Part shown: positions 1-64,000 of the stretch, piece after piece
Numbering within the stretch: position 1 is the first letter of the stretch
Layout of the letters: each line of letters starts with the position of its first letter
Virus record (IMG/VR): IMGVR_UViG_3300023172_000008
Coordinates: 62,001 to 126,000 of that record
From: a virus
Length of the DNA stretch: 64,000 nt
Strand: one strand, 5' to 3'
The notes under the pieces: generated by a model
Told to the model about the DNA's origin: nothing
What the model saw: only the letters and a program-made list of their open reading frames with translations
The model's database searches: none
Position numbers and translations under genes: made by a program

Positions 1-3000
1 AGCCTGCAAAATGATCACTTGAATTTTCAAACTCAACAGTTTCATATGTACCCATACTCTGACCGTTATAGATAAGTGTACCGGTTGTTTCAAACTGACC
101 GTTCTGGTCGGAGATATAAATTAAACCTTGGTTAACATTGTCAATGATAATATCTTGTACTGTACCAATAGCAGTTTCTGTTGAAATAACATCACCTACT
201 TGTGGGAACCTAATTAAGTTTTCAACAAATAAAAGTGTATCAATCTTACCTGCGATAACTTTATTACCTTCGAACTCTGCAACGCCCGGTCCAGTTGGTC
301 CAAATGGTAAAATGCCGTTTGGATAATTTTGAGAGTATTGATTCCATTGTAAATTAATTGTGTCACCGACTGCCGAACCAATGTACTGAGCAACCGGTGC
401 TCTAATTAACATATGATCAGTTGCGCCATCAAATTTATAATTACCTCTGATAGCATAAATTGTTTCAGGATAACTATTTGTATCAGCATCAAATGATGCT
501 ACTTCAATATCATGTGTTGTATAGAATCCACCAAATTGATAAGTTCCTAGTGCGGCTTCAACTCTGTAGTTTGCTTGCCATAGTTGCTCTTGATAAGAAA
601 CTATATCTTTAGGTTCGTAAACCGATCCTTGTGAATATGGTTCAACAAATTTTGTTTTAACATTAGAGGCTTCAGGAGCACCAACTACAATAAATTCTGA
701 ATCCGAACTAATTGTAACGCTCTTACCAAATTTACCATTACCTGAATATAACCCAACTGGTGGACTAATAGTTTGTATATGATTATACTCAACTGTATCT
801 GTAAAACGTTTAAAGATATGTACACTTTCGTTTTCAGGTGATGAAATTACAAGTGTATTATTACGTTCGTCAACACTAATAACTTTACCAAACTCAACTG
901 ATTGATCTGACGATCTAACATTACTTAGAATTTGTTGTTGTTCAAAGGTTGGAGTATTCTTTAATACTGTCCAATCTCCTTTGCTATCTTCATCAATCCA
1001 AAGTGTTTCACCTACTTTTAAATTTTGATTTGATAGTAAAAGATTAGCACTATCAAAGTTGGCTGTTCTTGCAGTATTAAATCTAGTTACAAATCCACTA
1101 GTTTCTTCAACATCAGATGTTTCGCCATTATCGTAACAAATAATGTCTTGTAACTCTACTGTTTTAACTTTGAAGAATTTTTCTGCGCCTTCAACATTAA
1201 GCAATCCGATAATTTCATTATCTTCATAACGTGCTTGGCCTTCTAGTTTAATACGTACTAAGTCACCATCTTTGGTAACACTTTCAACCCTGTCGTCTGT
1301 TCTAACGTATTTTAAAACTGTCCAACTTAAACCTTTTTTACCAATCCATAAATAATCGTCAACATTATAATCGTTAACCGACTGTGTTAAAATATCATCA
1401 TAATTTGCTAAACTAATTTTAACATCATCAGCATTAACGTATCCTGCTGTATCATAAACATATTTTACATTAGTATTTGTTGGAAACGGTTTATGATTAT
1501 AATCATTTGGTTTTAAGTAAACTTCAAACGGTCTTTGTCTATAAATTAGGTCTGTTTCTGTTCCATCAATAGTATCAACAAGTTCAACAGGCTGTGGACT
1601 TAATCTAAACTTAGATTCGTCTAAAGTAAATTCAACTTCTTCAAATGAATCACTTGAGCCGTATTGTCCTAAACGAATTGCCCATTCTTCAAAAAACTCT
1701 AAACTATCTTCGTTTGTATTTGATAATGCATCAAATAATTTTGTTAAACTATTTTGTGTTCCTTTATCTTGAATAAATCCTTGATAAAACTTATACTGAG
1801 ATACATCATCTTGAATGATGTTTTCTAGATACTGTCGTTTTTGATAACCAATTAAGTGTTGTGCAACCCGTTGGGTATCTGAGTCGAAGTTGTCTGTATC
1901 TAGATCGTAAAAATCGCCAAACTGTTTTGCTTTATAATCTAAGTTAGCAATAAGTCCAGACTCTGGTCTTTCTTCTAGTTTTTGCCAGTCATCATTATTA
2001 AAAACGTTTGTTCCAGGAATTTTATTTTTAGCAACATAATAAAATTCTTTATATTTTACAGTATCGCCGATTGAATAATCTTGCCAAGAAGCCCATTGTG
2101 TTGTTCTTGCTTCGTCGTACACAAATCCTGGAATGTTTAAGCCACCTGTCCAGTCATCTGTTCTATACCCTAAAACCTTAATGCGTTCTTGTCTGTATCC
2201 TGCTGGCTGGTCATACACAATGTCTTTGAAAACTGTTTCGTTGTCAATAATACAAACGTGTTCTTTTTGCAATAAAGGAATTTTAATTGCAAATATACCA
2301 TCAGCAGTATTTCTAACTTGTACTGTAAAGTTATTATCTCTATCTCTAAATACTTTTACATATTCTTGTAATAGTTTTTTACCATCAGATTTTAATATTG
2401 AATAATCATAGAAATCATCAAACACATTGTCTGCTATAATATATTTCGAACTTAGTTCTAATCTATTTGCTCCAGGCGATAACGTAATAACACTATTTTC
2501 TTTCCAACCTTGTGTTGTCCAGAACATAAATTCTCTTGCACTTGTTGACCAGTTTTCAACAAGATTAATGTCTGCATTAAAATTATTAAAATCAAATCCA
2601 ACTGTTTCTAAATAATTTCCGTATCCTAATAAGAAATCAACAACCTCTTGAACTGTTCTCAAGGTAGTACCATACGCAAGTTCTAACGGCTCGCTATTAA
2701 TTTCTTTATTAAAGTTACGTCTAAAGTATGCAGAACGTCCGCCTTTAACAGGAAGGTCTACTAACTTTTGAAACTTGCTTTGATCAAATCCGTCTGTACT
2801 TTGATGTGATTCTTTAGTTGCATAAAACTCAGATCCAAATCTAACAATAGCACCTTGTGCGTATGTTTTATTTGCTGTCCATTCAACAAATGATTCTGAA
2901 ATACCGCCTACATTAATTAAAGGATCGTTTGCTAGTACAACCGGAGTATAATATTTAAAGTATGGTGCTGTTTTATCGTATCCACGAATTACAAATCCAT

Positions 3001-6000
3001 TTGTTTTCTTCTCAATAATAACACCACTGTAACTTACAACTTCAACAGGTGAACTTGAATTTAAAAATACATCATAGTTTTCTTCTGGAACAAATACGTT
3101 ACCTTGGTTGTAAGGTGTTCTACTGTCAAGTACTAATCTAAATTTATTCTTTGAAGTAAATCCACCAATTTTAAATCCTAATTGATTTGATATAGATGTT
3201 AAGTTTTCTTTATACTGCGAATAAACATTAACTGTTTTTGAATTCATATAATCAGCAATATAATTTACAAATCCTGCTGTATATGTACGTGTTGTATCTT
3301 CTACTGTGTTAGGAAATACAATGTCTTGTAAACGCAATGCTTTTAAAGTATCTTTATAAACAATTAATCCTGCATTGTTACGAATAATTCTACTTCTATC
3401 CCAACCTAACCCCATAATCTTACTAGGTTGAGTTACTAACCAAGCAGTTAGTAATGCAAAAGGATATTCTGAACTTCTACGCCAAGCATTTTCTGTTGGT
3501 GCCATATCACCAAATGTAAATGGAAACTTAGAATTAGTTGCTGTAAATTCTTTTGAATAGTTACTTGCTAAAGGACTCAAAAGTGCGCCGCTATCGTCTA
3601 CTGGAATCCAATTAGTTACACCAGGACGAGCATATTGTGATTTATATTCTAATGGCTTGCCAGGTTCTCTAATAATGCCTTCTTCAATGTCTGTCCATAA
3701 AATTTTATTTTCACTAGTGTACGGCGCTGGACCGTATACATCATTCCACCATGTAGGTTTAATACTAAACCCTAAGATTTCCCATGGATGGGTATGAGGA
3801 CGATCAGTATCATATGCTTTCTTGTAAATTGATCTCCAGAAGCCTAAACTTTTAGTTAATTTAGGTGTTAGTGTTCTTGAGTAGTTAAAAGTAAATGAAT
3901 CTGTTCTTTCATAAAAACTATTATCAGTGTAGTCCAGGTTTCCTAAAATAGTTAGCCATTCAGTAAAGTCAGTAATCATAACTTTATCAATCGACTCTGC
4001 TGTAATACCCGTATCTCTAAATTCGCCGCCTAGGAATTCATGAATGTCAATTAAATTTGTATCGTATTGTACTTTAATATTATTATAGATTCTAGTTTCT
4101 AATTCTAATAATAAATCATCTCTATAGTCACCATAGCATTTAAAAATACTGCCGTCGTGTCCTTGAATTACTTCTACAGGCTCTCTATAAGTATCGTCAA
4201 TATACTTAGACGGAATAAACTTAGGATACAATCCAAACTTAGTTGGTGTTGGAGGAATAAATGATCCGTTAGTGCTTTCAAACTCGTAAATTTTAATTAT
4301 ATCACCCGGAGTTAAAACTTTTGTAATATTAACAAAACTTTCAAAACCTTCTTCAAAGATATAATCTGCTCCTTCGATCAGTTGTACATCATTTACATAT
4401 ACACCTACTGCTTTATCTGAAAGTGTTCTTAAATTAAAATCCTGTCTTAAACTGTAGTAGCCTTGATCAGAATCTCTAACTGTATGTTCTGTTAATTTAA
4501 ATGTTCCATGGCCAATCATATCACTAAAGAAGAACGGCATATCGTTAGTTTTGTTTTTGTTAACGTCTGCTATTACTTTCTCAAAGTGTATTTGAAGATT
4601 ACCGTCAAAGCCTAGTGTTTCTGCTGAACGTAAGAATAACCGTTTAAATTTAGCATATTCATTTTTAGCAAAACGCATTGACTTAACAATGTTTGAATCT
4701 TTATTAGTAATATGATATAAACTTAAATTTGTTAAACCCGAATGCTGTACAAATTTGTCACCATAAGTTGATACAGATCCTAGATCTCGTAAATTACTTA
4801 CACCTGGAAATGTTCCCGACCACTTGTCTGAATTTTCTGTAATACTCTGTACGTGATCATTTACTTCGCCTAGTGTAAACGATTTAATATTTTCATTCTG
4901 AGGATTGCGTTCTAAATTAATTGGAAATTCATAAACGCCATTTGAATTTTTTGTTGTTGCACTTCTTGTTTTAATTAATAGATTATCGCCGGCTGTTAAC
5001 GGTTTCATAAAGTTAACATACGCAATTCCATTTACTCTTACAATACTAAAGTCTACTAAATCTGTTTTCCTAACATCATTAACATAAACTCTGTACCACA
5101 AGTCATTAAGATCGCCGCTACGATTGTAAACGTCAATAGCAAAATCATTTGTTTGTGTATCAACAATATATTGTCTTTGTACTAGTTGTTGGCTGTGAGC
5201 AAAACCCTTTTCCCAGCCATTAACATAATCAAATTCTTCTCTAGTAGTATACTTTCTAAGTAAACCGATATCAGTTTTAACAGTTAAGATATCTGTACCG
5301 TCTTGGTAATTAAATTCGTCACCTGAAATATTAAAATCAAATACAATATCACCAGTGTTTTCTAATGCTCGATATGATAGAGCAAAACCTAATTCAGAAT
5401 CAACTGTACCTGTACCTTGTTTGTAACTGAATAATTTATTACCAGCAAATGTTGAACTAGGATAAACAGTACTGTCGTTAAACACATATCCGCTATCATC
5501 ATACAAATCAAACAACGGTGATTGGTTTACTGATGTTTTTTCTTGTGTCTTTTTCCAAGTTGTTCCATCATAATAGTAAATTAAACCTTTGTTTTCGTTG
5601 CCACGCTTAACAAGTACGGTTTCATTTAATAATGGCTTGCCATCAGTTTCTTCAATTAAACTAATTTGTCTAACATTATTGTGTGTAATAAAGTTAACTT
5701 TAAAAATTCTACCAGCAACAAATGAATCTGGGTCTGCGTTAAACAAAATACGCATACCATCAGTTACATCTTGTCCGTCAATGTTATAACCTAGTTGTCC
5801 TTCAATAGTTGAAAATACATCTTGTGTGAATGTATCAATTAAGTCAACATCTGCTTTTGCTTCAGTTCCATAGTTAAACAATTTAAGATCTGCGTCAAAT
5901 TCAATAATAGGACGCTTTGCACGATTTTCTTGATCAATCTCTGGAACAATATTGTTAATTACTGCTGTGGTTTCAATTACATCTCTATGGAACCATCTAT

Positions 6001-7186
6001 TATATCTTGACCAACTATTTAAGTTTTTACTTGCACGGTTAATAAGAATATAATCTTTTGTTCCAGCATAACTGTTTGCATTACTAAAAGGTAATCTGTC
6101 AAATGCCTCTGTATCAAACAAAACAGGTTTTTCTGTAGAGTATGCTCCGGGGATCTGTAACTGCTGTTCTGATACTAAACGTATAGCATCACCAACACCT
6201 TCAACATACCATTCACCTTTAGCATATTTTTCAGGGGTTACTTGTCCTCGGAAATAAACTTTCATACCATTTGAAAGTTCATAACCATTATTCATTTTAT
6301 AAGACTTTTTGCCAATAACATCATTTTCAACATCGATAAAACTGTTATCAACAATGTCGTAAATTTTAATTAGTCCACTTGCATTAATATCATTTGCGTT
6401 AACATAATATAACGTATCGGGTGCATTAATGTCAACTTCAAAGGTGACTGTACCTACATCTGTTTGTCCTGTGCTGTCATCGATACCGTCTGTATAAAGA
6501 ACATCTGCATCTAAACTACGTGCAGTTCTAAACGTCAATGGCATACCAGGAGCATTAATATCAAACGTATATGTTTGTCCTCTGTATAATTTTAATGTAG
6601 GATTAGATGTTAATCCGTCTGGAGTAAACAAATAAGATCTATTGTCAACATTATCTTTGCTTGTTACAGTAAACGTGCTTTCAACATCTTTTGCTTGTCC
6701 GACAATACCGATACCAATTGGACCGTTTGGTAACCAATAATATTCTCTAAAGTTAGTAAACTTATCCCAATTAATCTTTGGCGACCAAGAGTAATATTCT
6801 TGTCTATTTAAAACATCATCATTTGAAACAGTTCCGCCAAATGCTTTTAGTTGGTTTTTATAGTCGTTATAATCTTTGTAAAACGTTACGTTATCAAGTT
6901 CGTCTTTAACTATTGTTGCTGGTTCAAATTGATAATTTTCACGTGCAGTTGAAACATCTTCAACATAGTTGTCATCTGCTTGTCTTGCTTTTGCAATTCT
7001 ACGGCCGTAGTATGCAGAGATCTTTTCTGCAACGCCCGGACTTAAAAGTTGGTCAAGTGTAGCAGATAGAAACTTTTTGTTAGTGTCTGTTCTAAAATAT
7101 CTCGGAAGATGGTCGACGCTTGTTCTGCGACTTTGATTAGCGCCTACTGGTAATGGTGAATCATTCTGATTATCATTAAATGCCAT
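1..7186 (-). CDS. Giant virion structural protein, probably baseplate-associated (partial, C-terminus off left edge)
   Basis: The minus-strand frame opens with ATG at 7184-7186, 17 bases after the gp6 stop and preceded by AGAGGAA. I checked the phase at the start, near 2100 and at the left edge, and it stays open, giving at least 2395 residues. The N-terminus reads MAFNDNQNDSPLPVGANQSR. The body is rich in Tyr, Asp and Asn, without low complexity, and has beta-rich stretches such as GYRTDDWTGGLNIPGFVYDE. Ocean T4-like phages commonly carry a giant structural protein directly after gp6, in the place of T4 gp7, the wedge initiator. A role in the baseplate wedge or in peripheral baseplate decoration is inferred from position and size only. 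I recognise no enzymatic motif. Being last in the operon, it may depend on readthrough of gp48-gp6 mRNA. Confidence 0.8.
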   Translation of the reverse strand, partial: MAFNDNQNDSPLPVGANQSRRTSVDHLPRYFRTDTNKKFLSATLDQLLSPGVAEKISAYYGRRIAKARQADDNYVEDVSTARENYQFEPATIVKDELDNVTFYKDYNDYKNQLKAFGGTVSNDDVLNRQEYYSWSPKINWDKFTNFREYYWLPNGPIGIGIVGQAKDVESTFTVTSKDNVDNRSYLFTPDGLTSNPTLKLYRGQTYTFDINAPGMPLTFRTARSLDADVLYTDGIDDSTGQTDVGTVTFEVDINAPDTLYYVNANDINASGLIKIYDIVDNSFIDVENDVIGKKSYKMNNGYELSNGMKVYFRGQVTPEKYAKGEWYVEGVGDAIRLVSEQQLQIPGAYSTEKPVLFDTEAFDRLPFSNANSYAGTKDYILINRASKNLNSWSRYNRWFHRDVIETTAVINNIVPEIDQENRAKRPIIEFDADLKLFNYGTEAKADVDLIDTFTQDVFSTIEGQLGYNIDGQDVTDGMRILFNADPDSFVAGRIFKVNFITHNNVRQISLIEETDGKPLLNETVLVKRGNENKGLIYYYDGTTWKKTQEKTSVNQSPLFDLYDDSGYVFNDSTVYPSSTFAGNKLFSYKQGTGTVDSELGFALSYRALENTGDIVFDFNISGDEFNYQDGTDILTVKTDIGLLRKYTTREEFDYVNGWEKGFAHSQQLVQRQYIVDTQTNDFAIDVYNRSGDLNDLWYRVYVNDVRKTDLVDFSIVRVNGIAYVNFMKPLTAGDNLLIKTRSATTKNSNGVYEFPINLERNPQNENIKSFTLGEVNDHVQSITENSDKWSGTFPGVSNLRDLGSVSTYGDKFVQHSGLTNLSLYHITNKDSNIVKSMRFAKNEYAKFKRLFLRSAETLGFDGNLQIHFEKVIADVNKNKTNDMPFFFSDMIGHGTFKLTEHTVRDSDQGYYSLRQDFNLRTLSDKAVGVYVNDVQLIEGADYIFEEGFESFVNITKVLTPGDIIKIYEFESTNGSFIPPTPTKFGLYPKFIPSKYIDDTYREPVEVIQGHDGSIFKCYGDYRDDLLLELETRIYNNIKVQYDTNLIDIHEFLGGEFRDTGITAESIDKVMITDFTEWLTILGNLDYTDNSFYERTDSFTFNYSRTLTPKLTKSLGFWRSIYKKAYDTDRPHTHPWEILGFSIKPTWWNDVYGPAPYTSENKILWTDIEEGIIREPGKPLEYKSQYARPGVTNWIPVDDSGALLSPLASNYSKEFTATNSKFPFTFGDMAPTENAWRRSSEYPFALLTAWLVTQPSKIMGLGWDRSRIIRNNAGLIVYKDTLKALRLQDIVFPNTVEDTTRTYTAGFVNYIADYMNSKTVNVYSQYKENLTSISNQLGFKIGGFTSKNKFRLVLDSRTPYNQGNVFVPEENYDVFLNSSSPVEVVSYSGVIIEKKTNGFVIRGYDKTAPYFKYYTPVVLANDPLINVGGISESFVEWTANKTYAQGAIVRFGSEFYATKESHQSTDGFDQSKFQKLVDLPVKGGRSAYFRRNFNKEINSEPLELAYGTTLRTVQEVVDFLLGYGNYLETVGFDFNNFNADINLVENWSTSAREFMFWTTQGWKENSVITLSPGANRLELSSKYIIADNVFDDFYDYSILKSDGKKLLQEYVKVFRDRDNNFTVQVRNTADGIFAIKIPLLQKEHVCIIDNETVFKDIVYDQPAGYRQERIKVLGYRTDDWTGGLNIPGFVYDEARTTQWASWQDYSIGDTVKYKEFYYVAKNKIPGTNVFNNDDWQKLEERPESGLIANLDYKAKQFGDFYDLDTDNFDSDTQRVAQHLIGYQKRQYLENIIQDDVSQYKFYQGFIQDKGTQNSLTKLFDALSNTNEDSLEFFEEWAIRLGQYGSSDSFEEVEFTLDESKFRLSPQPVELVDTIDGTETDLIYRQRPFEVYLKPNDYNHKPFPTNTNVKYVYDTAGYVNADDVKISLANYDDILTQSVNDYNVDDYLWIGKKGLSWTVLKYVRTDDRVESVTKDGDLVRIKLEGQARYEDNEIIGLLNVEGAEKFFKVKTVELQDIICYDNGETSDVEETSGFVTRFNTARTANFDSANLLLSNQNLKVGETLWIDEDSKGDWTVLKNTPTFEQQQILSNVRSSDQSVEFGKVISVDERNNTLVISSPENESVHIFKRFTDTVEYNHIQTISPPVGLYSGNGKFGKSVTISSDSEFIVVGAPEASNVKTKFVEPYSQGSVYEPKDIVSYQEQLWQANYRVEAALGTYQFGGFYTTHDIEVASFDADTNSYPETIYAIRGNYKFDGATDHMLIRAPVAQYIGSAVGDTINLQWNQYSQNYPNGILPFGPTGPGVAEFEGNKVIAGKIDTLLFVENLIRFPQVGDVISTETAIGTVQDIIIDNVNQGLIYISDQNGQFETTGTLIYNGQSMGTYETVEFENSSDHFAG

Positions 7187-7203
7187 TAGTAATCATTCCT
7201 CTA

Positions 7204-10200
7204 CTAGTAACTTGTTCCACTTACAATTCCTGATGTTGTTGCTGTACCTGATGTTACAACACTACCTGATGCTTTAAGCCTACTTGCTGTAATTGCATCA
7301 ATAATCTCAACATCGTCAACTGTTGCTCCGCTAATAAAAATTTCATCGTTTTCTGATTTAATTTCAAATAAACTACCAAATGCTGATGAATCTTGTCTAG
7401 GAACAATTACTAAGTTAACAATGTCAGGAGTAACTCTATTCATTATGTAAGTGCTTAGTTCTGCAAAGTGGAATGTATCACCAAAGTCCCAATTCTCTAA
7501 TGCAAAGAATTCATTGATTGCGGCAACAACTTGTGCTTTAATGTCGTTGTCGTTTACAACTTCGTCTGGGTTTTTAACAATTTTAAATATTGCCTGCACA
7601 TCTGTATCCGCTTTGCTTCCAAATAACACTTTATACTTAACTGGATGATAAATTACATCATCACTAATTGATTTAATTTTATTAATTTCACTACCATAGT
7701 TGTTGAATAATGCATCACTGCTAGGTGGTAACGGTTTGGTTGCAGTTACACCCGACAAATACAGTCTAAAAGCAGTATCATATTGCTTAGTTAATAAATA
7801 GGTATCGTTTATATTAGTACTGCTTGGATCAATCCTTGAATCGTCGTCTGCAGAATGAATGTATTGGAATTTTATTTTATCTCTTCCAACGTAGGCTCTA
7901 TAATCTGTAGTTAATTCAAGTAGTCCTGAAGTTTTGTTGTATTTTTTAAACACATCTGTTGCTACAATATAAAATGTTTTACCGTCTGCTAATCCGCTTA
8001 GTGAGCCAACAAGTCCTTCGTTTTCTACAACAGTAATATTTTCGCTATCGTTATCAACATATTTGTAATCATCAATGTTATCAGTAGTAACATACTTTTT
8101 AGTAAACACCCATTTAGATGTTGGGTTAACTGTAGGTGCAACTACTTGAATAAATGTTTCAGGGTCATCAACTACAGAATCGTCATCTGTATCAAAAAAT
8201 CCAACTTCTACTTTTTTACTATCAATGTATCCTTCTGGATCTCTATACTCTTTAACAACTTGCCAATCATAGTCAAGGTTGAACGGAGAAGTATCATCAG
8301 GCATAGTATTAATTGATAGTACTTTAATTTTGTCTTTTATAATCTGTCCTGTTGTATTATCATAAATTTTATTTTTGCTATCATAATAGAATCTAATTTC
8401 TTCGTTACTTTCAAAAACATAACGAAGTCCTCTATATTCAACATTATAAGTTTCGCCGTCTGTTTCAAATAACAGCAACCAACTTGCATCTAATTGCTGG
8501 TTTGTAAGATCGCCTGTTTTACCAGTTGAAAACGATCCAATAATGTCTAAGTTATTTTCTGTAACAACACGCCATTGACGTTGGCTGTAATCGTATCTTA
8601 ACCCAAATGTTTTATATGCAAAAATTTGATCAATAATTTGTGATTTAACGTCAGCAACTAACGAACGTGCAAACTTAGGTCTAATTTCAATTAGAATTGC
8701 ACCTTCAGGAACTACATCATTAAAAATAATAGGACCTGTTCCGTCCTCGTTATCAACTGTGCCGTCACCAGCAACACTAACAACCTTGGACCACATATAT
8801 GTTTTTGATCCTGTGTAATTTGCTTGTCCAACTACTAGTTTTTCATCTTTAAAATGATATCCTGTTGGTGCAGTAAATTTACACAAACTTCCTGCTTCGA
8901 TAAATCTTAATCCGCTACCAGTAAATACACCAACTTGGTATCTTTGATCTGCTGTTTCAATTAAACTACCTGTGCTGTAATTTGTTCCACTGCTATTTTG
9001 TTTCCAAGTTGCTTGTAAGTCTGCAACTAATACTTTAGGAAACTTGTCTAAGTAAAAATTAATCTGCTCTGTTTGTGAAAGGATTGGTGTAATTACGTTT
9101 TCAATAGTTCCTTCAACATCAGTTCTTGTTGAAAAAGTAAACGAAGTTTTATTAACAGTATCTTCTTTATACAATGCACCATCAGTACCAAATATATTTG
9201 TACTAGAATATTTTCCTGTTGCATCTAATAAATCAAAGTATCTTGAAATACCACTTGCTGTTCTGTTTACTGTTTTAACTTTAATAATTTCTTGGCTAAC
9301 TGCTAATGGTGCAACTTGATAGTCTTCACCTGTAACCATTCTGTTTTGTGTATAATAAGTTGCAGGAGCATTATCTCTAATACTTGCATTTGTTTCACTA
9401 AATGAACTGTTATCAACTGTGTACTTTAAACTAAATGTAATGTTTAAAGTTTCTTGGTTTCCTGCTTTAGAAGTATAAGGAATTGTAACTGAAATACTTT
9501 GCATATCTGCAGGTACAATATTAAACTCATCATTAGCACTTGTTCTATAGTAGGTTCTAAATGTACCTTTAGGTAAGTTACCAAATGTACCGTCTGAGAA
9601 AATAAGATCTACAGCATCACCTGTTCTTGTTAGCACAGCGTAAACGTTTCTTTGGTCTTTTCTTGTACTGTTATAAACAATGTTGTTACCTTCAAGTGCA
9701 TCAACTTTGGTCCATAACTGATCTTCAGCACCAACCGAATTTAATTTGTATAACCAAAGGTCAGTATTATTAACATTTGTTGCTTCAATGTTTACTGTTT
9801 GGTTAGTACTAGGTCGATTAATTGTAAACTCGCCTTGGTCAAGTGTACCTTGTCTAAAGTGTGCAAAAAATCCCGAGTTAGTTGATCCAGGACCTCTACC
9901 GTCGTCTCTATATAAAAATGCTAAACTGTTTCCTGGTAACGGTGCTTCTTCAGAAATAATACCATCAGTAACATCTGTAGAAACAATCTGGAATTGTAAA
10001 TTACGTCCATCAACATTTTTTGTAAATGTGTAAACAGGTACATCAGTGTTTGAAGCATTAAGTCTGTATTGGTCTGTAGGAATTCCTTCAACATTGTCTT
10101 TCTTAATTGGCTTACCGTACGGACTGTTATTAGGAAGTGCCGCATTTAGTGTTCTATCAAACTGCTCTCTCCAATTTGAATTTGAAGGATCATTCCAAAT

Positions 10201-10626
10201 AATAGTTTGTCCAGATAAGTTAGTACCGTTACTGTCAATTACATCTTCACTAGTTGTAATACTTTCCATTTTTAACAAGCCGTTAGCGGCAATATTACGT
10301 TTAGGATTGTAAGACAACAAACGTGCTAAACGCAGAATACTTTCTCTACGTGAAGCAAGTTCTAAAAAGTTTTCTCTTGCATTAAGATCAATACGGAAAG
10401 CAATGTTTTGACCTAGGAAAGCAATAAGGTCGATTAATGCAAGATACTCACTTGACTCGATGTAATCGTTAAAATCTTCTGGATAATTTTCTCTAAGATA
10501 AGAGATCATTGTTCGACGTAGATTGTCGAAATCATATGACTTAAATTCTGCGTTACGGAAAGATTGGTATACTTTGGCCCAATCTTCTGCAACTAATAAT
10601 CTGTTTTGTCTATTTGTCGATGACAT
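7204..10626 (-). CDS. 6: Baseplate wedge subunit gp6
   Basis: This 1140-aa protein is the T4 gp6 family wedge subunit, which forms the ring that holds the baseplate together and drives its change of shape. The N-terminal 110 residues are diagnostic: an AEDWAKVYQSFRNAEFKSYD segment (about residues 13-32), then SSEYLALIDLIAFLGQNIAF and NARENFLELASRRESILRLA, the conserved helical region of gp6. T4 gp6 is about 660 aa, so this copy has roughly 480 extra residues in the middle. That middle is beta-rich and divergent, as in marine relatives. It follows gp25 after a 48-base gap containing its own late-type motif (minus strand, 10647-10654). The start is supported by AAGGAAAG just upstream. Confidence 0.93.
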   Translation of the reverse strand: MSSTNRQNRLLVAEDWAKVYQSFRNAEFKSYDFDNLRRTMISYLRENYPEDFNDYIESSEYLALIDLIAFLGQNIAFRIDLNARENFLELASRRESILRLARLLSYNPKRNIAANGLLKMESITTSEDVIDSNGTNLSGQTIIWNDPSNSNWREQFDRTLNAALPNNSPYGKPIKKDNVEGIPTDQYRLNASNTDVPVYTFTKNVDGRNLQFQIVSTDVTDGIISEEAPLPGNSLAFLYRDDGRGPGSTNSGFFAHFRQGTLDQGEFTINRPSTNQTVNIEATNVNNTDLWLYKLNSVGAEDQLWTKVDALEGNNIVYNSTRKDQRNVYAVLTRTGDAVDLIFSDGTFGNLPKGTFRTYYRTSANDEFNIVPADMQSISVTIPYTSKAGNQETLNITFSLKYTVDNSSFSETNASIRDNAPATYYTQNRMVTGEDYQVAPLAVSQEIIKVKTVNRTASGISRYFDLLDATGKYSSTNIFGTDGALYKEDTVNKTSFTFSTRTDVEGTIENVITPILSQTEQINFYLDKFPKVLVADLQATWKQNSSGTNYSTGSLIETADQRYQVGVFTGSGLRFIEAGSLCKFTAPTGYHFKDEKLVVGQANYTGSKTYMWSKVVSVAGDGTVDNEDGTGPIIFNDVVPEGAILIEIRPKFARSLVADVKSQIIDQIFAYKTFGLRYDYSQRQWRVVTENNLDIIGSFSTGKTGDLTNQQLDASWLLLFETDGETYNVEYRGLRYVFESNEEIRFYYDSKNKIYDNTTGQIIKDKIKVLSINTMPDDTSPFNLDYDWQVVKEYRDPEGYIDSKKVEVGFFDTDDDSVVDDPETFIQVVAPTVNPTSKWVFTKKYVTTDNIDDYKYVDNDSENITVVENEGLVGSLSGLADGKTFYIVATDVFKKYNKTSGLLELTTDYRAYVGRDKIKFQYIHSADDDSRIDPSSTNINDTYLLTKQYDTAFRLYLSGVTATKPLPPSSDALFNNYGSEINKIKSISDDVIYHPVKYKVLFGSKADTDVQAIFKIVKNPDEVVNDNDIKAQVVAAINEFFALENWDFGDTFHFAELSTYIMNRVTPDIVNLVIVPRQDSSAFGSLFEIKSENDEIFISGATVDDVEIIDAITASRLKASGSVVTSGTATTSGIVSGTSY

Positions 10627-10646
10627 TTGCTTTCCTTATTATACAG

Positions 10647-10654
10647 TATTTATT
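10647..10654 (-). promoter_or_regulatory. Late-type promoter motif before gp6
   Basis: The minus strand reads AATAAATA 20 bases before the gp6 ATG, in the only real gap of the baseplate operon. It would allow extra expression of gp6 and the giant protein. Confidence 0.5.
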
Positions 10655-10674
10655 TGATTGAGTTAACTACGTAC

Positions 10675-11112
10675 TTAAATCAGTCCCATACTGTCGTCAA
10701 ATGTCATACGCATTTTTTCACTAATATTGTATGGTAGATAAGTTAAATCACAATCAATTAAGATACCACTTTCGTATGTGTCTATAGTAACTTGATTAAC
10801 GACAATCCTAGGATCAGCGTCAACAATATCTTGAACATTCTTTGTAATTGCTTCTTTCATGCTTTCTGTCATAGGTTCATGAATTGCGTCCCAAATAATT
10901 GTTCCAAATTCCGGGTTTTCTAATTTTTCACCTTGTCTTATGTGAAAATGGTTTAGCAAATCTTGTTTAATTAATCCAATATCGTACAATACAGTACTGT
11001 TATTTTCAGGGTTTACAGTACTCAATCCTTTATAAGCACGATTAGTTGTCGTCGGGGGATTGTTGTTAGCCTTTGGACTTTTAACCTTAATATTTTTGTA
11101 TAAATCTGCCAT
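10675..11112 (-). CDS. 25: Baseplate wedge subunit gp25
   Basis: At 145 aa it matches the usual size of the gp25 family (T4 gp25 is 132 aa), the small wedge protein that seeds sheath polymerisation together with gp6. The family core is visible: LYDIGLIKQDLLNHFHIRQG (about residues 63-82), then GEKLENPEFGTIIWDAIHEP, with the EFG motif typical of gp25-like proteins (W0320/GPW family). The C-terminal part, with DADPRIVVNQVTI and GILIDCDLTYL, forms the expected beta sheet. Its position between gp5 and gp6 matches the baseplate gene order of marine T4-like phages. It starts 16 bases after the gp5 stop. Confidence 0.93.
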   Translation of the reverse strand: MADLYKNIKVKSPKANNNPPTTTNRAYKGLSTVNPENNSTVLYDIGLIKQDLLNHFHIRQGEKLENPEFGTIIWDAIHEPMTESMKEAITKNVQDIVDADPRIVVNQVTIDTYESGILIDCDLTYLPYNISEKMRMTFDDSMGLI

Positions 11113-11128
11113 AACAATATTTACCTAC

Positions 11129-12676
11129 CTAGTTAGCCACTGAATCCTTTCTAAATGGATCCGGCGTTGGTGTTGCTGGATTTGGGTTAGCAACTGTAAC
11201 AGCATTGTCTCTATCTGTTGCTACAATTTTAAATGCTAACGGATTTAAATTTTCATGATGATTCCACGGTTCGTGTTGTGGAGATCTTTGTGCTAAAATA
11301 GGATGGGCGGCATGACCTGGAAGACTGTGTGTATTTAAAGCACCAACCTTTCCTGCTTCTGTTGCTAATGGACCATTCATATGAATGTTTGCCGCTGATT
11401 CGATATGATCAGCACCACTTTTAATTTCTGTTGTACCTCCTGAAGTAAACCAATTATATGATGTTGTGTTAATGTGCATACCGCCATTGGTTGTTATTTT
11501 AGTATCTCCTCCAACAAGTATATTTGTGTTTGCACTAGATTCCATTTGAATTTGTCCTAGTGTTGATTTAGTTCCTATATAGTTTCCACTTGCTTTTATT
11601 GCAATGTTAGCACCTGCTTCAATAGTAACATTTCTATCTGCTGTTAAATTAAAATCATTTTCAGTGTGCATACTAATACTATCTTTTGCATAGATGTCAA
11701 TCTTACCGTCTGATGTTAATTCAATCCAGGCAGTTCCTCTTGAGTTAGCAATGTAAATTAAATCTTCTGTATTATGTAAAAGTACCTGATGGCCTGTTCT
11801 AGTTCTAAGACGTAATAATTCGTTATGAGGTAATGTTGGATCGCCATCATCTTCATTCATCATTACTTTTGCATAATCAGGACCGCCCGATGAAGCGTTG
11901 CTTCTACGCAACAATTTATCATCGCCATCGTCCATTACAAACTCTGATCCACCAAGCCTTGAGCGTGTAATATTTGCAAAATCCGCAGTGGTTCCTACTC
12001 GCTCATTAGGTGATCCAGGACGCTTATCATATGGTCCAGGTGTGCTTATACCAAAGACTGCACTTGGTACTTCTCGTCTTGCACTTGACGTCGACGTTCC
12101 TCTTGCTTCGTCTTCAAGTAATCCTTGTTCTTCTAAATTGTTTACAAACTCTGTTTGGTATGGTTTTCTAAACTGTGTTGGATCTTGTCCTAGACCTTCT
12201 TCTAAAACTTTATTATATTCTGCAACAGGAATTTTCTTACCTTGTAAATCTCCAGGAGTTCCATCAGTTGTGTATGATGTTGATACTTGACCAGGCATTG
12301 CAAAATTCATATATTTGTCTTGGATACAACCTAACCAGTAACATTGATTAGGATTTCCTTCTGCAAAAATAACAAGTACTATAGTACCTGGATCAGGCGG
12401 GATTGCCCAAAACCCATAAGACTGTTGGCTATCTCTATAAGTATCATTTTTACTAATTCCAGATCTTGTTGTTTGTCCAGCAAAGGGTGAAAGATATCTT
12501 GCTGTATATGTACCGGCTTGTGATAAATCAGGTCCGCCTACTTCATTTGATTTTAGTAACTGAACTGATAACGAACCCATATATTCTGGGTCAAGCACGT
12601 TAAGAACTTTTGCAAGATACGGTCCTGGTCTTGTCCAAAGTTTTCTATTAAACGATATTCTATCAAATTCAGCCAT
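11129..12676 (-). CDS. 5: Baseplate hub / central spike protein gp5, without lysozyme domain
   Basis: This 515-aa protein resembles gp5 of marine T4-like phages. The N-terminal 140 residues form the OB-fold hub domain, with GFWAIPPDPGTIVLVIFAEG and NQCYWLGCIQDKYMNFAMPG being the gp5/VgrG hallmark. Residues about 300-420 hold short alternating repeats (IDIYAKDSISMHTEN, NVTIEAGANIAIKASGNY) that fit the triple-stranded beta-helix needle. The lysozyme domain that T4 carries between the two is absent: the linker (about 140-290) is polar and low in complexity, with no recognisable glycosidase motif. Its start codon overlaps the stop of the upstream 780-aa gene by one base, which suggests translational coupling. 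Confidence 0.88.
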   Translation of the reverse strand: MAEFDRISFNRKLWTRPGPYLAKVLNVLDPEYMGSLSVQLLKSNEVGGPDLSQAGTYTARYLSPFAGQTTRSGISKNDTYRDSQQSYGFWAIPPDPGTIVLVIFAEGNPNQCYWLGCIQDKYMNFAMPGQVSTSYTTDGTPGDLQGKKIPVAEYNKVLEEGLGQDPTQFRKPYQTEFVNNLEEQGLLEDEARGTSTSSARREVPSAVFGISTPGPYDKRPGSPNERVGTTADFANITRSRLGGSEFVMDDGDDKLLRRSNASSGGPDYAKVMMNEDDGDPTLPHNELLRLRTRTGHQVLLHNTEDLIYIANSRGTAWIELTSDGKIDIYAKDSISMHTENDFNLTADRNVTIEAGANIAIKASGNYIGTKSTLGQIQMESSANTNILVGGDTKITTNGGMHINTTSYNWFTSGGTTEIKSGADHIESAANIHMNGPLATEAGKVGALNTHSLPGHAAHPILAQRSPQHEPWNHHENLNPLAFKIVATDRDNAVTVANPNPATPTPDPFRKDSVAN

Positions 12677-15018
12677 TACCTACCACTGCCTCCGCCTGCG
12701 GTTTTTTTCTCTTGCGCCTTTTCTTCTGTAGGATTATTATTACCTGTTGCTTTCTTAGGCGTGTCAAGTTCTTGTTGATTAGTCATTCTATTTAATTTAA
12801 GTGTCTGGGTAAATTGGTTGTTTTCGAATGTATGTGTTATTTCTGTTACTTGGTACAAACCACTAAATTCTCTAACAACTACGCCGTTGTTTTCATCTAT
12901 CATTGTTGGAAATTCTATTGTATCTTTATTAAGAGCATAGTCATATGGTGTTCTAAAATTTAAAACAATGTATTGTTGGCTTCGCACGTGATCAATTTGA
13001 CCGTTTTCGTCTTCAAACCAAGTTGCTCCTGCGGCACTTTGGTAATTTCCCATTCCGCTATCTGATAAGAAATACGGATCTCCCATAATTTGTAATTCTA
13101 CTTGCACCATGTCTGCATTACTGTAAACAAGTGCTTTGTGGAATGTTCTAGCAATTACATCTTTTGTATCCTGTGGTACTGCTCTCATACCACTTGTGAT
13201 CACTTCTAGTTCTGCACCTACTAACGGCTTTAATGCTACTTTAGGTTTTTCTTTATCACCTTCTTTTTGCGGAGTATCACCTCCAAGATTTTGTTTGTCA
13301 GCAGTTGCACTATCGCCTGCATTTTGCTTAGACTTAGTATCAGAGGCATTATCAAGCGGAACTGGTGTTAAGAATCTGTAGTTAAATCTAATGTCAAAGT
13401 TAAGTACGTTTTTGTTTTTACCTGTGTACATATAATTGTACTCTTTATTAACATCAACTAGTAACGGTTTTGTGTCAGGTGCAACATCTGTTGGCGACAT
13501 CCAAGTACTTGCATGAACTCTATAAGGTACAACCCTATAAACATAAATCCTTGGCTGTCTACCCTTACGTGCTTCAACTTCTTTAACAGGAACATTAAAC
13601 ACCATTGCTTGAACTGTGAACCACGGACGATATCCATCTTCAACTTTACGTTCAAGTAAGTTTTTACCATACTCACTTTGTAACACCATTTCTTCAATAA
13701 TATTTGTTATACGTGTTCCTTTTTGGAATTTAAAGGCTCGCTTATCACTTGGAATATTATTTCCTTTTTGTTCAAAAGTTTTTTTGATCGGGTCATATAC
13801 TCTGCCATATCCGCTATGATTAATTTCACCTGGTTGTAGTTTATCTAAAACAAGTTTTGATTTACCAACATCGTTTAGGTTTTCTTCCGATAATGCTTGA
13901 ACTTTTACTGCTTCACTTAGATCACTTCTTTTTACACTAATACCTAGTGTGTCTGCTAACCATGCATCGTAATCAATTTCAACTGTTCCTTTTTCTTCTC
14001 CTCCAACTGTTGCATAATATTCTTGTGAACCTTTAACAACACCTTCTTCAGTATTTTCTTTTGCTGTTTCTAACTTTTTACTTTGAAGTGCATCTTCTTT
14101 AGGAAATAAAATAATATATTCGTCAGCAAACGTCCTTTCATTTTTTTCTTCACGTTTAAGAAGTGTTGTATTAAGAGCAGTTGTTAAACTTTGACCACCA
14201 CTTTGTAATGCTTCTGCTAATTGATTACCAATAATTGTAATATCATGTGGAATGTTTTGTACTGAGTCAGAGTATGCTGAGGAGTTTTGTGAAATAAATG
14301 ATACTTCATACACACTACCACTTTGATCAACGCTCATTGATGATTCAGATAACTGAACAGGTAAGCACCTTCTGCCAATACGCTGTGAATTATTTTCATC
14401 GTCCCAACCTACCATTTCAACAACTAGTAAGAACGGTGCGGTTACATAATTATTATGTCCTGCCATTTGAGCGGCAACCATCAGTGCTTCTAAGAATTGT
14501 CCCATACTATAAGGTTCGATAACTGTAAAAGAACCTTGGTGCATTTGTGTTACACGAGATCTACTGTTAGGACTAATAACAGAATTAATAGAACAACTAT
14601 TAATATAGTATTCTACCCTACCGCCTTGTCTTTCTAAACTAGTAGTTGCTTTGCGAAACCCTACGTTTTGTGTGCCGCCTGCGGCTTTGATAACAACAAC
14701 ATTAGGTTCTTTACCTTCAAGCATATAGGTGTTATCAGGATCACGTAATTCGTTATTGTCTAAACAGTATAAACTCCAAAGATGGTTAACAGTTCTAAAC
14801 CTTTCAAGTTCGTTATCTTTAAGATTAACTTTCTTGATGTTTTCGTACTTGATAGTTTTTACTGTATCTTTTTTCTCAGTATCGGATTTTGATTTACTAT
14901 CTGTTTTTGATACTGAACCTTCATGTTCAAAGTCAGCAACTTCACCATTAAGTTGATCTGTTTCGCCCTTGCCTGATTCTTTTTTCTTTTTTTCGTACTC
15001 TGGATCGCCGATAGCCAT
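12676..15018 (-). CDS. Large baseplate hub protein, gp27-like candidate
   Basis: This 780-aa protein lies between gp53 and gp5, where the hub partner of gp5 is expected. The first 70 residues are charged and rich in Lys, Glu and Ser. A folded region begins near residue 75 (RFRTVNHLWSLYCLDNNEL), followed by QGSFTVIEPYSMGQFLEALM and AAQMAGHNNYVTAPFLLVVE, which look like the tube-like beta domains of hub proteins. A second acidic, low-complexity linker with SATADKQNLGGDTPQKEGD lies near 560-600, and the tail is again Lys/Glu/Gly-rich. The gp27 assignment is inferred from position and size; I see no motif that decides it. It is coupled to gp5 by a one-base stop/start overlap and lies 1 base after gp53. 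Confidence 0.6.
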   Translation of the reverse strand: MAIGDPEYEKKKKESGKGETDQLNGEVADFEHEGSVSKTDSKSKSDTEKKDTVKTIKYENIKKVNLKDNELERFRTVNHLWSLYCLDNNELRDPDNTYMLEGKEPNVVVIKAAGGTQNVGFRKATTSLERQGGRVEYYINSCSINSVISPNSRSRVTQMHQGSFTVIEPYSMGQFLEALMVAAQMAGHNNYVTAPFLLVVEMVGWDDENNSQRIGRRCLPVQLSESSMSVDQSGSVYEVSFISQNSSAYSDSVQNIPHDITIIGNQLAEALQSGGQSLTTALNTTLLKREEKNERTFADEYIILFPKEDALQSKKLETAKENTEEGVVKGSQEYYATVGGEEKGTVEIDYDAWLADTLGISVKRSDLSEAVKVQALSEENLNDVGKSKLVLDKLQPGEINHSGYGRVYDPIKKTFEQKGNNIPSDKRAFKFQKGTRITNIIEEMVLQSEYGKNLLERKVEDGYRPWFTVQAMVFNVPVKEVEARKGRQPRIYVYRVVPYRVHASTWMSPTDVAPDTKPLLVDVNKEYNYMYTGKNKNVLNFDIRFNYRFLTPVPLDNASDTKSKQNAGDSATADKQNLGGDTPQKEGDKEKPKVALKPLVGAELEVITSGMRAVPQDTKDVIARTFHKALVYSNADMVQVELQIMGDPYFLSDSGMGNYQSAAGATWFEDENGQIDHVRSQQYIVLNFRTPYDYALNKDTIEFPTMIDENNGVVVREFSGLYQVTEITHTFENNQFTQTLKLNRMTNQQELDTPKKATGNNNPTEEKAQEKKTAGGGSGR

Positions 15019-15019
15019 C

Positions 15020-15325
15020 TTAGACTCCTAATGAATTCTTTAGTGTAGATCCATTAGGTAGATAAATTGAAGTACCTACTTTAAGATCATAAACTGGGTC
15101 CTCGATAACATCCATGTTTCGTTGAGCAAACACCCACCATAGTTTAGGTGTTCCGTATAAGTCATATGCTAGTAGGTCTGGTCTGTAGTTATATTGAGGT
15201 TCAATTTCATATAACACATCATCAGGCGATGCTGGCACTGGTCTCGGCCTCATAAAATCTAGATATTCACCAGTTTCGTTATTAGGTGTATTTTTCCAAG
15301 GACTTGATTCTTCGTACTTTGCCAT
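15020..15325 (-). CDS. 53: Baseplate wedge subunit gp53
   Basis: This short 101-aa protein belongs to the gp53 family, which clamps wedges together around the hub. The core YNYRPDLLAYDLYGTPKLWW followed by VFAQRNMDVIEDPVYDLKVG is the gp53 LysM-like motif (about residues 45-85). T4 gp53 is 196 aa; marine homologues are shorter, and this is at the short end. Its start overlaps the stop of the upstream gp48-like gene by one base, and it is followed after 1 base by the hub candidate, so the three are tightly coupled. Confidence 0.87.
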   Translation of the reverse strand: MAKYEESSPWKNTPNNETGEYLDFMRPRPVPASPDDVLYEIEPQYNYRPDLLAYDLYGTPKLWWVFAQRNMDVIEDPVYDLKVGTSIYLPNGSTLKNSLGV

Positions 15326-16218
15326 TAAATAAATCCTTTGCCGTTACTTAAATATGATCCATTAACATATTTTTGTAAACTAAACTGTTCAATTTCACGT
15401 CTGCTGTAGATAGGCTGTACTGTTACAGTAATCAAACTTTGTGTCGGAACCCAACTTACTCCTGGGCCAGTTGGAATTTCCATTTCAAAATCTGTCATGA
15501 TCTCTCCACGCTTAACCGTAACACCGTTAAGTCCTGTTTGAATATAATCAACGTCTTGAGGTAAGTCGATTGTAAAGTTTGTAATAACAACAGGAACATT
15601 ATTAAAAATAAAATCTCCATAACCATTTAATTTTACAACAGGCGGTGGTGCACCAATAGTTTCTTCATCTCCGCCATAAAACATTTTTGTACATGATCTT
15701 AGATAGTGCATTGCCGCTACCCAATATTCTGCTTCTGCTCCGTTTTGTACAAAAAAGTCTCCTGTAATTACCAACTGATCCACTTGTGAATTCTGGTATG
15801 CAAAATAAGGATAATTAGTATGTACAGGGGTTATGGCATTATAGTTTGCACTATGAGCAACAATAATTGTCGGAGTATAAGGAAATACCAAACCACCGGT
15901 ATTTGCTAAAACCTTTAACAATGGAGATCCTTTGAAACTGTCCGGAACTGAAAGTTTAACACGCCAGTCACGCTTTGAACCTTTAAAGTTTACATTGCTG
16001 GTAGAGCCGCCTTTTTTATCAAACAGTCCTGCTAGGTTCTTTGATCTCAGTTTTTTACCGAACCCTAAAGAATCAATAAAGTCAGTTACAAACTGTGGTG
16101 GTGGACCACTTGGACCTGGCTTTGTATTTGATGCTTGTGAATCTGGACTTCCAGAACGAACAGGATTGCCTTTGCTGTCTCTTACTGGATTTCCACTACT
16201 GTCTCTAACTATTCCCAT
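15325..16218 (-). CDS. Baseplate tail-tube cap, gp48-like
   Basis: This 297-aa protein is first in the baseplate operon. After a Pro/Ser/Gly-rich N-terminus that contains a short repeat (RDSSGNPVRDSKGNPVRSG, residues 5-23), it has a folded region with LKVLANTGGLVFPYTPTIIV, QVDQLVITGDFFVQNGAEAE and YWVAAMHYLRSCTKMFYG. This pattern is shared by the tube-like fold of gp48/gp54 proteins, which cap the baseplate and start tube assembly. Position next to gp53 favours gp48; gp54 remains possible. Expression probably starts at the late-type motif on the minus strand at 16239-16246, with a TAAGGAG ribosome site before the ATG. Confidence 0.65.
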   Translation of the reverse strand: MGIVRDSSGNPVRDSKGNPVRSGSPDSQASNTKPGPSGPPPQFVTDFIDSLGFGKKLRSKNLAGLFDKKGGSTSNVNFKGSKRDWRVKLSVPDSFKGSPLLKVLANTGGLVFPYTPTIIVAHSANYNAITPVHTNYPYFAYQNSQVDQLVITGDFFVQNGAEAEYWVAAMHYLRSCTKMFYGGDEETIGAPPPVVKLNGYGDFIFNNVPVVITNFTIDLPQDVDYIQTGLNGVTVKRGEIMTDFEMEIPTGPGVSWVPTQSLITVTVQPIYSRREIEQFSLQKYVNGSYLSNGKGFI

Positions 16219-16238
16219 AATTGGTTAACTCCTTACTA

Positions 16239-16246
16239 TTATTTAG
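16239..16246 (-). promoter_or_regulatory. Late-type promoter motif for the baseplate operon
   Basis: The minus strand reads CTAAATAA, one of the family of GATAAATA/TATAAATA-like boxes in this window. It is 21 bases upstream of the gp48-like start, and TAAGGAG lies between. It abuts the -35 box of the opposing gp55 promoter, so the two units share one control region. Confidence 0.55.
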
Positions 16247-16275
16247 TTGACAAAGTTATGTACGTAGTTTATAAT
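16247..16275 (+). promoter_or_regulatory. Consensus sigma70 promoter for gp55
   Basis: TTGACA at 16247-16252, a 17-base spacer and TATAAT at 16270-16275 form a perfect bacterial sigma70 promoter. Transcription would begin near 16282. That fits a host-read gene which then supplies the late sigma factor, and it is too close to the first ATG at 16288 to leave a normal leader. Confidence 0.9.
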
Positions 16276-16305
16276 AGACAGTAACTTATGGAGAATTTAT
16301 TTAAT

Positions 16306-17139
16306 ATGAAAAGACAAAACTACCTAAACAACCGAGATCTTCTTGCGGAAATACATAAGTCAAAAACATCATATTGCAGTTTTGTAGACGAAGAATACCA
16401 TCGATACGATATTATTTTACCAAGTATAGACAAGATTAACATACGTACTATTGCTGAAGCAAAGCGTAATAAAGCCAAAAGACTAAGTCAAGCAGACTAC
16501 GAAGCACGTAAAGAAGCAGGCGAAAAAGTAAAACAAGCAGATTGCGAAGTAGATTACAGAAAAATTGAAAAAAACGAACTTATTTTTAGAATTATGACGT
16601 ATGATCATATCCCAGAAGAAAAGGGTCGTAAGAAAAATCCAAAAACAGTAGCAGACACAAAAGTAAAATTGAACTTTCCACCTTTCCAGCACTATAAGTT
16701 TAACTCAAAAGACGAACTAGTGTGTGTTGGTAAGAGCCATTGGCAAGGCGGAATGAAGAATGGTCACTTTGATCTTAAGGCCGGCCAAGCAACAAACAAA
16801 CTTGCTTTGATGTGGATGAAGTTGTGTGAACGTTATGCAACAAGAGGTAACGTGAGAGGATACACTTATAATGATGAAATGCGAGGACAAGCGATACTAC
16901 AACTTACTCAAATTGGTTTACAATTTGATGAATCTAAGAGTAACAACCCGTTTGCTTACTACACAGCGGCAGTCACAAACTCATTTGTACGTATTATCAA
17001 CATTGAAAAACGCAATCAAAACATTAGAGACGACATCTTGGAAATGAATAACATGAATCCAAGTTTCACAAGGCAGAATCAAGGCGTATTTGAAAGAGAA
17101 CAAGCAGAACATTACGGAAACAAAAAGAATAATGAGTAA
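16306..17139 (+). CDS. 55: Late-transcription sigma factor gp55
   Basis: The protein directs host RNA polymerase to late promoters. The C-terminal core is clear: MRGQAILQLTQIGLQFDESK, then SNNPFAYYTAAVTNSFVRI and EKRNQNIRDDILEMNNMNPS, the gp55 family signature (about residues 195-260). The N-terminus has YLNNRDLLAEI, also seen in gp55. Between the two lies about 130 residues absent from T4 gp55 (185 aa); the segment is rich in Lys, Arg and Glu. An in-frame ATG at 16288 exists, but GGAGA at 16290-16294 is well spaced for the ATG at 16306, and the sigma70 start point falls just before 16288. I therefore choose 16306 (277 aa). Confidence 0.9.
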   Translation: MKRQNYLNNRDLLAEIHKSKTSYCSFVDEEYHRYDIILPSIDKINIRTIAEAKRNKAKRLSQADYEARKEAGEKVKQADCEVDYRKIEKNELIFRIMTYDHIPEEKGRKKNPKTVADTKVKLNFPPFQHYKFNSKDELVCVGKSHWQGGMKNGHFDLKAGQATNKLALMWMKLCERYATRGNVRGYTYNDEMRGQAILQLTQIGLQFDESKSNNPFAYYTAAVTNSFVRIINIEKRNQNIRDDILEMNNMNPSFTRQNQGVFEREQAEHYGNKKNNE

Positions 17140-17146
17140 ATGCCGG

Positions 17147-17175
17147 TTGACTTCATTGAAGTTTTCAGGTACAAT
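17147..17175 (+). promoter_or_regulatory. Sigma70 promoter for gp47-gp46
   Basis: TTGACT (17147-17152), a 17-base spacer and TACAAT (17170-17175) make a near-consensus host promoter in the short gap after gp55. It would give gp47, gp46 and the genes behind them early or middle expression independent of the gp55 transcript. Confidence 0.78.
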
Positions 17176-17199
17176 TACAAGTTATCGTAAGGAAAAAAC

Positions 17200-18213
17200 G
17201 TGTTTAAGAAAGTTGCAGTATTTACAGACATCCATTTTGGATTAAAATCTAATTCAAGAACTCACAATGAAGATTGTGAGGAATTTATCGATTGGTATAT
17301 CGATCAAGCAAAGGAACGAGGTTGCGAAACTGGTATTTTTATGGGCGATTGGCACCATAACCGAAACAGTTTGAACATTACCACACTTGATTACACCATT
17401 CGATGTTTAGAAAAACTAGGTAAAGCATTTGAAAAGTTTTATTTCTTTCCTGGTAACCATGATTTATACTATAAAGACAAACGAGATTTGAATAGTATTG
17501 CTTTTGGTAAGCATATCGAAGGCATTACCATGGTAAATGAAATCATGACACAAGATGATGTAACACTTGTGCCTTGGTTGGTAGAAGATGAATGGAAAAA
17601 TATTTCAAAAATTAAATCCAAATATATGTTTGGCCACTTTGAACTTCCAAACTTCTATATGAACGCAATGGTACAGATGCCAGATACTGGTGAATTGAAA
17701 GCAGACCACTTTAAACATCAAGAATATGTGTTCAGTGGACACTTCCATAAACGTCAGGTGCAAGGACCGATACACTATATTGGTAATGCACTTCCACACA
17801 ACTATGCTGATGCATGGGATGATGAACGTGGTATGATGGTATTGGAATGGGGCGGCGAGCCAGAATATATTAACTGGTGGAACTGTCCAAAGTACAGAAC
17901 AGTAAAACTGTCGCAACTACTTGACGAAAAAGATACACTTATTAAACCTAAAATGTATCTTAGGGTTACATTAGACTTACCTATATCGTTTGAAGAAGCA
18001 ACTTTTATCAAAGAAACATTTATTAAGGATTATAATTGTAGAGAAATTACACTTATTCCAAATACAAAGGATGAAGAAATCAATTCTGATATTGATATTC
18101 AACAATTTGAAAGTGTAGACCAAATTGTTGCTAAAGAAATTGAAGCAATTGACAGTGATAACTTTAATAAAGCGAAACTACTTGAGATATACAAGGATTT
18201 AGTACATGATTAA
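17200..18213 (+). CDS. 47: Recombination endonuclease subunit gp47 (Mre11-like)
   Basis: This is the nuclease half of the gp46/gp47 complex, the phage Mre11-Rad50 pair that resects DNA ends for recombination-dependent replication. Metallophosphoesterase motifs are in order: DIHFG (residues 10-14), GDWHHNR (49-55), GNHD (85-88) and GHFHK (about 180-184). They provide the metal-binding Asp, His and Asn residues. Its 337 aa match T4 gp47 (339 aa). The start is GTG, placed by TAAGGA six bases upstream. The last 8 bases overlap the start of gp46, as expected for a coupled complex. Confidence 0.95.
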   Translation: MFKKVAVFTDIHFGLKSNSRTHNEDCEEFIDWYIDQAKERGCETGIFMGDWHHNRNSLNITTLDYTIRCLEKLGKAFEKFYFFPGNHDLYYKDKRDLNSIAFGKHIEGITMVNEIMTQDDVTLVPWLVEDEWKNISKIKSKYMFGHFELPNFYMNAMVQMPDTGELKADHFKHQEYVFSGHFHKRQVQGPIHYIGNALPHNYADAWDDERGMMVLEWGGEPEYINWWNCPKYRTVKLSQLLDEKDTLIKPKMYLRVTLDLPISFEEATFIKETFIKDYNCREITLIPNTKDEEINSDIDIQQFESVDQIVAKEIEAIDSDNFNKAKLLEIYKDLVHD

Positions 18214-19978
18214 AATAAAAAATCTCACAGTTAAGAATTTTATGAGTGTAGGTAATGCTACACAAGCAGTTGACTTTGATAAACAGCAATTAACGTTGGT
18301 GCTAGGTGAAAACTTAGACCAAGGTGGTGATGATAGCGGCTCTAGAAACGGAACAGGTAAGACCACTATCATTAACGCCCTTTCATATGCTATATTTGGT
18401 ATGGCATTAACCAACATTAGGCGTGATAATCTTGTAAACAAAACAAATAACAAAGCAATGTTGGTAACTCTTACGTTTGAAAAAGACGGAGTAGAGTATC
18501 ATATTGAAAGAGGACGTAAACCCAACTTACTAAAGTTTAGTATTAACGGTAATGAACAAGAAATGACTGACGAATCACAAGGCGACAGTCGTAAAACACA
18601 AGAAGATATTAATGATTTATTAGGTATGAGCCATGATATGTTTAAGCATATTGTTGCACTAAACACATACACAGAACCATTTTTATCAATGAAAAACAAT
18701 GACCAACGTGCTATCATTGAGCAACTTTTAGGTATTACTATCCTATCTGAAAAAGCAGATATGCTTAGAGATAAAATTAAAGAAACAAGAGATAGTATTA
18801 CAGAAGAAAATGCAAAAATTACAGCAATCAAAACCAGCAATGAAAAAATTACTGAAAACATTGGTCGGTTAGAAAGCAGACGCAAGGCGTGGATTGCACA
18901 AAACAGAGAAGAATGCCTTAAATTAGAAAAAGGTATTAAGGAATTAGAGCAAGTTGACATTGAAGCAGAACTAGAAGCACATGAAAAACTTGCAACTTGG
19001 ACAGAAACAACAACTAGACACTCTAATTTACTAAAAGAAAGAGCAACAATTGAACGTGCCTTGGAACAAGCAGATAAAAATGTTCATAAACTTGGAAAAG
19101 AGTTGGACGACCTAGAACACGCAAAATGTTATGCTTGTGGACAAGACCTACACGATGACAAACTAGAAGAACTTCGAAACAAAATGCAACGTGACTACGG
19201 TGATGCACACACATACATGATTGAAATTGCTGATAAGTTTGAAAAAGTTAACCTAAAGATTAGTGACATTGGTGAGATTGATGCAAAGCCTATTACATTT
19301 TATGATGTTGCTAAAGAAGCATATGATCATAGAAGCAATGTTGAAAACTTAAAAAAAGTATTAGAAGAAAAACAAGCAGAAACAGATCCTTATCAAGAAC
19401 AAATTGATGATCTCAAGGATACTGCTATTCAAGAGATCGAATGGGATACTGTAAATGAACTTACTAGTTACAAGGACCATCAAGAATTCTTGTATAAACT
19501 GTTAACTAACAAAGATTCGTTCATACGTAAAAAGATTATTGAACAAAATCTTGCATATCTAAACAACAGGCTAACATATTACTTGGATAAAGTAGGTTTG
19601 CCACATACTGTTGTATTCCAAAACGACTTATCAGTTGAAATTCAACAACTAGGACAGGACTTAGACTTTGATAACTTGTCAAGAGGTGAACGAAATAGAC
19701 TTATACTTGGTATGAGTTGGGCGTTCCGTGATGTTTGGGAATCATTATATCAAAATATTAACTTATTGTTCATTGATGAGTTGATTGATAGTGGTATGGA
19801 TAGTGCAGGTGTTGAAAGTTCTTTGAGTATTCTTAAAAAGATGGGTAGAGAACGTAATAAAAACATCTATTTGATTTCGCACAAAGACGAATTAATTGGT
19901 AGAGTTAATAATGTACTGAAAGTTGTAAAAGAAAACGGCTTTACAAGTTACGATAACGATATTGAAATAGTAGAATGA
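18206..19978 (+). CDS. 46: Recombination endonuclease subunit gp46 (Rad50-like)
   Basis: This is the SMC/Rad50-type ATPase partner of gp47. The Walker A motif GSRNGTGKTT ends near residue 54, the coiled-coil arms carry a zinc hook CYAC at residues 308-311, the ABC signature LSRGERNRL is near 491-499, and Walker B LLFIDELID is near 520-528. Its length of 590 aa is close to T4 gp46 (560 aa). All catalytic elements are present, so it should be functional. It overlaps gp47 by 8 bases and the next small gene by 4 (ATGA). Confidence 0.95.
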   Translation: MIKIKNLTVKNFMSVGNATQAVDFDKQQLTLVLGENLDQGGDDSGSRNGTGKTTIINALSYAIFGMALTNIRRDNLVNKTNNKAMLVTLTFEKDGVEYHIERGRKPNLLKFSINGNEQEMTDESQGDSRKTQEDINDLLGMSHDMFKHIVALNTYTEPFLSMKNNDQRAIIEQLLGITILSEKADMLRDKIKETRDSITEENAKITAIKTSNEKITENIGRLESRRKAWIAQNREECLKLEKGIKELEQVDIEAELEAHEKLATWTETTTRHSNLLKERATIERALEQADKNVHKLGKELDDLEHAKCYACGQDLHDDKLEELRNKMQRDYGDAHTYMIEIADKFEKVNLKISDIGEIDAKPITFYDVAKEAYDHRSNVENLKKVLEEKQAETDPYQEQIDDLKDTAIQEIEWDTVNELTSYKDHQEFLYKLLTNKDSFIRKKIIEQNLAYLNNRLTYYLDKVGLPHTVVFQNDLSVEIQQLGQDLDFDNLSRGERNRLILGMSWAFRDVWESLYQNINLLFIDELIDSGMDSAGVESSLSILKKMGRERNKNIYLISHKDELIGRVNNVLKVVKENGFTSYDNDIEIVE

Positions 19979-20193
19979 GCGATATACCACAAGACACGCA
20001 TGACAAACTTACAAAGGCTTACATGGAATACTACAAAGCCAACGAAGCCTTTGAAATTCGCAAGAGCGAACGTACTAAACGTGCGGCTAGAAAGTGGTTA
20101 AGCGAAATACGTAGGCTTTGCAGTGAACGTAGAAACGAAATTATGAGTGATTACGTTGATAACAAAAGCCAAAATACAACAGACGAAACATAG
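19975..20193 (+). CDS. Small charged protein of unknown function
   Basis: This 72-aa frame starts in a 4-base ATGA overlap with the gp46 stop, a strong sign that it is translated. The protein is predicted to be helical and very charged, with a Lys/Arg run (RKSERTKRAARKWLSEIRRL, residues 29-48) that could bind nucleic acid. The position suggests a link to recombination, but this is inference. I do not recognise the family. Confidence 0.7.
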   Translation: MSDIPQDTHDKLTKAYMEYYKANEAFEIRKSERTKRAARKWLSEIRRLCSERRNEIMSDYVDNKSQNTTDET

Positions 20194-20211
20194 GCACAAA
20201 TAAGTACCATT

Positions 20212-20640
20212 ATGCAATGGACTTATCAGGGAAAAACAATTGAATCTATACCAGAAGAGTATGAAGGCTTTGTTTATCTTATAACAAATACAACTAACGG
20301 GCAAAAATACATAGGCAAAAAACTAGCCAAATTCAAAACTACTAAACCTCCCCTAAAAGGACGCAAAAATAAGCGTCGAGGACACAAAGAATCAGATTGG
20401 AAAGACTACTGGGGGTCGTCTGATAAACTATTAGTAGACGTAGAACAACTAGGCCCAGAAAACTTCACAAGAGAAATACTATACCTTTGCAAATCACGGG
20501 CAGAGATGTCCTATATAGAGGCAAGAGAGCAATTTGACCGCCGAGTATTAGAAACAGACGACTATTATAACGGTATTATTAACGTAAGAGTGGGCGGTTC
20601 TGATAAATTGCGACAGGCACTACTAGAATACAACAAGTAA
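20212..20640 (+). CDS. GIY-YIG nuclease domain protein
   Basis: This 142-aa protein is essentially one GIY-YIG domain. The two short strands appear as GFVYLI (residues 19-24) and KYIGKK (32-37). The catalytic Arg is probably R87 in FTREIL, the metal-binding Glu E103 in YIEAREQF, and the Asn N120 in YYNGIINVR. Similar single-domain proteins in T4-like phages are Seg-type homing endonucleases or repair nucleases. No DNA-binding tail (NUMOD or zinc finger) follows. There is no clear Shine-Dalgarno site ahead of the ATG. It lies just before a long structured noncoding region, which raises the possibility of a past mobile RNA/endonuclease pair. Confidence 0.85.
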   Translation: MQWTYQGKTIESIPEEYEGFVYLITNTTNGQKYIGKKLAKFKTTKPPLKGRKNKRRGHKESDWKDYWGSSDKLLVDVEQLGPENFTREILYLCKSRAEMSYIEAREQFDRRVLETDDYYNGIINVRVGGSDKLRQALLEYNK

Positions 20641-21060
20641 CAACTACATAGCAATGATGTTTGGTCGGGGATGCTCGACTCGCCTTGAGGATATGTGCGA
20701 TACCATATTCAGATACTGGCGTGTTGCAAGGACAATGCTAACTTAGGCATAAAAGATGTGTGCTCTGTGAAAAAGATACAACACACAGGCAAGTGATTTC
20801 GAACTGTTTGGGATTAACTGCCTTCCGCGGATTTTGCGAATGCTGAAGTAGGGGGTTATAGGTCTGCCGCCTCCGATATGCGTTAGAACGTATAAATCTA
20901 TTTTATACGCTAAACCGCATAAATCTTCTTAAACAGTTGTGGTGATGCTAACTCACATGATGTGAAACCACTCAATTCGTCCGGCAACGGGCGAATTGTG
21001 GCTCAACTATCTACATGATGCTAAAACGCTATCGCGTTTATTACTTAATCATATAAAAAA
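20641..21060 (+). ncRNA. Candidate structured noncoding RNA (class unknown)
   Basis: This stretch between the GIY-YIG gene and a minus-strand gene has no plausible frame and looks more GC-rich than its surroundings. It holds several strong pairings. AACTGTTT at 20802-20809 is complementary to AAACAGTT at 20931-20938 and closes a domain. Inside this domain, 20889-20896 pairs with 20902-20909 (8 bp). After it, GTGGT 20939-20943 pairs with ACCAC 20967-20971. An 11-bp hairpin with one G-U pair (20973-20983 with 20988-20998) has a GCAA tetraloop of the GNRA type. ATGCTAA recurs at 20735, 20945 and 21018. I could not match it to tmRNA, RNase P RNA or a group I intron core. Strand is inferred from the neighbours and the GNRA loop; boundaries are approximate. 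Confidence 0.55.
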
Positions 21061-21086
21061 TAAAGTGTTTGAGCAAAGCGAAAACA

Positions 21087-21107
21087 ATTTGTTACGAAGT
21101 AACAAAT
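21087..21107 (-). terminator. Inverted repeat, likely terminator of the 62-aa gene
   Basis: A 9-bp perfect inverted repeat (21087-21095 with 21099-21107) with a 3-base loop. Read on the minus strand the loop is TTC and the stem is followed by TGTTTT, so it could end the minus-strand gene that stops at 21150. A weaker AAACGC/GCGTTT hairpin lies at 21024-21039. Confidence 0.45.
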
Positions 21108-21149
21108 CAAATGAATCCAATCCAATGTGAAACATCATCACAAGGGTCA

Positions 21150-21338
21150 TCAATGTAAATCTGGATCACGTCCTAATCCTTTAACTGTATAATGTTCATT
21201 CTTTACGATGGTCCACGATGCTGTATCGTGTCCTTGATCTTGTAACATTGCAATATATGTATGTGCTTCTTCTTCTGAGGAAAGATTCTGTTCGATAACT
21301 TCCCCACGAGCATCAACTACGTCATATGTATATCTCAT
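21150..21338 (-). CDS. Small hypothetical protein
   Basis: This 62-aa minus-strand frame lies alone between the noncoding island and the next plus gene. The composition looks like a real soluble protein: MRYTYDVVDARGEVIEQNLS, then an acidic helix SSEEEAHTYIAMLQDQG and WTIVKNEHYTVKG. That pattern of strand-helix-strand fits a small alpha/beta fold. The Shine-Dalgarno site is poor. Function unknown. Confidence 0.6.
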   Translation of the reverse strand: MRYTYDVVDARGEVIEQNLSSEEEAHTYIAMLQDQGHDTASWTIVKNEHYTVKGLGRDPDLH

Positions 21339-21374
21339 GATTGAATATTTACTAGGTAAATATCAATAATTATA

Positions 21375-21382
21375 CATAAATA
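21375..21382 (+). promoter_or_regulatory. Late-type promoter motif before the 214-aa gene
   Basis: CATAAATA, 21 bases before the ATG at 21404, with GGGAGTAAA as ribosome site. It differs from TATAAATA at one base. Confidence 0.5.
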
Positions 21383-21403
21383 TAATACAACGGGAGTAAA
21401 ATA

Positions 21404-22048
21404 ATGAAAATTCATCAAATTATAAGTGAATCTGCTGTAAATGAAGCCCCTGGTGGTAGTGCATTAGGTAATATTGCACGTAAAGTAGGTGCAAAAGCGG
21501 CAGGTGCAGTAGGTATGAAAAATACCTCGGCAGGATTAAGTGGAAAAGCACAATCAAACGATCGTGCAAAAGAAATTGGTGTTAAATGGACACAATTTGC
21601 TAATCAAACAGGTGCAGGAACTAAAGCACCGGATGCTTCTGCACTAGCAGACTTCTTAGCAAAAGAAAAACTATCAACTGCTAGACTTAAAGGAATGTCA
21701 GGAAAGTTAACTCCCAAACAAGTAGATGACATTTTAACTAAAGTTGCACAAGATACATTTAAAGGAGCGGCAGGACAAGCGGCTGTTGGTAATGAACCAG
21801 AAGCAGATCCAAGTTTAGGCGGTAAGTTTGGTGGGCCAGAAGGCAATGACGCCGGCGGAGCCGGTACAGGACAAGGCGCTGGTGCGACAGCACAAAGCGG
21901 TAGCGATAGCGGTGCTACAGCACAAGGAGGTGCGACAGCACAAAGCGGTAGCGGTCAAGCAGGAGCCAATGGCATTCCAAAAAACATTCAGGCACAACTA
22001 GATAAACTTACTCCGCAACAGAAAAAAGAACTAGCGGCATTACTATAA
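21404..22048 (+). CDS. Low-complexity virion-type protein, 214 aa
   Basis: The N-terminus MKIHQIISESAVNEAPGG resembles that of the following gene (MKLHEVTTYN). A globular middle has KEIGVKWTQFANQTG and DASALADFLAKEKLSTARLK, followed by LTPKQVDDILTKVAQDTF (about residues 56-125). The rest is a Gly/Ala/Gln/Ser-rich tail with imperfect repeats of GATAQSGS. It ends LTPQQKKELAALL. The pairing with a larger protein of similar style and the late-type promoter suggest a structural or internal virion protein; no enzyme motif is visible. Confidence 0.7.
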   Translation: MKIHQIISESAVNEAPGGSALGNIARKVGAKAAGAVGMKNTSAGLSGKAQSNDRAKEIGVKWTQFANQTGAGTKAPDASALADFLAKEKLSTARLKGMSGKLTPKQVDDILTKVAQDTFKGAAGQAAVGNEPEADPSLGGKFGGPEGNDAGGAGTGQGAGATAQSGSDSGATAQGGATAQSGSGQAGANGIPKNIQAQLDKLTPQQKKELAALL

Positions 22049-22059
22049 GGTAGATAATA

Positions 22060-24855
22060 ATGAAACTGCACGAAGTAACCACGTATAACTTAAAATCACA
22101 AACTATTCTTAACGAAGGTTGGAACGTTTTAACTGAAGCACAACAATTACACATTGGCCAATGGGAAAAACGTGTATGGCCGTTATACGAAGAGTTTAAC
22201 AGACTCATGGAAGCAGAACTTACTGCTAACCAAGTGCAAGATATTTTTACTAACGCAGAAAAAGTTGCAATTGAAGGTGGTGACAACCTAACAGCCTTGG
22301 GTAAAGCAGGCAAAGTAACTGCTGAAGTCTCAGGCAAGATGAAAGCAGAACTTGATAAGTTAATTAAACAAGCGGCTGAAAGCGGTCCTGTTAAAAACTT
22401 TGATCAACAGTTTGAAAAATTAAAAGCACAACTAAAAACTAAACTACAAGGCAACCCAGCAGGACAAAAAATTCTTCAAGGTGTTGAGAAGTGGGGCGGT
22501 TTTGCTAAAGAAAATCCAGCCAAGAGTGCATTTATTATTGGTGCAATGACTTCCGTACTTGCATTTGCAAGTGGCGGTATTTTGTCAGGTGCCGCAATTG
22601 GTTTCTTCTTAAAACTAGCAAACAATACTATTAAGGGTGATAAACTGTCAGTTGCGATGGCTAAAGGTGTTAAAGGCGCGGCACTTGGTGCTGTTGCAGG
22701 TGCATTAGGCTCTGCTATTTCAAGTGCGGCAGAAGATTTATTCCCAGCAGAAGTTACAAATATTTTTGTAAACCAAGATGGTGCTATTGATATTAGTCAA
22801 ATAGATGCCATGGACGCAACATCTCTAACGGACATAGATGCTGATGCGGCCAAAGAACTAATTCAAGCACGTTCAGCAATGGAAGAAATGCTTCCAAGAC
22901 TAAGCGGTGAAGAAGGTGAAGTACTACAGCAACAGTTAGATCAACTTAATGACAAAATTGTACAACTAGGTGGCGGCGAAAACCTTAAAGGTTCAATTGA
23001 TGCAATACAAAGTGAATTTGGTATTGAAGGTAGAGGCGTTGATGTAGTAGTTAAAGGTAATGATGTTGACACTGGCACAGACGCTGAGCCTCTTCCGGGC
23101 GATGATGGCGACTATGGAGAACCAGCAGACGATGGTGCACCTGATGCAGACAAACTATCAGGTGACGAAGTAGGAACAGTTAAAGCAGAATATTCAGCAG
23201 AAGAACTTAATGACAAATTTAATATTGACTCAAGTGAATTTCCACGTAACGGTTGGCTAGATGAAAACAAAGATGCACTATTAAAAGCAGGAATGACCGA
23301 AACAGAGTTTGAAGATTTACAAGCGGCTACACAATTAGAAAGAGCAGTTGACCAAGCAAACTTCCGTGAAGGTATTTCAATGAGTTCAAGTAGCGAATTA
23401 AAAACATTCATGGGTGATGAACCAAAAGTAATTGGCGGCATAGAAGGCGAATACGAAGCAGGAGAAACCTTTACAAATAAAATTGAAACAAAACTACCTG
23501 GTTCAGATAAACCTTGGAGTGCTAACGTTACAACACAAATTGAAGGTGTAGATGCAGACGGTAATACAGTATACGCAATTAAAGAATTAACAGTAGGACC
23601 AGAAGTTTTTAATGATAAAATGTTTGCGGCTATTGATAAACTTGCAGAACAAGATCCAGACAATCCTTTGGTAAAAGCATTTATGGATAATGTTATTCTA
23701 GCAAACAAAGAAGCAAGTATGGAAACACTTAAAGATACTTTTGCTCAAGACGTTGCAGAAAAAGTTATGCAAGGTGCGGCGGCAGTTGCACTAGGTGGAG
23801 CACTAGCGGCATCAGAAGTTAAGCCAGCAGAAACAAAAGAATCTAGAGATTTAAGAATAGCAAAAGAACTAGAAGAAGAATATAAAATCTATCTAGAAGT
23901 AGAAAGCAAGTATACTGACGAATACCTAGCAGAAATTGGCATTAAAGACATTGCTAAGAAAGCGGCGGCAGGAGCGGCAAATATCGGTAAAGCGGCGGCT
24001 AAAGGTGTCGGCGCTGGAATGGATAAAGCAGGTGCGGCAGTTGGCGGCGGCATTGGTAGAGCAGTTGGTGCTGTAGCAGGTGCGGCAAAGTCAGCAGGTA
24101 AAGAATTAGGTAATAAGATCACAGTTAAGAAACTAAATGCTATTTGGAAGAAGATGGGAGAACCGTTAGACACAGGTTCTATTGCAAATATTCTTTCAGA
24201 CGCGGGTATGAGCGATGAAGCAATTGGTCTTGTTGCTACAAATACTAAAACAGATTTAAAACCAACACCTAAAGCAGACGCAGATGCAGATGCAGGTGCA
24301 ACAGATGCAGGTGCAACAGATGCAGGAGCACCTGAAGGCGGAACAACAGATGCAGGAACACCAGCACAAGGTGGCAAACCAGAAAAAGGTGCAAAAGCAA
24401 CAGGTTCAGATGGCGACACTTATACTTTCCAAGGACAACAATGGACAAGTGATAAGACAGGTAGAGTTGCTACAAAGGCAGTAGCGGCTGAACTTAATAA
24501 AGGTTCGGGTACAGCAAAAGCAAGTACTTCAGCACAAGGCGGAGATACTCCAGCACAAGCACAAGGTGGCACACAAGCACAAGGTGGCACACAAGCACAA
24601 GGTGGCACACAAGCACAAGGTGGCACACAAGCACAAGGTGGTACAGTAGATGTTAAAGCATTAGCACAGGAAATTAAAAAAGCAGGCGTTGCTGATGCTG
24701 TTAAACAATCACTTGCTCAACCAGCAGGACAATCTGCTAGTGCAGGTCAATTAGGTAATATGGAAATTGATATACCGACATTGGCTGACGAAATCGGTAA
24801 AGCGGGTTTACAAAAACAAGTAAGAGATATGCTAACACAGAAACAGCCGGCTTAA
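22060..24855 (+). CDS. Large low-complexity protein with hydrophobic segments, probable virion protein
   Basis: This 931-aa protein has several parts: an N-terminal helical region (1-150); two hydrophobic Gly/Ala-rich segments, SAFIIGAMTSVLAFASGGIL (about 155-174) and GAALGAVAGALGSAISSAAE (about 206-226), that could insert in membranes; an acidic region; a beta-like domain around 450-530; and Ala/Gly-rich stretches. A conserved-looking motif KLNAIWKKMGEPLDTGS is near 690. The C-terminal third is low-complexity, including a six-residue tandem repeat. Such architecture fits a protein carried in the virion and ejected into the cell, but that is inference. It follows the 214-aa gene after 11 bases, and its last 4 bases overlap the end of the convergent minus-strand frame at 24852. 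Confidence 0.7.
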   Translation: MKLHEVTTYNLKSQTILNEGWNVLTEAQQLHIGQWEKRVWPLYEEFNRLMEAELTANQVQDIFTNAEKVAIEGGDNLTALGKAGKVTAEVSGKMKAELDKLIKQAAESGPVKNFDQQFEKLKAQLKTKLQGNPAGQKILQGVEKWGGFAKENPAKSAFIIGAMTSVLAFASGGILSGAAIGFFLKLANNTIKGDKLSVAMAKGVKGAALGAVAGALGSAISSAAEDLFPAEVTNIFVNQDGAIDISQIDAMDATSLTDIDADAAKELIQARSAMEEMLPRLSGEEGEVLQQQLDQLNDKIVQLGGGENLKGSIDAIQSEFGIEGRGVDVVVKGNDVDTGTDAEPLPGDDGDYGEPADDGAPDADKLSGDEVGTVKAEYSAEELNDKFNIDSSEFPRNGWLDENKDALLKAGMTETEFEDLQAATQLERAVDQANFREGISMSSSSELKTFMGDEPKVIGGIEGEYEAGETFTNKIETKLPGSDKPWSANVTTQIEGVDADGNTVYAIKELTVGPEVFNDKMFAAIDKLAEQDPDNPLVKAFMDNVILANKEASMETLKDTFAQDVAEKVMQGAAAVALGGALAASEVKPAETKESRDLRIAKELEEEYKIYLEVESKYTDEYLAEIGIKDIAKKAAAGAANIGKAAAKGVGAGMDKAGAAVGGGIGRAVGAVAGAAKSAGKELGNKITVKKLNAIWKKMGEPLDTGSIANILSDAGMSDEAIGLVATNTKTDLKPTPKADADADAGATDAGATDAGAPEGGTTDAGTPAQGGKPEKGAKATGSDGDTYTFQGQQWTSDKTGRVATKAVAAELNKGSGTAKASTSAQGGDTPAQAQGGTQAQGGTQAQGGTQAQGGTQAQGGTVDVKALAQEIKKAGVADAVKQSLAQPAGQSASAGQLGNMEIDIPTLADEIGKAGLQKQVRDMLTQKQPA
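24553..24642 (+). repeat. 18-base tandem repeat inside the 931-aa gene
   Basis: About five copies of an 18-base unit (ACACAAGCACAAGGTGGC), each encoding TQAQGG. The central three copies are identical at base level, which indicates recent expansion by slippage or recombination. A related Asp/Ala/Gly/Thr repeat (TDAGA) lies at about 24284-24360. Confidence 0.9.
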
Positions 24856-25064
24856 AAGAACGGCTGTCCTGTTTTCTTAGCAGTTTCTAGATTTTCCTTA
24901 ATAAGCGTAGACATAATTTCTCTATCTTCAGAAGAAGCATTATAAATTTCATCCAATGTGATACTACCTCTCATATACCAGAGTAATCTCATCAGTTCGA
25001 GTTTGTACTGCTTCGTCTCTTTTTCCATTTTGTCCACTTCTCCTAGGATCTCTTCAAGAGACAT
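24852..25064 (-). CDS. Tail-assembly chaperone C-terminal frame, made by -1 frameshift from gp26 or separately
   Basis: This 70-aa frame has an N-terminal coiled helix (LEEILGEVDKMEKETKQYKL) and the motif LLWYMRGSITLDEIYNASS then DREIMSTLIKENLETAKKTG. That type of C-terminal segment is seen in tail-assembly chaperones of many myoviruses. It begins 11 bases after the gp26 stop in the -1 frame. The frame is open back to a TTTTTTC slip site, so a gp26 fusion of about 362 residues is possible. AAGGA eight bases before the ATG at 25064 would also allow separate initiation. This mirrors the G/GT chaperone arrangement next to tape-measure genes. Confidence 0.75.
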   Translation of the reverse strand: MSLEEILGEVDKMEKETKQYKLELMRLLWYMRGSITLDEIYNASSEDREIMSTLIKENLETAKKTGQPFF

Positions 25065-25088
25065 TGTGGAGATCCTTAGGCGAAAAAA
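25045..25088 (-). promoter_or_regulatory. Programmed -1 ribosomal frameshift signal
   Basis: On the minus strand the heptamer T_TTT_TTC (25088 to 25082) sits in the correct register of gp26, three codons before its stop counting the stop. Five bases later an 8-bp perfect stem begins: AGGATCTC (25076-25069) pairs with GAGATCCT (25052-25045) across a 16-base loop. Adding CCT/AGG around one bulged A extends it to 11 bp. After slippage the ribosome reads CGC CTA AGG ATC TCC ACA ATG and enters the 70-aa frame without a stop. Confidence 0.8.
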
Positions 25089-25939
25089 CTTGCTTGGTCG
25101 AATGTAACTGGAATAGTATATTCTTTAGGTGCACCTGCTTCAAGTTCTTCTTCAGATGCTTGTACTTTGATTGGCTCGAGTTCGAATTTTTTCTTTTCGT
25201 TCTCAATACGATCAGTAATAGCAGTAAAGAATTCTTTATCAGCGTTAGCAATAAATTGTGCAAGATGATTTCTATCGGTTACAACATCACCATCAACTTC
25301 AATTGACACAATTGAATTAACAACTAGATCAACTGTAAGTGCTGTTAGTTTTGTAAACGAGTTATTAAATCTCTGCAACTTCTCTTCATCTGACATTTCT
25401 TCATCATTGACAACAGAAGCAATTCTTTGCTCTTCAAAAGTTTTGATAGCAGTATTTGTAAACTCTCTATAAGTTTGAGGACGTATAGTAATAAGCATAT
25501 CACCTACGTTAATTGACGTTTCAAAAATTACGCTTCCAAATTTGTCTAACACACGTCTTAGATCTAAGTCGAAAGCACGTTCAATAGTTGTACCTGGAAC
25601 AGTTCCTTTAACTTCGAGTTTTTCGCCGTACGTTGCAATTCTAATAGCAACTAAAATTGCATCCATATCGATTGCAGGACAATGCCATGCATCTCTAATT
25701 GCTGGAATACAACTTTGTACAACGTCGACCGTGGATTGACCATTTAATAAAGCGTCTGGTGTTTTAAACATCAGTTCATCTTTAGCCGTCATTGCATATA
25801 CAGGTAACTCACCGCTTTCAGTCATATCAATAGTACCCTCTGGATACCATGCACCTTTACTTGGTAAAGTTACATAGATCTTTGGTTGTCTAAAGTATTT
25901 CTGTAGCGGATTAGGCCCTGCGGCTTTTATTTCTGGCAT
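25076..25939 (-). CDS. 26: Baseplate hub / tail-assembly protein gp26-like
   Basis: This 287-aa protein matches the gp26-type hub-assembly protein of marine T4-like phages. Typical segments are KYFRQPKIYVTLPSKGAWYP (about 13-32), YAMTAKDELMFKTPDALLNG (about 48-67) and VVQSCIPAIRDAWHCPAIDM, followed by a helical C-terminal half with IRPQTYREFTNTAIKTFEEQ. A longer frame opens at 25978, but GGAGAAAAACC directly before the ATG at 25937-25939 makes that start preferable. The gene ends QASFFA with the slip site in its last codons. It lies divergent from the tape-measure gene, consistent with a chaperone that coats the tape measure during assembly. Confidence 0.82.
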   Translation of the reverse strand: MPEIKAAGPNPLQKYFRQPKIYVTLPSKGAWYPEGTIDMTESGELPVYAMTAKDELMFKTPDALLNGQSTVDVVQSCIPAIRDAWHCPAIDMDAILVAIRIATYGEKLEVKGTVPGTTIERAFDLDLRRVLDKFGSVIFETSINVGDMLITIRPQTYREFTNTAIKTFEEQRIASVVNDEEMSDEEKLQRFNNSFTKLTALTVDLVVNSIVSIEVDGDVVTDRNHLAQFIANADKEFFTAITDRIENEKKKFELEPIKVQASEEELEAGAPKEYTIPVTFDQASFFA

Positions 25940-25951
25940 GGTTTTTCTCCG

Positions 25952-25959
25952 GATAAATA
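25952..25959 (+). promoter_or_regulatory. Late-type promoter motif before the tape measure
   Basis: GATAAATA on the plus strand, 53 bases before the tape-measure ATG and inside the leader of the opposing gp26. It matches the motif seen before most structural units here. Confidence 0.5.
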
Positions 25960-26012
25960 ATATATGTTCATATAACATATTTATGAATCTGAGTTAACTG
26001 GGTATATAATAA

Positions 26013-28661
26013 ATGGTTGAAGTCAATTATCGTGGTGGAGGAATGGATGGTGTTACTAGTAATGCCGCATCAGAAGCCACCTTATTACGTGTATTAAAAG
26101 CACTAGAATCTGGCGGAAAAGGCGGAGGAACTGGTGGAAAAATACAAGAACAGTTCAATAAAGCACAACAAGCAGGTATTTTAGGCCAGCAAAAATCAAC
26201 AGATGCTATAAAAGAAGGCACAAAAACACGTCAAGAGAATACCGGAGCAGTCAAAAAAGCCACAGATAAACTCAAAGATATGACAAAAGCCGTTGACAAG
26301 TACACTTTTGGACTTGTTAGTGGACTTGGAAATGCAGTAAAAGCCACAGGTGATTTGGCTATTGAAGTATTAGCAGGTGGCGATAGACTATCAGACTTTA
26401 GTAAACACGTTACGGGACTTGCAAGTAAGATTCCACTTGTTGGAGGATTATTAGGCGGAGCGGCACAGACCTTTGTTAACATTATTGAAGGACAAGTTGA
26501 TACTTTTAGAGAATTATCAAATGCAGGTATTGATTTTGGTGGCGACCTATTTGAAATAAGACGTAAAGCGGCAGAAGCAGGTATAAGCATGGAAACACTT
26601 GCAGGCACACTAGCAGAAAATTCATCAATGTTGGCTACAGCATTTGGCGGTGCAAGTGCAGGTGCAACAAGATTTACAAATATCACAAGAGAAATTCAAA
26701 AGAACCAAGGAACATTTTCAGCACTTGGTATGACAATGCAAGACGTAACAGAGTTTACTGCTGATTACATTGAAATGCAAAAGATCCAAGGTAGAGTTAC
26801 GCAGATGAGTGATCGTCAACTTGCCAAGGGAACAAACGAATATATTATGCAACTTGACCAGTTATCTAAAATTACTGGTATGAGTAGAAAACAAGCGGCA
26901 GAAGAATTAAAACAACAATCGACAGACAAAAGACTTAAAAACTTATTTGCTTCAATGGAAGAAGGCACTAAGAAACAAGTTCAAGGTGTGTTAGCAGTTG
27001 TAGGTAACGCTTCACCGCAAATGAAAGAAGCAATTACAGAATTAGTTGCAACAGGCGGCGTACCTATCAGTGACTTTGCCAAGTCCTTAGGCAGAACAAA
27101 TCCAGAAATTCTTGAAATGGCTAGAGGTCTTAAAAACGGTACTGTAACACAAGATCAATTTGTTGAAGCATTAAAAGAAGCACAACAAAAAGCCGCGGCA
27201 AGAGCAAAAGCAGAAGGCGGAATGATTGCAACATTAAGTGCATTAGGCTCAACCGCTTACGATGCTAACTCAGAATTAATGAGTTTAGGATTTGTTTCCG
27301 GTAATGTTGCAGACGCTGTTGACGCACAAGCAAAAGCACAAGAAAACGGTAGAAAAGGTATACTAAACTTCGAAAGTGCAATTACTAAACTACGTAACAT
27401 CATTGTTGGTAAGATATTAGATTCAGGCGTATTTGAAGGCGTTATGAAAGAGTTTAATAAACTTACTATTTGGCTTTCAAGTCCCGAAGGCACCAAGAAA
27501 ATGAAAGAGATGTTTGACGGTGTTAGTAATTTCTTAGAAGGATTTATTGCAGACTTTAAAACTATGAAGTTTAGTGAACTAATTGACAAATATCTTATCA
27601 AACCTTTAAAAGCAATGGTGTTTGGTGAAAAAGCCGTAGATAAAAAAGCCGCAGTCAACACAGAATATGATAAAAAAATTGCGGCGGCTGGTGGCGCCGG
27701 TACTGATGAAGGTAAAAAATTAATTGCTGAAAAAGAAAAGTTACTAGCAGAAGCAGACAAAGAAGGAGACAGCGGAGGCTTACTAGGATCTCTAATACCA
27801 GACATTGGATTTAAAGAAATGGCAATCGGACTTGGAGTAGTTTCGGCGGCAGTTATTGCAGTAGGTGCCGCAGGTTCATTAGCAAGTCCAGGACTATTAT
27901 TAGTTGCGGCCGCGTTTACAGGAATAGGTGTTGCAGGATTTGGTATTGCCGCGTTAATCGAAGCAATTACTACAGGTGTTGGAAAACTCGCAGACGGTGT
28001 TATCAAGTTTGAAAACATGGATTCTAAAAAGTTAGGCGATGTTGGTAAAGCATTAGGACCTTTAACTGATAACATGATGCAGTTAGCCAAAGGCGGTATT
28101 GTTGCTAGTTTCATCGGTGAAGGCGCATTTGAAAAACTATCCGCAGGATTAAAATCGTTTGAAGATTTAAATCCACAACAAATGCAATTGATTGGTCCAG
28201 CACTTGCAAGTTTACACAAAGGTATTAGTGCATTCACTGGTGACGGTGTAATGGATAGTTTTGGTAAGTTCTTAGGAAGTCTATTTGGAAATGACGGCAA
28301 CTTTGATGACCTAGCAGAAGGATTAAAGAGTTTTGCTGATATTGATGCCGCTGGATTAGAAAAAATTGGTAATGGATTACAAGGTATTGCTAAGTTTATG
28401 GAAGCAATGGACAAAGCCGATTTAGATGAAGTTGCTGACAGTTTAAAAGAATTAACAAAAGAAATTGGAAATTACCAAGCGGCTTATTCTAAAATGGATG
28501 CAGATACTAAAGCAAGTATTGAAAAAATGATTAATGTGTCAACTGAAGGCCAGAACGGCGCAGAAGCGAAATTAGATCGCTTAAATAGTTTAAACGCTAT
28601 GATGTTAGAAGAACTTAAAAAACAAACTAAAGGCATTCGTGAGAATGGCTTTGGTATGTAG
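26013..28661 (+). CDS. Tail tape-measure / hub protein, gp29-like
   Basis: This 882-aa protein has tape-measure composition: long Ala/Lys/Glu-rich helices, a Gly-rich start and hydrophobic stretches. Residues about 10-110 are polar. Gly-rich hydrophobic segments include IPLVGGLLGGAAQTFVNIIE near 140, and a long one from about 607 to 655 (VVSAAVIAVGAAGSLASPGL, then LLVAAAFTGIGVAGFGIAAL). The C-terminus is helical with repeated 'GL.SF.D.....' patterns (LKSFEDLNPQQMQ, LKSFADIDAAGLE). In T4 the tape measure gp29 is 590 aa. The neighbouring frameshifted chaperone supports the call. It precedes gp20 by 8 bases. Confidence 0.72.
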   Translation: MVEVNYRGGGMDGVTSNAASEATLLRVLKALESGGKGGGTGGKIQEQFNKAQQAGILGQQKSTDAIKEGTKTRQENTGAVKKATDKLKDMTKAVDKYTFGLVSGLGNAVKATGDLAIEVLAGGDRLSDFSKHVTGLASKIPLVGGLLGGAAQTFVNIIEGQVDTFRELSNAGIDFGGDLFEIRRKAAEAGISMETLAGTLAENSSMLATAFGGASAGATRFTNITREIQKNQGTFSALGMTMQDVTEFTADYIEMQKIQGRVTQMSDRQLAKGTNEYIMQLDQLSKITGMSRKQAAEELKQQSTDKRLKNLFASMEEGTKKQVQGVLAVVGNASPQMKEAITELVATGGVPISDFAKSLGRTNPEILEMARGLKNGTVTQDQFVEALKEAQQKAAARAKAEGGMIATLSALGSTAYDANSELMSLGFVSGNVADAVDAQAKAQENGRKGILNFESAITKLRNIIVGKILDSGVFEGVMKEFNKLTIWLSSPEGTKKMKEMFDGVSNFLEGFIADFKTMKFSELIDKYLIKPLKAMVFGEKAVDKKAAVNTEYDKKIAAAGGAGTDEGKKLIAEKEKLLAEADKEGDSGGLLGSLIPDIGFKEMAIGLGVVSAAVIAVGAAGSLASPGLLLVAAAFTGIGVAGFGIAALIEAITTGVGKLADGVIKFENMDSKKLGDVGKALGPLTDNMMQLAKGGIVASFIGEGAFEKLSAGLKSFEDLNPQQMQLIGPALASLHKGISAFTGDGVMDSFGKFLGSLFGNDGNFDDLAEGLKSFADIDAAGLEKIGNGLQGIAKFMEAMDKADLDEVADSLKELTKEIGNYQAAYSKMDADTKASIEKMINVSTEGQNGAEAKLDRLNSLNAMMLEELKKQTKGIRENGFGM

Positions 28662-28669
28662 GAGAACAA

Positions 28670-30415
28670 ATGAGTTGGAAAAGATACTTTACACCAGTTG
28701 AAGGTGATAAAGCACAAAATGGAAATTTTAGTCCTTTAGGGGGAATGAATAATAGCCAAGGTCTTGGACCTGCACAGGCAAACTATTCATCATATCTTCC
28801 AGACGTTTACGTAGGTTCTCCAAATCGTGTAGAGCGTTACGGACAATACAACACTATGGATATGGATAGTGAAGTTAATGCCGCACTTGATATTTTAGCA
28901 GAATTTTGTACACAAACAAATAAAACAAACGAAACTAACTTTAGTTTACAGTTTAATAATACTGCAACTAGTACAGAAGTACAGACGCTTAAATTATATT
29001 TAAAACAGTGGTCAAAACTACAAAACTTTGAAACAAAAATGTTTCGTATTTTACGTAATGTTTTCAAATACGGCGATGCATTTTTTATTAGAGACCCAGA
29101 AACTAAAAAATGGTTTTATGTTGACCCAGCAAACGTAACTAAAATTATTGTAAACGAAAGCCAAGGCAAAGAGCCCGAGCAGTACATTGTTAGAAACATT
29201 AACTTAAACTTTGTTAATGGTATTGCTACTACTCCACATCAAACAAACGGAAATGTTACAGGTGGCGGAGACGGATATATGACAGGCGGTGCTCGTGGAA
29301 TGGTAGGCGCACCGAGTCAAACACAAGCAGGTGGCAGATTCCAAAAAGACATGAAGGAAGTTGCTATTGATGCTGAACACGTTGTACACTTGTCATTGTC
29401 AGAAGGATTAGACAATAACTTCCCATTTGGTAATTCATTACTTGAAAGTATTTTTAAAGTTTACAAACAAAAAGAATTATTAGAAGACGCTATCATTATT
29501 TACAGGGTACAAAGAGCACCTGAACGTAGAGTGTTTTATGTAGACGTAGGTAATATGCCATCACACTTGGCAATGCAATTTGTTGAGCGTGTTAAAACAG
29601 ACATACACCAAAGACGTATTCCATCTCAAACAGGTGGTGGACAAAATGTTATTGATAGTGCATACAATCCTTTATCAATTAATGAAGATTACTTCTTTCC
29701 ACAAACAGCAGAAGGTAGAGGATCAAAAGTTGAAACACTACCAGGCGGTACTAACCTAGGCGAAATTGACGATCTAAAATACTTTACTAATAAACTTGTT
29801 AGAGGTTTACGTATTCCAAGTTCATACTTACCAACAGGACCAGATGACGGAGCATCACAGTTCCAAGATGGTAGAGTAGGTACTGCTTATATTCAAGAAT
29901 TACGTTTTAATACATACTGTGAAAGACTACAAGGTCTTGTTTCAGAAGAGTTTAATCAAGAGTTTAAACGCTATCTATTAGAAAAAGGTGTAAACATTGA
30001 TACAGCAATGTTTGATCTTAAAATGAATCCACCACAAAACTTTGCAAGTTACAGACAGTCAGAACTTGATAATGCTAGAGTTGGAACATTTACACAGATG
30101 GCGGGTATACCTTATGTTGCAAATAGATTTGCACTAAGTAGATTCTTAGGACTAAGTGCAGAAGAAGTTGCAGAAAACGAAAGATTATGGCGTGAAGAAA
30201 ACGACGAAACAATTCAACCAATACCAACAGACGCAAGTGGCGAACTTAGAGGCGCAGGAATTAGCGGAGCAGGTATTGGAGCAGACCTAGGCGGTGAAGG
30301 CGGCCTAGAAGATACAGCACCAGAGGGCGAAGGTGGCGCGGCACCAGTTGACGGAGGTAATGCACCTCCACCAGATACAGCAACAGGCGGCGGAACTCCT
30401 CCTCCAGCACAATAA
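28670..30415 (+). CDS. 20: Portal vertex protein gp20
   Basis: This is the dodecameric portal through which DNA is packaged and ejected, at the unique head vertex. Its 581 aa compare with 524 in T4. Family segments include SPNRVERYGQYNTMDMDSEV (about 50-69) with NAALDILAEFCTQTN, FGNSLLESIFKVYKQKELLE with DAIIIYRVQRAPERRVFYVD, and LPGGTNLGEIDDLKYFTNKL, all highly conserved in gp20. The C-terminal 60 residues are Gly/Ala/Pro-rich and disordered. AGGAG before the ATG supports the start. It opens the head operon. Confidence 0.96.
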   Translation: MSWKRYFTPVEGDKAQNGNFSPLGGMNNSQGLGPAQANYSSYLPDVYVGSPNRVERYGQYNTMDMDSEVNAALDILAEFCTQTNKTNETNFSLQFNNTATSTEVQTLKLYLKQWSKLQNFETKMFRILRNVFKYGDAFFIRDPETKKWFYVDPANVTKIIVNESQGKEPEQYIVRNINLNFVNGIATTPHQTNGNVTGGGDGYMTGGARGMVGAPSQTQAGGRFQKDMKEVAIDAEHVVHLSLSEGLDNNFPFGNSLLESIFKVYKQKELLEDAIIIYRVQRAPERRVFYVDVGNMPSHLAMQFVERVKTDIHQRRIPSQTGGGQNVIDSAYNPLSINEDYFFPQTAEGRGSKVETLPGGTNLGEIDDLKYFTNKLVRGLRIPSSYLPTGPDDGASQFQDGRVGTAYIQELRFNTYCERLQGLVSEEFNQEFKRYLLEKGVNIDTAMFDLKMNPPQNFASYRQSELDNARVGTFTQMAGIPYVANRFALSRFLGLSAEEVAENERLWREENDETIQPIPTDASGELRGAGISGAGIGADLGGEGGLEDTAPEGEGGAAPVDGGNAPPPDTATGGGTPPPAQ

Positions 30416-30430
30416 GGAATAAATAATAGT

Positions 30431-30676
30431 ATGATACTACGTGAGATCTTTTATTTCGACAAAGAAACTTTGCAACCTGCAGAGAATGATGCATATGATC
30501 CAGCATATGACGATTCTATTGTGACCAAAGACGACACACGTAAAACACGACTAACGCTACGTCAAATTAATAAAATGAGACGAGCATCTGATATGCATAA
30601 AGAGGAGCAAGAAAAGGAATTGCATTTCGTACGCCAAATGTACGGAATCGCCGCTAATGCAGAAGCAGGTGTTTAG
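30431..30676 (+). CDS. Small conserved-position protein between gp20 and the prohead genes
   Basis: An 81-aa charged protein, acidic in its first half (YDPAYDDSIVTKDDTRKTR) and helical in its second (LTLRQINKMRRASDMHKEEQ, then EKELHFVRQMYGIAA). A ribosome site AAGGAAT is present and it ends just before the next gene. T4 has gp67 and gp68 here, but the acidic gp67-like gene of this phage lies at 31381. Possibly another prohead core or scaffold-associated protein; function unproven. Confidence 0.75.
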   Translation: MILREIFYFDKETLQPAENDAYDPAYDDSIVTKDDTRKTRLTLRQINKMRRASDMHKEEQEKELHFVRQMYGIAANAEAGV

Positions 30677-30678
30677 TA

Positions 30679-31278
30679 ATGTCGACAGCATTTGTGCTAG
30701 GTAATGGTACTAGCAGAAAGTCAATAGACCTAAATCAACTTAAAGACCTTGGTAAGATATACGCTTGTAACGCTGTTTACAGGTCGTTTGAACCTGACTA
30801 TCTAGTAGCAGTAGATAGCAAGATGGTTAAAGAAATTAATAACTCAGGGTATCAACTTACACACGAGGTTTGGACTAATCCAAACAAACTATACGATAAA
30901 TTTCACAAGTTTAATTACTTTAAAGAACCACTAGGATGGAGTAGTGGACCTACAGCATTATGGCTTGCAACTTACGGAGAAGGACACAATAACGAAACAA
31001 TTTATATTTTAGGATTTGACTTTAGAGGTATTGCTGGAAAGATAAATAATTTGTACGCAGACACGGAAAACTATAAAAAAAGCGTAGATGCTGAAACGTA
31101 TCATGGTAATTGGGCTAGACAAACTGGCATAATTATCCAGAAGAATCCGCAAAAAAAGTACATTCGTGTTACTGAGTATAAAAATGATTATTGTCCAGAC
31201 CCGCTAAAGAAATTGGGCAATTTGAGCCATATAACCGTTGAAGAATTTATGGATTTACATGGTTTTCGTAAATCCTAA
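30679..31278 (+). CDS. Putative glycosyltransferase-like protein inserted in the head operon
   Basis: This 199-aa protein begins AFVLGNGTSRKSIDLNQLK, whose GNGxS motif resembles the N-terminal nucleotide-sugar site of sialyltransferase-like (GT42/DUF115-type) proteins. A second family-like stretch is YACNAVYRSFEPDYLVAVDS. TIYILGFDFRG (about 112-122) fits a buried Rossmann strand and loop. It is the only gene of the head operon that does not look like a morphogenesis gene. It might modify virion or host glycans; fold similarity is my reading and the substrate is unknown. It is followed by a double terminator. Confidence 0.55.
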   Translation: MSTAFVLGNGTSRKSIDLNQLKDLGKIYACNAVYRSFEPDYLVAVDSKMVKEINNSGYQLTHEVWTNPNKLYDKFHKFNYFKEPLGWSSGPTALWLATYGEGHNNETIYILGFDFRGIAGKINNLYADTENYKKSVDAETYHGNWARQTGIIIQKNPQKKYIRVTEYKNDYCPDPLKKLGNLSHITVEEFMDLHGFRKS

Positions 31279-31281
31279 TGT

Positions 31282-31319
31282 AAAACGGCCCGTTTTTGCA
31301 CCCTTTTCAGGGTGTTTTT
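31282..31319 (+). terminator. Tandem intrinsic terminators after the glycosyltransferase-like gene
   Basis: AAAACG (31282-31287) pairs with CGTTTT (31291-31296), and directly after it CACCCT (31299-31304) pairs with AGGGTG (31309-31314), followed by TTTTT. The second is a standard Rho-independent terminator. They separate gp20's transcript from the gp67-like to gp23 unit. Confidence 0.85.
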
Positions 31320-31328
31320 CCTATAAAC

Positions 31329-31336
31329 TATAAATA
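31329..31336 (+). promoter_or_regulatory. T4-consensus late promoter TATAAATA
   Basis: An exact TATAAATA box lies 10 bases after the terminator T-run and 45 bases before the gp67-like ATG. It is the best match in the window to the gp55-dependent T4 late promoter and should drive the main scaffold/capsid unit. Confidence 0.8.
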
Positions 31337-31380
31337 TTATTGACAGCCTAACCACATCTAAACCAACAGGAGGATATAAT

Positions 31381-32379
31381 ATGTCAAACCAAAATAAATT
31401 TGAAGCGATGCTTGAAAAGTTAATCGCTGACGATCGTGCTGGTGCAGAAGACCTGTTCCACGAGATCGTAGTAGAAAAGTCAAGAGACATCTACGAAGGA
31501 TTACTAGAATCAGACGTTGAAGAAGTTGAAGTTGAAGAAACTGCAAAAGAAGACGCTGACGATAAAGTAGAAGAAAAAGAAGAAACAGCAGACGAAGATA
31601 AAGTTGACGAAGCATCTAAAGATGATGACGAAGACAAAGTCGACGAAGCAACTGACGAAGATGAAGAAAAAACAGACGAAGCAGAAGCAAAAGACGACGA
31701 AGATGCTGTTGAAGAAGACATCACTGATGTAGTGCCAGAAGGTGACGACGATATGGGCGGTGACCCAGCAGACGACATGATGGCTGACATCGAAGGTGGT
31801 GACGACGAAGAAGATAACGGTGACGAAGATTCAGAAGATTTAGAAGACAGAGTTGCCGATTTAGAAGACACTTTCGACGACCTTAAAGCAGAATTTGACG
31901 CAATGATGTCAGATGAAGATAAAGGTGATGACGACGGCGAAGAAGGTCCAGAAATGGATATGGACGCTGGCGATGACGAAGGTGACGAAGAAGCCGATGA
32001 AGGCTTCGCTCTTGAGCCAGAAGCAGTTCCTGCTTTTGAAAAGAAGGAAATGCCAAAAGACCAAACAGAACTAATGAGAGAGTATGTACAAAAAGTTTCT
32101 GATCCATCAAATTCAGAATCTAATGTTAATACTAAATCAACTGTTGCGTCTAAAAATGACATGGGTGGCACAGCGGCTAACATTGCTAAAGGCGGTGAAG
32201 GCGGTGGATCTGATGCAGGTCTTGCTGATAAATCACCTAAAGAAGATAACGCAGGTAACGTAAACGTTCCAGGCGGTAAGGCTTCTAAGTCATTAAAGTC
32301 TGACTCAAAAGGCCATGGCGCTGAGAAAAAAGGCGCAGGCGAAACTGGTACTGACAAAAAGTCATTACTAGGCAAGTAA
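31381..32379 (+). CDS. Highly acidic prohead core protein, gp67-like
   Basis: The 332-aa protein starts with a short helical domain (FEAMLEKLIADDRAGAEDLF then HEIVVEKSRDIYEGLLES, residues 7-44) that resembles the start of T4 gp67. It continues with roughly 180 residues dominated by Asp and Glu. A Gly/Lys/Ser-rich tail follows. T4 gp67 is an 80-aa acidic core peptide precursor cleaved by gp21; this form is about four times longer. The excess negative charge may keep DNA out of the core before packaging. AGGAGG before the ATG is a strong ribosome site. Next to gp21 and gp22, as expected. Confidence 0.75.
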   Translation: MSNQNKFEAMLEKLIADDRAGAEDLFHEIVVEKSRDIYEGLLESDVEEVEVEETAKEDADDKVEEKEETADEDKVDEASKDDDEDKVDEATDEDEEKTDEAEAKDDEDAVEEDITDVVPEGDDDMGGDPADDMMADIEGGDDEEDNGDEDSEDLEDRVADLEDTFDDLKAEFDAMMSDEDKGDDDGEEGPEMDMDAGDDEGDEEADEGFALEPEAVPAFEKKEMPKDQTELMREYVQKVSDPSNSESNVNTKSTVASKNDMGGTAANIAKGGEGGGSDAGLADKSPKEDNAGNVNVPGGKASKSLKSDSKGHGAEKKGAGETGTDKKSLLGK

Positions 32380-32392
32380 GTTAAGGAAATAG

Positions 32393-33028
32393 ATGGTGTT
32401 TACACTTAAAGAGAACCTAACATTCGACCAAGCAAAGATGGTCGTTGAGACTTCCGAAAACGATAAAGGGGGCAAAGACCTTTTCTTAAAAGGAATTTGC
32501 ATTCAAGGTGGTGTGCGTAATGCAAACCAGCGTGTTTACCCTGTTACCGAGATTGGGAAGGCTGTCCAAACCCTTAATGATCAGATTAGCGGCGGATATT
32601 CGGTTCTTGGAGAAGTTGATCACCCCGAAGGACTTAACATTAACTTAGACCGTGTATCCCATATGATTACTGATATGTGGATGGATGGACCTAATGGATA
32701 CGGAAAAATGAAAATTTTACCAACCCCGATGGGACAACTAGTTCAAACAATGCTTGAAAGCGGAGTTAAACTAGGTGTTTCATCAAGGGGATCTGGTAAC
32801 GTCCGAGAGGACGGATCCGGCGAAGTGAGCGATTACGAAATTATCACTGTTGATATCGTTGCTCAACCAAGTGCTCCAGGTGCGTACCCAACACCAATCT
32901 ATGAGCAATTAATGAATGCCCGTGGGGGGTACAAGGCACTACAAATAGCACGTGAAGTTCAAGGCGATAGCAAGGCGCAAAAGTATTTAAAAGAGTCATT
33001 GGTTAACATAATCAAAGGACTCAGGTAA
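32393..33028 (+). CDS. 21: Prohead core scaffold protein and protease gp21
   Basis: This serine protease (S77 family, herpesvirus assemblin-like fold) matures the prohead by cutting scaffold and capsid proteins. At 211 aa it equals T4 gp21 in length. Catalytic candidates are H77 in GEVDHPEG and S130 or S131 in LGVSSRGSG; the partner YEIITVDIVAQPSAPGA (about 147-163) matches the conserved region after the Ser. The order gp67-like, gp21, gp22, gp23 is that of T4. Confidence 0.95.
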   Translation: MVFTLKENLTFDQAKMVVETSENDKGGKDLFLKGICIQGGVRNANQRVYPVTEIGKAVQTLNDQISGGYSVLGEVDHPEGLNINLDRVSHMITDMWMDGPNGYGKMKILPTPMGQLVQTMLESGVKLGVSSRGSGNVREDGSGEVSDYEIITVDIVAQPSAPGAYPTPIYEQLMNARGGYKALQIAREVQGDSKAQKYLKESLVNIIKGLR

Positions 33029-33041
33029 TAGGAGAAACCAA

Positions 33042-34145
33042 ATGTTGGAAGCACTAAAATCACTTTTTGAAAATGATGTAATTTCAGAAGACGTGAAAGC
33101 CTCCATCCAAGAAGCATGGGACAAGCAAGTACAAGAAAACAAACTTGCTGTAACTGCTGAACTTCGCGAAGAGTTTGCTTCAAAGTATGAGCACGATAAG
33201 GCTCAAATGGTAGAAGCAGTTGATAAACTTGTATCAGACAAATTAAGCGAAGAAATTTCCGAGTTTGCAGAAGATAGAAAACAATTAGCAGAAGCAAGAG
33301 CAAAATATGCTGTTGCTATGCGTGAAAACGCACAACAACTAAAAGGTTTTGTATTTGAGCAACTTAAAAAGGAAGTGGGTGAGTTACACGAAGATCAGAA
33401 AGTAATGTCAACTAAGTTTGGCAAACTTGAAGATTTCGTTGTAGAGGCTCTAGCAAAAGAAATTGCAGAGTTCCACGAAGATAAAAAAGACTTAGCCGAA
33501 ACTAAAGTACGTTTAGTACGTGAGGCTAAGGAACACTTAGCAAAAGTACGTAAGACTTTTGTTGAGCGTAGTGCTAAGATGGTATCAGAAACTGTTGGCA
33601 AATCACTTAAGAAAGAGATTGGTCAATTGAAAGAAGATATTGACTCAGCACGTAAAAACGATTTTGGTCGCAAGATTTTCGAAACATTTGCTCAGGAGTA
33701 TACTAACAGTTACTTGAATGAGAAATCAGAAACTGCAAAACTTATGAAAGTTGTTGAGTTGAAAGACAAGGCAATTGAAGAAGCAAAAGCAGAATCTGCG
33801 GAAGTTAAGAAGATCGTTGAAAGCAAAGAAGCAGAAATTGCTAAAATTGCTGATGCGGCTAAACGCAAAGAAGTAATGCACGAACTAACTGGACCTTTGA
33901 GCAAGGACCAGCGTGAAATTATGTCAGATTTACTGGAATCAGTACAAACAGACAAACTGCAAAGTGCGTTTGATAAGTACTTACCGGCAGTTATTGACGG
34001 TAAAACGCCAGCGAAGAAGGCGACATTAACAGAGTCAGAGGCAAAAGAAATTACAGGCAATAAAGAAAATACTAACGTTAGTAGTGTAAGTTCAGATGTA
34101 GCAAATAATATTGTTGACATTCGAAGACTTGCAGGATTGAAATAA
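33042..34145 (+). CDS. 22: Prohead core scaffold protein gp22
   Basis: This is the major internal scaffold, removed by gp21 during maturation. Its 367 aa are almost entirely charged coiled-coil helix, with repeated units such as ISEFAEDRKQLAEARAKYAV and IAEFHEDKKDLAETKVRLVR that share an 'E.F.ED...LAE.K' pattern, so the rod may have grown by duplication. The N-terminus MLEALKSLFENDVISEDVK and the C-terminal HELTGPLSKDQREIMSDLLE are typical of gp22. Several LxE sites could be gp21 cleavage points. A GGAGAAA ribosome site precedes the ATG. Confidence 0.92.
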   Translation: MLEALKSLFENDVISEDVKASIQEAWDKQVQENKLAVTAELREEFASKYEHDKAQMVEAVDKLVSDKLSEEISEFAEDRKQLAEARAKYAVAMRENAQQLKGFVFEQLKKEVGELHEDQKVMSTKFGKLEDFVVEALAKEIAEFHEDKKDLAETKVRLVREAKEHLAKVRKTFVERSAKMVSETVGKSLKKEIGQLKEDIDSARKNDFGRKIFETFAQEYTNSYLNEKSETAKLMKVVELKDKAIEEAKAESAEVKKIVESKEAEIAKIADAAKRKEVMHELTGPLSKDQREIMSDLLESVQTDKLQSAFDKYLPAVIDGKTPAKKATLTESEAKEITGNKENTNVSSVSSDVANNIVDIRRLAGLK

Positions 34146-34155
34146 GGAGAAAACA

Positions 34156-35322
34156 ATGTCAGAACTACTAGAAAGTCGCTGGCAGGATACCAAAACTGCA
34201 CTTTTAGAAGGCCTAAATGGTAACAAAAAGGCTGTAATGGCAAGTACTCTAGAAAACACACGCAAGTGGTTGAATGAGACTGCAACAGCAGGTGCTACAA
34301 GTGCCGGTAATGTCGCAACTCTAAACAGAGTTATCCTACCAGTAATCAGAAGGGTTATGCCTACTGTGATCGCAAACGAATTGGTTGGTGTACAACCAAT
34401 GACTGGTCCAGTTGGTCAGATCCACACATTAAGAGTACGTTACGCAGATTCATCTGATGGTAACGAAGTTGGTGAAGAAGCATTATCACCGTTCAAGATC
34501 GCGGCGGCCTATTCAGGTAACGCTACAGATGCTACTCCAGCAGGTTCCGCTACTGCGGCACTTGAAGGTGCGGCTGGTAAGCGTATGTCGATTCAAATCT
34601 TGAAACAAACTGTCGAAGCGAAAACTCGTAAGTTGAGTGCTCGTTGGACGTTTGAAGCGGCTCAAGATGCTCAAGCACAGCAAGGTATCGATATTGAGGC
34701 TGAAATTATGGCGGCTTTAGCACAAGAAATTACTGCTGAAATCGACCAAGAAGTTCTTGCTTCATTACGTGCATTGGCTGGTACGCAAAACCAACAGTCA
34801 TATGACCAAACAGCGGTATCAGGTACTGCAACATTCGTAGGTGACGAACACGCGGCTTTGGCTGTGATGATCAACCGTGTTGCTAACACTATCGCTCAGC
34901 GTACACGTAGAGGCGCTGGTAACTACGCAGTAGTTTCACCACACGCTTTAACTGTTCTTCAATCAGCAACAACTTCAGCGTTCGCAAGAACAACTGAAGG
35001 TACTTTTGAAGCACCAACAAACACTAAAATGGTTGGTACTTTGAATGGTGCTATGAAGATTTACGTTGATTCATATGCAAACGACAGTACTTCAGTACTA
35101 GTTGGCTACAAAGGTTCATCTGAGTCAGATGCTCCAGCATTCTACTGCCCATACATTCCTTTAATGTCAAGCGGTGTTGTGCTAGATCCGGCTTCATTCG
35201 AGCCAGTAGTTTCGTTCATGACTAGATACGGTTATGTTGAGTTATCAAACACAGCATCATCTCTAGGTAATGCGGCAGACTACTTAGGTACAGTTGCTAT
35301 TAGCAACGTTACTTTCTCGTAA
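34156..35322 (+). CDS. 23: Major capsid protein gp23 (short form)
   Basis: This protein forms the hexamers of the head. Family signatures are NVATLNRVILPVIRRVMPTV (about 52-71) with IANELVGVQPMTGPVGQIHT, and the domain around VVSPHALTVLQSATTSAFAR. The prodomain probably ends at a gp21-type site, LNE/T near residues 39-41. At 388 aa it is shorter than T4 gp23 (521 aa) and than many marine homologues, suggesting a reduced insertion domain. AAGGAG precedes the ATG, and it is followed by a strong terminator. Confidence 0.95.
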   Translation: MSELLESRWQDTKTALLEGLNGNKKAVMASTLENTRKWLNETATAGATSAGNVATLNRVILPVIRRVMPTVIANELVGVQPMTGPVGQIHTLRVRYADSSDGNEVGEEALSPFKIAAAYSGNATDATPAGSATAALEGAAGKRMSIQILKQTVEAKTRKLSARWTFEAAQDAQAQQGIDIEAEIMAALAQEITAEIDQEVLASLRALAGTQNQQSYDQTAVSGTATFVGDEHAALAVMINRVANTIAQRTRRGAGNYAVVSPHALTVLQSATTSAFARTTEGTFEAPTNTKMVGTLNGAMKIYVDSYANDSTSVLVGYKGSSESDAPAFYCPYIPLMSSGVVLDPASFEPVVSFMTRYGYVELSNTASSLGNAADYLGTVAISNVTFS

Positions 35323-35347
35323 GCCAGAGACAGTTACTAAACTGATT

Positions 35348-35378
35348 AAAAGGGCGGACTTAGGTTCGCCCTTTTTTT
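35348..35378 (+). terminator. Intrinsic terminator after gp23
   Basis: AAGGGCG (35350-35356) pairs with CGCCCTT (35367-35373), and the stem is followed by seven T. It closes the head operon. Confidence 0.92.
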
Positions 35379-35414
35379 ATGACTCCAATTTCTATATTTT
35401 GGTAAACTTACTAC

Positions 35415-35443
35415 TTGCTTTTTTCACAAACATTTGTTATATT
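35415..35443 (+). promoter_or_regulatory. Sigma70-like promoter of the 35.45-35.71 kb RNA
   Basis: TTGCTT (35415-35420), an exact 17-base spacer and TATATT (35438-35443). The -10 is five of six to consensus, the -35 three of six. It is placed to start transcription near 35450, where the structured segment begins. Confidence 0.6.
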
Positions 35444-35448
35444 AGTAT

Positions 35449-35709
35449 TATAAGTTGCAAAGGATTTAGCGGTCCGATGTATATAGTGCAAGGAAGAGGC
35501 CTTTACCAGAGGGTCGAACTTGACGGCTTAGGGGTGGTACCCAGGCATGGTTGCAGAAATGCGTTGTGTCACATTGCTCTACCGAGCGGAAGTCGGTTCC
35601 TGGGATTCAGATAGGTATCTGCGTCGAAGGGTTGTAGGTGTAACCAAGTCCTACCTATTTTGCTTATGCCTAAAAGAGGTTTATTCGGGAGACTGGATAA
35701 ACCTTTTTT
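35449..35709 (+). ncRNA. Candidate independent structured noncoding RNA, about 260 nt (class unknown)
   Basis: Between gp23 and the cold-shock gene lies a unit with its own promoter and terminator and no frame. It is more GC-rich than its flanks and highly paired. CCCAGG 35540-35545 pairs with CCTGGG 35599-35604 and encloses a GAAA-tetraloop hairpin (35553-35562) and ACCGA/TCGGT (35581-35585 with 35593-35597). Downstream are CAGAT/ATCTG (35608-35621) and GTAGG/CCTAC (35634-35638 with 35650-35654). It ends in a Rho-independent hairpin. This pattern is that of a phage small RNA. I could not match tmRNA, RNase P, 6S or tRNA features. Confidence 0.65.
35677..35709 (+). terminator. Intrinsic terminator of the structured RNA
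   Basis: AGGTTTAT (35677-35684) pairs with ATAAACCT (35697-35704), followed by TTTTTT. A late-type motif starts four bases later. Confidence 0.88.
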
Positions 35710-35712
35710 ATT

Positions 35713-35722
35713 GACTAAATAC
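35713..35722 (+). promoter_or_regulatory. Late-type promoter motif before the cold-shock gene
   Basis: GACTAAATAC directly after the terminator T-run. The same TTGACTAAATA string recurs after the next terminator at 36076-36086, so it is a repeated terminator/promoter junction. Confidence 0.5.
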
Positions 35723-35829
35723 AAATGAGACAAGACAGTAATAAGAACAAGACGCAGTAGAATTAACAAACCTCCCGCCCTAATATTAGATACAAACTTC
35801 CTCAAATATAAACACGAACAAGGAAAAAC

Positions 35830-36030
35830 ATGAGTAATCAAGGACAAGTAAAATGGTTCAACTCCGCTAAAGGTTTTGGATTTATCGCAAGTGAAAATAA
35901 AGATATTTTCGTACACATTTCAGCAGTAGAAGCCGCAGGCTTACACTCGTTGAACGAAGGCGATACTGTACAGTTTGAAATTCAGGATGGTCCAAAAGGC
36001 CCTTCTGCTGTAAACTTAACAGTCAAGTAG
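35830..36030 (+). CDS. Cold-shock domain protein (CspA family)
   Basis: A 66-aa single cold-shock domain. RNP1 is KGFGFI (residues 14-19) and RNP2 is DIFVHI (25-30), the aromatic RNA-binding patches; the start [15 protein letters not shown] is canonical. These proteins bind single-stranded RNA and melt secondary structure. Full family length, all key residues kept, AAGGAAAAAC ahead of the ATG. It is bounded by its own late-type motif and a terminator, so it is a separate transcription unit, next to a structured RNA that might be a target. Host-derived in origin, most likely. Confidence 0.95.
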
Positions 36031-36043
36031 TAGAACTACAACT

Positions 36044-36077
36044 ATAGGCCCTCTGTTCGCATTGGGCCTATTTTTTT
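36044..36077 (+). terminator. Intrinsic terminator after the cold-shock gene
   Basis: ATAGGCCC (36044-36051) pairs with GGGCCTAT (36064-36071), followed by a T-run to 36077. Confidence 0.92.
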
Positions 36078-36086
36078 GACTAAATA
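36078..36086 (+). promoter_or_regulatory. Late-type promoter motif before the 139-aa gene
   Basis: GACTAAATA immediately after the terminator T-run. It lies only 6 bases from the ATG at 36092, so if used, the message would be nearly leaderless, or the real start lies further in. Confidence 0.4.
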
Positions 36087-36091
36087 TTAGT

Positions 36092-36511
36092 ATGAGGGAC
36101 GAATACACATCGGCCTTTTACGACATTGTCCGCGAGGCACAGTCAACTACTGGGTTTGATCTTCCGACCGAAATTGAAGCCTATGTAGTAATGCTTCTTG
36201 CAGACAAAATAGACAAACCAAATTTTCTTCCAAAACAAACCTTTGCACAAGAGTTTTTAAAACTCAAACGTCCATACAACTACACAGCAAAAGAATTAGG
36301 AGATAGTTGTTTGTTTGTTACAGGCGTTTTTCCTGAGTATGGAATAAGTGTGCGGTACTATTCAGATATAGGAAAAAGTTCATATACGCTTGTGCAAGAA
36401 GGCTTTAATACAGATTTATTTGAAATACTTGCAACACGCTTTGACTTTATAAGATCCTTTATAAATCTTGCAGTTCGTAATAATAATTCACCAATCACAG
36501 CAATTAGATAA
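36092..36511 (+). CDS. Hypothetical protein, 139 aa
   Basis: Not recognised. It reads like a compact soluble alpha/beta protein: an N-terminal helix (EYTSAFYDIVREAQSTTG), a second helix with IEAYVVMLLADKIDKP, then strands around DSCLFVTGVFPEYGISVRYY. No membrane segment or catalytic motif is visible. Its position between the cold-shock gene and the structural block gives no clear hint. No good Shine-Dalgarno site is present, and the leader is minimal. Confidence 0.7.
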   Translation: MRDEYTSAFYDIVREAQSTTGFDLPTEIEAYVVMLLADKIDKPNFLPKQTFAQEFLKLKRPYNYTAKELGDSCLFVTGVFPEYGISVRYYSDIGKSSYTLVQEGFNTDLFEILATRFDFIRSFINLAVRNNNSPITAIR

Positions 36512-36514
36512 ATA
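36507..36514 (+). promoter_or_regulatory. Late-type promoter motif for the fibre block
   Basis: GATAAATA overlapping the stop of the 139-aa gene, followed by a 90-base structured leader and the gene at 36613. Confidence 0.55.
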
Positions 36515-36531
36515 CTTGTGTCAGATAGTGT

Positions 36532-36585
36532 GCCGCAAGAGTGGCGGACTTATGGGGATCCAACCCCGTAGCACCTAGAACGTGC
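36532..36585 (+). promoter_or_regulatory. Structured 5' leader
   Basis: Three adjacent hairpins precede the ribosome site: CCGC 36533-36536 with GCGG 36544-36547; TATGGGG 36551-36557 with CCCCGTA 36564-36570 (one G-U pair); GCAC 36571-36574 with GTGC 36582-36585. They may stabilise the mRNA or regulate translation. Confidence 0.5.
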
Positions 36586-36612
36586 ATCGGACTTCTAATA
36601 AGGAGAAAACAA

Positions 36613-37053
36613 ATGGGAAGACCTATTAATAAAAGATATTTCGGAGCACCTACAGCAGGTGGTTCAGAAATTAAGGTCCAGTTTAACACAGGTAACGGTT
36701 CAACACCGGGTTACATTGTAAAACAAACTGGTTCAAAGCGTTTTAAAGTTTCAAATGCAGGCGGAACAGACACTGGTACTTGCTACCTAGTAGACAAAGC
36801 ATCAGCGGCTATCGCGGCAGGTGAAATGACTATTACAGTTGATGACGGTGGTACTGCTCGTCAAGTAACTAAAATTTCTGGTCGTGTTCTTACTATGGAC
36901 AACGGTTCAAGAATTAACTGGGACTTCACAGGTACTGGTGATACAGTAGCAGTTGAAGAAGCAGGTACAGGCATTGGCGCAGGTGTTGACGGAGATCTTG
37001 GTACAGCAGATGACGTACTAACAGGTGCTGACGATACTGAAGGCGATGGCTAA
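36613..37053 (+). CDS. Small virion structural protein, 146 aa
   Basis: A frame is open from 36541, but AAGGAGAAAAC places the start at the ATG 36613, giving MGRPINKRYFGAPTAGGSEI. The protein is strand-rich with Gly and Thr (FKVSNAGGTDTGTCYLVDKA, TRKISGR-like turns) and ends in an acidic Asp/Gly tail. Its start resembles short structural proteins that open fibre blocks of marine T4-like phages. Late-type promoter and strong ribosome site imply high expression, so a head or tail decoration protein is plausible. Followed by a strong hairpin. Confidence 0.72.
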   Translation: MGRPINKRYFGAPTAGGSEIKVQFNTGNGSTPGYIVKQTGSKRFKVSNAGGTDTGTCYLVDKASAAIAAGEMTITVDDGGTARQVTKISGRVLTMDNGSRINWDFTGTGDTVAVEEAGTGIGAGVDGDLGTADDVLTGADDTEGDG

Positions 37054-37067
37054 TAGATAGTACTATG

Positions 37068-37087
37068 GTGGGGGAGAAATCCCCCAC
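37068..37087 (+). terminator. Strong hairpin, possible terminator or mRNA stabiliser
   Basis: GTGGGGG (37068-37074) and CCCCCAC (37081-37087) form a 7-bp GC stem with a 6-base loop. There is no T-run after it, so it may protect or attenuate the transcript more than stop it. Confidence 0.5.
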
Positions 37088-37106
37088 TAACTTTAGGATT
37101 TAGTTA

Positions 37107-38075
37107 ATGAAACAATTTGTAACAACAGGCGATTATACAATAAAAGTACAAGAAGGCGGTACAGTAACTATTGATACTGGAAACTTGATTGGACAATTAT
37201 ACCTAACAGGTGATCTTGTTGTCAATGGTAATACTACAACTGTTTCATCAGCAAACTTGGAAGTTAACGATAATATTATTGTTATTAACAATGGCGAAAC
37301 TGGTGTTGGTGTAACACTTGGACAAGCAGGTATTAGAATTGACAGAGGTAGTTTGCCTGATACACAGATTTTGTTTGACGAAACAATTAACTGGAATGAT
37401 CCTGTTTCACAAACTATTAGAACAGGTGCATTTACATTAATTGACGAAAACGGTGGTAACATTGGATTACAAGTAAGAAGTATTACAACCGGTGGTGGTG
37501 ATTTATTTTTAATTAATAGTGGTACTGGTGTTATTAGTGTTAGTGGAACTAACAACTACGAAGATCAAATTACAGACGACGACGATATTCCTAATAAAAA
37601 ATATGTTGACAACGTTATTGCACAACAGGTTGCCGCGGCAAACTTTACAAGACTAAGAACAGGTACTGCAAGTTTAACAGAAGTTGAAGTGTTTGACAGT
37701 GAAACAACTGGACACCCAAGTAACTTTGCTGTTACTGTTGACAGTATTACTACAGCAAACTTCTATAATGATAGAACAGAAATGCATGATTTTAGATTTG
37801 TAAATTCTACTATTGAAACTACTAATAGTGGAGCAGATTTAACTTTAAGTGCGCCTGGCACAGGTTCTGTTGTAATTGATGACCAACTACATATTTTAGC
37901 AACACCTAGTGTTGATGATAATACTCTTGATCCGGCGGCTCCAACAGATGGTGTTAAAATTTATACTAAAACTCAAGACATTGGAAAAACTGGTATCTAT
38001 TATGTAAATAGTAATAGTACAAGAGATGAGTTAATAAGCAAAAACAGATCATTACTTTTAAGTATGATATTTTAA
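37107..38075 (+). CDS. Fibre-like structural protein, 322 aa
   Basis: Beta-rich protein with short repeats typical of phage fibres. It includes LYLTGDLVVNGNTTTVSSAN and LEVNDNIIVINNGETGVGVT (about residues 31-70), the same scheme as in the two ~490-aa paralogs further on. Near its end is ADLTLSAPGTGSVVIDDQL, matching 'GNNLILRASGTGAIVIDDM' of the 38958 gene. It probably forms part of a trimeric fibre or a fibre connector. No adhesin-specific residue can be named. Confidence 0.72.
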   Translation: MKQFVTTGDYTIKVQEGGTVTIDTGNLIGQLYLTGDLVVNGNTTTVSSANLEVNDNIIVINNGETGVGVTLGQAGIRIDRGSLPDTQILFDETINWNDPVSQTIRTGAFTLIDENGGNIGLQVRSITTGGGDLFLINSGTGVISVSGTNNYEDQITDDDDIPNKKYVDNVIAQQVAAANFTRLRTGTASLTEVEVFDSETTGHPSNFAVTVDSITTANFYNDRTEMHDFRFVNSTIETTNSGADLTLSAPGTGSVVIDDQLHILATPSVDDNTLDPAAPTDGVKIYTKTQDIGKTGIYYVNSNSTRDELISKNRSLLLSMIF

Positions 38076-38084
38076 GGATGTAAA

Positions 38085-38417
38085 ATGGCAATAGCACAAG
38101 CGGCAATTGGAAACACAGATACAACGGTACTAACTGTACCGCCTCAAACTCAGTATGCTATTACAACAGTTATGGTGTGTAATCATGCAGGTTATGATGC
38201 GGCAGGAACAAACGATTCGTCATTTGATTTGCATTTTGTAAAGAATACAGAACCAAAATCAAATACAAACATGGTTGTTAAAGAAATGCCTGTTCCAGGT
38301 GGAGAGACATTTACTTTTGATTCTGAAAAAATTATTTTAGAATCAGGCGATAGTGTAGTATTACTATCACAAGCACCATTGAATCTAAGTGTTACAGTAA
38401 GTTATTTGGAAGTTTAA
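38085..38417 (+). CDS. Small beta-sandwich virion protein, paralog 1
   Basis: A 110-aa protein with TVLTVPPQTQYAITTVMVCN (residues 13-32) and a C-terminal LNLSVTVSYLEV. The proteins at 42078 (ILTVPPASKVTAIGMSVANL, ending VDVILSYVEIV) and 54285 (LYTVPANTFGIVTLSICNRG) share the same plan, so three paralogs are spread through the fibre block. The fold should be a compact beta sandwich. Each follows or precedes a fibre gene, which suggests a collar, cap or fibre-joint role. Confidence 0.7.
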   Translation: MAIAQAAIGNTDTTVLTVPPQTQYAITTVMVCNHAGYDAAGTNDSSFDLHFVKNTEPKSNTNMVVKEMPVPGGETFTFDSEKIILESGDSVVLLSQAPLNLSVTVSYLEV

Positions 38418-38419
38418 TT

Positions 38420-38923
38420 ATGCGTTTTCTAAGAGCACAATCAACAAATGCAAGAGGAATCTATGGTAATAAAGATATCCGTAGAGACATTAACGGCAAG
38501 ATTGTCTTAGACAGTGATAATTCTGTTGTGGTTCCAATAGGAACAACTGCACAACGTCCTTCAAGTCCTGAAAACGGAATGATTAGATATAACTCAGATG
38601 AAAATGTATTTGAAGATTATGAAAATGGTAGTTGGGCGCCTATTAGACGTTTTGAACCAGCAACTATTGTACAACAAAATTTAGGTAACGGCAATGATGT
38701 TGAAACTAAATTTGGTCCGTTAAACAACGGCGATACTTATAACCCTGCTCCAGCATCAGCGGCAAATATTATTGTTACTATTGAAAACGTTTTTCAACTA
38801 GCAACTACAAACTATGTACTTGAACAAAACCCAAGCGGTTATGCCGCAGGTTGGTATGTAGTATTTGGTACTCCTGTTCCAACAGGTAAACCAGTAACAG
38901 TCCTACATAATTTCGACAAGTAA
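38420..38923 (+). CDS. Structural protein with fibre-repeat motif, 167 aa
   Basis: It starts two bases after the previous stop. Residues about 40-72 (VPIGTTAQRPSSPENGMIRY then NSDENVFEDYENGSWAPI) are the 'G..AQRP..P..GM.RYN...N.FE.Y..G.W' module that also occurs in the proteins at 38958 and 40599 (twice in the latter). This module is common at the ends of phage fibre proteins. The remaining C-terminal 90 residues form beta strands (NIIVTIENVFQLATTNYVLE). Probably a fibre end or connector. Confidence 0.7.
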   Translation: MRFLRAQSTNARGIYGNKDIRRDINGKIVLDSDNSVVVPIGTTAQRPSSPENGMIRYNSDENVFEDYENGSWAPIRRFEPATIVQQNLGNGNDVETKFGPLNNGDTYNPAPASAANIIVTIENVFQLATTNYVLEQNPSGYAAGWYVVFGTPVPTGKPVTVLHNFDK

Positions 38924-38927
38924 TTCC

Positions 38928-38935
38928 AATAAATA
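38928..38935 (+). promoter_or_regulatory. Late-type promoter motif
   Basis: AATAAATA 22 bases before the ATG at 38958, with AGAGGGAAC as ribosome site. Confidence 0.5.
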
Positions 38936-38957
38936 CTGTTAGAGGGAACATAACAGT

Positions 38958-40430
38958 ATGTCACAAATAGCAAGAATATCAGGTCCATTATTAGCATCGA
39001 ACTTAGTTCGAACACAGTCTGACCTAGCGTTTGAAACTGATCTACTTCATATTGGATCGAGTAATACACGAATAGGTGTCCTTACAAATTCTCCAACAGA
39101 CCTTGTACAAGTACTAGGACAGTCTTGGTACGGCGATGGTTATTTTACTAGAAAGACTTCGGGAAATATTGAAGTTAGTACAACTGGCGTAAGAGCAACA
39201 GTTGGAGATATTAATTTAAATTCTGCTAATTTAGTTAGAGCAGAACAGTTACATACTGACAATTTAGTTTTTAATAATAACGATATTACAAGTTTATCAA
39301 ACAGTGACATAAACTTTCAACCTCATGGAACAGGTATTACACACTTTAGAAAAAATGTAAACCATATTGGAGATATTGATGTTACTGGTAATGTTACTAT
39401 TCCAGGTAACTTATCTGTTGGCGGTAACTTTGTATTTGGTGATGAAGAAACAGATACAATTAATTTTAGTTTAGTAGATTTTTCACAAGACATAGTTCCT
39501 AATAGAACTGAGGATAATCTTAATTTAGGTAGCCCTACAAAAGTTTGGAATAACGTTACAGCCGCAAAAGCAAAATTTGGCGACATTGAAATTGATAATG
39601 ATTACATAACTACAACAAGTTCGGGTAATAACTTAATTTTAAGAGCAAGTGGTACGGGTGCTATTGTCATTGATGATATGAGAATTAGCGGTAGTACATT
39701 AACTACAACAAACTCAACAACATTTAATTTAGATCCGGGTGCTAACATCGGGATTAGCGGAGTTGGAGCACTAAATGTTCCGCACGGTACTGAAGCAGAA
39801 CGTCCTAACTTGTTTAGAGATGTTCGTTATAATACAACTACAAATTTCTTTGAATTATTTTCAAGTGCATATACTCCGTTAAGGGGTATTTGGAGTGAAG
39901 ATAGACAGACTTATGTACTAGCAAATGCTGGAAACTATTTCGATTTTACAACAAATGGTGTTACAAATCATACATTGACAGATTTAGGAATTGTGTCAAC
40001 TAGATTAGTTTCTCAGGATAATCTAACATTTGATAACGGAACTATTAGTAGCCAAGTAACTAATTCAGATATTAATCTAGTACCAAGTTCAGGTACAGTT
40101 AGAATGTATGATTTAGATTTTAATGGTGCTACTATTACTAACACAAGTCTAACGAATGATTTTGTGTTTACTAGAACAAATAATGTACCTACGCAATACG
40201 GTCGTGTTGAATTTGCAGATACTGGCGGATTTGTAATTCCTTCGGGGTCATTAGCGGCAAGACCGGGTGGTGCAACACTACAAGAAGGTACTACACGTTT
40301 TAACGTTACCCTAGGATATCTTGAAACTTATGCTGATGGTAATTGGAATAACGTTTCGGGTGCAGGTGATACAGTTAATGAAGACTACATGGAAGAATTA
40401 GGCTTTATCTATACCTTAGCACTAGGTTAA
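38958..40430 (+). CDS. Fibre-like structural protein, paralog A (490 aa)
   Basis: The N-terminus ARISGPLLASNLVRTQSDLA then FETDLLHIGSSNTRIGV (residues 5-41) is shared with the next large gene (GRISGPLLKQNLLRNGVDLA, FETDLLYLDVNNRKIGV), so it is likely the domain that attaches to the virion. The body has repeated 'DI.VTGNVT.PGNL.VGG' and 'N.L.L...GTGA.VIDD' units that fit a beta-helical shaft. A 'GTEAERPNLFRDVRYN' module is near 275. It ends with a helical MEELGFIYTLALG. Duplicate of the following gene with diverged tip. Confidence 0.78.
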   Translation: MSQIARISGPLLASNLVRTQSDLAFETDLLHIGSSNTRIGVLTNSPTDLVQVLGQSWYGDGYFTRKTSGNIEVSTTGVRATVGDINLNSANLVRAEQLHTDNLVFNNNDITSLSNSDINFQPHGTGITHFRKNVNHIGDIDVTGNVTIPGNLSVGGNFVFGDEETDTINFSLVDFSQDIVPNRTEDNLNLGSPTKVWNNVTAAKAKFGDIEIDNDYITTTSSGNNLILRASGTGAIVIDDMRISGSTLTTTNSTTFNLDPGANIGISGVGALNVPHGTEAERPNLFRDVRYNTTTNFFELFSSAYTPLRGIWSEDRQTYVLANAGNYFDFTTNGVTNHTLTDLGIVSTRLVSQDNLTFDNGTISSQVTNSDINLVPSSGTVRMYDLDFNGATITNTSLTNDFVFTRTNNVPTQYGRVEFADTGGFVIPSGSLAARPGGATLQEGTTRFNVTLGYLETYADGNWNNVSGAGDTVNEDYMEELGFIYTLALG

Positions 40431-40441
40431 TATCCATTTTC

Positions 40442-40449
40442 GATAAATA
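40442..40449 (+). promoter_or_regulatory. Late-type promoter motif
   Basis: GATAAATA eight bases before the leader hairpin at 40457, opening the second fibre unit. Confidence 0.6.
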
Positions 40450-40456
40450 CTATTAA

Positions 40457-40503
40457 CATACTACAAGACCGATTAAGGGAGAGAGACCCTTAGTTGTAGT
40501 ATG
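40457..40503 (+). promoter_or_regulatory. Long two-part hairpin in an mRNA leader
   Basis: CATACTACAA (40457-40466) pairs perfectly with TTGTAGTATG (40494-40503). Inside, TAAGGG (40474-40479) pairs with CCCTTA (40487-40492), leaving a 7-base bulge on one side only. It lies at the very start of the transcript from 40442, about 100 bases before the start codon, a place for an RNA stability or regulatory element. Confidence 0.6.
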
Positions 40504-40598
40504 GGACATACTGTGGTTAGCCAGCAAAGAGCCGAGCAATAATGTAAGGATGAAAATTAGGCTAGAGGGACAGGATCCCCGTATTGAGGAGCAATAAA

Positions 40599-42074
40599 GT
40601 GGCTGTAGGTCGTATTTCGGGTCCGCTTTTAAAGCAAAATCTTCTTCGTAATGGAGTTGATTTAGCATTTGAAACGGATTTACTTTACTTAGATGTTAAT
40701 AACCGCAAGATCGGCGTCAATACCGCTAGTCCACAATACGATTTAGATATTAACGGAACACTAAGATCAATTGATTCAGTAACTTCAGGTACTGCTTATG
40801 TCGGCGATGTACGTATAAGTGGTAATACTGTTGAAACAACTGGAAACACATTACAACTACAAACAGTAGGATCAGACAAAGTTACTTCATTAAAAACTTT
40901 TGAAGTAGACGATTTAAGATTTCAAACAAACGTAATTTCTACAACAGTATCAAATGCTGATATTGATATTTTTCCAGACGGAACTGGAGAAGTTAACATT
41001 ACAGGTCATACTAATATTACAGGTAATTTAGATGTTACAGGAAATATTAATGCTAGTGGTGATGTAACAGTTGCAGGTAACGTTGTAATAGGCGATGAAG
41101 CAACAGATACTATTAGCATTAATGCAGGTATTACTTCAGATTTATTACCAGATCAAACTGCAACATACAACTTAGGTACACCAGCAAAAACATGGAATAG
41201 TATTCATGCTGGAAGTGCTTACATTGATGACATTCAAATCGATACTGGTGTAATTCAAAACACAGTTTCAAATGCAGATTTAGAATTACGTTACGCAGGT
41301 AATGGATCTGTTATTATTGACGATTTTATTTTTAAAGGTAGCAGAATTAGTTCTGCTAATGATATTACTATTGCACCTGCAAGTGGTGTAATGGATATTG
41401 ACGCTACTGGATCTATTAGAATTCCGTCAGGCACAACAGCACAAAGACCAGCAATTCCAGCAGTTGGTATGATTCGTTATAACACAGATACAAATAAGTT
41501 TGAAGGTTATGACGGTAACTGGATTGTACTAACAGGAGTATATGACCTAGATGCTGACACATATATTACAGCAGAATTAACACCAGGTGCAAATGATGAT
41601 ACTATTAGATTTTATGCAGGTGGTTCACTAATTGCTACAGTTACACAACAAGAATTTAATGTTGCTAGATTACAAGTTGACAGTATAAGACTTGACGGTA
41701 ACACTATCAGTACAACAACTGCTAATACAGACTTAATTTTATCACCAAACGGTACAGGCGGTGTACAAATTGGTGATGTTAATATTAGTGGAAGTACTAT
41801 AAATAATACTGTAGCCGGCGGTGCTTTAACGTTTTCTAGCCCAAATGGAGGCTATTTTAAGTTTGACGGTACTGAAGGGTTTGTTGTTCCGGTAGGTACT
41901 GGTGCTCAAAGACACCCTTCACCAGTTATTGGTATGATGCGTTGGAATACAACAGACGGAAGATTAGAAATTTATGATGGTACACAATGGGATTCAGTTG
42001 CAGGTAGTTCAGGTGCTGTTTCACAAACAGATGCACAGAACATTGCATTGGAGTTAGTACTAAGTTTAGGATAA
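40599..42074 (+). CDS. Fibre-like structural protein, paralog B (491 aa)
   Basis: A TTG opens this frame at 40584, but GAGGAG (40586-40591) is correctly spaced for GTG at 40599, which also aligns the start with paralog A. The shared N-terminal GRISGPLLKQNLLRNGVDLA is followed by shaft repeats (GHTNITGNLDVTGNINASGD, VTVAGNVVIGDEATDTISI). Two 'AQRP..P..GM.R.N...' modules occur, near 285 and 425. The C-terminus QTDAQNIALELVLSLG is helical, as in paralog A. Tandem duplication and divergence of a virion fibre is the simplest explanation. Confidence 0.8.
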   Translation: MAVGRISGPLLKQNLLRNGVDLAFETDLLYLDVNNRKIGVNTASPQYDLDINGTLRSIDSVTSGTAYVGDVRISGNTVETTGNTLQLQTVGSDKVTSLKTFEVDDLRFQTNVISTTVSNADIDIFPDGTGEVNITGHTNITGNLDVTGNINASGDVTVAGNVVIGDEATDTISINAGITSDLLPDQTATYNLGTPAKTWNSIHAGSAYIDDIQIDTGVIQNTVSNADLELRYAGNGSVIIDDFIFKGSRISSANDITIAPASGVMDIDATGSIRIPSGTTAQRPAIPAVGMIRYNTDTNKFEGYDGNWIVLTGVYDLDADTYITAELTPGANDDTIRFYAGGSLIATVTQQEFNVARLQVDSIRLDGNTISTTTANTDLILSPNGTGGVQIGDVNISGSTINNTVAGGALTFSSPNGGYFKFDGTEGFVVPVGTGAQRHPSPVIGMMRWNTTDGRLEIYDGTQWDSVAGSSGAVSQTDAQNIALELVLSLG

Positions 42075-42077
42075 GAT

Positions 42078-42407
42078 ATGGCAACATTTTTTAGAAACAA
42101 AGTAGAAAAAAGCGTAGGAACACAACCAATTTCAATACTAACTGTGCCACCGGCATCGAAAGTTACAGCAATTGGTATGTCAGTTGCTAATCTACTAGAC
42201 GGTAATACTAGAGTTAGTATTCAAATTAAAGACGATACAAGTGTATTAGGATATTATATCAAAGATGTTATGATTGCACCTAATGCGGCCTTAAGGGCAA
42301 TTAATGGTGGTGAGAAATTAGTCTTACCAGGAAATAATGAAGTAGTAGTTACAGCAGATCAAGATGATGCTGTTGACGTAATTCTTAGTTACGTGGAGAT
42401 TGTATAA
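42078..42407 (+). CDS. Small beta-sandwich virion protein, paralog 2
   Basis: A 109-aa member of the trio described at 38085. It starts 3 bases after paralog B of the fibres and overlaps the next start by one base. This repeats the order 'fibre, small beta protein' and suggests that the two act as a pair. Key stretch: ILTVPPASKVTAIGMSVANL, and NEVVVTADQDDAVDVILSYV near the end. Confidence 0.7.
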   Translation: MATFFRNKVEKSVGTQPISILTVPPASKVTAIGMSVANLLDGNTRVSIQIKDDTSVLGYYIKDVMIAPNAALRAINGGEKLVLPGNNEVVVTADQDDAVDVILSYVEIV

Positions 42408-42805
42408 TGGTACAATATGTAGGATCAGCACCGTTAGAAGGACAAACTAGCGATAGATATTTTTATGCATTGCGTAGGGACGATGACGGACAACTTTTTA
42501 TTGCAAAGGTTGATATTGCTTCTCCTACAGACGAGTTGCAAGTTAATAGACCAGGTGGTCCAGATGGTAACTTTGCAGAATGGCAAACTGGTGAAGACTT
42601 CTTTGAGGGAAGAAACCCTAATCACGAACTAGTTTTTGATAACTTAAACTATGAACAAATGCGTTGGGATGAAAAGAACATTTATTATTATGTAAATGAT
42701 TCTGGAGAATTGGTGTTACGTATTAACACTAAATATGATTATGATGATACAATTTCAGCAGATCACTTACCATTTGGTTCAAATGCAACAGGATATAGTG
42801 GATAA
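42407..42805 (+). CDS. Hypothetical structural protein, 132 aa
   Basis: Aromatic- and Asp-rich protein (SDRYFYALRRDDDGQLFIAK, residues 15-34; MRWDEKNIYYYVNDSGELVL, about 85-104) with predicted beta strands. Its stop overlaps the start of the giant fibre gene (TAATG), which implies co-translation and perhaps physical association. No family recognised. Hydrophilic, no membrane segments. Confidence 0.7.
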   Translation: MVQYVGSAPLEGQTSDRYFYALRRDDDGQLFIAKVDIASPTDELQVNRPGGPDGNFAEWQTGEDFFEGRNPNHELVFDNLNYEQMRWDEKNIYYYVNDSGELVLRINTKYDYDDTISADHLPFGSNATGYSG

Positions 42806-45800
42806 TGGCTGAATTTAACCTAGCAAGAATTAGATATACATGGAAAAATATATGGTTGCAAGGTGCGACATATATTAAAGATGATATTATTAGACATGGT
42901 GGTAACACTTATGTTTGTATGGTTGGTCACACATCAAGTCAAACAAGTTTTGATCTTGATCTAAGTGCTGATCCACCTAAATGGTTAAAAATGGCAGATG
43001 GTTACCAATGGAAAGGTAACTGGGTTGTTGACACACTTTATAAAGAAAACGATCTATTTAAATATGATGGTATTGTATATAGAGTAACACAAGAACATAG
43101 ATCAAACGAAGACGCCGCAATTGGTATTACCGAAGATGAAGATAAACTTATTGGATTCGCCGCTACTACTAATTGGAGAAGAGACTGGACTCCGTTAACA
43201 AGATATAGAAAAAATGATGTTATCTTATATGGTGGTTATGCTTACAACTGTATTCAGGAACACACATCATCATCAGTAGTTTCTGGTCTTGAAGTAGACG
43301 CAGATAAATGGCAAATTATTTTCAGAGGCGACAATTTTAGAATTGAATGGCGCCCTTCAACTAGATACAGATATAATGATGTAGTACGTTATGGTGCTAT
43401 CATTTACAGATGTATCGCAGGACACACTTCAGATTCAAACCCACTAAACGGGCTTGAACAAGACTTAGCACATTGGGAAATTGTAATTTCTGGTGTACGT
43501 TATTTAGGCGGTTGGCAAGATGCTGGCGACTCAGTAGGTGTACATTACAGAGTAGGCGACCTTGTCAAGTGGGGTCCTACTATTTGGCGTTGTACAGAAC
43601 ATCATACATCAACAGGTAACTTCCAAGAAGATTTCTTTGATATTTGGATGCCTGGCATGGGTTTTGAAAACGAATGGTCGGCTACAACATATTATCAACC
43701 AGGTGACGTAGTTAACTACGGTGGATATACATATACATCAATGACTAATAACGTTGGTAGTGCGCCAAGTGTAACAGGTGTATTCTACGAAGGCGAAAGT
43801 TTACAAGGTCAATACGATTGGGAATTATTAATTACCGGTTATAAAATGACAGGCGAATGGGAAGCCGGCATTGAATATAAAACTGGTAGTGTTGTAAGAA
43901 ATAAAGGTTTTGTTTATATTGCTGTACAAGATAGCCAAGGTGTTCAACCAGATGCACTAGATCCTGAATGGAGAGGATATTACGATCCGGGTTCAACAAG
44001 ATCTGCAGAAGGGTCTGTTTCAATGTACTGGCAGTTAGTATTAACTGGTCCTTACTACAGAGGCGAATGGTATTCAGATCAAGATTATGTATTAGGTGAC
44101 ATTGTTGTTCAAGCGGGAACAACTTGGAAATGTGTACAAGCACACGAAGGTGACGATTCAACACTAGTTGAACCAGCATTAGATAACGGAAGTTATTGGG
44201 AGAAAATGCTTCAAGGTTCGCCTGGTAACGTAATGCAACACAGAGGTGACCTAAGAGGTCACGATGGAACCGACCATGCTAGAATTACTATTGGTGATCC
44301 AGGAGATGCATTAAAACAAGTTAACGATCAAGCAACTTGGGAACCATTTGGACAAACACCAAAGGTTTATTATGTTGCTACATCAGGTAGAGATGCTAGT
44401 GGATTTGGATTAAGTTCAACATCACCATTTAGATCAGTTAAGTATGCAACACAATATATCTTAGCAGACGAAGCCGCAAGAGCGCCAGCAACAATTTTTG
44501 TTGCAACAGGAATTTATGAAGAAATTCTTCCAATTAAAGTTCCGGCAAATGTTGCTATTGTTGGCGATGAACTAAGAAGTACTACAATTAAACCAGCATT
44601 AAACAACGAAGAAAGAGATATGTTTCAAGTGCGTAACGGTTGTGGTATTAGAAATATGACCCTACAAGGATTACGTGGATCATTAGGTGAGCCTAATGTG
44701 TATGGTGCTCAAGTTCCAACAGCAGGTGCATTCGTAGCACTTGATCCGGGAACAGGCCCAGACGATACAAGTGTTTGGGTTACAAATAAATCAACATACG
44801 TACAAAACGTAACAACAATCGGTCATGGATGTGTAGGTCTTAAAGTTGATGGAGAATTACATGACGGTGGTAATAAATCTATTGTTGCAAACGACTTTAC
44901 ACAAGTAATTTCAGAAGGCATTGGAGCCTGGGCAAACAAAGACGGCAGAATGGAACTTGTTTCCGTGTTCACTTATTACTGCCATATTGGTTACTATTGT
45001 ACAGCAGGTGGTAAAATTCGTGCTACAGTTGGTAATAACTCTTATGGTAAGTTTGGTTCTTTTGCTGAAGGTGAACTAGCAAGTGAAAGTCCTATTACTG
45101 CTACAGTAAACAACAGATACTATGATGCCGAAGCACCAACAGTATACAGTAACGCAAATAAAATTTTTGCAATTGGTTATACACACGCCGGCGGCCATTA
45201 TACAGATGTTACATTTAATATTACAGGTTCAGGTAGCGGAGTTAGTGTAGATAATAACTTTGCTGAATTAAGAAACGGATCGATAAGTGAAATTAGATTA
45301 CTTGATCCAGGTGATTCATCACCAACAGGTGGTAGAGGACATATTACAGGTATCAGAAACTCGGCACAAGGCGGAGACAATATTTCAATTACTATTGCAC
45401 AATCAGATAACAATGGTCCTGATTACTATGTTGGTAGAGCAGTACTAGCAGTTAGCAACATTTCGGGAGCAGATCCAAATAGAGTAGATGATCCAGAATT
45501 GTTCCCACAAACGTATACTAATGTATCAGGTACATCTAATAATATTTTTGCTAGTGTAGGTACGTTTAATATTACAGTTGACGAAACTGGAAACATTACA
45601 GCAATAGTACCAATTAATGGCGGACACAGTCATAGGGTTGGTGATCAAATTACAATTTCAGATGCTGATTTAGGCGACCACGGTGGCGCTGATGTTTCGT
45701 TTACAGTTTCTGAAATTTCACCAGGTATGAGAATTATTATTGAAGAAGGTGAAGGTGTTGGTCAATATGGAATTATTGATGAATACTTTGTTACAACAAA

Positions 45801-48126
45801 GAAAATTAATGTTCTAAGAGAAAGTGATGGTAAACGTGGTTGGGATCATATTGTTCCGGGTTGGGATATTTCAACACAATTAGACGGTTCAACAACATAC
45901 AGAATTGAATCACGTATTGAACTTGACGAACCTTACTACGAAGAATATAGTTATAACACTGGCAATTCACAAAGTTATCAAACACTTGGATTAACATCTG
46001 GTGAAACAAATGCTATATTTCCTTCAGCAGGAACAGACGTAGCATTGTATTCAAATGCGGCAGGCGATCAATGGACTCCTGCAACAGTTGATTCAGGATT
46101 TGTAAGACCAAATTGTGGTGTTCAATGTAAAGGATTTTTAAAATATTTCATTACAGTTGGTAACGGTAACAGAGCCAACCTTTCAACAGCGTTAACTGCT
46201 TGGGGTTCTGATCCATATCCAATTAACCAACACAACTATGTTGATATTAAAGAAGGTCCGTTTGGTGCGGCATCTCACACAGTTATTGCTATTGCAGATG
46301 ATTCAGACGAAATTGCAATTTCAAACACTAACGGAACAACTTGGTCATATGTAAACGTTGGCGGCCCTGGTTCAGGATTTAAACACATTGCATATGGTAA
46401 CGGTAAATGGATTATTGTTAGCGGTTCGGGTGCGGCATGGGAAAGTACAGATGATGGACAATCATGGACTGGTACAACAGCAGTTTGTCCTAATACATAT
46501 AACGTAACAGGTTTCCGTTTTGGTAACGGAAGATTTGTAGCGGCTTGCCAACCAAATGGTACAGCAACATTCCCATTTGATCCATCAACAACAATGTTAA
46601 GTGATAACAGTTCATCAACTACAGCAGTATTTGGTTTAAGTTCAACTTACTTTATAAGTTTCACAGATTTTGCAGAAGGTCCAGGAAATGCTACTTGGAG
46701 AGAAGTAGATGGTTCTGCTAATATTAACACTAACGAATGGGGATTAGATTACTCCGACGGGTTGTTTATGTCAATTGATACAGCAGGTAATCTTTTATAC
46801 AGCGACGGCGGCGATGTTTGGAAATCAAAAGGTCCTTTAACAATTCCTTCAGGCGGAACAGCATACGTACCAAAAGTTTGTGGAACAACTACAACATTTG
46901 GTCCACGCTTCTTTATGTTTAATACAACATCACAACAAAATGTAACAGCAATCGACTACGGTGCAAAAGCATTAATGAGAGCATATCCGGTTAACACTGG
47001 TAGAATTGAATCATTTACAATAACTGAACCAGGAAGTGGTTATAGAACACAAACACCTCCGTCGGTACATATACATGATACACAAAAAACACAAGACGTT
47101 ACGTATCAAGTTAGACTAAACAATAGAGTATTAGGACAGCCTACGTTTAAAAACAGAGGATCGTTATATACTAAATTTAATGCTGTAACTATTACAGGTG
47201 ACGGTTATGCAGACAAGTTCCAACTAGGTGGGGATATTGTTGTTAGTGATCTAACACTAGTTCCGAGCCCAGGCGATAACTTGCGTTTCTCAAGTATTAC
47301 TGACGTAATTTATAAAGTTGGTACAGCAACAGTACTTGAAGGATCTGTTCCTAATGCAACTGTTAAGATTTCACTAGCACCAAATATGGGTGTTCAAGAA
47401 TCACCACAACACGGTGAAGCAGTTACAATTAGACAGAACTACAGTCAGGTACGTTTAACATTCCACGATTTCCTAGACATTGGTACAGGCGGATTTGACG
47501 ATACTAACTATCCATTACTTTATACTGATGGTTATAGTTCAATTAACCCACCAGAACAGATGTGGGAAACACAAGAATATAACGGTGGTAGAGTATTCTA
47601 CTCAAGTACAGACCAAGACGGTAACTTTAGGGTTGGTGAATTGTTTAAAGTTGAACAGTCAACAGGTATTGTTACAATTAACGCATCACAGTTTGACTTA
47701 CAAGGTCTAGATGAATTAAGATTGGGTGCATTTATACTTGGTGGTACAAACGCTGTTATTAGAGAATTTTCTAAAGATGGTACATTTACTGCAAACAGTA
47801 ATGCTATTGTACCAACACAGAAAGCAATCGCTACATATATTCAATCAAGAATTAGTGGTGGTGGTGCAAACGTAGCGGCAAACGCTGTTACTGCTGGTAC
47901 TGTTAAGTTAAGTAACTTAAATCAAATATCAAACACAGGTGATTTAGCAATTAATATTCCAGTTCCAATGCATATGACTAAGATTCCATCAGGAATGATG
48001 ATGGCAATGTCCTATTTTAACGTTAATGCAAGTACAATGGGACTTATGGAAACAGACGCTATTGAAGGCGACGGATCATACTATGACGTTGGTGAAAATG
48101 GCTGGGATCCAGGAACTGGAGTGTAA
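42805..48126 (+). CDS. Giant fibre/adhesin 1 with carbohydrate-binding-like repeats and Asp-box propeller (1773 aa)
   Basis: Residues about 10-470 hold eight copies of a 40-60-aa unit of the type 'W...W...T.Y..ND.V.YGG..Y.C...HTS', close to CBM5/12-type sugar-binding modules. A central right-handed beta-helix region follows (about 520-800), marked by IFVATGIYEEILPIKVPANV and NVTTIGHGCVGLKVDGELHD. Around 1140-1330 is a propeller-like part with Asp boxes, best seen as STDDGQSW and also NTNGTTW, a motif of sialidase-like folds. The C-terminus (about 1590-1700) has FYSSTDQDGNFRVGELFKVE, shared with the next gene. Likely a host-recognition fibre binding surface glycans. Confidence 0.8.
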   Translation: MAEFNLARIRYTWKNIWLQGATYIKDDIIRHGGNTYVCMVGHTSSQTSFDLDLSADPPKWLKMADGYQWKGNWVVDTLYKENDLFKYDGIVYRVTQEHRSNEDAAIGITEDEDKLIGFAATTNWRRDWTPLTRYRKNDVILYGGYAYNCIQEHTSSSVVSGLEVDADKWQIIFRGDNFRIEWRPSTRYRYNDVVRYGAIIYRCIAGHTSDSNPLNGLEQDLAHWEIVISGVRYLGGWQDAGDSVGVHYRVGDLVKWGPTIWRCTEHHTSTGNFQEDFFDIWMPGMGFENEWSATTYYQPGDVVNYGGYTYTSMTNNVGSAPSVTGVFYEGESLQGQYDWELLITGYKMTGEWEAGIEYKTGSVVRNKGFVYIAVQDSQGVQPDALDPEWRGYYDPGSTRSAEGSVSMYWQLVLTGPYYRGEWYSDQDYVLGDIVVQAGTTWKCVQAHEGDDSTLVEPALDNGSYWEKMLQGSPGNVMQHRGDLRGHDGTDHARITIGDPGDALKQVNDQATWEPFGQTPKVYYVATSGRDASGFGLSSTSPFRSVKYATQYILADEAARAPATIFVATGIYEEILPIKVPANVAIVGDELRSTTIKPALNNEERDMFQVRNGCGIRNMTLQGLRGSLGEPNVYGAQVPTAGAFVALDPGTGPDDTSVWVTNKSTYVQNVTTIGHGCVGLKVDGELHDGGNKSIVANDFTQVISEGIGAWANKDGRMELVSVFTYYCHIGYYCTAGGKIRATVGNNSYGKFGSFAEGELASESPITATVNNRYYDAEAPTVYSNANKIFAIGYTHAGGHYTDVTFNITGSGSGVSVDNNFAELRNGSISEIRLLDPGDSSPTGGRGHITGIRNSAQGGDNISITIAQSDNNGPDYYVGRAVLAVSNISGADPNRVDDPELFPQTYTNVSGTSNNIFASVGTFNITVDETGNITAIVPINGGHSHRVGDQITISDADLGDHGGADVSFTVSEISPGMRIIIEEGEGVGQYGIIDEYFVTTKKINVLRESDGKRGWDHIVPGWDISTQLDGSTTYRIESRIELDEPYYEEYSYNTGNSQSYQTLGLTSGETNAIFPSAGTDVALYSNAAGDQWTPATVDSGFVRPNCGVQCKGFLKYFITVGNGNRANLSTALTAWGSDPYPINQHNYVDIKEGPFGAASHTVIAIADDSDEIAISNTNGTTWSYVNVGGPGSGFKHIAYGNGKWIIVSGSGAAWESTDDGQSWTGTTAVCPNTYNVTGFRFGNGRFVAACQPNGTATFPFDPSTTMLSDNSSSTTAVFGLSSTYFISFTDFAEGPGNATWREVDGSANINTNEWGLDYSDGLFMSIDTAGNLLYSDGGDVWKSKGPLTIPSGGTAYVPKVCGTTTTFGPRFFMFNTTSQQNVTAIDYGAKALMRAYPVNTGRIESFTITEPGSGYRTQTPPSVHIHDTQKTQDVTYQVRLNNRVLGQPTFKNRGSLYTKFNAVTITGDGYADKFQLGGDIVVSDLTLVPSPGDNLRFSSITDVIYKVGTATVLEGSVPNATVKISLAPNMGVQESPQHGEAVTIRQNYSQVRLTFHDFLDIGTGGFDDTNYPLLYTDGYSSINPPEQMWETQEYNGGRVFYSSTDQDGNFRVGELFKVEQSTGIVTINASQFDLQGLDELRLGAFILGGTNAVIREFSKDGTFTANSNAIVPTQKAIATYIQSRISGGGANVAANAVTAGTVKLSNLNQISNTGDLAINIPVPMHMTKIPSGMMMAMSYFNVNASTMGLMETDAIEGDGSYYDVGENGWDPGTGV

Positions 48127-48127
48127 T

Positions 48128-48135
48128 GATAAATA
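48128..48135 (+). promoter_or_regulatory. Late-type promoter motif
   Basis: GATAAATA starting two bases after the stop of giant fibre 1 and 28 bases before giant fibre 2. Confidence 0.55.
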
Positions 48136-48162
48136 CTAAAATAAAGCATTTAGGAAGAAAAA

Positions 48163-51100
48163 ATGGCAGAGTTTAAACTAGGTAGAATTAGATTTGTATG
48201 GAAAGGTGCGTGGGCATCTAACATCGTATACTTTAAAGACGACATTGTAAGACACGGCGGTAGAGTTTACTTCTGTGCTAATGGACATACGTCATCTGCA
48301 GACTTTGCTACAGACGAATCAACAAAATGGAACTTGTTTACTGATGGTATTCAGTGGCAAGGTGCTTGGACTTCCGGAAACTATTACAAACAAAATGACC
48401 TAGTTAAGTACGGCGGATACTTATATGTTTGTAACACAGCACACACTTCAGAAGCAGACGATGCACAAGGTGCAGGTATTGCAGGTATACTAGAAACAGA
48501 TCAAGCAAAATGGGATTTATTTTCTGAAGGATTTGCATGGAAAAACAACTGGACAATTTCAACAGTTTACAAAGTTAACGACATTGTTAAGTACGGCGGC
48601 AATTTATATATTTGTAATGCGGCACATACTTCTTCATTAACAAACAATACTGACAGCGATGGATTAGAAGCAGACCAATCCAAGTGGGATATTTTCTCAA
48701 GAGGCATGGACTGGAAAACAGACTGGTCAGCAGACACACGATACAAAGTAGGCGATGTTGTTAAGTATGGTGGTCAACTTTATATTTGTAATGAAGGACA
48801 CAATTCAGCAACAACAGATGCATTAGGTCTTGAAGCAGATCAATCTAAATGGGATTATGTACACAAAGGTATTGAATACCTTTCAGTTCATGCAACAGCA
48901 ACACGTTATAAAGTTAATGACGTTGTTAAGTATGGCGGCGGACTTTGGATTTGTACAAACGAACATACATCAGGTGCTACTAATTTAAATGACGATATCA
49001 CATTAACACAGGCTATCGAAAGTATTGATGAGATTAGTGCGGCAGATACAGATAGAACTGCTGGAACATATAGAGATATTGCAGGTACTTCAGCAGGTAG
49101 TGGTACAGGACAAAGATTTAATATTTCAATTGACGACCAAGGTGCGGCAACTGTAACTGTTGTTAAAGGTGGTTCAGGTCATGCAGTTGATGATACAATT
49201 ACAGTACAAGCAAGTGAAATTGGCGGAACTGGTTTAGCACTTACATTTGATGTTGCTACAATTGGTAACGTAACACAATGGCAAGAATTTTTACCAGGAT
49301 TAGAATTTGAAGATTCGTGGAATTCTTCAACACAATATCAAATTGGTGACTTTGTAACATACGGTGGTTATTCATATGTTGCAAACAATAATAACACTAA
49401 CGTTGTTCCATTTGGTAATCCAGGGACATGGGATTTATTTACAACAGGATTTAGTTTACAAGGTGACTATAACAATGCAACAGCATATAAAGTTGGTGAT
49501 GTTGTTAGAGTTGGTGGTTACACTTATCTATGTATAGCAAACTCTACAGGCAACAGACCACCTGATGTAAGTTACTGGGATAGATTAAATCAAGGTATTG
49601 AATGGAAAGAATCTTGGACAGATGCAACTTATTATGATTTAGGCGATGCTGTTAGAGGAATCAATAACAATAATACTTATATTTGTGTACAAGCACATAC
49701 ATCAGACGAAGTTGCTGTACAAAACAGACCAGATCAAGATACAAACGGTGACTATTGGAATTTACTAAGTGGTGGTGTTGAGTCAGGTAACTTAACTACT
49801 ATTGGTGATTTAGTTTACTACGGTGGTTCAGGTCCTACTAGACTTCCAATTGGTAAAGCAGGTCAAGTATTAAAAGTAAACGCGGCAGGTAATGCTCCGG
49901 AATGGGCATACTTTGGTCAATTAGATCAAATTTATTATGTTGGTCCAGGTGGAACAGATAACGAAGCACCAGCAAACGGTGTTACAGTTGACAAGCCGTG
50001 GGGCTCTGTAAGATGGGCGTGTGATCAAATTAGACAAGGTCCACGTAACCCAAATGCGGCTTCACTACTTTTAAGAAACAGAGCATTTATTCAAGAACAA
50101 ATTGTTGAATTTGTTGACTACAATATTACAAATAACGTAGATCCGTTTACAAGTTCATTTACATACAACAAAGCAAAATGTCGTAGAGACATGGGTCTTT
50201 TAGTTGACGCTATTGTTTGGGATTTAAAACACGGCGGAAACATTAGATCAAGAGAAGCGGCAAGCAAGTATATTAATGGTGCAGTAAACTATGTTGCTAA
50301 CCAAGAAGACGAAACCAAAGCGGCAATTGATCATGGTGTTGCAATTATGGAAAACATTCTTGCTTCATTGGATCCAGTTACAAACTATGCAACACTTAAT
50401 AGTGTAGCATCACCGGTTACACAGTTTAAAGATGTATCACTAGAAGCAGAAGCAGATGTTCATGCTAATATTACATCACTAGCAAGTATTGTTACAGTTA
50501 CAATCACTGACGGTAACCTAACTAACCTACCAACAGCAAACAAACCAAATGTTACATTGTTTGTTAAAACTGGTCAATACAACGAAATGCTACCTATTCC
50601 GGTTCCAGCAGATGTTGCTATTGTTGGTGACGAACTACGTTCAACAGAAATTACTGCGGCGGGTTCAGGATACACAAGTGTAACTGATGCAGAATTAACA
50701 ATTACTGCACTAGGAAGAATTAAAGCAATTATTTCAGACATCATTAATAACAATAGTGTTACTAAAACACCAGCAGGTGCACACTTAACTGTTGACAGTT
50801 TTGGAGCGGCAGACGCTTTGAGATCTGCAGGTACGTACAACGGTGTAAGCGGATCAACAAGTGGTACTGGTACAGTTGGTACATTTAACATTACAGTTGA
50901 CGGAAATGGATCTGTAACTAATGTTGATGTTGTTACTGGTGGTTCAGGACATCTTGTAAATGATATTATTACAATTCAAGATTCAGATCTAGGTGGCGGC
51001 GGTGCCCCTAACTTTACAATGGATGTTGCGTCTATTGCACCAGGTAATACAAATACACAAAATACATACGAGCCAGCAGGTGATGCCGCGGCGGTAACTA

Positions 51101-54100
51101 CAGCACAAAATCTAATTCAAAATATTATTGACAAGATTGATTTTGAAGTCAATGGTAATGGTAGCGATGTAGTTGTAAGCGGACAAGTTGGTCGCAGACA
51201 AGATGACGGCCACACAGATGCACGTGGTAGACTTTTACTTAACTTAGACTTTATTGTTGACGAAGCAGTAGAATACATTAAAGCAAATAATACAGGCGAT
51301 TACGATCTTACTGATGATGCAAAATGTAAAAGAGACATGAAACAGTATATTCTTGCTGTCCTTTGGGATATGGAAGAATACGGTAACTACAGATCAGTAC
51401 TAAATGGCCGTTGGTTCTCAAATGCTGTTAACGGTTCGACAACAGAAGATATGTTCTATTTAGAAAACGGTACAGGATTAAGAAACTGTACACTAAAAGG
51501 ACTATCAGGTACACTAGGTTCTGCAAACAGTTATGGAACAAAACGTCCAACAGCAGGTGCTTACACTTCACTTAACCCAAGTTGGGGACCAGATGATGAA
51601 ACTGCTTGGATTACTACACGTTCACCATACGTACAAAACGTAACAACATTTGGTACAAGTGCAGTAGGTCTTAAAGTAGACGGTGATTTACACAACGGCG
51701 GTAATGACTCTATCGTTGCTAACGACTTTACTCAAGTAATTTCCGAAGGTATTGGTGCATGGGTTACTAACTTAGGTAGAGCAGAACTTGTTTCCGTGTT
51801 CTCATACTATGCACACATGGGATACCTAGCAGAAAACGGCGGTAAGATTCGTGCTACAAACGGTAACTCATCATATGGTGACTTTGGTACGGTTGCTGAA
51901 GGTGTTGACTTAACTGAAAATGCAATTGAAGCATTTGTTGACAACAGGGCATTTGATGCTGTTGTAACAAATAGTATTACAGATAACCAAGAAATTATTG
52001 CAATCGAATATGCAAACGCAGGTAGAGACTATGTAGTAGCAAACACAACAATCGCATTTAGTGGTGACGGATTTGGTATTACTGGGTTAACACCAACAAT
52101 TAATACTGGTGGTGTTTACCAAGTTAGATTAACAGGTGACGAAAATACATTCGGTGGAGCAGATTATAGATCTGCTACAAACACACCGCAGGAAGGTAAC
52201 ACTACACAGATTACACTTTCAAACACAGATACAGCACTAAGTCCAGCATACGTTGGAATGGCTGTTTTCTTAACAGGTGGTACAGGTGCAGGACAGTATG
52301 GTTACATTGATACATATAACGCTGGTACTAAAGTTGCTACAATTAAAAAATATTCAGATGATACAGCAGGTTGGGATCAAATTATTTCAGGCAGAGCAAT
52401 TGAAGCAAGTCTAGACAACACAACAGTTTATAGTGTTGAACCAAGAGTTAATGTAAGTGCTCCGGCAGGTGACGGATCTACAACAACACAAACTGCACTA
52501 TGTAGAGCAAAAGTAACAGATGGACAAATTTCTGAAGTAAGAATTATTCATCCAGGTGCAGGATATGTAGCGGCTCCAACAATTACATTTACTGATCCTA
52601 ACAACACAGCAGATGCTCCATTAGAAGTTTACATTGGCGATGGTGTATTAGGTCAACCAGCATTTGCATCACGCGGTGAAGGATTTACAACAGTTCAAGT
52701 TTCAATTGCTGACTCAGGATATGAGCAAGACATTACAGGAGTTTCATTTACTGAAAATCCAAATGCTTATACATTATTAATTGATAACAAAGAGTTTATT
52801 AAAGACGAAGTTATTGCATGGGTTGACAATGAAGTTACCAATCAAACTAATCCAAGTTTATGGGCGGCTTTCAACTATGATAAAACTAAGTGGGAAGATA
52901 ATGTTGACGACTATGTTGATGCACTAGCACATGACATTAAATTTGGTGGTACAAAAGAAACCAGATTACACGCAAGAACTTATTGGGTTGGTAATAACTC
53001 ACAATTACCAGGAAGACAATCACAAGCACTTGCGGCATATGAGCAGATGAGAGATATTGTTATAAATTATATCTTAACAAACACTTCTTACACAAGTTTA
53101 CAAAGTCCAAGTGTTACAACACAAACAACAAATGCTAACAATGGCGAAGCGGCGGCTGTAACTAAAGCAGGCGACTTAATTGATATTGTTAACGAGTGTA
53201 TTACAAATGGACTTGACACTATTCCAAATAACGGCGGTACAAGTGCAGTTAAAATTACTGTTGCAACTCATGGACTGTTAGATAGAACTAAAGTTTCAAT
53301 TGCAACTGTAACAGGTACAACACAACTTAATGGTAACGATTACTATGTAGAAGTTGTTGACGCAAATACACTAGCACTTTACAAAGATAGTAAGTTATTA
53401 TTCCCAGCAGTTTTAACTAATGGTTCAACTTACTTAGCATTTGGTACTATTACATATGGTGCAGGTTACAGAGAAGCAAAACAAGACGGGCAATATATCC
53501 AAGTTGAGGGTATGGACTCTATTCCACAAGCAGGTGCAAACGTCGAGTTTGACAGTATTCCAAACAAATGGTTTAAACTTGTTAGTGTAACTAACTTAAC
53601 TGGTCAATCACCATACTCAGCATTACTACAAATTTCACCAGAAATGACCAAAGACGAGGCTCCAGAGCACGGTGATATTGTATCAATGCGTATTAGATAT
53701 TCACAATGTAGATTGACTGGTCACGATTTCCTAGATGTAGGTACTGGTGGTTTTGCAACAACAAACTATCCAGGTACTCCAAGTGTTCCAGCAGATCCAG
53801 ATGATGAACAAGTCGAAGGCGGTGGTGGTAGAGTATTCTATACATCAACTGACCAAGATGGTAACTTTAGAGTTGGTGAGTTGTTCACAGTTGAACAGGC
53901 TACAGGTATTGCTACCCTAAATGCTGATGCATTTAGTATTTCTGGACTACAAGAACTACAATTAGGAAGTGTTGCTTTAGGTGGTGCGGGTGCTACAATT
54001 AACGAATTTAGTACAGACGGAACATTTACTGCAAACAGTGATTCGATTGTGCCAACGCAGAAAGCAATTAAGACATATATTACGTCCCAAATTGGTGGCG

Positions 54101-54267
54101 GCGCATCAGAATTGAACGTAAATACTGTGACAGCAGGTGTTATTAATATCCAAGGTAATACAATTACCACAACTACAGGCGTATTAATAAATACAACTGC
54201 ACAAATGCACTTTACAGGTGGAGTTAGTGGCTCTCCTGTAGCAATGCAACAGTTTATATTGAGTTAA
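48163..54267 (+). CDS. Giant fibre/adhesin 2 (2034 aa), paralog of the preceding gene
   Basis: Same layout as giant fibre 1: eight N-terminal sugar-binding-like repeats (for example WKTDWSADTRYKVGDVVKYG followed by GQLYICNEGHNS), a beta-helix centre (LFVKTGQYNEMLPIPVPADV, NVTTFGTSAVGLKVDGDLHN) and the C-terminal FYTSTDQDGNFRVGELFTVE. It lacks the Asp-box part. Instead it has helical inserts, KCRRDMGLLVDAIVWDLKHG (about 670) and KCKRDMKQYILAVLWDMEEY (about 1050), and a related one near 1550. Short 'GGSGH.V.D.I.IQ.SDLGG' beta modules occur twice. Two giant fibres with different inserts suggest two receptor specificities or a hetero-fibre. Confidence 0.8.
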   Translation: MAEFKLGRIRFVWKGAWASNIVYFKDDIVRHGGRVYFCANGHTSSADFATDESTKWNLFTDGIQWQGAWTSGNYYKQNDLVKYGGYLYVCNTAHTSEADDAQGAGIAGILETDQAKWDLFSEGFAWKNNWTISTVYKVNDIVKYGGNLYICNAAHTSSLTNNTDSDGLEADQSKWDIFSRGMDWKTDWSADTRYKVGDVVKYGGQLYICNEGHNSATTDALGLEADQSKWDYVHKGIEYLSVHATATRYKVNDVVKYGGGLWICTNEHTSGATNLNDDITLTQAIESIDEISAADTDRTAGTYRDIAGTSAGSGTGQRFNISIDDQGAATVTVVKGGSGHAVDDTITVQASEIGGTGLALTFDVATIGNVTQWQEFLPGLEFEDSWNSSTQYQIGDFVTYGGYSYVANNNNTNVVPFGNPGTWDLFTTGFSLQGDYNNATAYKVGDVVRVGGYTYLCIANSTGNRPPDVSYWDRLNQGIEWKESWTDATYYDLGDAVRGINNNNTYICVQAHTSDEVAVQNRPDQDTNGDYWNLLSGGVESGNLTTIGDLVYYGGSGPTRLPIGKAGQVLKVNAAGNAPEWAYFGQLDQIYYVGPGGTDNEAPANGVTVDKPWGSVRWACDQIRQGPRNPNAASLLLRNRAFIQEQIVEFVDYNITNNVDPFTSSFTYNKAKCRRDMGLLVDAIVWDLKHGGNIRSREAASKYINGAVNYVANQEDETKAAIDHGVAIMENILASLDPVTNYATLNSVASPVTQFKDVSLEAEADVHANITSLASIVTVTITDGNLTNLPTANKPNVTLFVKTGQYNEMLPIPVPADVAIVGDELRSTEITAAGSGYTSVTDAELTITALGRIKAIISDIINNNSVTKTPAGAHLTVDSFGAADALRSAGTYNGVSGSTSGTGTVGTFNITVDGNGSVTNVDVVTGGSGHLVNDIITIQDSDLGGGGAPNFTMDVASIAPGNTNTQNTYEPAGDAAAVTTAQNLIQNIIDKIDFEVNGNGSDVVVSGQVGRRQDDGHTDARGRLLLNLDFIVDEAVEYIKANNTGDYDLTDDAKCKRDMKQYILAVLWDMEEYGNYRSVLNGRWFSNAVNGSTTEDMFYLENGTGLRNCTLKGLSGTLGSANSYGTKRPTAGAYTSLNPSWGPDDETAWITTRSPYVQNVTTFGTSAVGLKVDGDLHNGGNDSIVANDFTQVISEGIGAWVTNLGRAELVSVFSYYAHMGYLAENGGKIRATNGNSSYGDFGTVAEGVDLTENAIEAFVDNRAFDAVVTNSITDNQEIIAIEYANAGRDYVVANTTIAFSGDGFGITGLTPTINTGGVYQVRLTGDENTFGGADYRSATNTPQEGNTTQITLSNTDTALSPAYVGMAVFLTGGTGAGQYGYIDTYNAGTKVATIKKYSDDTAGWDQIISGRAIEASLDNTTVYSVEPRVNVSAPAGDGSTTTQTALCRAKVTDGQISEVRIIHPGAGYVAAPTITFTDPNNTADAPLEVYIGDGVLGQPAFASRGEGFTTVQVSIADSGYEQDITGVSFTENPNAYTLLIDNKEFIKDEVIAWVDNEVTNQTNPSLWAAFNYDKTKWEDNVDDYVDALAHDIKFGGTKETRLHARTYWVGNNSQLPGRQSQALAAYEQMRDIVINYILTNTSYTSLQSPSVTTQTTNANNGEAAAVTKAGDLIDIVNECITNGLDTIPNNGGTSAVKITVATHGLLDRTKVSIATVTGTTQLNGNDYYVEVVDANTLALYKDSKLLFPAVLTNGSTYLAFGTITYGAGYREAKQDGQYIQVEGMDSIPQAGANVEFDSIPNKWFKLVSVTNLTGQSPYSALLQISPEMTKDEAPEHGDIVSMRIRYSQCRLTGHDFLDVGTGGFATTNYPGTPSVPADPDDEQVEGGGGRVFYTSTDQDGNFRVGELFTVEQATGIATLNADAFSISGLQELQLGSVALGGAGATINEFSTDGTFTANSDSIVPTQKAIKTYITSQIGGGASELNVNTVTAGVINIQGNTITTTTGVLINTTAQMHFTGGVSGSPVAMQQFILS

Positions 54268-54284
54268 ACAAAGGAGAAGAATAA

Positions 54285-54605
54285 ATGGCCACAGGAAGAT
54301 TAGGACACGCAGATTTATCGGCTGGCACGAATACTTCTTTATATACGGTACCTGCTAACACATTTGGAATTGTTACGTTATCGATATGTAATAGAGGAAA
54401 TAGTGCTATTTCCGTAAGAGTTGCGTTAGCCTCTGCTGGTACACCCGCACTTAGTGAATACATCGAATACGATGTAGAGGTACTACCAAAAGGTGTGCTA
54501 GAAAGATCAGGTATTGCAATGGCGGCAGGGCAAATACTTGTAGTATATAGTAGTGCCGCAAACGTTAGTGCGGTTGCAATGGGTATTGAAACATCAACAG
54601 CGTAA
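54285..54605 (+). CDS. Small beta-sandwich virion protein, paralog 3
   Basis: A 106-aa member of the trio at 38085 and 42078. LYTVPANTFGIVTLSICNRG (residues 19-38) and AGQILVVYSSAANVSAVAMG near the end keep the pattern. It again comes directly after a fibre gene, with AAAGGAGAAG as ribosome site. Confidence 0.68.
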   Translation: MATGRLGHADLSAGTNTSLYTVPANTFGIVTLSICNRGNSAISVRVALASAGTPALSEYIEYDVEVLPKGVLERSGIAMAAGQILVVYSSAANVSAVAMGIETSTA

Positions 54606-54611
54606 CGAAAC

Positions 54612-54619
54612 GATAAATA
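54612..54619 (+). promoter_or_regulatory. Late-type promoter motif
   Basis: GATAAATA 22 bases before the ATG at 54641. Confidence 0.55.
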
Positions 54620-54640
54620 TAGTAATAAAGGAAACATAAA

Positions 54641-54973
54641 ATGGGAAGATATATATCAACAACTGGTACTGCTAGTAGCGTTATTCGTAATGTTAATGGC
54701 ACATTTACCGCGACAGTTAATGATAGAATCTTAGCCGATTCATCCGGAGGTGCATTTACTATTACTTTACCAGCAAACGCTAGTTTAATTGTAAATGACG
54801 TTATCTCAATCATTGATGTTACAGGTTCGTTTAACACAAACAACGTAACTGTTAGCAGAAATGGTTCAAAGATTCAGAACCTAAACGAAGATTTGGTCTT
54901 AGATATTAACAACGTCGCTTTAACACTGATTTACACTGGACCAACTTTTGGTTGGGTAATGTCTGGTACGTAA
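54641..54973 (+). CDS. Small structural protein, 110 aa
   Basis: Beta-rich protein, Thr/Ser/Asn-rich (TASSVIRNVNGTFTATVNDR, residues 10-29; GGAFTITLPANASLIVNDVI, about 36-55). This resembles the small head-fibre or tail-fibre end domains in which a hydrophobic strand pattern ends in 'FGWVMSGT'. Its late-type motif and AAAGGAAAC ribosome site suggest a virion protein. It is immediately followed by the first Cys-rich protein. Confidence 0.68.
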   Translation: MGRYISTTGTASSVIRNVNGTFTATVNDRILADSSGGAFTITLPANASLIVNDVISIIDVTGSFNTNNVTVSRNGSKIQNLNEDLVLDINNVALTLIYTGPTFGWVMSGT

Positions 54974-54988
54974 GAGAGGAATTTAATT

Positions 54989-55729
54989 ATGGCAGACTTG
55001 AGAACGTTACTAGGAGATACGGTAGAAGGAGTTTCGGTTCCTTCAAAGTTCTTCTATGTATACAATAACAATAGAGGTATCAACAACGGCGGATGCTGTT
55101 GTTTGTGGACTGTACCTGAAGGCGTAGTTAACGTTACATTTGAATTATGGGGTGCAGGGGCCGCTGGTGCTGGCGCTTGTTGCTGTATGTGGAGTTCTCA
55201 AAACGCTGGCGGTGGTTCTTATTCAATTAGAACAGTAAACACTACAGAAGGCTGTCAATATACAATTTGTGCGGCAGGTAATGGTAACTGTTGTGAAAGA
55301 GATTGTTTAGGATATGATGGATCAACTTCATTTGTATCAGGCAGTGGTATTTCAACAACTTGTGCCAGAGGAGGATGTACAGGTAGAACTAACTGTCATG
55401 CTCACTACGCATACAACTGTTGTTATGGCTGTGTTATTTTAACAAGCGGAACACAAGGTGATTTCCGTATTGGACACGGCAGACAATCAACATTCCATAC
55501 TCACTATTGTCACAATCAAATGTGGGATATGGTAGGTGGCGCTCCAAAATCTGGACAGACACGTAAGGGTAAAGATTATTGCGGTAAGCCTATGACGTGT
55601 TCAGGTTGCGGATGGGGATGTGCTCAACCTTATCCAGCACATGGCGGATACAATGGAACATCATGCGGTGGTGGCTGTTGTTGGGGTCATTGGGGATCAG
55701 GAGGCATGGTTAAGGTAACTTATAGTTAA
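54989..55729 (+). CDS. Cys/Gly-rich adhesin-like protein 1 (246 aa)
   Basis: I count 25 cysteines in 246 residues. The opening plan is NNGGCCCLWTVPEGVVNVTF (residues 32-51), ELWGAGAAGAGACCCM, then GGGSYSIRTVNTTEGCQYTI and C. This is the framework of glycine-rich phage tail-fibre tip domains ('TVP.GV....E.WGAG..G...GG.......V..G..Y.I..G'), but with CCC clusters and many C, H and W added. Ends GGMVKVTYS. No signal peptide. Cys/His density would suit metal binding or dense disulfide knots outside the cell. Two paralogs follow at 56464 and 57244. Confidence 0.75.
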   Translation: MADLRTLLGDTVEGVSVPSKFFYVYNNNRGINNGGCCCLWTVPEGVVNVTFELWGAGAAGAGACCCMWSSQNAGGGSYSIRTVNTTEGCQYTICAAGNGNCCERDCLGYDGSTSFVSGSGISTTCARGGCTGRTNCHAHYAYNCCYGCVILTSGTQGDFRIGHGRQSTFHTHYCHNQMWDMVGGAPKSGQTRKGKDYCGKPMTCSGCGWGCAQPYPAHGGYNGTSCGGGCCWGHWGSGGMVKVTYS

Positions 55730-55732
55730 CAT

Positions 55733-55740
55733 GATAAATA
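55733..55740 (+). promoter_or_regulatory. Late-type promoter motif
   Basis: GATAAATA between Cys-rich protein 1 and its neighbour, 19 bases before the ATG at 55759. Confidence 0.5.
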
Positions 55741-55758
55741 CAAAAGAAGGATGCAAAA

Positions 55759-56451
55759 ATGGCAGAAATAACTAAAGAATTTACGTACGATATCCCCGAC
55801 ACGTATCTTGCTCAAACAAATAGTAACGGGGACACAGCGACAGCAACTTATACAGGTCCAGAAAGACTGTATGTGTTTGTTGACGCAGAAACTGGTAGAA
55901 ACACACTAGATCAAACTCCACCGGATGAAGATTTTATTTACAATCCAAGTACAGACACGGTTGCAGAAGGCGAACGTTTAGTAGAATTAGATTGTGCAGG
56001 TGAAGATACTTTAATGTGTGCAATTTATTTGCCACACACAGTAACTTTAACACAAACTAATCAAGTTGTAGCACTTCCAGAAGGATATGGTAATTACGAG
56101 TTTCCGTGGCCACCATACCCAGATCACGCATATGAATATAACCTATGTTCACATGATGAAGGAACAGGCGATTGGACACTTACTTGGAAGCAACCATGGC
56201 AAACATGGGAAACTTTGATCCAACTAAGAAACGACAGACTTGATTCAACTGATCACAGAGTGGCAGAAGATATGCCAGCATCAGTGAAACAACCTTGGAT
56301 TGATTTTAGACAAAAATTAAGAGATTTACCAACTACTTGGGGTCATGGAACTGATTCAGAATATCCAGCACACCAAGTTAAATTTCCAGAAGAACCAGAT
56401 GCAGGTGGATACGCAGATGCACCAGCAGATGATGGCGTGGGAATAGGTTAA
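55759..56451 (+). CDS. Tail fibre/adhesin assembly chaperone-like protein 1 (230 aa)
   Basis: The C-terminal third has LRNDRLDSTDHRVAEDMPAS then VKQPWIDFRQKLRDLP (about residues 157-195). This matches the 'R...L...D......P...KQ.W..YRQ.LRD.P' motif of phage tail/fibre assembly chaperones. The N-terminal part (TYDIPDTYLAQTNSNGDTAT) is shared with the 58071 gene. It alternates with the Cys-rich proteins, so it may help fold or attach them. The ribosome site is AAGGATGC. Confidence 0.68.
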   Translation: MAEITKEFTYDIPDTYLAQTNSNGDTATATYTGPERLYVFVDAETGRNTLDQTPPDEDFIYNPSTDTVAEGERLVELDCAGEDTLMCAIYLPHTVTLTQTNQVVALPEGYGNYEFPWPPYPDHAYEYNLCSHDEGTGDWTLTWKQPWQTWETLIQLRNDRLDSTDHRVAEDMPASVKQPWIDFRQKLRDLPTTWGHGTDSEYPAHQVKFPEEPDAGGYADAPADDGVGIG

Positions 56452-56463
56452 GGAGAAAATTGA

Positions 56464-57234
56464 ATGTCTGCACTTAGATCATTATTACAGTTAGGGGCTG
56501 AAACAGGAGCGTTAGCATTACGTTCGATTTACGTATATCACTCTAGTTTTGATTCCACTCGTAACAATAACGGTGGTTGTTGTTGTGCTTGGAATCCATC
56601 AGATGATGTTACATGGGCGGCTTTTGAAGTTTGGGGTGCAGGCGGAGACGGCGGCGGTGGCTGTTGTTGTATGGCAGGCTTTCCAGGTGGATCAGGCTCT
56701 TACGGTAGAAAAATTTTAGAAGTTAATAACGGAGCAACATTTACTTTATGTGCTGGCGCGGCAGGTTGTTGTAGACCTGTTATGGGTTGTCCAGGATGTG
56801 GTAGTTATGCTTGTTCTGGTAACGGTTGTTGTTCAGGAGCATATTTTTGCTTATGTGCATCAGGCGGTGGCTACGGTTGTGCAACTTGTGGCTTTGGTAC
56901 TGCTTGGGGCGGTCACTGTGGATGTCCAAACAGAATGTGTGGATGTGTAAAAGGTGCTGACTTTAGTGTTTGTGGTACAAACGGTGGTGGTGCTGGTACA
57001 GCGATGTGTTCAAGTTCATCATGGGAAAACATGACAGCAGGACCAATGTTATCAGCAGGTGCTAGAATGACACGTGATAACTGTTATAAAACACATGGTA
57101 GAGAAGCAGACGGACCAGCAGAATTTCCAGGCGGTGGCGGAGGAACACTCCATACACACAACGGAACTTGTTACTGTGGTGGCCCTGGCGCAGGTGGACT
57201 AGTAATTGTGTATTATCAATCGGATATAGGGTAA
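56464..57234 (+). CDS. Cys/Gly-rich adhesin-like protein 2 (256 aa)
   Basis: Paralog of the 54989 protein, with 27 cysteines by my count. The framework NNNGGCCCAWNPSDDVTWAA, FEVWGAGGDGGGGCCCM and SGSYGRKILEVNNGATFTLC is aligned, and the middle is a run of Cys/Gly/Tyr turns (for example GCPGCGSYACSGNGCCSG). It ends GGLVIVYYQSDIG. The start region LRSLLQLGAE matches LRTLLGDTVE and LRDFLPGYSV of the other two, probably the attachment helix. Confidence 0.75.
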   Translation: MSALRSLLQLGAETGALALRSIYVYHSSFDSTRNNNGGCCCAWNPSDDVTWAAFEVWGAGGDGGGGCCCMAGFPGGSGSYGRKILEVNNGATFTLCAGAAGCCRPVMGCPGCGSYACSGNGCCSGAYFCLCASGGGYGCATCGFGTAWGGHCGCPNRMCGCVKGADFSVCGTNGGGAGTAMCSSSSWENMTAGPMLSAGARMTRDNCYKTHGREADGPAEFPGGGGGTLHTHNGTCYCGGPGAGGLVIVYYQSDIG

Positions 57235-57243
57235 GGAGATAGT

Positions 57244-58050
57244 ATGTCTAATTTAAGAGATTTTTTACCAGGATACAGCGTAGGCGTAAAATCACCTCAA
57301 GCATTTACAGTAAGTTATGAATGGAATTGGGACCACAATGAAGCGTGGCCAAGACAATCACACGGTGTTCCACCAGAATCAAGATATTATTGTAACAACA
57401 ACGGTGGTAAGTGTTGCCGTTGGACAGTTCCACAAGGTACTACTTTTGCAGTATTTGAAATGTGGGGCGGCGGTGCTTCGGGCGTAGGCGGATGTTGCTG
57501 TATGCAAGGTATGCCAGGCGATGGTGGCGGTTACGCTATTAAGTCAACTAACGTATCAGGTGGAGATCAGTTTACAATCTGTGCAGGACGTTCGGGTTGT
57601 TGTTTATACGCAGGAAATAACATGAACGGACACAACAGTTTCGTATTTGGAACACCAACAGGTGGTTCATGTTTCTGTGCTGTTGCTTGTGGAGGCGGTT
57701 GTTCTAACTGTACTCACTGTCATGGTTACTTTAGTTGTTATGGATGTTGTATGAGTTGTTATAACTGTCAACACCAACCAAACAACGTTGACTTTGGTAT
57801 TGCTGGCTTTACAGGATCAGCACAAAGATCACAGCATTGTGGTGATAGAGGTTTATCATTTAGACCAGTAGCACCTATGGCACAATCAGGTCCATTAATT
57901 GGTCCAAACGGTTGTTGTGCAAGAGGTGGTGAATGTCAAGGCTTTGGCGCATGGCCAGGCGGCGGTGGCGAAAATGGACAAGTTTATGGCGGTGGCTGTT
58001 GTTGTGGATCCCCTGGAGCAGGCGGCGCAGTATACGTAGTGTATTATTAA
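57244..58050 (+). CDS. Cys/Gly-rich adhesin-like protein 3 (268 aa)
   Basis: Third paralog, with 27 cysteines by my count; it starts 9 bases after paralog 2. It has a longer, aromatic N-terminal part (SYEWNWDHNEAWPRQSHGV) before NNNGGKCCRWTVPQGTTFAV and GGCCCMQGMPGDGGGYAIKS. The CHxC-like middle (NCTHCHGYFSCYGCCMSCYN) resembles metal-binding turns. It ends GGAVYVVYY. Divergence is greatest in the middle while the frame strands are kept, the expected pattern of receptor-binding tips. Confidence 0.75.
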   Translation: MSNLRDFLPGYSVGVKSPQAFTVSYEWNWDHNEAWPRQSHGVPPESRYYCNNNGGKCCRWTVPQGTTFAVFEMWGGGASGVGGCCCMQGMPGDGGGYAIKSTNVSGGDQFTICAGRSGCCLYAGNNMNGHNSFVFGTPTGGSCFCAVACGGGCSNCTHCHGYFSCYGCCMSCYNCQHQPNNVDFGIAGFTGSAQRSQHCGDRGLSFRPVAPMAQSGPLIGPNGCCARGGECQGFGAWPGGGGENGQVYGGGCCCGSPGAGGAVYVVYY

Positions 58051-58070
58051 TAGGGGTATAGGAACATAAG

Positions 58071-59468
58071 ATGAGAGATCCAAACGCAAATAACAAAAGA
58101 GATGAAATTAACGTTCAGTTCTCTTATGATATGCCTGATGCATATCTTTACCAAACTACAAACGAAGGTAAAGTAGGAACATGGACATACGAAGGTCCAA
58201 GAGAAATGTGGGTATTCCTACGTAAATCTGATAACAAACGTACTGGAGAAGTTAAGTACTGGTACGAAGTTGAAGATGATTTTGTTCCTGCGGCACACGA
58301 GTATATGGTAAAAGTTAATTGCGAAGACAATCCTCTACTTTGTGAATTAATGGAAACAGACCAAGATACAGTTTTCTTAGAAGGTCGTGCAATTAAATCA
58401 GAAACACTTCCAATGAATGATTACCAAGGTAATCCGTTTGTTCACTATGAGCCTGAAGTTCCTACTCCAGACCATACATACGACAGAGATGAAATTACTT
58501 ACGATCCAGTTGCACAGGAATGGAATACACCTTTTCCGTTTATTAAACCACACACTGATTGGGAAGCAATTAAAAAAGTACGTTGGTCTCAACTATCAGC
58601 GGCAGACGGTCACGTGTCACCAGATATGCCAGATGCTGTTAAACAAGAATGGATTGATTTTAGACAAAAATTAAGAGATTTACCAGCAACATACGGCGCG
58701 GCTTGGACAGTAGAAATCACTGACGGTGGCACTGGATATGCTGTAGATGATGTATTAGTTGTTCCAGCAGAAGAACTAGGATTTAGTGCTAGTGATGTTG
58801 GTGCATTAGATGATTTATCAGCACCAATGGGAACAAGACCAGGATTTGATTTTGAAGCAGATCCAAGTGCATTAACTTCTGTTGTTGATGAAATTGACAA
58901 TTTAAACGTAAACATTATTGTTACATCAGTTGATACAGACGGTGCTATTACTGGTGTAAGAACAAGAAATGCTTTTAATGCTAGACACATTAAAGAAGCA
59001 AAAACTGTTGTAAGTCCTACTGTTGAATATACAGGTGACGGTAGTGCGGCAACATTCACACTTTCAAAAGTAGTACGTATTGATCCATGGAAAGTAAGAT
59101 TTCCACAATCACCAAAAGCAAAATACCCAGGTATTTGGGGTGAAGCAGATCAATTCCCAGGACCATTTGGACGATATGGAGCGGCAGTTGGATCATTAGC
59201 AGATGGTTCAGGAACTGACGCGGCACAATGGGCAGATCCATCAGATGGTTGGTTAATGGAACATACATATCACCCAGCAACTTTCCACTTTATTCCACCA
59301 GAAAAAGGCGGTAACTACTTTGCTGAAGACCTTGCTAGATTAGGTTTAAGTACAGACGGAACACCTTTTGATGATGGTATTGTTGACGGGTTGCCAGCGG
59401 CGCCAACAGATGTACACGGTAACACTAGAGTTGCTGGACGTATTACAGCCAGAAAACAATCTTCCTAA
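58071..59468 (+). CDS. Adhesin assembly chaperone-like protein 2 with inserted domain (465 aa)
   Basis: Paralog of the 55759 protein. It shares FSYDMPDAYLYQTTNEGKVG at the start and SPDMPDAVKQEWIDFRQKLR with DLPATYG near 200. Here the chaperone motif is interrupted from its end piece (DPWKVRFPQSPKAKYPG, compare HQVKFPEEPDAGGY of the shorter paralog) by about 130 residues. The insert begins EITDGGTGYAVDDVLVVPAE, the same type of short beta module found in both giant fibres (GGSGHAVDDTITVQASEIGG). The C-terminal 110 residues are unique. It may assist a specific Cys-rich partner or itself be part of the fibre. Confidence 0.65.
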   Translation: MRDPNANNKRDEINVQFSYDMPDAYLYQTTNEGKVGTWTYEGPREMWVFLRKSDNKRTGEVKYWYEVEDDFVPAAHEYMVKVNCEDNPLLCELMETDQDTVFLEGRAIKSETLPMNDYQGNPFVHYEPEVPTPDHTYDRDEITYDPVAQEWNTPFPFIKPHTDWEAIKKVRWSQLSAADGHVSPDMPDAVKQEWIDFRQKLRDLPATYGAAWTVEITDGGTGYAVDDVLVVPAEELGFSASDVGALDDLSAPMGTRPGFDFEADPSALTSVVDEIDNLNVNIIVTSVDTDGAITGVRTRNAFNARHIKEAKTVVSPTVEYTGDGSAATFTLSKVVRIDPWKVRFPQSPKAKYPGIWGEADQFPGPFGRYGAAVGSLADGSGTDAAQWADPSDGWLMEHTYHPATFHFIPPEKGGNYFAEDLARLGLSTDGTPFDDGIVDGLPAAPTDVHGNTRVAGRITARKQSS

Positions 59469-59478
59469 TTAGTTTTAC

Positions 59479-59486
59479 ATTAAATA
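59479..59486 (+). promoter_or_regulatory. Late-type promoter motif before the sugar cassette
   Basis: ATTAAATA, followed by a perfect hairpin (TTTACAAA 59489-59496 with TTTGTAAA 59503-59510) and AAGGATAATTT ahead of the ATG at 59522. A one- to two-base variant of the motif. Confidence 0.4.
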
Positions 59487-59521
59487 TCTTTACAAACGCA
59501 ACTTTGTAAAAGGATAATTTA

Positions 59522-60502
59522 ATGACAGAACAAACCAAACGAGATACTGCCATCTTTATTAATGGTGGTGCAGGACGAGTACTTGCTAGTATTCCGGCTC
59601 TATTAACCTTTGCAGAAGAAAATCCCGATGATAATTTTATAATTGTATGTGAAGGTGGCACAGACTTTTATAAAGGACATCCTTTACTTCATGCAAAAGC
59701 ATATGATCATTGGCATAAGAACTTATTCCAAGAAAAACTAGTTAACATGAATTTAGTTACTCCAGAACCGTATAGGGTTTGGGAATACTACAATCAAAAG
59801 TGTAGCATTGCTGAAGCCTACGACATTGCAATTAACGGTAAAGGACTAAGAAAAATTAAAAAACCAGAACTTAAACTTTCAAGAGAAGAATTAATGTTCG
59901 GTAAAAAGTTAATCGACGAAGTAAAAGAAAAAACAGGCAAAGATAAAATTGTTGTTTTCCAACCATTCGGTAGAGCAGTTATGCATGAAAACGGAATGAT
60001 CTCTGATTGGAGTGGAAGAAGTTTTGAAGCAGAAAATTCTGTCAACATTGTTAAAAAATTATCTCATAAAGTTGGCGTTATACATATGGCAGAGTTTGGT
60101 ATTGACTTTTCAAAACACGGTATTAAAAATCCTGTAGCAAGTCCAATGGGTGCAAACCTAAGACAATGGGCAGGTATTATTCAAGCGGCAGATTATTTCT
60201 TAGGTTGTGATAGTGTTGGACAGCACATTGTACACGCATTAGGATTAAAAGGCACAGTTGTTATTGGCTCTACATTCCCTATTAATGTTTCATATCCTGA
60301 AGATAAAAACATGGATATTCTTGATATGGGTCAAGGTGCAAGAGTTTATTCACCAATTAGAGTTACTACAGATGAATGGTCAGACAGAATTAATGACGGT
60401 ATCATGGCAATGAATGATAAGATTGAAGATATTGTTGTTGAATCAGTAATGAATGGTATTAAGGGTAAGGCTAAAGTAGGAAACCGCTTTACAGAAGAAT
60501 AA
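59522..60502 (+). CDS. GT-B glycosyltransferase, family 9-like (heptosyltransferase type)
   Basis: The 326-aa protein begins AIFINGGAGRVLASIPALLT (residues 10-29), the Gly-rich loop of heptosyltransferase-like enzymes. KIVVFQPFGRA follows near 142. The C-terminal donor site has YFLGCDSVGQHIVHALGLKG (about 218-237), the conserved 'DSG..H.A..LG' of GT9. It would transfer a sugar from a nucleotide donor to a surface glycan. One-base overlap with the SGNH-type gene behind it shows that the cassette is one operon. Substrate unknown; a damaged or altered active site cannot be excluded, since the Ser/Gly of that motif is replaced by SVGQH. Confidence 0.72.
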   Translation: MTEQTKRDTAIFINGGAGRVLASIPALLTFAEENPDDNFIIVCEGGTDFYKGHPLLHAKAYDHWHKNLFQEKLVNMNLVTPEPYRVWEYYNQKCSIAEAYDIAINGKGLRKIKKPELKLSREELMFGKKLIDEVKEKTGKDKIVVFQPFGRAVMHENGMISDWSGRSFEAENSVNIVKKLSHKVGVIHMAEFGIDFSKHGIKNPVASPMGANLRQWAGIIQAADYFLGCDSVGQHIVHALGLKGTVVIGSTFPINVSYPEDKNMDILDMGQGARVYSPIRVTTDEWSDRINDGIMAMNDKIEDIVVESVMNGIKGKAKVGNRFTEE

Positions 60503-61329
60503 TGTCTAGACTATTTGCCTTTGGCTGTTCATATACATCATGGAATTGGCCTACTTGGGCAGACTTCTACGCACATAATTTTAACTATTATGAAAACTGG
60601 GGTCATGCAGGGTTAGGCAATCGTGCTATTGCAGAACGTGTTGCTGAATGTAATTTAAAAAATAACTTTACCAAAGACGATACAGTAATAGTACAATGGT
60701 CAAGTTATCTAAGACATGACTATATGCGTTTTGACAAAGAAGAAACTTGGCAAACTAAAGGAAGTTTGTTCAGTTATCAAAACACTGAAACTTTTAACAA
60801 AGACTGGCATGATAAATTCTTTGATGAAAAGGCATATTTCCTAAGTACACTTAACAGTATTTTACTAACAGCAGGATTATTAAAATCAACTGGATGCAAT
60901 TTTCTGTTTACAAGTATTAATAAGTTAGAAACACTAGGCACAGATATACCACATCAAGCAGGTCATGGTGAAAATTTACGTAATACACCAGAACTTGCAA
61001 ATGCCTGGGACGAATACGAACTACAAGATTACAAATATATCTTTGACGAAGATTATTGGTTAGAACCAATTGGATTATATGCGTGGTATAGAAAAGATTA
61101 TAGTTGGTGGTTTACTAATAAGAATAATGAAAAATGGATAGAACTACACCCTAGTCCAATACAACATTTAAATTGGGTAATGGACAATTTAAGCCACAAC
61201 TTAAATCAACATCAAGAATATATGATAGATAGTATTAACAATGTTAAAACTGATGACTACAAAGAAACAATTAAAAACATTACCAATCTTCAACTTGAAG
61301 GCTGGGATCGAAATTATCGAGGATATTAA
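60502..61329 (+). CDS. SGNH/GDSL-type hydrolase or acyltransferase-like protein
   Basis: A 275-aa protein beginning RLFAFGCSYTSWNWPTWADF (residues 3-22), in which FGCSYT is a GDS-type block I with S9 as the likely nucleophile. GHAGLGNRAI (34-43) offers the block II Gly-Asn. HPSPIQHLNWV near 217 supplies the His of the 'D..H' block, although the Asp is replaced by Pro-Ile-Gln. Such proteins deacylate or acylate sugars. Aromatic-rich (many W and Y). It sits between the glycosyltransferase and carbamoyltransferase, so glycan modification is likely. Confidence 0.68.
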   Translation: MSRLFAFGCSYTSWNWPTWADFYAHNFNYYENWGHAGLGNRAIAERVAECNLKNNFTKDDTVIVQWSSYLRHDYMRFDKEETWQTKGSLFSYQNTETFNKDWHDKFFDEKAYFLSTLNSILLTAGLLKSTGCNFLFTSINKLETLGTDIPHQAGHGENLRNTPELANAWDEYELQDYKYIFDEDYWLEPIGLYAWYRKDYSWWFTNKNNEKWIELHPSPIQHLNWVMDNLSHNLNQHQEYMIDSINNVKTDDYKETIKNITNLQLEGWDRNYRGY

Positions 61330-61331
61330 AT

Positions 61332-63134
61332 ATGGCGGATAAAAAACCGGTTTGGATTGCAGGTATTGCTAGAGGACATAACGGAGGTGTTTGTCTACTA
61401 AAGGACGGTGAAGTAGTATTTGCACTTGAAGAAGAGCGTCTAACAAGACACAAATACGATGGCGGCCCATTTGCCACAATGTTGAAAATTCTTGAGTACA
61501 CAGATGAATTAGATTTTCTTATTGTAGCACATACACAAAATTTACAATATACAGCGGGTAAAATTGATTTTAGCGGAGACGATGTTTATACTGGTCTTGC
61601 ACGTAAACTAGGTTTAATTAAAAGACAGCCGTTTAATGGAAATCCGCACCCACAAGTTATCGACCTAAGTCATATTCATCACAAGTTACACGCGGCTTGT
61701 GCTTTTTATCGCTCAGGGTTTGACGAAGCAGTTGGTGTTATTGTTGACGGTGCAGGAACATTTATTGATTTAAACATTGGCAATCAACAAACAACTGTTT
61801 GGGAAACTGAAAGTATTTTTGATTGTAACTATCCAGATAACTTTAAAACATTATACAAACACCTAGGAACAAATGGACCTTTAACAGGTTCTTGGATGCC
61901 AGAATTTACTAGCGAAATGTATGACGAACCTAAAGAAAATACACACGAACTTTTCCTAACTGAAAATGCAGGTATTGTTAAAGCATACGAAGCAGTAACT
62001 GAGTACTGTGGTTTTAGTTTTATTGAAGCAGGAAAAACTATGGGGTTATTCCCATATGGTGGGCCCAATGTAGAGTGTCCTAAAATTTTTAGAGAGGACA
62101 CACTACATCCTATTTCCGATAGAGAATTAATTGTACCAACATATCCTAACGGTGCTCACGTTAATTACAATATGTTTCCGTTTTTAACTGATCACTCAGA
62201 TGACGATGTTACTAAATTAAAAAATAGAAGAGACATGGCGTATGCTATTCAAACACAAACACAAGAACAAGTTGTACGCTTAATTAAAAAAGCAGTTGAA
62301 ATGTCAGGAAAAAACAAAGTTGTTATTTCCGGAGGATACGGATTAAACTGTGTTGCTAACTATCATTACCTTGATGCACTAAAAGATCAAGACATTGAAA
62401 TTTATGTTGAACCAGTATCAAATGATGCAGGCACAGCAATGGGTGCCGCAATGTACTGGCATAGAAAATTAACTAAAAGCAATAAAGTTAATCCACAAGT
62501 TGATACATTATACGAAGGACCGGAATATTTTTATTCACAAGAAGAAATTGAAAATACTGCCGAAAAATATAATGCAACTGTAACAGATGCAAGTGATAAA
62601 GATGCTGTTGCACTATTAAAAGATAGAAATATTGTTGTAATGCATCAAGGACGTTCAGAGAATGGTCCAAGAGCATTAGGTAATAGAACTATTATGTACG
62701 ATCCAAGCGATCCAAACGGAAAGGATCACGTTAATACTGTTAAGCGTCGAGAATATTTCCGCCCGTTTGCAGGTAGTATCTTAGAAGAAGATGTACATGA
62801 GTGGTTTGACTTACGTGGTATGAAAAGTTCGCCTACAATGATGTATGCTGTAAATTGCCAGCCAGGCATTGAAAAGAAAATTCCTGCTATTATTCATGTA
62901 GACGGAACTTGTAGAATTCAAACCGTAAATGAAAAACAAAATCCACTTTACTATAGATTCATTAAAGAATGGAAAAAAGAAACCGGTATTCCTATGGTGT
63001 TTAATACTTCATTTAATCTAGGCGGTGAACCATTAGTAGAAACATTAGATGATGCAATTCGTACATTAGCACACAGTGATATCGAATACTTGTATCTACC
63101 AGAATACGGTAAATTAATTACACTAAAGAACTAA
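61332..63134 (+). CDS. Carbamoyltransferase (NodU/CmcH/TobZ family)
   Basis: At 600 aa it has the full two-domain length. The N-terminal YrdC-less Kae1-like ATPase fold starts WIAGIARGHNGGVCLLKDGE, with LEEERLTRHKYDGG; metal-binding His residues lie in SHIHHKLHAACAFY (about 113-126). VISGGYGLNCVANYHYLDAL (about 332) and RSENGPRALGNRTIMYDPSD (about 438) are the family's core motifs, followed by REYFRPFAGSILEED. It moves a carbamoyl group from carbamoyl phosphate via ATP to a hydroxyl, in known cases on sugars of antibiotics or Nod factors. Here the acceptor may be a glycan of the host or virion; a DNA base is a less likely alternative. Confidence 0.9.
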   Translation: MADKKPVWIAGIARGHNGGVCLLKDGEVVFALEEERLTRHKYDGGPFATMLKILEYTDELDFLIVAHTQNLQYTAGKIDFSGDDVYTGLARKLGLIKRQPFNGNPHPQVIDLSHIHHKLHAACAFYRSGFDEAVGVIVDGAGTFIDLNIGNQQTTVWETESIFDCNYPDNFKTLYKHLGTNGPLTGSWMPEFTSEMYDEPKENTHELFLTENAGIVKAYEAVTEYCGFSFIEAGKTMGLFPYGGPNVECPKIFREDTLHPISDRELIVPTYPNGAHVNYNMFPFLTDHSDDDVTKLKNRRDMAYAIQTQTQEQVVRLIKKAVEMSGKNKVVISGGYGLNCVANYHYLDALKDQDIEIYVEPVSNDAGTAMGAAMYWHRKLTKSNKVNPQVDTLYEGPEYFYSQEEIENTAEKYNATVTDASDKDAVALLKDRNIVVMHQGRSENGPRALGNRTIMYDPSDPNGKDHVNTVKRREYFRPFAGSILEEDVHEWFDLRGMKSSPTMMYAVNCQPGIEKKIPAIIHVDGTCRIQTVNEKQNPLYYRFIKEWKKETGIPMVFNTSFNLGGEPLVETLDDAIRTLAHSDIEYLYLPEYGKLITLKN

Positions 63135-63138
63135 TGGA

Positions 63139-63771
63139 ATGGATTATAAGGAAGTCAAATATTTCGACACAACTATCTTTTGGACTGACGAATTAGACGG
63201 TTGTGGAAACACAATGGTCGATGACTTTCTTGACGCGACTAATCATATTAGCAATAATAGACAGTTTAAAAATACACTAGAATGGTGTAGTGGTCCAGGC
63301 TATTGGGGGTTTGGATTACTTGCATCTTTACAAACTGAAAAACTAACACTTAGTGATGTAGAATTAAACAACAGTTATTGCATCAATAAAACTATTAGAG
63401 AAAATAGTTTTGAAGCAAAAGCAAAGTTTATTTACAGTCATAATTTTCAAAAAATTCCAGAGCAGAAATTTGACCTAATTGTTGCAAATCCTCCTCATTT
63501 TAATCACGATCCGTATGTAGAACACTACAACGAACCAAGGAAATACAAGGATACTGATTGGGCAATACATAGAGATTTTTTTGATAATGTTAACAACTAT
63601 CTAACTGATGACGGATTAATCATATTGGCTGAAAATGTATGGGGTTCTAGTCCTAAAACATTCCAAGATATGATAGATGATAACGGCTTAGAAATTATTA
63701 CACACTTTAAAAGCAAACAATATCCCTTAGATATGTGGTACTTAGCGATCTCAAAGCGTCAAATTGACTAA
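63139..63771 (+). CDS. Class I SAM-dependent methyltransferase
   Basis: The 210-aa protein has LEWCSGPGYWGFGLLASLQT (about residues 48-67), the SAM-binding glycine loop, an acidic end of strand 2 (LTLSDVELNNS), and FDLIVANPPHFNHDP (about 108-122). The NPPH tetrad is the catalytic motif of N-methyltransferases of the HemK/PrmC and RlmG types. It could methylate an amide or amino group of a protein, RNA or an amino sugar. It follows the carbamoyltransferase after 4 bases, so the glycan-related option is favoured by context only. Confidence 0.8.
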   Translation: MDYKEVKYFDTTIFWTDELDGCGNTMVDDFLDATNHISNNRQFKNTLEWCSGPGYWGFGLLASLQTEKLTLSDVELNNSYCINKTIRENSFEAKAKFIYSHNFQKIPEQKFDLIVANPPHFNHDPYVEHYNEPRKYKDTDWAIHRDFFDNVNNYLTDDGLIILAENVWGSSPKTFQDMIDDNGLEIITHFKSKQYPLDMWYLAISKRQID

Positions 63772-63793
63772 GATCCTAAAGCCGTTAACTATC

Positions 63794-63801
63794 GATAAAT
63801 A
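63794..63801 (+). promoter_or_regulatory. Late-type promoter motif
   Basis: GATAAATA 17 bases before the ATG at 63819, with AGAGGAT between; it opens the next structural unit. Confidence 0.55.
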
Positions 63802-63818
63802 TACTAAAGAGGATAATA

Positions 63819-64000
63819 ATGTTTGATATCACCAAGTATTTTAGACGCGGTCAAAACCAGACTATTGAATTTAGAAACGGCACAAATCTAAGTTATGCTG
63901 GCCCTACTTTTACACTTGTAGAAGCAGGTACAGAACTAGATCGCTGGTATGTGGGTTCATATTTTGGTGTTGAATATACCATTGCGTGTGATGTAAACAG
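63819..64000 (+). CDS. Partial structural-type protein, runs off right edge
   Basis: The first 60 codons are visible: MFDITKYFRRGQNQTIEFRN, then GTNLSYAGPTFTLVEAG and RWYVGSYFGVEYTIACDVN. It has a late-type motif and a GAGG ribosome site. Strand-rich sequence with aromatic residues suits a virion protein; the family is not recognised and the C-terminus lies outside the window. Confidence 0.65.
   Translation, partial: MFDITKYFRRGQNQTIEFRNGTNLSYAGPTFTLVEAGTELDRWYVGSYFGVEYTIACDVN

Follow-up and report, generated by a model that had tools for sequence, protein, structure and literature searches.

Programmed -1 frameshifting underlies the tail assembly chaperones G and GT of phage lambda (reviewed in PMC5009743). 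In phage T4, the role of tail assembly chaperone has been assigned to the hub assembly chaperones gp26 and gp51 (Vladimirov, Gautam & Davidson, 2022, Virology 566:9-15, as cited in PMC10885494 and PMC12846349). Citing that work, the PRFect study (PMC10885494) describes T4-like phages that have, in place of frameshifting, one gene for a short chaperone and another for a fused long one, and PMC12846349 credits it with poly-T slip sites in the chaperone genes of some T4-like phages. Poly-T slip sites (GTTTTT) are also described in the tail assembly chaperone genes of Vandenendeviridae and Andersonviridae (PMC12846349). Because both the chaperones and the slip sites are credited to Vladimirov et al. 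(2022) in the citing papers, the core idea is treated here as known. Apparently new in the searchable literature, as far as checked and with Vladimirov et al. (2022) represented by the papers that cite it, are the breadth of the system in RaK2-like phages and in the clade of the present phage, a covarying stem, and a pattern of one versus two gene copies.

The window analyzed here is a stretch of 64,000 nucleotides (positions 62,001 to 126,000 of IMG/VR record IMGVR_UViG_3300023172_000008), and its phage is a member of an uncultured clade with Atu_ph07 and the RaK2-like jumbo phages as near relatives. It contains a gp26-like gene that resembles lambda gpG/gpGT in having a short ORF and a -1 extension joined near the 3' end, in the long tail, and possibly in lying beside the tape measure gene. 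In KVP40-like relatives, the -1 frame is directly upstream of a protein matching phrog_58 (tape measure; E 2e-8). It differs from lambda in belonging to the PF12322 family, in its heptamer T_TTT_TTC, and in its larger short form (~290 aa), and in the window clade the tape measure candidate is divergent rather than downstream. Vandenendeviridae and Andersonviridae share the proposed mechanism, and their short chaperone gene likewise has a run of Ts as slip site at its 3' end, but their site is GTTTTT (PMC12846349), whereas the present locus has T_TTT_TTC, a covarying stem, and a gene of the gp26 family. Closest are Atu_ph07, Phosso, PA5oct, RaK2, CBB, and 121Q, which have gp26, the in-register heptamer, an open -1 frame whose tail is recognized as homologous by hhalign or tblastn, and, in most, the same neighbors (a divergent structural gene and the portal gene). 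They differ in their stems and in annotation, the -1 frame being unannotated or called a hypothetical protein, sometimes with a later start. We consider it very likely that a programmed -1 frameshift gives this phage two forms of its tail-assembly chaperone, one short (G-like) and one long (GT-like).

Gene layout and slip site

The gp26-like protein matches the Pfam family T4_baseplate (PF12322) with an E-value of 5e-9, above the curated cut-off, and the same family is matched by 37 of 37 aligned relatives. It also matches phrog_150 (baseplate hub, E 1e-11). The preferred start, ATG 25939, lies in the context GGAGAAAAACCATG with its GGAG Shine-Dalgarno sequence and is better than ATG 25978, from which a longer ORF of 300 aa can be read. 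On the minus strand, the gene ends GCA AGT TTT TTC GCC TAA, which places the heptamer in the 0-frame register X_XXY_YYZ. Features of the locus are listed in Table 1.

Table 1. Features of the gp26-like locus and its neighbors (window coordinates).
Feature	Position	Strand	Evidence or remarks
gp26-like gene, short form (TAC-N / G-like), 287 aa	25076..25939	-	ATG 25939, SD GGAG; PF12322, phrog_150
Slippery heptamer T_TTT_TTC, gp26 frame	25082..25088	-	Sequence; conserved in homologues
Spacer GCCTA, 5 nt, heptamer to stem	25077..25081	-	Sequence
gp26 0-frame stop TAA	25076..25078	-	Sequence
Stem 5' arm AGGATCTC	25069..25076	-	Fold, pair counts
In-frame ATG of 70-aa ORF	25062..25064	-	Not conserved: TTG in L009, closest different relative
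Stem 3' arm GAGATCCT	25045..25052	-	Fold, pair counts, synonymous I/L codon covariation
-1 frame T-like tail (FFRLRISTMSLEE...GQPFF)	24852..25088	-	Stop TAA 24854-24852; joined to gp26 by putative shift
Candidate tape measure protein, 882 aa, divergent neighbor	26013..28661	+	phrog_14121 virion structural protein, E 6e-10
T4-like portal protein gp20	28670..30415	+	PF07230, E 2e-109

No stop interrupts the -1 frame between a point upstream of the heptamer and TAA 24854-24852. It has 78 codons counted from the heptamer and would extend gp26 by 76 residues, so that the fusion would be 362 aa long from ATG 25939 and 375 aa from ATG 25978. The original prediction had placed a heptamer in the right register at the end of gp26, followed by a 5-base spacer and a perfect 8-bp stem, with a -1 frame open into a downstream 70-aa frame and a fusion of about 362 aa. 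All of these readings were confirmed from the sequence, the fusion length when counted from ATG 25939.

Conservation of the heptamer

The heptamer was found in the gp26 register in 131 of 131 distinct homologous 3' ends (129 TTTTTTC and two TTTTTTT), which were drawn from the window clade, RaK2-like jumbo phages, cyanophages, and KVP40-like and ZPAH1-like phages. Matches of gp26 in tblastn included jumbo phages of the RaK2, CBB, PA5oct, Atu_ph07, and 121Q kinds at 26-35% identity. An in-frame TTTTTTC with an open -1 frame was present in all of 80 IMG/VR relatives (45-100% identity) and in five named phages. When gp26 proteins of cyanophage, KVP40-like, ZPAH1-like, and CBB-like phages were used as queries, the heptamer was in register at every complete 3' end; one locus (L151) stops within the slip site and falls outside the complete 3' ends. 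The heptamer is present also in 121Q, Vibrio 2.275.O, and SCTP-2. T_TTT_TTT takes the place of T_TTT_TTC, with the -1 tail kept, in Stenotrophomonas phage CM1 (a T7 run) and in two further loci (L178 and L179). The original prediction had named an alignment of gp26 3' ends from T4-like genomes as a check, and its outcome agrees with the prediction: among the relatives examined, those without a separate gp51 keep the slip site, its register, and the open -1 frame, with Ackermannviridae (another junction) and Microcystis phage Mel-JY01 (T8, another frame) as exceptions.

Codon choice around the site departs far from chance expectation. The codon before the heptamer always ends in T (AAT, TCT, AGT, GAT, GCT, CAT, CGT, or ACT in the 131 3' ends). 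Under the codon usage of the same genes, the chance of this is log10P about -29 for the preceding codon and about -99 for TTT-TTC, both naive values that ignore shared ancestry. Other Phe-Phe pairs of the same genes were never encoded by TTTTTTC (0 of 84). Among homologues, the position of the 0-frame stop varies between 3 and 33 nt past the heptamer. The kept features are therefore the slip site and the FFR peptide of the -1 frame rather than the end of gp26.

The two exceptional junctions deserve separate description. In Mel-JY01 (locus L192, around 3745-3970), the gp26 homologue has an 8-T run, and an overlapping gene annotated as hypothetical carries the T-like tail in the +1 (= -2) frame. 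In the Ackermannviridae phages T765, ECML-4, 3M, and VAP7, a -1 T-like tail is open and conserved and there is no canonical heptamer; the gp26 stop is overlapped in the -1 frame by ATT, ATT, ATC, and ATG, respectively. This arrangement hints that a different slip site (..TTTTC) may be used or that reinitiation may take place at a non-AUG codon.

Stem downstream of the slip site

The 8-bp stem is perfectly paired and begins 5 nt past the heptamer; RNAfold of positions 25095-25040 extends it with a bulge (-16.6 kcal/mol). Across 60 distinct sequences, a ten-pair helix was standard-paired in 82.5% of cells, compared with 35-50% when slid by 1-3 columns, and 59 cells were double-changed, compared with 23 from shuffles. 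In 34 rows with Glu-Ile-Leu in the 3' arm, the synonymous choices ATC/ATT and TTA/CTA track the opposite arm (p = 8e-8 and 2e-7, phylogeny ignored). The location of this structure 5 nt downstream of the heptamer, within the 5-9 nt expected of a stimulatory element, and its covariation suggest a putative role for the stem in stimulating the shift.

The stem is a clade-specific feature of the window's wider clade. RNAalifold returned no consensus structure for all 60 mixed sequences, probably because stems differ between subclades, and the named 10-pair helix was therefore counted instead. Conservation of the stem, which the original prediction had raised together with that of the slip site, holds in the window clade, where it is accompanied by synonymous covariation. 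It does not extend to the jumbo phages, whose members pair 4-6 of the 10 positions of the window stem, or to some other relatives, which fold a longer alternative hairpin instead.

Probable translation of the -1 frame

The -1 tail has the characteristics of a conserved protein. In an alignment of 28 homologues, F1, F2, R3, W37, R40, G41, and R56 are invariant, and conservation of the tail begins with FFR directly at the slip site. A tblastn search with the -1 frame matched Atu_ph07 (E 5e-6) and Phosso (E 9e-6); the alignments span 100% of the query and take in the stretch ahead of the ATG of the 70-aa ORF. Codon positions 1 and 2 of the frame are less variable than position 3.

Reinitiation offers another way of expressing this frame and had been put forward with the original prediction. 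The 70-aa frame would be a separate gene, started at ATG 25064 behind AAGGA after translation of gp26. In the window, AAGGA lies 8 nt ahead of this ATG and the gap from gp26 is short, and in Phosso the second annotated CDS overlaps the gp26 stop by 4 nt. Against this, the window ATG is replaced by TTG in L009, and among 55 window-clade loci, the opening 36 codons of the -1 frame contain no ATG at all in 29 and no ATG, GTG, or TTG in 20. A start of any of these three kinds is likewise missing ahead of the conserved core in 20 of 54 cyanophage-type loci, as in the 20 of 55 from the window clade. The FFR peptide lies ahead of the ATG and is invariant, and it is covered by the match to Atu_ph07 and Phosso; moreover, reinitiation would leave the conservation of the heptamer unneeded. 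Because start codons are missing in many loci and L009 has TTG, reinitiation fails as a general mechanism, and we regard it as very improbable.

Transcriptional slippage, in which RNA polymerase gains or loses a base on the T6 run and produces fusion-coding mRNAs, appears less probable still. The run is homopolymeric and reaches T7 or T8 in L178, L179, CM1, and Mel-JY01, but six Ts make a short run for the polymerase to slip on efficiently. Both the terminal C and the codon register are invariant across 129 of 131 3' ends, and the downstream RNA stem is kept with covariation, both as predicted for slippage by the ribosome.

Finally, although PA5oct gp26 was not among the proteins flagged by mass spectrometry, it is scarcely credible that the -1 frame goes untranslated and that Phe-Phe and the nucleotide pattern reflect gp26 C-terminal and RNA constraints alone, since conserved proteins are encoded in close and distant relatives, codon position 3 is the most variable, and T4 gp51 contains a module of this kind as a genuine part.

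Annotation of the tail differs between genomes. It is unannotated in PA5oct, RaK2, ZPAH1, T765, and ECML-4, annotated from a late start in Atu_ph07, and annotated as a short 'gp51' in cyanophage S-RIM50.

Proposed mechanism

Under programmed -1 frameshifting, gp26 would be the tail-assembly chaperone of a T4-related phage, made in two forms. The majority of ribosomes would terminate at the gp26 TAA and release the short, G-like form. A fraction would slip one base back on T_TTT_TTC, where Phe-tRNA would re-pair with TTT and TTT; the downstream stem would assist the slip. These ribosomes would translate the -1 frame and yield a GT-like long form of ~362 aa with a C-terminal T module, the presumed counterpart of T4 gp51. 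By analogy with lambda G and GT (PMC5009743), the role of the short form would be to coat the tape measure protein, and that of the long form to recruit tail tube subunits. We infer the shift in cells, its efficiency, and the action of the chaperones on the tape measure.

Relation to T4 gp26 and gp51

In T4 gp51, residues 1-201 match PF12322 (E 4e-52), and the C-terminal part, residues 147-246, matches phrog_634 (E 1e-23). Matches to phrog_634 were also obtained with the -1 tails of cyanophage S-RIM50 (3e-29) and Vibrio phi-ST2, a KVP40-like phage (8e-22), and cyanophage-type tails aligned with the gp51 C-terminus in hhalign at 96-97%. For the window-type tail, merged alignments against the gp51 T module gave a score of 24.6 and a probability of 49%, with 60 column shuffles at or below 13.5. 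Matches of window tails to cyanophage tails or to gp51 alone were not significant in hhalign, and no PHROG family matched window-type tails convincingly. These comparisons argue firmly for T-module homology in cyanophage and KVP40-like tails and more weakly in the window's tail type. In fold searches, a gp51-type model retrieved gp26 proteins; searches of solved structures and PDB folds with gp26/gp51 profiles or model found nothing.

Copy number follows the slip site. Whole-record searches found one PF12322 copy per matching slip-site genome, and also one in three Ackermannviridae; SCTP-2, which has the slip site, gave no PF12322 match in its whole-record search. The 184,930-base record of the window phage, which may be incomplete, contains one copy; a second copy, as in the two-gene arrangement of T-even phages, was not found in it. 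Two copies (gp26 and gp51) are present in 9 of 9 T-even-type genomes tested. The gp26 gene of T4 ends GAG TTC TTT GAG TTA CTA TAA (..EFFELL) with no heptamer, and none of the T-even-type gp26 3' ends examined has the heptamer in frame. T4 and the window phage share a Pfam family and, on the proposed reading, the same two products. They differ in that T4 has two genes, two PF12322 copies, and no slip site, and the window phage a single copy together with a slip site.

The 70-aa frame was also considered as the positional counterpart of T4 gp51. This was dropped: in T4, gene 25 follows gp26 and gp51 is a divergent 249-aa gene. Because this gene order is incompatible with a positional match, domain homology was used for the comparison.

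As gp51 consists of a gp26-like domain and a T module, and given the copy pattern, it looks like a directly encoded long form. T-even gp51 is a separate gene with both domains in one ORF, and therefore no slip site is needed. The domain and copy comparisons support the view that one frameshifted gene would yield the same product pair as T4 gp26 plus gp51. The idea that a conserved shift would unify gp26 and gp51 is supported accordingly by the make-up of T4 gp51, a gp26-like part with the kind of tail that the frame encodes; its novelty is reduced, since it was largely already published (Vladimirov et al., 2022, as represented in citing papers). The assignment to a T4-like phage stands insofar as the phage is T4-related; by gp26, its nearest named relatives are Phosso/Atu_ph07 and the RaK2-like jumbo phages, not classical T4.

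T4, called an exception to tail-chaperone frameshifting in a major review, would thus be an exception within its own protein family, and the frameshift system appears near-universal among the more distant T4 relatives examined. This reading corrects the annotation of a tail that, in the genomes of cyanophages and jumbo phages examined, has been omitted, split, or given the name 'gp51' or 'hypothetical'. It also gives a direct rule, a slip site with one gp26-family copy or no slip site with two copies, which can be checked in culturable phages (KVP40, S-RIM50, RaK2, and T4).

Tentatively, and with somewhat less than even confidence, the frameshifted single gene may be ancestral in the gp26 family. 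The T-even arrangement would then be derived, with a gp26 copy fused in frame to a T module to give gp51 and the slip site decayed. In the window clade, the stem would be a later addition, and the T module would have diverged strongly or been replaced. This history would span T4-related phages, cyanophages, and KVP40-like and RaK2-like jumbo phages, with TTC TTT in T4 gp26 as a possible remnant.

Neighboring genes and fold similarities

The 882-aa neighbor of gp26 has a hydrophobic segment at residues of about 603-650, and its RaK2 equivalent is annotated as 'similar to tail tape measure protein'. A divergent homologue is retained in 73 related loci. On these features, it is a candidate tape measure protein.

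No sequence or significant fold match linked gp26 to lambda-type G chaperones, and lambda-type chaperone families were absent among the Pfam matches listed for gp26 (25 families). The chaperone of an Arthrobacter phage gave a weak fold match (E 0.18, probability 0.80). The gp26 model also retrieved ~500-aa proteins of jumbo phages RSF1, RP12, Special G, phiEaH2, and PS1, with E-values of ~1e-6 to 2.5e-3 and low TM-scores; on this modeled similarity, they are possible chaperones.

Two other genes near the locus were observed. A SegE-type GIY-YIG endonuclease (20212-20640, plus strand; PF19835, E 6e-35) lies a few kilobases from gp26. Convergent with the gp26 tail is an ORF on the plus strand (22060-24855) that encodes a 931-aa Ala/Gly-rich protein with no Pfam match, and the stops of the two overlap by four bases (24852-24855). 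Within this ORF, at window positions 24554-24645, an 18-bp unit encoding Ala-Gln-Gly-Gly-Thr-Gln is present in five copies that match at 98%.
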